NCBI GenBank assembly: GCA_012798975.1
Contig: JAAZME010000144.1
Coordinates: 1 to 10,547, forward strand
From: Gallicola sp.
GTDB taxonomy: Bacteria > Bacillota > Clostridia > Tissierellales > Peptoniphilaceae
DNA length: 10,547 bases
Direction of reading: 5' to 3'
Each line of letters begins with the position of its first letter. Positions within the stretch are counted from its first letter, which is position 1. Shown here one piece after another: positions 1-10,547 of the stretch. The notes under the pieces were generated by a model, which worked only from the letters and a program-made list of their open reading frames with translations, had not been told where the DNA came from and ran no database searches. The position numbers and the translations under genes are program-made.

Positions 1-77
1 AAGACAAAGTGGATAACGATGTTCTAAAAGATGCAGTAACTGAGGCAGGATACGACGTTACCGGCATCGAGGGCTAA
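1..77 (+). CDS. C-terminal end of a heavy-metal-associated (HMA, CopZ-like) protein, partial
   Basis: Reading from base 3, 24 codons run to a TAA at 75-77 and end in LKDAVTEAGYDVTGIEG. The D-A-V-x-x-A-G-Y-D-V pattern is the usual last helix and strand of HMA-fold copper-binding domains, as in CopZ chaperones. The metal-binding MxCxxC loop would lie upstream of the window, so it cannot be checked. The stop is one base before the csoR start, so the two genes are very likely co-transcribed. That fits a copper-handling operon (copZ, possibly copA, with csoR). The protein could also be the end of a longer HMA-containing protein; too little is visible to decide. Confidence 0.6.
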   Translation, partial: DKVDNDVLKDAVTEAGYDVTGIEG

Positions 78-78
78 A

Positions 79-351
79 ATGAAGGCTGAACAGGGAAAAG
101 TGGAGCATCGCTTAAAGATAGTCAAAGGCCAGGTCGAAGGAATTCAGAGAATGGTCGAAGAAGACCGCTACTGTATCGATATTTCCAATCAGATTATGGC
201 CGCTATCCAAGCATTAAAAGGAATCAATCGGGATGTTTTAGAAGCCCATCTCCATCATTGTGTAAAAGAGTCTATTGAATCCAGCGATGCCGAAGGGGCT
301 CAGGAGAAAATAGAAGAGATTATTAAGGTAATCGATAAATTAACTAAATAA
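79..351 (+). CDS. csoR: CsoR-family copper-sensing transcriptional repressor
   Basis: This 90-residue all-helical protein belongs to the CsoR/RcnR (DUF156) family, which represses copper-efflux operons and leaves DNA when it binds Cu(I). The family N-terminus is present (HRLKIVKGQVEGIQRMVEEDR). The three Cu(I) ligands expected in CsoR are visible as Cys32, His57 and Cys61, with the same 25- and 4-residue spacings as Cys36, His61 and Cys65 of the Mycobacterium tuberculosis protein. Tyr31 precedes the first ligand, as in true CsoRs. This C-H-C pattern favours copper over the nickel (RcnR), formaldehyde (FrmR) or persulfide (CstR) branches. The start at 79 has a GAGGG ribosome site at 69-73, which overlaps the end of the HMA gene. 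The stop runs directly into an intrinsic terminator, so this is the last gene of its operon. The operator is probably upstream of the window. Confidence 0.9.
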   Translation: MKAEQGKVEHRLKIVKGQVEGIQRMVEEDRYCIDISNQIMAAIQALKGINRDVLEAHLHHCVKESIESSDAEGAQEKIEEIIKVIDKLTK

Positions 352-385
352 AAAAAGATCGTCTTTCAACAGGCGATCTTTTTTT
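351..385 (+). terminator. Intrinsic terminator after csoR
   Basis: The arm AAAAAAGATCG (351-361) pairs with CGATCTTTTTT (374-384). Further pairs (one G-U) extend inward around a short loop, and a T run follows. The left arm begins on the last base of the csoR stop codon. This ends the copper operon and separates it from azlC. Confidence 0.9.
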
Positions 386-422
386 GCTTTTTTATATGAT
401 ATTATTATTTCAGGAGGGTAGA

Positions 423-1133
423 ATGAAAAATAAAGAAAAAATAACAAAGGCCTTTTCCGCGGCTTTGCCATATACGATACCGATTTTCGCTGGTTTTTGG
501 TTTTTAGGACTTACTTATGGAATCTATATGAATGCCTCTGGTTTCAATGTTTGGTATTCTCTTCTAATGAGTACACTGATTTTTGCGGGAAGCATGGAGT
601 TTGTAACTGTTGGATTTCTGCTTTCAAGCTTTGATCCTCTTCAAGCGTTTTTGATGACCTTGATGATCAATGCCCGCCATTTGTTTTACGGTATTTCTAT
701 GCTTAATAAGTATGGAGGAAAAGGATGGAAAAGCTTCTATTTGATTTTTGGAATGTGTGATGAATCCTTTTCCATAAACTATTCTGTGGATATTCCAAAA
801 AACATTGATGAAGACTGGTTTATGCTTTTTGTAACCTTATTAAATCAGATTTATTGGGTGTCTGGAGCAGTTATGGGGGCCTTGTTCGGATCTCTTATAG
901 CTTTTAATACAGAAGGGATAGAATTTGTTATGACAGCAATGTTTACAGTCATTTTTATGGAACAGTGGATGAAAGAAAAACGGCATGTTTTTTCTCTCCT
1001 AGGACTTCTATTGTCTATAATATGCAGAATAGTGTTTGGAGCTGGTGCTTTTATGATTCCTGCGATGATCACAATACTTATAAGTCTTGGAATGATGAAA
1101 CCAAAATTTGATAAGGCAGAGGTGGGAGAATGA
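423..1133 (+). CDS. azlC: AzlC family branched-chain amino-acid exporter, large subunit
   Basis: This 236-residue membrane protein is the large subunit of the AzlCD exporter (LIV-E family). AzlCD is known in Bacillus subtilis for 4-azaleucine resistance and exports branched-chain amino acids. Family hallmarks are visible: the N-terminal [21 protein letters not shown] segment region, [15 protein letters not shown], and [14 protein letters not shown], followed by the conserved D-E-S-F. The length is normal. The start at 423 is chosen because CAGGAGGG lies at 411-418; an in-frame ATG at 384 sits inside the csoR terminator and has no ribosome site. Its stop overlaps the azlD start by 4 bp (ATGA), which indicates translational coupling. 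Only about 25 bp separate the terminator from the ribosome site. A TATGAT at 395-400 could be a -10, but no good -35 is visible, so the transcription source is unclear. The exported substrate in this organism is inferred from the family. Confidence 0.9.
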
Positions 1134-1456
1134 ACTTTACAGAAAAGATGATTACAATAGCTGTTGTAGTTATAGGAACGATGCTGACAAGGTTTTTGCC
1201 CTTCATATTGTTTCCGAAGAATAAAAAAACACCGGAGTTTATTCTGTATTTGGGAAAAGTACTTCCGCCAGCAGTTTTTGGTCTTTTGGTAGTCTATAGT
1301 TTAAAAGATATAAATTTGTTGGAAGGGAGCAGAGGTATCCCAGAGCTTTTGAGTGTTTTTCTTGTCGTTATTATCCATAAAGCAAAAAGACAGATGCTCT
1401 TTTCCATAGCTGCAGGAACATTGTTATATATGTTCTTAACTCAAAATGTTTTTTGA
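1130..1456 (+). CDS. azlD: AzlD family branched-chain amino-acid exporter, small subunit
   Basis: This 108-residue protein has about four predicted membrane helices and is the small partner of AzlC. The family pattern is clear: TRFLPFILF at residues 20-28, then [21 protein letters not shown], and a final hydrophobic helix. AzlC and AzlD work together as one exporter in the cytoplasmic membrane. The start overlaps the azlC stop by 4 bp. The stop codon TGA at 1454-1456 lies inside a TTGACA that probably serves as the -35 of the next promoter. No terminator is visible after azlD, so some read-through into scrR is possible. Confidence 0.9.
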
Positions 1457-1504
1457 CAAAAGATAATCTAAAAAGTGTAATAATTTTATATAATATGGTA
1501 TAAT
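1453..1504 (+). promoter_or_regulatory. Candidate promoter region for scrR
   Basis: TTGACA at 1453-1458 is followed, after 17 bp, by TGTAAT at 1476-1481. Two further -10-like hexamers occur just downstream: TATAAT at 1489-1494, and the extended -10 TGGTATAAT at 1496-1504. The first hexamer overlaps the azlD stop codon. Which -10 is used cannot be decided by reading; several overlapping starts are possible. Confidence 0.55.
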
Positions 1505-1557
1505 CCATATAAAAGTTCAATTACTAAATACCTATAGTAATGGAAAGAAGGAAACGA

Positions 1558-2553
1558 ATGGTTACGATCAATGAAATAGCAAAGCTTGCAAATGTTTCAA
1601 AGAGCACTATTTCCAGATATTTTAATGGAGGATCGGTAAGCCCCGAGACTCGAAAGAAGATTCAGGTAGTGGTTCAGAAAACGAATTATCAGCCAAATGC
1701 ATTTGCACAGAGTCTGAAAGCCAGTGTCAGCCCGTTAGTCGCTACAGTAGTTCCTCGATTAGACGGCCATTCTTTAAATATAAGTTTAGAGTCTATCGAT
1801 GAAATTCTTTACAAAAACAAAAATACACTATGCCTTGTGAATACAACTCAAGACCTGAATAAAGAGGTGGAGTCTTTAGAAGAACTGGAAAGGATGAAGG
1901 TCGGCGGGATTATACTCTTTGCAACAGCCGTTACGGATAAGCTAAAAAAAGCTTTATCAAATATAGAAATACCGGTGGTTGTTGTGGGACAGAAAATCGA
2001 CGGAATCCATTGTATACGTAATGATGACTATTATGCTGCTCGGATATTGGCGGAGTATCTTTTACGTTTAGGACATAGAAAGTTTTTGTATTTTGGAGTA
2101 AAGAAATATGATGAAGCAGTAGGAGTATATCGTCAGAAGGGGCTCTTTGATATTCTTCAAAGAGAAGGAGTGGAAATAGAATATCAAGAATGTGAATTTT
2201 TAGCAGACTATTCTAAAAACGAAGCAATGAAGATACTTCCTGATACAAATGCGACCTGTGTTGTCTGTGCAACAGACAATATTGCTTTAGGTGTTCATAG
2301 AGCTTGCTATGAACTTGGAATAAACATACCGGAAGATTTGAGTATCTGCGGTTTTGGCGGATATAGAGTGGGGGAGATGCTTTCTCCATCTCTTACAACA
2401 GTACAGATCGCCTTTGATCAAATTGGTACCTGTGCAGCAGAAAGTCTTATTGATCTCATGGCTCATAAAACGGTACCAACAGATCAAGTTTTTGAAGGAC
2501 GTTTAGAAATAAGGGAATCTACGAAATCCATAATTGACAATACTCTAAAATAG
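1558..2553 (+). CDS. scrR: LacI-family transcriptional regulator, probable sucrose operon repressor
   Basis: This 331-residue protein is a complete LacI/GalR-type regulator. An N-terminal helix-turn-helix (residues 2-25: VTINEIAKLANVSKSTISRY) is followed by the hinge region with YQPNAFAQSLKA (44-55). A periplasmic-binding-protein-like effector domain covers the rest and includes RLGHRKFLYFG and the conserved CATDNIALG. The F-N-G-G-S-V-S after the recognition helix resembles ScrR/SacR-type regulators. The start at 1558 is chosen because AAAGAAGGA lies just upstream (1544-1552) and the HTH begins two residues later; an in-frame ATG at 1540 has no ribosome site. It sits directly upstream of scrABK on the same strand, so sucrose control is inferred from context. 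The effector is unknown; a sugar or sugar phosphate is usual. Its 3' end carries the promoter for scrA. Confidence 0.88.
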   Translation: MVTINEIAKLANVSKSTISRYFNGGSVSPETRKKIQVVVQKTNYQPNAFAQSLKASVSPLVATVVPRLDGHSLNISLESIDEILYKNKNTLCLVNTTQDLNKEVESLEELERMKVGGIILFATAVTDKLKKALSNIEIPVVVVGQKIDGIHCIRNDDYYAARILAEYLLRLGHRKFLYFGVKKYDEAVGVYRQKGLFDILQREGVEIEYQECEFLADYSKNEAMKILPDTNATCVVCATDNIALGVHRACYELGINIPEDLSICGFGGYRVGEMLSPSLTTVQIAFDQIGTCAAESLIDLMAHKTVPTDQVFEGRLEIRESTKSIIDNTLK

Positions 2554-2561
2554 AATATACT
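2534..2561 (+). promoter_or_regulatory. Strong promoter for scrABK, inside the end of scrR
   Basis: TTGACA (2534-2539) is separated by 16 bp from TATACT (2556-2561), close to the housekeeping sigma consensus. The -35 lies within the last codons of scrR, and the -10 begins three bases after its stop. Transcription would start near 2568, inside the first of two inverted repeats, which is a classic position for repressor control. Confidence 0.7.
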
Positions 2562-2563
2562 AA

Positions 2564-2590
2564 AGATAGAAGAAATCGTTACTTCTATCT
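2564..2590 (+). promoter_or_regulatory. Inverted repeat at the predicted scrA transcription start
   Basis: The 9-bp arms AGATAGAAG (2564-2572) and CTTCTATCT (2582-2590) are perfectly complementary around a 9-base centre. The repeat overlaps the expected start of transcription from the scrA promoter. No T tract follows, so it is a poor terminator for scrR. It could be an operator for a dimeric repressor, or a hairpin at the 5' end of the mRNA. It does not match the usual LacI-family operator with a central CG. Confidence 0.5.
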
Positions 2591-2595
2591 AACAG

Positions 2596-2625
2596 TTTTG
2601 GAACCGGTACCTAACGGTTTCAAAA
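2596..2625 (+). promoter_or_regulatory. Second inverted repeat in the scrA leader, candidate ScrR operator
   Basis: The left arm TTTTGGAACCG (2596-2606) faces the right arm CGGTTTCAAAA (2615-2625) across 8 bases. As RNA the arms form an 11-bp stem with one G-U pair. The half-sites TGRAACCG and CGGTTYCA resemble LacI-family half-operators, but here they are set about one helical turn further apart than in the normal sites, where both halves share one central CG. It lies downstream of the promoter and about 10 bases before the ribosome site. A roadblock operator or a leader hairpin are both possible. Confidence 0.5.
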
Positions 2626-2648
2626 TACATCACAAAAAGGAGAATAAG

Positions 2649-4064
2649 ATGAATCACAAGAAAACGGCAAAAGATATTATTGATTACGCTGGAGGAAAAG
2701 AAAATATCAAAGCGGTAGAACATCGCGCGACGAGACTTAGAATTGAAGTGTTGGAAGAAGACAAGATCCAAAAAGAAGAGATCGAAGAACTTGAAGGCGT
2801 GAAAGGGGCTATGTTCCATTCGGGACAATATCAGATTATATTAGGTACCGGGACAGTAAACAAAGTTTACAATGAAGTAATAAAAATGGAAAATTTTGAG
2901 ACAGGTTCTTCAAGGAATGCGGCAGAGAAAGCAAGGGAAATCCATGATCGCCAAGATGGTTTCAAAAAAGTGATCCGTGTTTTTTCTGATGTTTTTGTAC
3001 CGATTATTCCTGTTCTTGTTGCAACGGGACTGTTTATGGGGCTTAGAGGATTATTAACGAATGAAGTATTTCTAGGGTTTTTCGGCTCCTCACCAGAAAG
3101 TATAAATCCTAATTTCATTTTGTATACTCAAGTTTTAACAGATACTGCCTTTGCATTTTTGCCTGCATTAGTGTGTTGGTCTACATTTAAAGTTTTCGGA
3201 GGTTCCCCGGTGTTGGGAATTGTACTGGGACTGATGCTTGTAAATCCAGTGCTTCCGAATGCGTATGAGGTGGGAAATGGTGCAGCAGATCCTTTGATGA
3301 TCTTAGGTTTCATTCCTGTGACCGGTTATCAAGGCAGTGTACTTCCGGCTTTTATCGCGGGGATAATAGGGGCAAAATTCGAAAACTGGGTTAGAAGCTG
3401 GATGGCAGATGCTTTGGATTTATTATTAACACCATTTTTAACTCTTTTATTTATGAGTGCAGCATCTTTGTTTATTATTGGTCCAGTATTTCATTTGTTA
3501 GAAAATGCCATTCTAGTTTTAACCCAAGGGATACTATATCTGCCTTTGGGGCTTGCAGGACTTCTTATCGGAGGGGTACAGCAGGTGGTGGTTATCTTTG
3601 GAATTCATCATGTGCTGAATGCTTTGGAAATACAGCTTTTAGCTCAAACAGGAGCAAATCCTTTCAACCCTCTCCTTTCTGCAGCAGTAGCAGGGCAGGC
3701 GGGAGCAGTTTTAGCAGTGGCGGTGAAAACTAAAGATGAAAAATTAAAATCTATCGCTTTTCCTTCAGCTTTATCTGCATTATTAGGAATTACAGAACCG
3801 GCTATATATGGTATAAATCTTAGATTTTTCAAACCATTTGTTTGCGGTATGATAGGGGGCGCTGCAGGAGGATTTATTGCTTCTTTATTGAATCTGGCTG
3901 CAACAGGAATGGCAGTTACGGTAATTCCTGGGCTTCTTCTATTCTTAAATAATCAGATCTTCGGCTATATTATTGCGATAGCAGCGGCAATAATTGTAAG
4001 TTTTGCAGCAACCTGGTTTTTTGGATATCGGGATGAAATGTTAAAAGGCGATGGGATAGAATGA
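2649..4064 (+). CDS. scrA: PTS sucrose-type EIIBC permease lacking the EIIB phosphorylation cysteine
   Basis: This 471-residue protein has the Glc-superfamily EIIBC layout: EIIB at about residues 1-80, a linker, then a membrane EIIC domain (about 105-462) with roughly ten helices. EIIC carries VTGYQGSVLPAF (224-235), FGIHHVLNALEI (317-328) and GITEPAIYGINLRF (380-393), the substrate-binding motif. A sucrose specificity is inferred from the downstream ScrB and ScrK; the fold alone would also fit related disaccharides. Sucrose EIIBC proteins normally lack EIIA and borrow a glucose-type EIIA. The oddity is in EIIB: the motif normally read as H-C-x-T-R-L-R is HRATRLR here, so the phosphorylatable Cys is Arg26 (CGC at 2724-2726), and no cysteine remains in residues 1-95. 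The frame is otherwise intact. The start is ATG 2649 with AAGGAG at 2637-2642; an in-frame TTG at 2598 lies inside the leader inverted repeat. The stop overlaps scrB by 4 bp. Confidence 0.88.
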   Translation: MNHKKTAKDIIDYAGGKENIKAVEHRATRLRIEVLEEDKIQKEEIEELEGVKGAMFHSGQYQIILGTGTVNKVYNEVIKMENFETGSSRNAAEKAREIHDRQDGFKKVIRVFSDVFVPIIPVLVATGLFMGLRGLLTNEVFLGFFGSSPESINPNFILYTQVLTDTAFAFLPALVCWSTFKVFGGSPVLGIVLGLMLVNPVLPNAYEVGNGAADPLMILGFIPVTGYQGSVLPAFIAGIIGAKFENWVRSWMADALDLLLTPFLTLLFMSAASLFIIGPVFHLLENAILVLTQGILYLPLGLAGLLIGGVQQVVVIFGIHHVLNALEIQLLAQTGANPFNPLLSAAVAGQAGAVLAVAVKTKDEKLKSIAFPSALSALLGITEPAIYGINLRFFKPFVCGMIGGAAGGFIASLLNLAATGMAVTVIPGLLLFLNNQIFGYIIAIAAAIIVSFAATWFFGYRDEMLKGDGIE

Positions 4065-5488
4065 AACTAAAGAAAGAATTTTTGTATCGCACGATAAAAG
4101 AGGCAAAAGACGGAGAGCTGGAAGAACTGCGGAGAAAGGCTTTGAACTCTCTTTGGAGACAAAATTATCATATCCAGCCTCCATACGGTCTCCTAAATGA
4201 TCCCAATGGATTTTGCCAATTAGTAGACGGCAGCTGGAAGCTCTTTTATCAGTGGTTTCCTTATGGACCTGTTCACGGGATGAAACATTGGTATGAAGTA
4301 GGTTCCGATGACTTAGTACATTGGAAAAATAGAGGACCCGCTCTTATACCGGACAGTCCCTATGATGATTACGGCTGCTACTCTGGCAGCGGATTTATTG
4401 CAGAAGGCGAATATCGTGTTTTTTATACCGGAAATCATCGGGATGAACATTGGAATCGAAAATCGGTACAGATCATTGCAAGGGAAAAGAACGGAGTATT
4501 AAAGAAAGAATTGCCCGCTATTGCAGATGTGCCTGAAGAATCGACAGAAGACTTCCGAGATCCTTTCGTTTGGAAAGAGGGGCGAGGCTATAAAGCAGTT
4601 ATCGGCGCTCGTTTAAGAGGGGATAAGGGAGCTGTGTTTTTTTATGAGTCAGAAAATGGACTACAATGGCAGGAAAAAAACTGCTTTACTTTAGGAAAAG
4701 AATTTGGCTATATGTGGGAATGTCCCAATATTGCCGAAATAGACGGAAAGATTATATTAATATTCTGCCCTCAAGGACTGGAAGATCTCCGTTACGAAAA
4801 CATCTATCCGGCGGTTTATTTAATAGGAACTAAAGAGGAGTTTGATAAAGAAACCGCCGCACTGCTGGATTATGGTTTTGATTATTATGCACCGCAGATT
4901 GCAAAAGACAGTAAGGGGAAGTATATATTGATAGCATGGATGGGGCTTCCAGAGATTGAATACCCCAGCGATAAAGATGAGTGGGCCCATTGTATGACAG
5001 TTCCAAGAGAGCTTTCGTTAAAGGAAGGGAGACTTTATCAAAAACCTGTGGAAGATCTAAAGCTGTTAAGAAAAAATCCTCAGTTATATAAAACAGACAA
5101 GGATATAGAGATAGAACTTTCAGAAGAAAAAGCATATGAATTTATAATAAGAACTTCTGGGGATTTTGAGTGCAGTTTGTTTTATAATACGGAAAAGAAA
5201 AAAGGGTTTTTGATAGAATATCATGAAAAGAAAAAGCTTCTTCGAATAGACCGCAGCGGGTTGGAGAACACTTTCGGCGAAAAATACGGCAGTACTCGAG
5301 AGATTAACTTGGAAGATTCTAGCCTTTTAAGAATTTTTACGGATAAAAGCAGTATCGAGATTTTTACAGAAGAGGGGACTGTGCTAAGTTCTAGAGTTTT
5401 TCCTATACCCTTAGAAAAAGACTGTTGTTTTAAAGGGGAAGGAGAAATCGAAATATATTCTCTGGAGAAGATAGAAGGGATCCAGTAA
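4061..5488 (+). CDS. scrB: Sucrose-6-phosphate hydrolase (GH32 invertase family)
   Basis: This 475-residue cytoplasmic enzyme (no signal peptide) belongs to glycoside hydrolase family 32 and should cleave sucrose-6-phosphate to glucose-6-phosphate and fructose. The three GH32 active-site motifs are intact: LLNDPNG at 44-50 with nucleophile Asp47, FRDP at 165-168 with transition-state Asp167, and WECPN at 219-223 with acid/base Glu220. A five-bladed propeller covers about residues 35-335, and a C-terminal beta-sandwich follows to the end. The length is typical of ScrB/SacA. The start overlaps the scrA stop (ATGA), and only a weak ribosome site is visible, so translation is probably coupled to scrA. 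Because GH32 enzymes of this type often also accept unphosphorylated sucrose, it could still work if ScrA does not phosphorylate. Plain invertase or fructanase activity is less likely given the PTS context. Confidence 0.92.
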   Translation: MKLKKEFLYRTIKEAKDGELEELRRKALNSLWRQNYHIQPPYGLLNDPNGFCQLVDGSWKLFYQWFPYGPVHGMKHWYEVGSDDLVHWKNRGPALIPDSPYDDYGCYSGSGFIAEGEYRVFYTGNHRDEHWNRKSVQIIAREKNGVLKKELPAIADVPEESTEDFRDPFVWKEGRGYKAVIGARLRGDKGAVFFYESENGLQWQEKNCFTLGKEFGYMWECPNIAEIDGKIILIFCPQGLEDLRYENIYPAVYLIGTKEEFDKETAALLDYGFDYYAPQIAKDSKGKYILIAWMGLPEIEYPSDKDEWAHCMTVPRELSLKEGRLYQKPVEDLKLLRKNPQLYKTDKDIEIELSEEKAYEFIIRTSGDFECSLFYNTEKKKGFLIEYHEKKKLLRIDRSGLENTFGEKYGSTREINLEDSSLLRIFTDKSSIEIFTEEGTVLSSRVFPIPLEKDCCFKGEGEIEIYSLEKIEGIQ

Positions 5489-5500
5489 AGGAGGTTGTTT

Positions 5501-6445
5501 ATGGGAAGAGTGTATACGATAGGTGAAGCTTTAATCGACTTTGTGCCAGAGGAGAGAGGTTCTTTAAAAGAAGCAGTACATTTTGAGAAAAAGTTTGGAG
5601 GTGCCCCGGCTAATGTCGCTATGATTGTTTCCGTACTAGGAGGCGATGCGGCTTTTATCGGGAAAGTGGGAGAAGATCCTTTTGGAGAATTTCTTAAGAG
5701 TAAAATGGAAGAGTACAATGTAGATACTAGTTTTGTGTTTTTCTCAAAGGAAGCGAAGACCTCTCTCGCTTTTGTATCCTTAGACGAAGAAGGGGACAGG
5801 GATTTCATCTTCTATCGTAATCCTAGCGCAGACATGGAGCTTAGAAAAGAAGAAATAGCGGAAATTGAATTTAAAAAAGAGGATTTTTTGTGTTTTGGAA
5901 GTTTTGCACTGGCAAAAGCACCTCTAAAAGAAGCGGTGAAAAAGATCTTGGAAAATATAAAACAGGCGGGTGGTACAGTACTTTTTGACCCAAATATACG
6001 AGAAGATATCTGGAAAAACAAAGAAGAATTAAAAAACACTCTGCAGGAATTTTTAGTATATGCAGATATTTTAAAAGCGAGCGAAGAGGAAGTTTTATTT
6101 CTTTCGGGAGAAAAGACCGTGTCCGAAGCGGTAAAAGTTCTTAAAGACAAGGTTTCTCACTTGCTGGTTACATTAGGGAAAGAGGGATCTCTTCTTATAA
6201 AGGGAGAAAAAGAAATCCGCCGGAAAGGAAAAGAAGTAAATGTAGTGGATACAACCGGTGCAGGGGATGCTTTCGTGGGAGCTGTTTTATATCAGCTTCA
6301 GAAAAAAGATCGGGATCTATCTCTTATTTCTCTGGATGAATGGGAAAATGTTTTGGATTATGCAAATAAGACTGCAGGAATTGCGGCAACAAGAAAGGGA
6401 GCAGTAGAAGCTGTAAAAGAGGTTGCAGAGAGGAATGGGCATTAA
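5501..6445 (+). CDS. scrK: Fructokinase, PfkB (ribokinase) family
   Basis: This 314-residue sugar kinase should phosphorylate the fructose released by ScrB, using ATP, to give fructose-6-phosphate. PfkB-family signatures are intact: GGAPANVA at residues 33-40 (substrate site), DPNIRE at 163-168, LLVTLGKEGS at 221-230, and DTTGAGDAF at 250-258, containing the anion hole and catalytic base Asp256. The start IGEALIDFVP is typical of fructokinases in scr operons. The start at 5501 is chosen for the excellent AAAGGAGG at 5487-5494 with 6-base spacing. The gap after scrB is 12 bp, so it is part of the same transcript. No intrinsic terminator is visible directly after the stop. Related PfkB kinases (2-keto-3-deoxygluconate kinase, ribokinase) are alternatives, but the operon supports fructokinase. 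Confidence 0.9.
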   Translation: MGRVYTIGEALIDFVPEERGSLKEAVHFEKKFGGAPANVAMIVSVLGGDAAFIGKVGEDPFGEFLKSKMEEYNVDTSFVFFSKEAKTSLAFVSLDEEGDRDFIFYRNPSADMELRKEEIAEIEFKKEDFLCFGSFALAKAPLKEAVKKILENIKQAGGTVLFDPNIREDIWKNKEELKNTLQEFLVYADILKASEEEVLFLSGEKTVSEAVKVLKDKVSHLLVTLGKEGSLLIKGEKEIRRKGKEVNVVDTTGAGDAFVGAVLYQLQKKDRDLSLISLDEWENVLDYANKTAGIAATRKGAVEAVKEVAERNGH

Positions 6446-6818
6446 AAGGATGCTTCAATTTCCTATATTAGTATATAGATATAAATAATATTAAAAGGAT
6501 TATTTTAGCTGAAATTATTTACCTAGGAAAATGTTTATTAAGAAAACTAAATAAAAAAACATATATAAAAATAGGGTGATGAACAAAAATTTCATTGAGT
6601 TAGTTATTTATAAATATTGAAAATTTAGGATTTAAAAATGAAGATACTTATAAATAAAAAGAGATTATTATATAAAATATAACAATAAAATCCATTTTGA
6701 AAATTTGTTTTGATTGCGTTTTCACAAACTAGTTGTTAAAATATTAGAACGGAAAATATTTCAAAGCAGGCTGAAAAGAATTGACTGACTTTTAAACTTT
6801 AGGAAAGGAGAAAAAAGC
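6446..6818 (+). other. AT-rich intergenic region after scrK, no gene found
   Basis: These 373 bp are clearly more AT-rich than the flanking genes. I see no credible protein (only frames under 20 codons, such as 6579-6620 for MNKNFIELVIYKY), no tRNA, no riboswitch fold that I recognise, and no good terminator for scrK. An 11-base direct repeat ATTAAAAGGAT starts at 6443 and at 6489. A small hairpin CTATAT/ATATAG lies near 6462-6477. A cre-like box is annotated separately at 6711-6724. TTGACT at 6781-6786 has no suitable -10. The region must contain the promoter of the next gene, but I cannot place it. Confidence 0.6.
6711..6724 (+). promoter_or_regulatory. cre-like (CcpA-type) box, weak
   Basis: TGATTGCGTTTTCA fits the catabolite-responsive element consensus TGWNANCGNTNWCA with one mismatch (T for A at position 5). 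The right half CGTTTTCA is ideal. It lies about 95 bp upstream of the next start codon and 265 bp after scrK. No CcpA gene is visible and a single match of this length can arise by chance, so this is only a candidate. Confidence 0.25.
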
Positions 6819-7340
6819 ATGAGTCCTATTATAATTGCCTTGTTGGCAGGATTAGCCTCTGTGTTTAATTTTCATATTGGGAACGGAGGATTGAGAGTAT
6901 CCTTAGGAATTATTGTCCTGATTATAGCTTTATACAAATACGAAAAGCTGAATGTACTGAAAACCTCTTTATTATCCGGGATAGCAGTGTTCGTGGTGAG
7001 AATCATTTTAGACTATGCCGGGACAGGTTCTGTAGACGAAACAGTTTTATATCATGCCCTTGAGATTATCTTCTACTTAGTGTATGGTTTTCTATTTGAT
7101 CTCATGGTTCGAAAAGATACGTCTGTCTATAAATCTCCGTTGATTCTCGTGTTAATGTTATGCGATTTTGGTGCGAATGCAGCAGAATATCTAGCTCGAT
7201 TTTTATTTCTGCAATCCGCTATCGTACCAGTAGATTTCCAAACAGTGTTTTTAGCAGCTTTTATCCGATCTGCTGTGATTTGGGTGATTATCCATTTTGT
7301 ATTCAAACTCGATGAGTCTAAACACGCTTTCACGAAATAG
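6819..7340 (+). CDS. Six-helix membrane protein resembling a sensor-kinase input domain
   Basis: This 173-residue hydrophobic protein has six predicted transmembrane segments, at about residues 3-17, 24-40, 47-65, 77-97, 106-121 and 141-163. Conserved-looking features are the short loop FNFHIGNGGLRVSLG (16-30), the Y-K-Y-x-K-L after helix 2, and CDFGANAAEYLAR (115-127) in and after helix 5. From memory, this pattern resembles the N-terminal membrane region of certain clostridial histidine kinases; that is a recollection, not a search result. Here the protein ends about ten residues after helix 6 (KLDESKHAFTK), exactly where a linker and kinase would begin, and no kinase sequence follows. AAAGGAG at 6804-6810 supports the start. 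It precedes the AGCS symporter on the same strand by 108 bp, separated by a strong hairpin. Possible roles are a stand-alone membrane sensor, a transporter-associated protein (for example ECF-S-like), or a relic. Function unknown. Confidence 0.75.
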   Translation: MSPIIIALLAGLASVFNFHIGNGGLRVSLGIIVLIIALYKYEKLNVLKTSLLSGIAVFVVRIILDYAGTGSVDETVLYHALEIIFYLVYGFLFDLMVRKDTSVYKSPLILVLMLCDFGANAAEYLARFLFLQSAIVPVDFQTVFLAAFIRSAVIWVIIHFVFKLDESKHAFTK

Positions 7341-7345
7341 ACGAT

Positions 7346-7377
7346 TCTTCGCCGCAGTGTTTTCACTGCGGCGAAGA
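7346..7377 (+). terminator. Perfect GC-rich hairpin without T tract
   Basis: A perfect 14-bp stem (left arm 7346-7359, TCTTCGCCGCAGTG) closes a TTTT loop at 7360-7363. It starts six bases after the stop of the six-helix membrane protein. It is far more GC-rich than the surroundings. No T run follows on either strand, so it is not a standard intrinsic terminator. It may stabilise the 3' end of the upstream message, give partial termination before the symporter, or act as a processing site. Confidence 0.5.
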
Positions 7378-7448
7378 TGAGGCTAGTAGACGAAAATAGC
7401 CTAATATACAAAAGATAATCAAATTAAAACAAGAAAGGATTTTCAAAA

Positions 7449-8849
7449 ATGGATGGTTTTTTAACCGGAGTGAAATTTATTAACGGCATACTGTGGAATT
7501 ATATATTATTAGTTTTATTAGTCGGTATAGGTATCTATATGACAATAAAATTAAAGTTTCCACAGTTTACACGAGTGATGCCGGCGCTTAAAAAAATGAT
7601 TATAGATATTAAAAATAAAGTAGAAGTAGAGGAAGGAAGGTTGACACCTTTCCAATCTCTATCTACAGCGATTGCGGCACAAGTAGGAACAGGTAATATT
7701 GTTGGAGTAGCTACAGCTATAGCCTTAGGAGGACCGGGAGCCGCTTTTTGGATGATTTTATCTGCATTTTTCGGAATGTCTACAATCTTCTCAGAAGCTG
7801 TACTTGCTCAAGCCTATCGAGAAACAGAAAATGGAGAACTCGTAGGGGGACCAGCTTACTATATTAAGAACGGTCTTAAACAAGGCTGGCTTGCTAAGAT
7901 CGTTGCTTTTATATGCATACTGGCATTAGGAGTGGTAGGGCTTCTTGTTCAATCAAATTCTGTTATAGTCTCTGTAAATGATGCATTCGGTTTATCGGAA
8001 ATGTGGATTACAGTAGGGCTTGTTGCTGCAGTAGGAGCAATTCTTACAGGAGGAATGGAAAGAATCGGTGGTTTTACAGAAAAAGTAGTTCCTGCGATGG
8101 CCTTTGCTTATATATTTGGTTCTTTCTTAATCGTCATTCTAAATATTGGCGAACTTATTCCATCTATTCTTATGATTTTTCAAGGAGCATTTACTCCTCA
8201 AGCAGTCGGCGGCGGAGTTTTAGGAATCGGTATTCAGCAGGCGATCCGTTATGGATTAGCAAGAGGGCTGTTTTCAAATGAAGCCGGTATGGGATCAACA
8301 CCTCATTCCCATGCGGTAGCTTCTACGGACCATCCTGCAGAACAAGGGTTCATAGCGATGATAGGAGTATTTATCTCAACATTTTGTATCTGTTTAGCAA
8401 CGGTTATGGTTAATATGACCAGCGGTTCTTATAATATGGATATCCCTGCATCGGAGATGGCGCTTCAGTCCACGTTAATGACGCAGAAAGCCTTTGAATT
8501 AAGCTTTGGAACATTGGGCGGAAGTTTCTTGTCGATTGCTCTAACCTTATTTTCATTAACTACGATAGTAGGATGGTTTTTCTTTGCGGAATCGAATATC
8601 AAGTTTTTCACTAAAAATAAAGGAATCATAGGATCTTTTAAATTTGTAGCATTGGCAGTGATTTTTATGGGACAGTTTGTAGATCCGGATTTTGTATGGT
8701 CTTTAGCGGATCTGATGATGGGTTTGATGGCTCTTCCCAACATTATCGCATTGATATTTATGAGCAGAACTTCTGTGGATATTTTGGCAGATTATGACCG
8801 CTGCAAGGAAAAAGGCGATATTCATTGGGAATACGAGTACGATTCCTAA
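7449..8849 (+). CDS. Alanine/glycine:cation symporter (AGCS family)
   Basis: This 466-residue membrane protein of about eleven helices belongs to the AGCS family (AlsT, DagA, AgcS), which imports alanine, glycine or sometimes glutamine with Na+. Visible signatures are PFQSLSTAIAAQVGTGNIVG (67-86), GGPGAAFWM (94-102), and a stretch at 268-288 that contains YGLARGLFSNEAG and then MGSTPHSHA. The length is normal and all conserved segments are present. The exact substrate cannot be read from the sequence. AAAGGA at 7434-7439 supports the start, though the spacing of 9 is slightly long. No glycine riboswitch is seen upstream. A 17-bp-stem terminator follows, so the gene ends its transcript. It may be co-transcribed with the preceding membrane protein, subject to the hairpin between them. 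Confidence 0.92.
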   Translation: MDGFLTGVKFINGILWNYILLVLLVGIGIYMTIKLKFPQFTRVMPALKKMIIDIKNKVEVEEGRLTPFQSLSTAIAAQVGTGNIVGVATAIALGGPGAAFWMILSAFFGMSTIFSEAVLAQAYRETENGELVGGPAYYIKNGLKQGWLAKIVAFICILALGVVGLLVQSNSVIVSVNDAFGLSEMWITVGLVAAVGAILTGGMERIGGFTEKVVPAMAFAYIFGSFLIVILNIGELIPSILMIFQGAFTPQAVGGGVLGIGIQQAIRYGLARGLFSNEAGMGSTPHSHAVASTDHPAEQGFIAMIGVFISTFCICLATVMVNMTSGSYNMDIPASEMALQSTLMTQKAFELSFGTLGGSFLSIALTLFSLTTIVGWFFFAESNIKFFTKNKGIIGSFKFVALAVIFMGQFVDPDFVWSLADLMMGLMALPNIIALIFMSRTSVDILADYDRCKEKGDIHWEYEYDS

Positions 8850-8886
8850 TCCGGCAAATTATGCTGATGATATTATGCAGTAAAAT

Positions 8887-8934
8887 AAAAAATGCATCTT
8901 TTACTCTTAGGGAGGTTAAAAGGTGCATTTTTTT
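8887..8934 (+). terminator. Intrinsic terminator after the AGCS symporter
   Basis: The arm at 8887-8903 (AAAAAATGCATCTTTTA) pairs with 8917-8933 (TAAAAGGTGCATTTTTT), giving 17 pairs including one G-U, around a 13-base loop. A T run of seven closes it. It lies 37 bases after the symporter stop. The A run on the left side makes it potentially active in both directions. Confidence 0.85.
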
Positions 8935-8968
8935 ATAAAGATTCTAAAGAAATCAAAAAAAGGGTATC

Positions 8969-8974
8969 TATAAT
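8969..8974 (+). promoter_or_regulatory. Candidate -10 box for the SPFH gene
   Basis: A consensus TATAAT lies 24 bases before the start codon and 12 before the ribosome site. No good -35 hexamer is seen 16-18 bases upstream and there is no TGn extension, so the promoter is only tentative. The preceding terminator means the gene needs its own promoter. Confidence 0.35.
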
Positions 8975-8997
8975 ATAGTTTTAAAAAGGAGGTTATT

Positions 8998-10005
8998 ATG
9001 GAAATAAAAAATAGTATTGAAGAAAAATTGATTCGGCCGATGAAAGGGTTTCCCGCATTGTTTTTGATTTTGGCAGTCCATTTTGGATCTATTCTTCTTT
9101 TTATCTTTGCTGTTTCGAATATCGGTTCTTACTACAGCAGATTTTCAGGAGGGCTGTTATGGCTTTTGCTGATGTTATCGATCCTGTTTTATGTAGGGAC
9201 GATTATTTCTCTGGCAGGGCTTAAAATTGTGAAACCGAAAGAAGCTATTGTTTTAACTTTATTTGGGAAATATTATGGAACTATAAAGGAACCGGGATTT
9301 TATTTTGTCAATCCCTTTTCTTCGAAAGCAGGTTCTGGAGGAGGCTTTGTATTTCAAAGCACAAAAACCGGAGGGGGACAGTTTCGATATAATAATAAGA
9401 TATCTTTAAAGACACGATCTTTAAATAACGAAAAACAAAAGATCAATGATTTTTTAGGAAATCCGATCTTGATAGAGACGATAGTGATCTGGCATGTGGA
9501 GAATCCTACAAAAGCTGTTTTTAATGTAGAAGACTATTCTCAATATATGTCTACACAATGCGACGCTGCTGTCAGACATATAGCTAGAATGTATCCCTAT
9601 GAAAATCTAGAATATGACAACATGGAAGAGGTGGAAAAAACTCTTATCGGCTCCGTCCAGTCTATAGCCGAGGAGATGCGAAAAGATCTTCAGACGAAAG
9701 TTGATAATGCAGGACTTGTCGTAGAAGACGTACGAATTTCCCATTTATCCTATGCAGAAGAAATCGCAGCAGCTATGCTTCAAAGACAGCAAGCCGCAGC
9801 GATCGTAGCGGCGAGAGAAAAGATTGTAGAAGGAGCTGTAGGGATGACAGAAATGGCTTTAAATCAGCTGTCAGATCAAAATGTAGTAAATCTCGATGAA
9901 GAGAAAAAAGCCCAGCTTGTCAGCAACTTAATGGTAGTACTCGTTGGAAACAATGACGTACAGCCTATAGTAAACAGCAGTTCGATGACACATAGCGGGA
10001 AGTAG
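8998..10005 (+). CDS. SPFH/Band-7 domain membrane protein
   Basis: This 335-residue protein has two N-terminal membrane helices (about 18-40 and 52-75), followed by an SPFH/Band-7 (stomatin, prohibitin, flotillin, HflK/C-like) domain at about 78-275. Landmarks are VKPKEAIVLTLFGKYYGTIKEPG region (79-100), FVNPF (103-107), KTRSLNNEKQKINDFLGNP (138-156) and IVIWHVENPTKAVFNVEDY (162-180). It ends in an Ala/Gln-rich helix, QRQQAAAIVAAREKIVEGA (262-280). A Gly/Ser/Thr-rich stretch at 108-133 sits between NPF and the next strand. I recall similar inserts in clostridial members, so it is probably normal for the branch. Such proteins form large membrane-bound assemblies that organise membranes or regulate proteases; a specific role cannot be assigned. 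AAGGAGG at 8986-8992 gives a firm start. It is monocistronic here. The stop codon TAG is part of a heptamer repeat array. Confidence 0.88.
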   Translation: MEIKNSIEEKLIRPMKGFPALFLILAVHFGSILLFIFAVSNIGSYYSRFSGGLLWLLLMLSILFYVGTIISLAGLKIVKPKEAIVLTLFGKYYGTIKEPGFYFVNPFSSKAGSGGGFVFQSTKTGGGQFRYNNKISLKTRSLNNEKQKINDFLGNPILIETIVIWHVENPTKAVFNVEDYSQYMSTQCDAAVRHIARMYPYENLEYDNMEEVEKTLIGSVQSIAEEMRKDLQTKVDNAGLVVEDVRISHLSYAEEIAAAMLQRQQAAAIVAAREKIVEGAVGMTEMALNQLSDQNVVNLDEEKKAQLVSNLMVVLVGNNDVQPIVNSSSMTHSGK

Positions 10006-10040
10006 GGAGTAGGAAATAGGTACTAGGCTATAGGCTATAG
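9999..10040 (+). repeat. Heptamer array, six units of GNNNTAG
   Basis: Six head-to-tail 7-mers occur: GAAGTAG, GGAGTAG, GAAATAG, GTACTAG, GCTATAG, GCTATAG. Every unit keeps G at position 1 and TAG at positions 5-7, while positions 2-4 vary. The first unit includes the TAG stop codon of the SPFH gene; the rest lie in the intergenic space. A seventh unit (GGAAAGA) would break the pattern. Every full unit ends in TAG. Degenerate heptamer repeats are known from other bacterial genomes, such as the STRR elements of cyanobacteria, but I cannot say whether this one belongs to a described family. Confidence 0.75.
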
Positions 10041-10125
10041 GGAAAGAAAATTTTTTCGCCTGTGGCTCTAAAGTTTTTTGTTAAAAAGATCCATGAACGA
10101 ACAAACGAATCCCTGACCCCGAAGA

Positions 10126-10163
10126 AAAAAGCAAAGCCGGTTTAGAATCCGGCTTTGCTTTTT
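10126..10163. terminator. Bidirectional intrinsic terminator between the SPFH gene and hemB
   Basis: The arm AAAAAGCAAAGCCGG (10126-10140) pairs perfectly with CCGGCTTTGCTTTTT (10149-10163) around the 8-base loop TTTAGAAT. There is a T run on the + strand and an A run on the left, which becomes a T run on the - strand. It therefore serves both converging transcripts: the SPFH gene (120 bp away) and hemB (16 bp away). Confidence 0.92.
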
Positions 10164-10178
10164 GTTGTTCCAAAAGTA

Positions 10179-10547
10179 TTAGATCCATCCTTTGTGGATT
10201 AAATCAATTATTTTTTCAGCATAATAAGTGAGGAGAATATCGGCTCCAGCTCTAAAAATGGAAATGGTCGTCTCCGCTACGATCCGATCTTCGTCGATAT
10301 ATCCAGTTCCTGATGCTCCTTTAATCATGGCGTACTCGCCGCTTACGCTGTAGGCAGCCAAAGGCACATGAATTTCATTGGCTGCTTCGCGGATAATATC
10401 GAGATAAGAAAGCGCTGGTTTCACCATTATAATATCGGCGCCTTCTGAAATATCCTGAAGAATTTCTTTGATTGCTTCTTTGCGATTGTGAAAGTCCATT
10501 TGATAAGATTTTCGATTCCCGCAGGCGGGAGCAGAGTCGGCAGCGGC
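10179..10547 (-). CDS. hemB: Porphobilinogen synthase (delta-aminolevulinate dehydratase), C-terminal part
   Basis: The frame is open to the window edge. It gives the last 122 residues of a protein that is normally about 320-330 long. HemB condenses two 5-aminolevulinate molecules to porphobilinogen, an early step of heme, siroheme and cobalamin synthesis, in the cytoplasm. The visible part starts with ADSAPACGNRKSYQMD, a close match to the conserved A-D-S-A-P-x-x-G-x-R-x-x-Y-Q-M-D. It contains the Schiff-base lysine in ADIIMVKPALSYLDI (Lys codon at 10419-10421), then YSVSGEYAMIK and the C-terminal RAGADILLTYYA. The metal-binding and first active-site lysine regions lie outside the window. 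An ATG at 10497-10499 is an internal Met, not the start, because the conserved residues continue upstream. It is probably the last gene of a heme or siroheme/cobalamin cluster beyond the right edge. Confidence 0.95.
   Translation of the reverse strand, partial: AAADSAPACGNRKSYQMDFHNRKEAIKEILQDISEGADIIMVKPALSYLDIIREAANEIHVPLAAYSVSGEYAMIKGASGTGYIDEDRIVAETTISIFRAGADILLTYYAEKIIDLIHKGWI

What the first reader, a model, noticed from the sequence alone, without database searches (positions are those of the whole stretch)
2724..2726. EIIB phosphorylation cysteine of the sucrose permease is arginine
In Glc-superfamily EIIB domains, phosphate passes from EIIA to a Cys in an H-C-x-T-R-L-R motif before going to the sugar. 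Here the motif reads HRATRLR. Codon 26 is CGC, one transition away from TGC, and no other Cys is present in residues 1-95. The rest of scrA, scrB and scrK looks intact. Possible explanations are a recent loss-of-function mutation, a sequencing error, complementation by another EIIB in trans, or a permease working as an unphosphorylated sucrose carrier whose sugar is then split by ScrB.
Basis: partly seen in the sequence, partly recalled or inferred. Interest (0 to 1): 0.7.

Follow-up and report, generated by a model that had tools for sequence, protein, structure and literature searches.

The report
Sucrose transporter missing its catalytic cysteine
A bacterial sucrose-uptake gene carries arginine instead of the cysteine that normally passes phosphate to the sugar; the related genes examined keep the cysteine, so this is most likely a one-off disabling change (or a misread base) rather than a new kind of transporter.

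Summary
In detail: scrA runs 2649-4064 (+), codon 26 at 2724-2726 is CGC (Arg), and the protein's only cysteines, 176 and 399, lie in EIIC. The site is the catalytic one: 38 of 38 related EIIBC loci examined have Cys there, as do 114 of 116 distinct EIIB motifs in 161 held sequences; the other exception is a degenerate extra EIIB in L037. The rest of this EIIB deviates from relatives no more than linker plus EIIC (6/32 against 35/221 invariant columns, p = 0.62). The scrR-scrA-scrB-scrK frames are open; the genome holds EI, HPr, an EIIA and two other Cys-bearing EIIBs. Three of seven family genomes with a close ScrA have scrA or scrB broken in other ways. Best reading: a recent private substitution that abolishes PEP-dependent phosphorylation by this permease. 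A consensus error is not excluded: no genus-mate is held and no reads are available. An uncoupled carrier or help in trans has literature precedent only. Interest is low.

The parts
1540..2553 (+). scrR-like LacI-family repressor gene (337 aa)
   Evidence: Pfam LacI + Peripla_BP_3; 36-41% identical to genes beside scrA in five of the relatives' loci and in L075
2597..2614 (.). overlapping inverted repeat (palindrome) just before scrA, candidate operator for the LacI-family repressor
   Evidence: the repeat finder I2, 83% complementary; role inferred
2649..4064 (+). scrA, sucrose-type PTS EIIBC permease (471 aa): EIIB about 1-80, linker, EIIC about 111-460
   Evidence: TIGR01996 554.2 bits (cut-off 559.3); PF00367 37.6 and PF02378 136.4 bits; 58-62% identity over nearly the whole length to relatives
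2724..2726 (+). codon 26, CGC (Arg) at the EIIB phosphorylation-cysteine position
   Evidence: Cys in 38 of 38 related loci examined
4061..5488 (+). scrB, sucrose-6-phosphate hydrolase family (475 aa), start overlapping the scrA stop
   Evidence: TIGR01322 447.7 bits over its cut-off 356.4; PF00251 and PF08244
5495..6445 (+). scrK-like PfkB-family fructokinase (316 aa)
   Evidence: NF006957 277.8 bits, below its cut-off of 450; PF00294

Best explanation
This is an ordinary ScrA/SacP-type sucrose PTS permease gene in an ordinary scrRABK gene cluster, in which the EIIB phosphorylation cysteine has recently been replaced by arginine in this one lineage. Shown: the substitution, the lack of a substitute Cys in EIIB, Cys in the related loci examined, and the otherwise open reading frames. 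Inferred: EIIB cannot take phosphate from EIIA, so PEP-dependent sucrose uptake and phosphorylation by this permease is lost or strongly reduced. The change is inferred to be recent because the rest of EIIB has not drifted. Loss of sucrose use would fit the breakage of the same locus in several relatives.
For: Codon and absence of another EIIB Cys. Cys in 38 of 38 related EIIBC loci and 114 of 116 distinct EIIB motifs. EIIB otherwise conserved: 6/32 deviations in residues 1-80 against 35/221 in 81-460, at columns invariant in 8 relatives (two of them probably one species), Fisher p = 0.62; the Thr and both Arg of the motif are kept. Each of the 11 genes in the window has a single, terminal stop. 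Of 7 family genomes with a close ScrA (58-65% identity), three have a broken scr gene: G111 scrA split by an insertion with an 8-base direct repeat on both sides, G081 scrA with a stop at codon 406, G096 scrB cut short.
Against: No second strain, genus-mate or reads were available, so a real mutation is not shown. EIIC, scrB and scrK are undamaged, which a long-standing loss would not predict. Not all relatives lose the locus: G088 has scrA and scrB full length and [Eubacterium] yurii L035 has scrA, scrB and scrK matched over nearly their whole length. The assembly has 375 contigs and contig C324 carries two apparently split genes, so base errors may exist in it.
Confidence: 0.6

Rival explanations
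1. Consensus or assembly error: the organism carries Cys at codon 26 and the Arg codon is a wrong base call or a minority strain variant.
For: The assembly has 375 contigs and is 82% complete. The treB-like gene and a neighbouring channel-like gene on contig C324 are each split between two frames within about 2.3 kb, which could be sequence errors. No relative examined shares the Arg.
Against: The window's own 11 genes are free of internal stops, and the other 19 of 20 sampled contigs showed no equally obvious split gene by eye (no homology test was made and a few overlapping frames were not followed up). An error hitting exactly this codon is unlikely a priori, though the scan selected for oddities.
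Confidence: 0.22
2. ScrA now works uncoupled: it lets unphosphorylated sucrose in, and ScrB splits it to glucose and fructose, which a glucokinase and ScrK phosphorylate.
For: EIIC, scrB and scrK are intact, and two ROK-family proteins, possible glucokinases, are in the genome. Precedents: E. coli TreB is reported to pass maltose, and probably low levels of sucrose, unphosphorylated (PMC3938415, passages); uncoupled PtsG mutants taking up unphosphorylated glucose are mentioned (PMC3901232, passages).
Against: TreB-mediated sucrose entry was too low for growth without CscB, and the same paper says EII facilitated diffusion speeds up markedly when the EII is phosphorylated, which an EIIB without its site could not be. 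The passages seen do not describe loss of the EIIB site as a way to uncouple. One substitution not shared by relatives is no sign of adaptation.
Confidence: 0.1
3. Another EIIB phosphorylates the sugar on ScrA's EIIC in trans (glucose-type EIICB on C201 or the trehalose-type EIIBC on C324).
For: Both carry the Cys motif, and a stand-alone EIIA, HPr and EI are present. Cross talk is known within the glucose family, shown between EIIA and EIIB, and the same paper cites full activity of an EIIC and EIIB expressed split at their linker, so an EIIB need not be covalently attached (PMC6148471, abstract and passages).
Against: The same paper cites EIIB-to-sugar transfer between subunits as less efficient than EIIA-to-EIIB transfer, and separating the domains of B. 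subtilis PtsG impaired it. The C324 gene is split between frames in the assembly.
Confidence: 0.06

Closest known systems
ScrA/SacP sucrose-specific PTS EIIBC (TIGR01996)
   Same: Domain order EIIB-EIIC without EIIA; 58-62% identity to several ScrA proteins over nearly the whole length; beside scrB and scrK
   Different: Arg instead of the catalytic EIIB Cys; 5 bits under the family cut-off (of four Cys-bearing relatives tested, three are over it and L049 is 14 bits under it)
E. coli TreB carrying maltose or sucrose unphosphorylated (PMC3938415, passages)
   Same: An EIIBC related to sucrose permeases for which entry of an unphosphorylated disaccharide is reported
   Different: By recall TreB keeps its Cys; it phosphorylates trehalose, and the unphosphorylated entry is a side activity

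Membership tests
ScrA/SacP sucrose PTS EIIBC | EIIB and EIIC domains in that order | tested here: met
   PF00367 37.6 bits (cut-off 27), PF02378 136.4 bits (cut-off 30.7)
ScrA/SacP sucrose PTS EIIBC | Score over the TIGR01996 equivalog cut-off | tested here: not met
   554.2 against 559.3; of four Cys-bearing relatives three pass and one misses it, 545.3
ScrA/SacP sucrose PTS EIIBC | EIIB phosphorylation cysteine | tested here: not met
   Arg26; Cys in 38 of 38 related loci examined
ScrA/SacP sucrose PTS EIIBC | Gene beside a sucrose-6-phosphate hydrolase | tested here: met
   scrB over the TIGR01322 cut-off, start overlapping the scrA stop
ScrA/SacP sucrose PTS EIIBC | PEP-dependent phosphorylation of sucrose | not testable with these tools
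   needs a biochemical assay
Uncoupled sugar facilitator derived from a PTS EII | Transport of unphosphorylated sugar | not testable with these tools
   needs an uptake assay

The most novel reading that the evidence does not exclude
Arg26 is fixed in this species and functional: either ScrA has become a phosphate-free sucrose carrier feeding ScrB and ScrK, or, most boldly, the arginine itself takes the phosphate from EIIA as phosphoarginine and hands it to sucrose.
Probability: 0.05. Interest if true: 0.75.

Novelty: new member of a known kind. Interest (0 to 1): 0.15.

Why it matters
If real and fixed it would be a natural example of a PTS permease whose transport and phosphorylation are uncoupled at the EIIB site. 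As it stands it mainly shows that annotation by homology would call this gene a working sucrose PTS permease although its catalytic residue is missing.

Tried and rejected
Alternative location of the catalytic Cys: rejected, because the 38 related loci examined have it at this column and the window protein has no other Cys in EIIB.

Generalised decay of the gene: not supported; EIIB deviates no more than linker plus EIIC at invariant columns.

A second sucrose EIIBC in the genome: none at E <= 0.001 besides the trehalose-type gene on C324 and the glucose-type EIICB on C201; the assembly is only 82% complete.

Viral contigs gave no relative. One search listed all three papers used (PMC6148471, PMC3938415, PMC3901232), of which I saw passages only; two searches gave further listings, of which I opened nothing else. 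No structure prediction was run, as it would not decide between error and mutation.

Limits of the counts. The 38 loci are L034, L035, L044-L049, L129 and L132-L160; they range from 36 to 62% identity to the window protein, so the more distant ones may carry other sugars. L132-L160 are 29 of the 33 other matches that one search listed (4 had no locus and were not read), from 398 genomes drawn evenly from a larger group. L034 and L044 look like one species. L005 and L026 (more distant, Cys), and the EIIB piece L075 (Cys), are not in the 38. Loci were returned best-score first, which favours canonical motifs among the 116; the 38 were collected by whole-protein similarity and are not biased that way. 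The profile used for the 116 was built from 83 motifs that included the window's own. L003 and L004 are copies of the window. One search did not list all its matches.

Full report
Observation. scrA runs from ATG 2649 to 4064; its codon 26 (2724-2726) reads CGC inside H-R-A-T-R-L-R. The 471-aa product has Cys only at 176 and 399. Its start follows an overlapping palindrome at 2597-2614, a plausible operator for the LacI-family gene upstream (inferred). Its stop overlaps the start of scrB, and a PfkB-type fructokinase gene follows.

Is this the catalytic position? Yes. phmmer against solved structures aligns residues 3-81 with the EIIB of 3ipj (67 bits) and residues 8-73 with E. coli glucose EIIB 1iba (23 bits); Arg26 falls on the Cys of the motif. 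That this Cys is the phosphorylation site is established knowledge of the glucose superfamily (recalled; the B. [quoted passage not shown]

How unusual is it? A profile built from 83 motifs in held loci was run on six-frame translations of 161 sequences, the window and 160 loci. It found 116 distinct motifs with a residue at the site: 114 Cys and 2 Arg. One Arg is the window (with its copies L003 and L004). The other is in L037, at the front of a protein that has a second, Cys-bearing EIIB; there the whole motif is degenerate (RRGHRLS). Of 38 related EIIBC loci (36-62% identity) from named genomes, the family, the phylum and one plasmid record, 38 have Cys. The 12 loci examined for the codon all use the same Cys codon, and the window's codon is not one base away from it.

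Is the domain decaying? No sign of it. At columns invariant among eight close relatives, the window deviates at 6 of 32 in residues 1-80 and 35 of 221 in residues 81-460 (Fisher p = 0.62). EIIB identity to the eight close relatives (50-59%) lies within the 49-68% seen between four Cys-bearing members of that set. So Arg26 stands out alone as a catalytic loss, as expected of a recent change or an error. Residue 57, His here and Asn in the eight relatives, is another difference in EIIB, of unknown effect.

Genome context. The assembly contains EI (C13), HPr (C13 and C201), a stand-alone glucose-type EIIA (C338) and two more EIIBs with intact motifs: a glucose-type EIICB on C201 and a ScrA-related EIIBC on C324 next to a TreC-like gene (the glucose and trehalose labels are by eye). 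The C324 gene is split between two reading frames, as is an aquaporin-like gene beside it (label by eye), which may be errors or real damage. No second sucrose permease was found. Two ROK-family proteins could be glucokinases.

The same locus in relatives. In 130 family genomes, the window's own included, seven others have a ScrA at 58-65% identity. In G111 scrA is interrupted between EIIB and EIIC; the two parts lie near contig ends, one beside a transposase-like ORF, and CAACAGGT stands on both sides of the break (transposase label by eye). In G081 there is a stop at codon 406. In G096 scrB matches only over residues 10-256 and lies beside an integrase-like ORF (label by eye). Anaerococcus vaginalis L034 shows the same short scrB match. 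Hence the sucrose locus breaks more than once in this family, which makes a private disabling substitution unremarkable. Against this, G088 keeps scrA, scrB and a divergent regulator, and [Eubacterium] yurii L035 keeps scrA, scrB and scrK. In G092, G074 and G084 no scrB lies within the short fetched flanks, which says nothing about the rest of those genomes.

Interpretation. The best-supported reading is a recent private substitution that disables PEP-dependent phosphorylation (0.6). A consensus error comes next (0.22), because the genus has no other member held and no reads are available. An uncoupled carrier (0.1) has precedents in TreB and in PtsG mutants (PMC3938415 and PMC3901232, passages), but in the TreB case the flux was too low for growth, and facilitated diffusion is said to speed up on phosphorylation of the EII. 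Help in trans (0.06) is possible, since an EIIB split from its EIIC is cited as fully active, but EIIB-to-sugar transfer between subunits is cited as less efficient (PMC6148471, passage).

Membership. By domains, identity and neighbourhood the gene is homologous to ScrA/SacP; the catalytic feature of a working PTS EIIB was tested and is not met, so it should not be annotated as a functional sucrose PTS permease without an assay. The novelty label chosen, a new member of a known kind, means an apparently inactivated (or misread) member, not a new function.

Noticed in passing
L099 (G000:C324) 2352-3067 and 3150-4666: An aquaporin-like gene and a TreB-like EIIBC gene next to each other (labels by eye) are both split between two reading frames, while 19 other sampled contigs showed no equally obvious case by eye; either local sequence errors or a damaged region.
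   Followed up: partly
L075 and L050 (G111:C23 and C33): scrA of a relative is interrupted between its EIIB and EIIC parts by an IS-like insertion (label by eye, resembling IS256) with an 8-base direct repeat on both sides.
   Followed up: yes
L037 6740-8452: An EIIBC protein with an additional, degenerate EIIB-like stretch without Cys in front of its normal EIIB.
   Followed up: partly
L044 2916-3767: scrB of a relative matches the window's ScrB only over residues 10-256 and lies beside an integrase-like ORF (label by eye); A. vaginalis L034 shows the same short match.
   Followed up: partly
window 6819-7340: A 173-aa membrane-like protein (by eye) without any Pfam or NCBIfam match at E <= 0.001.
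   Followed up: no
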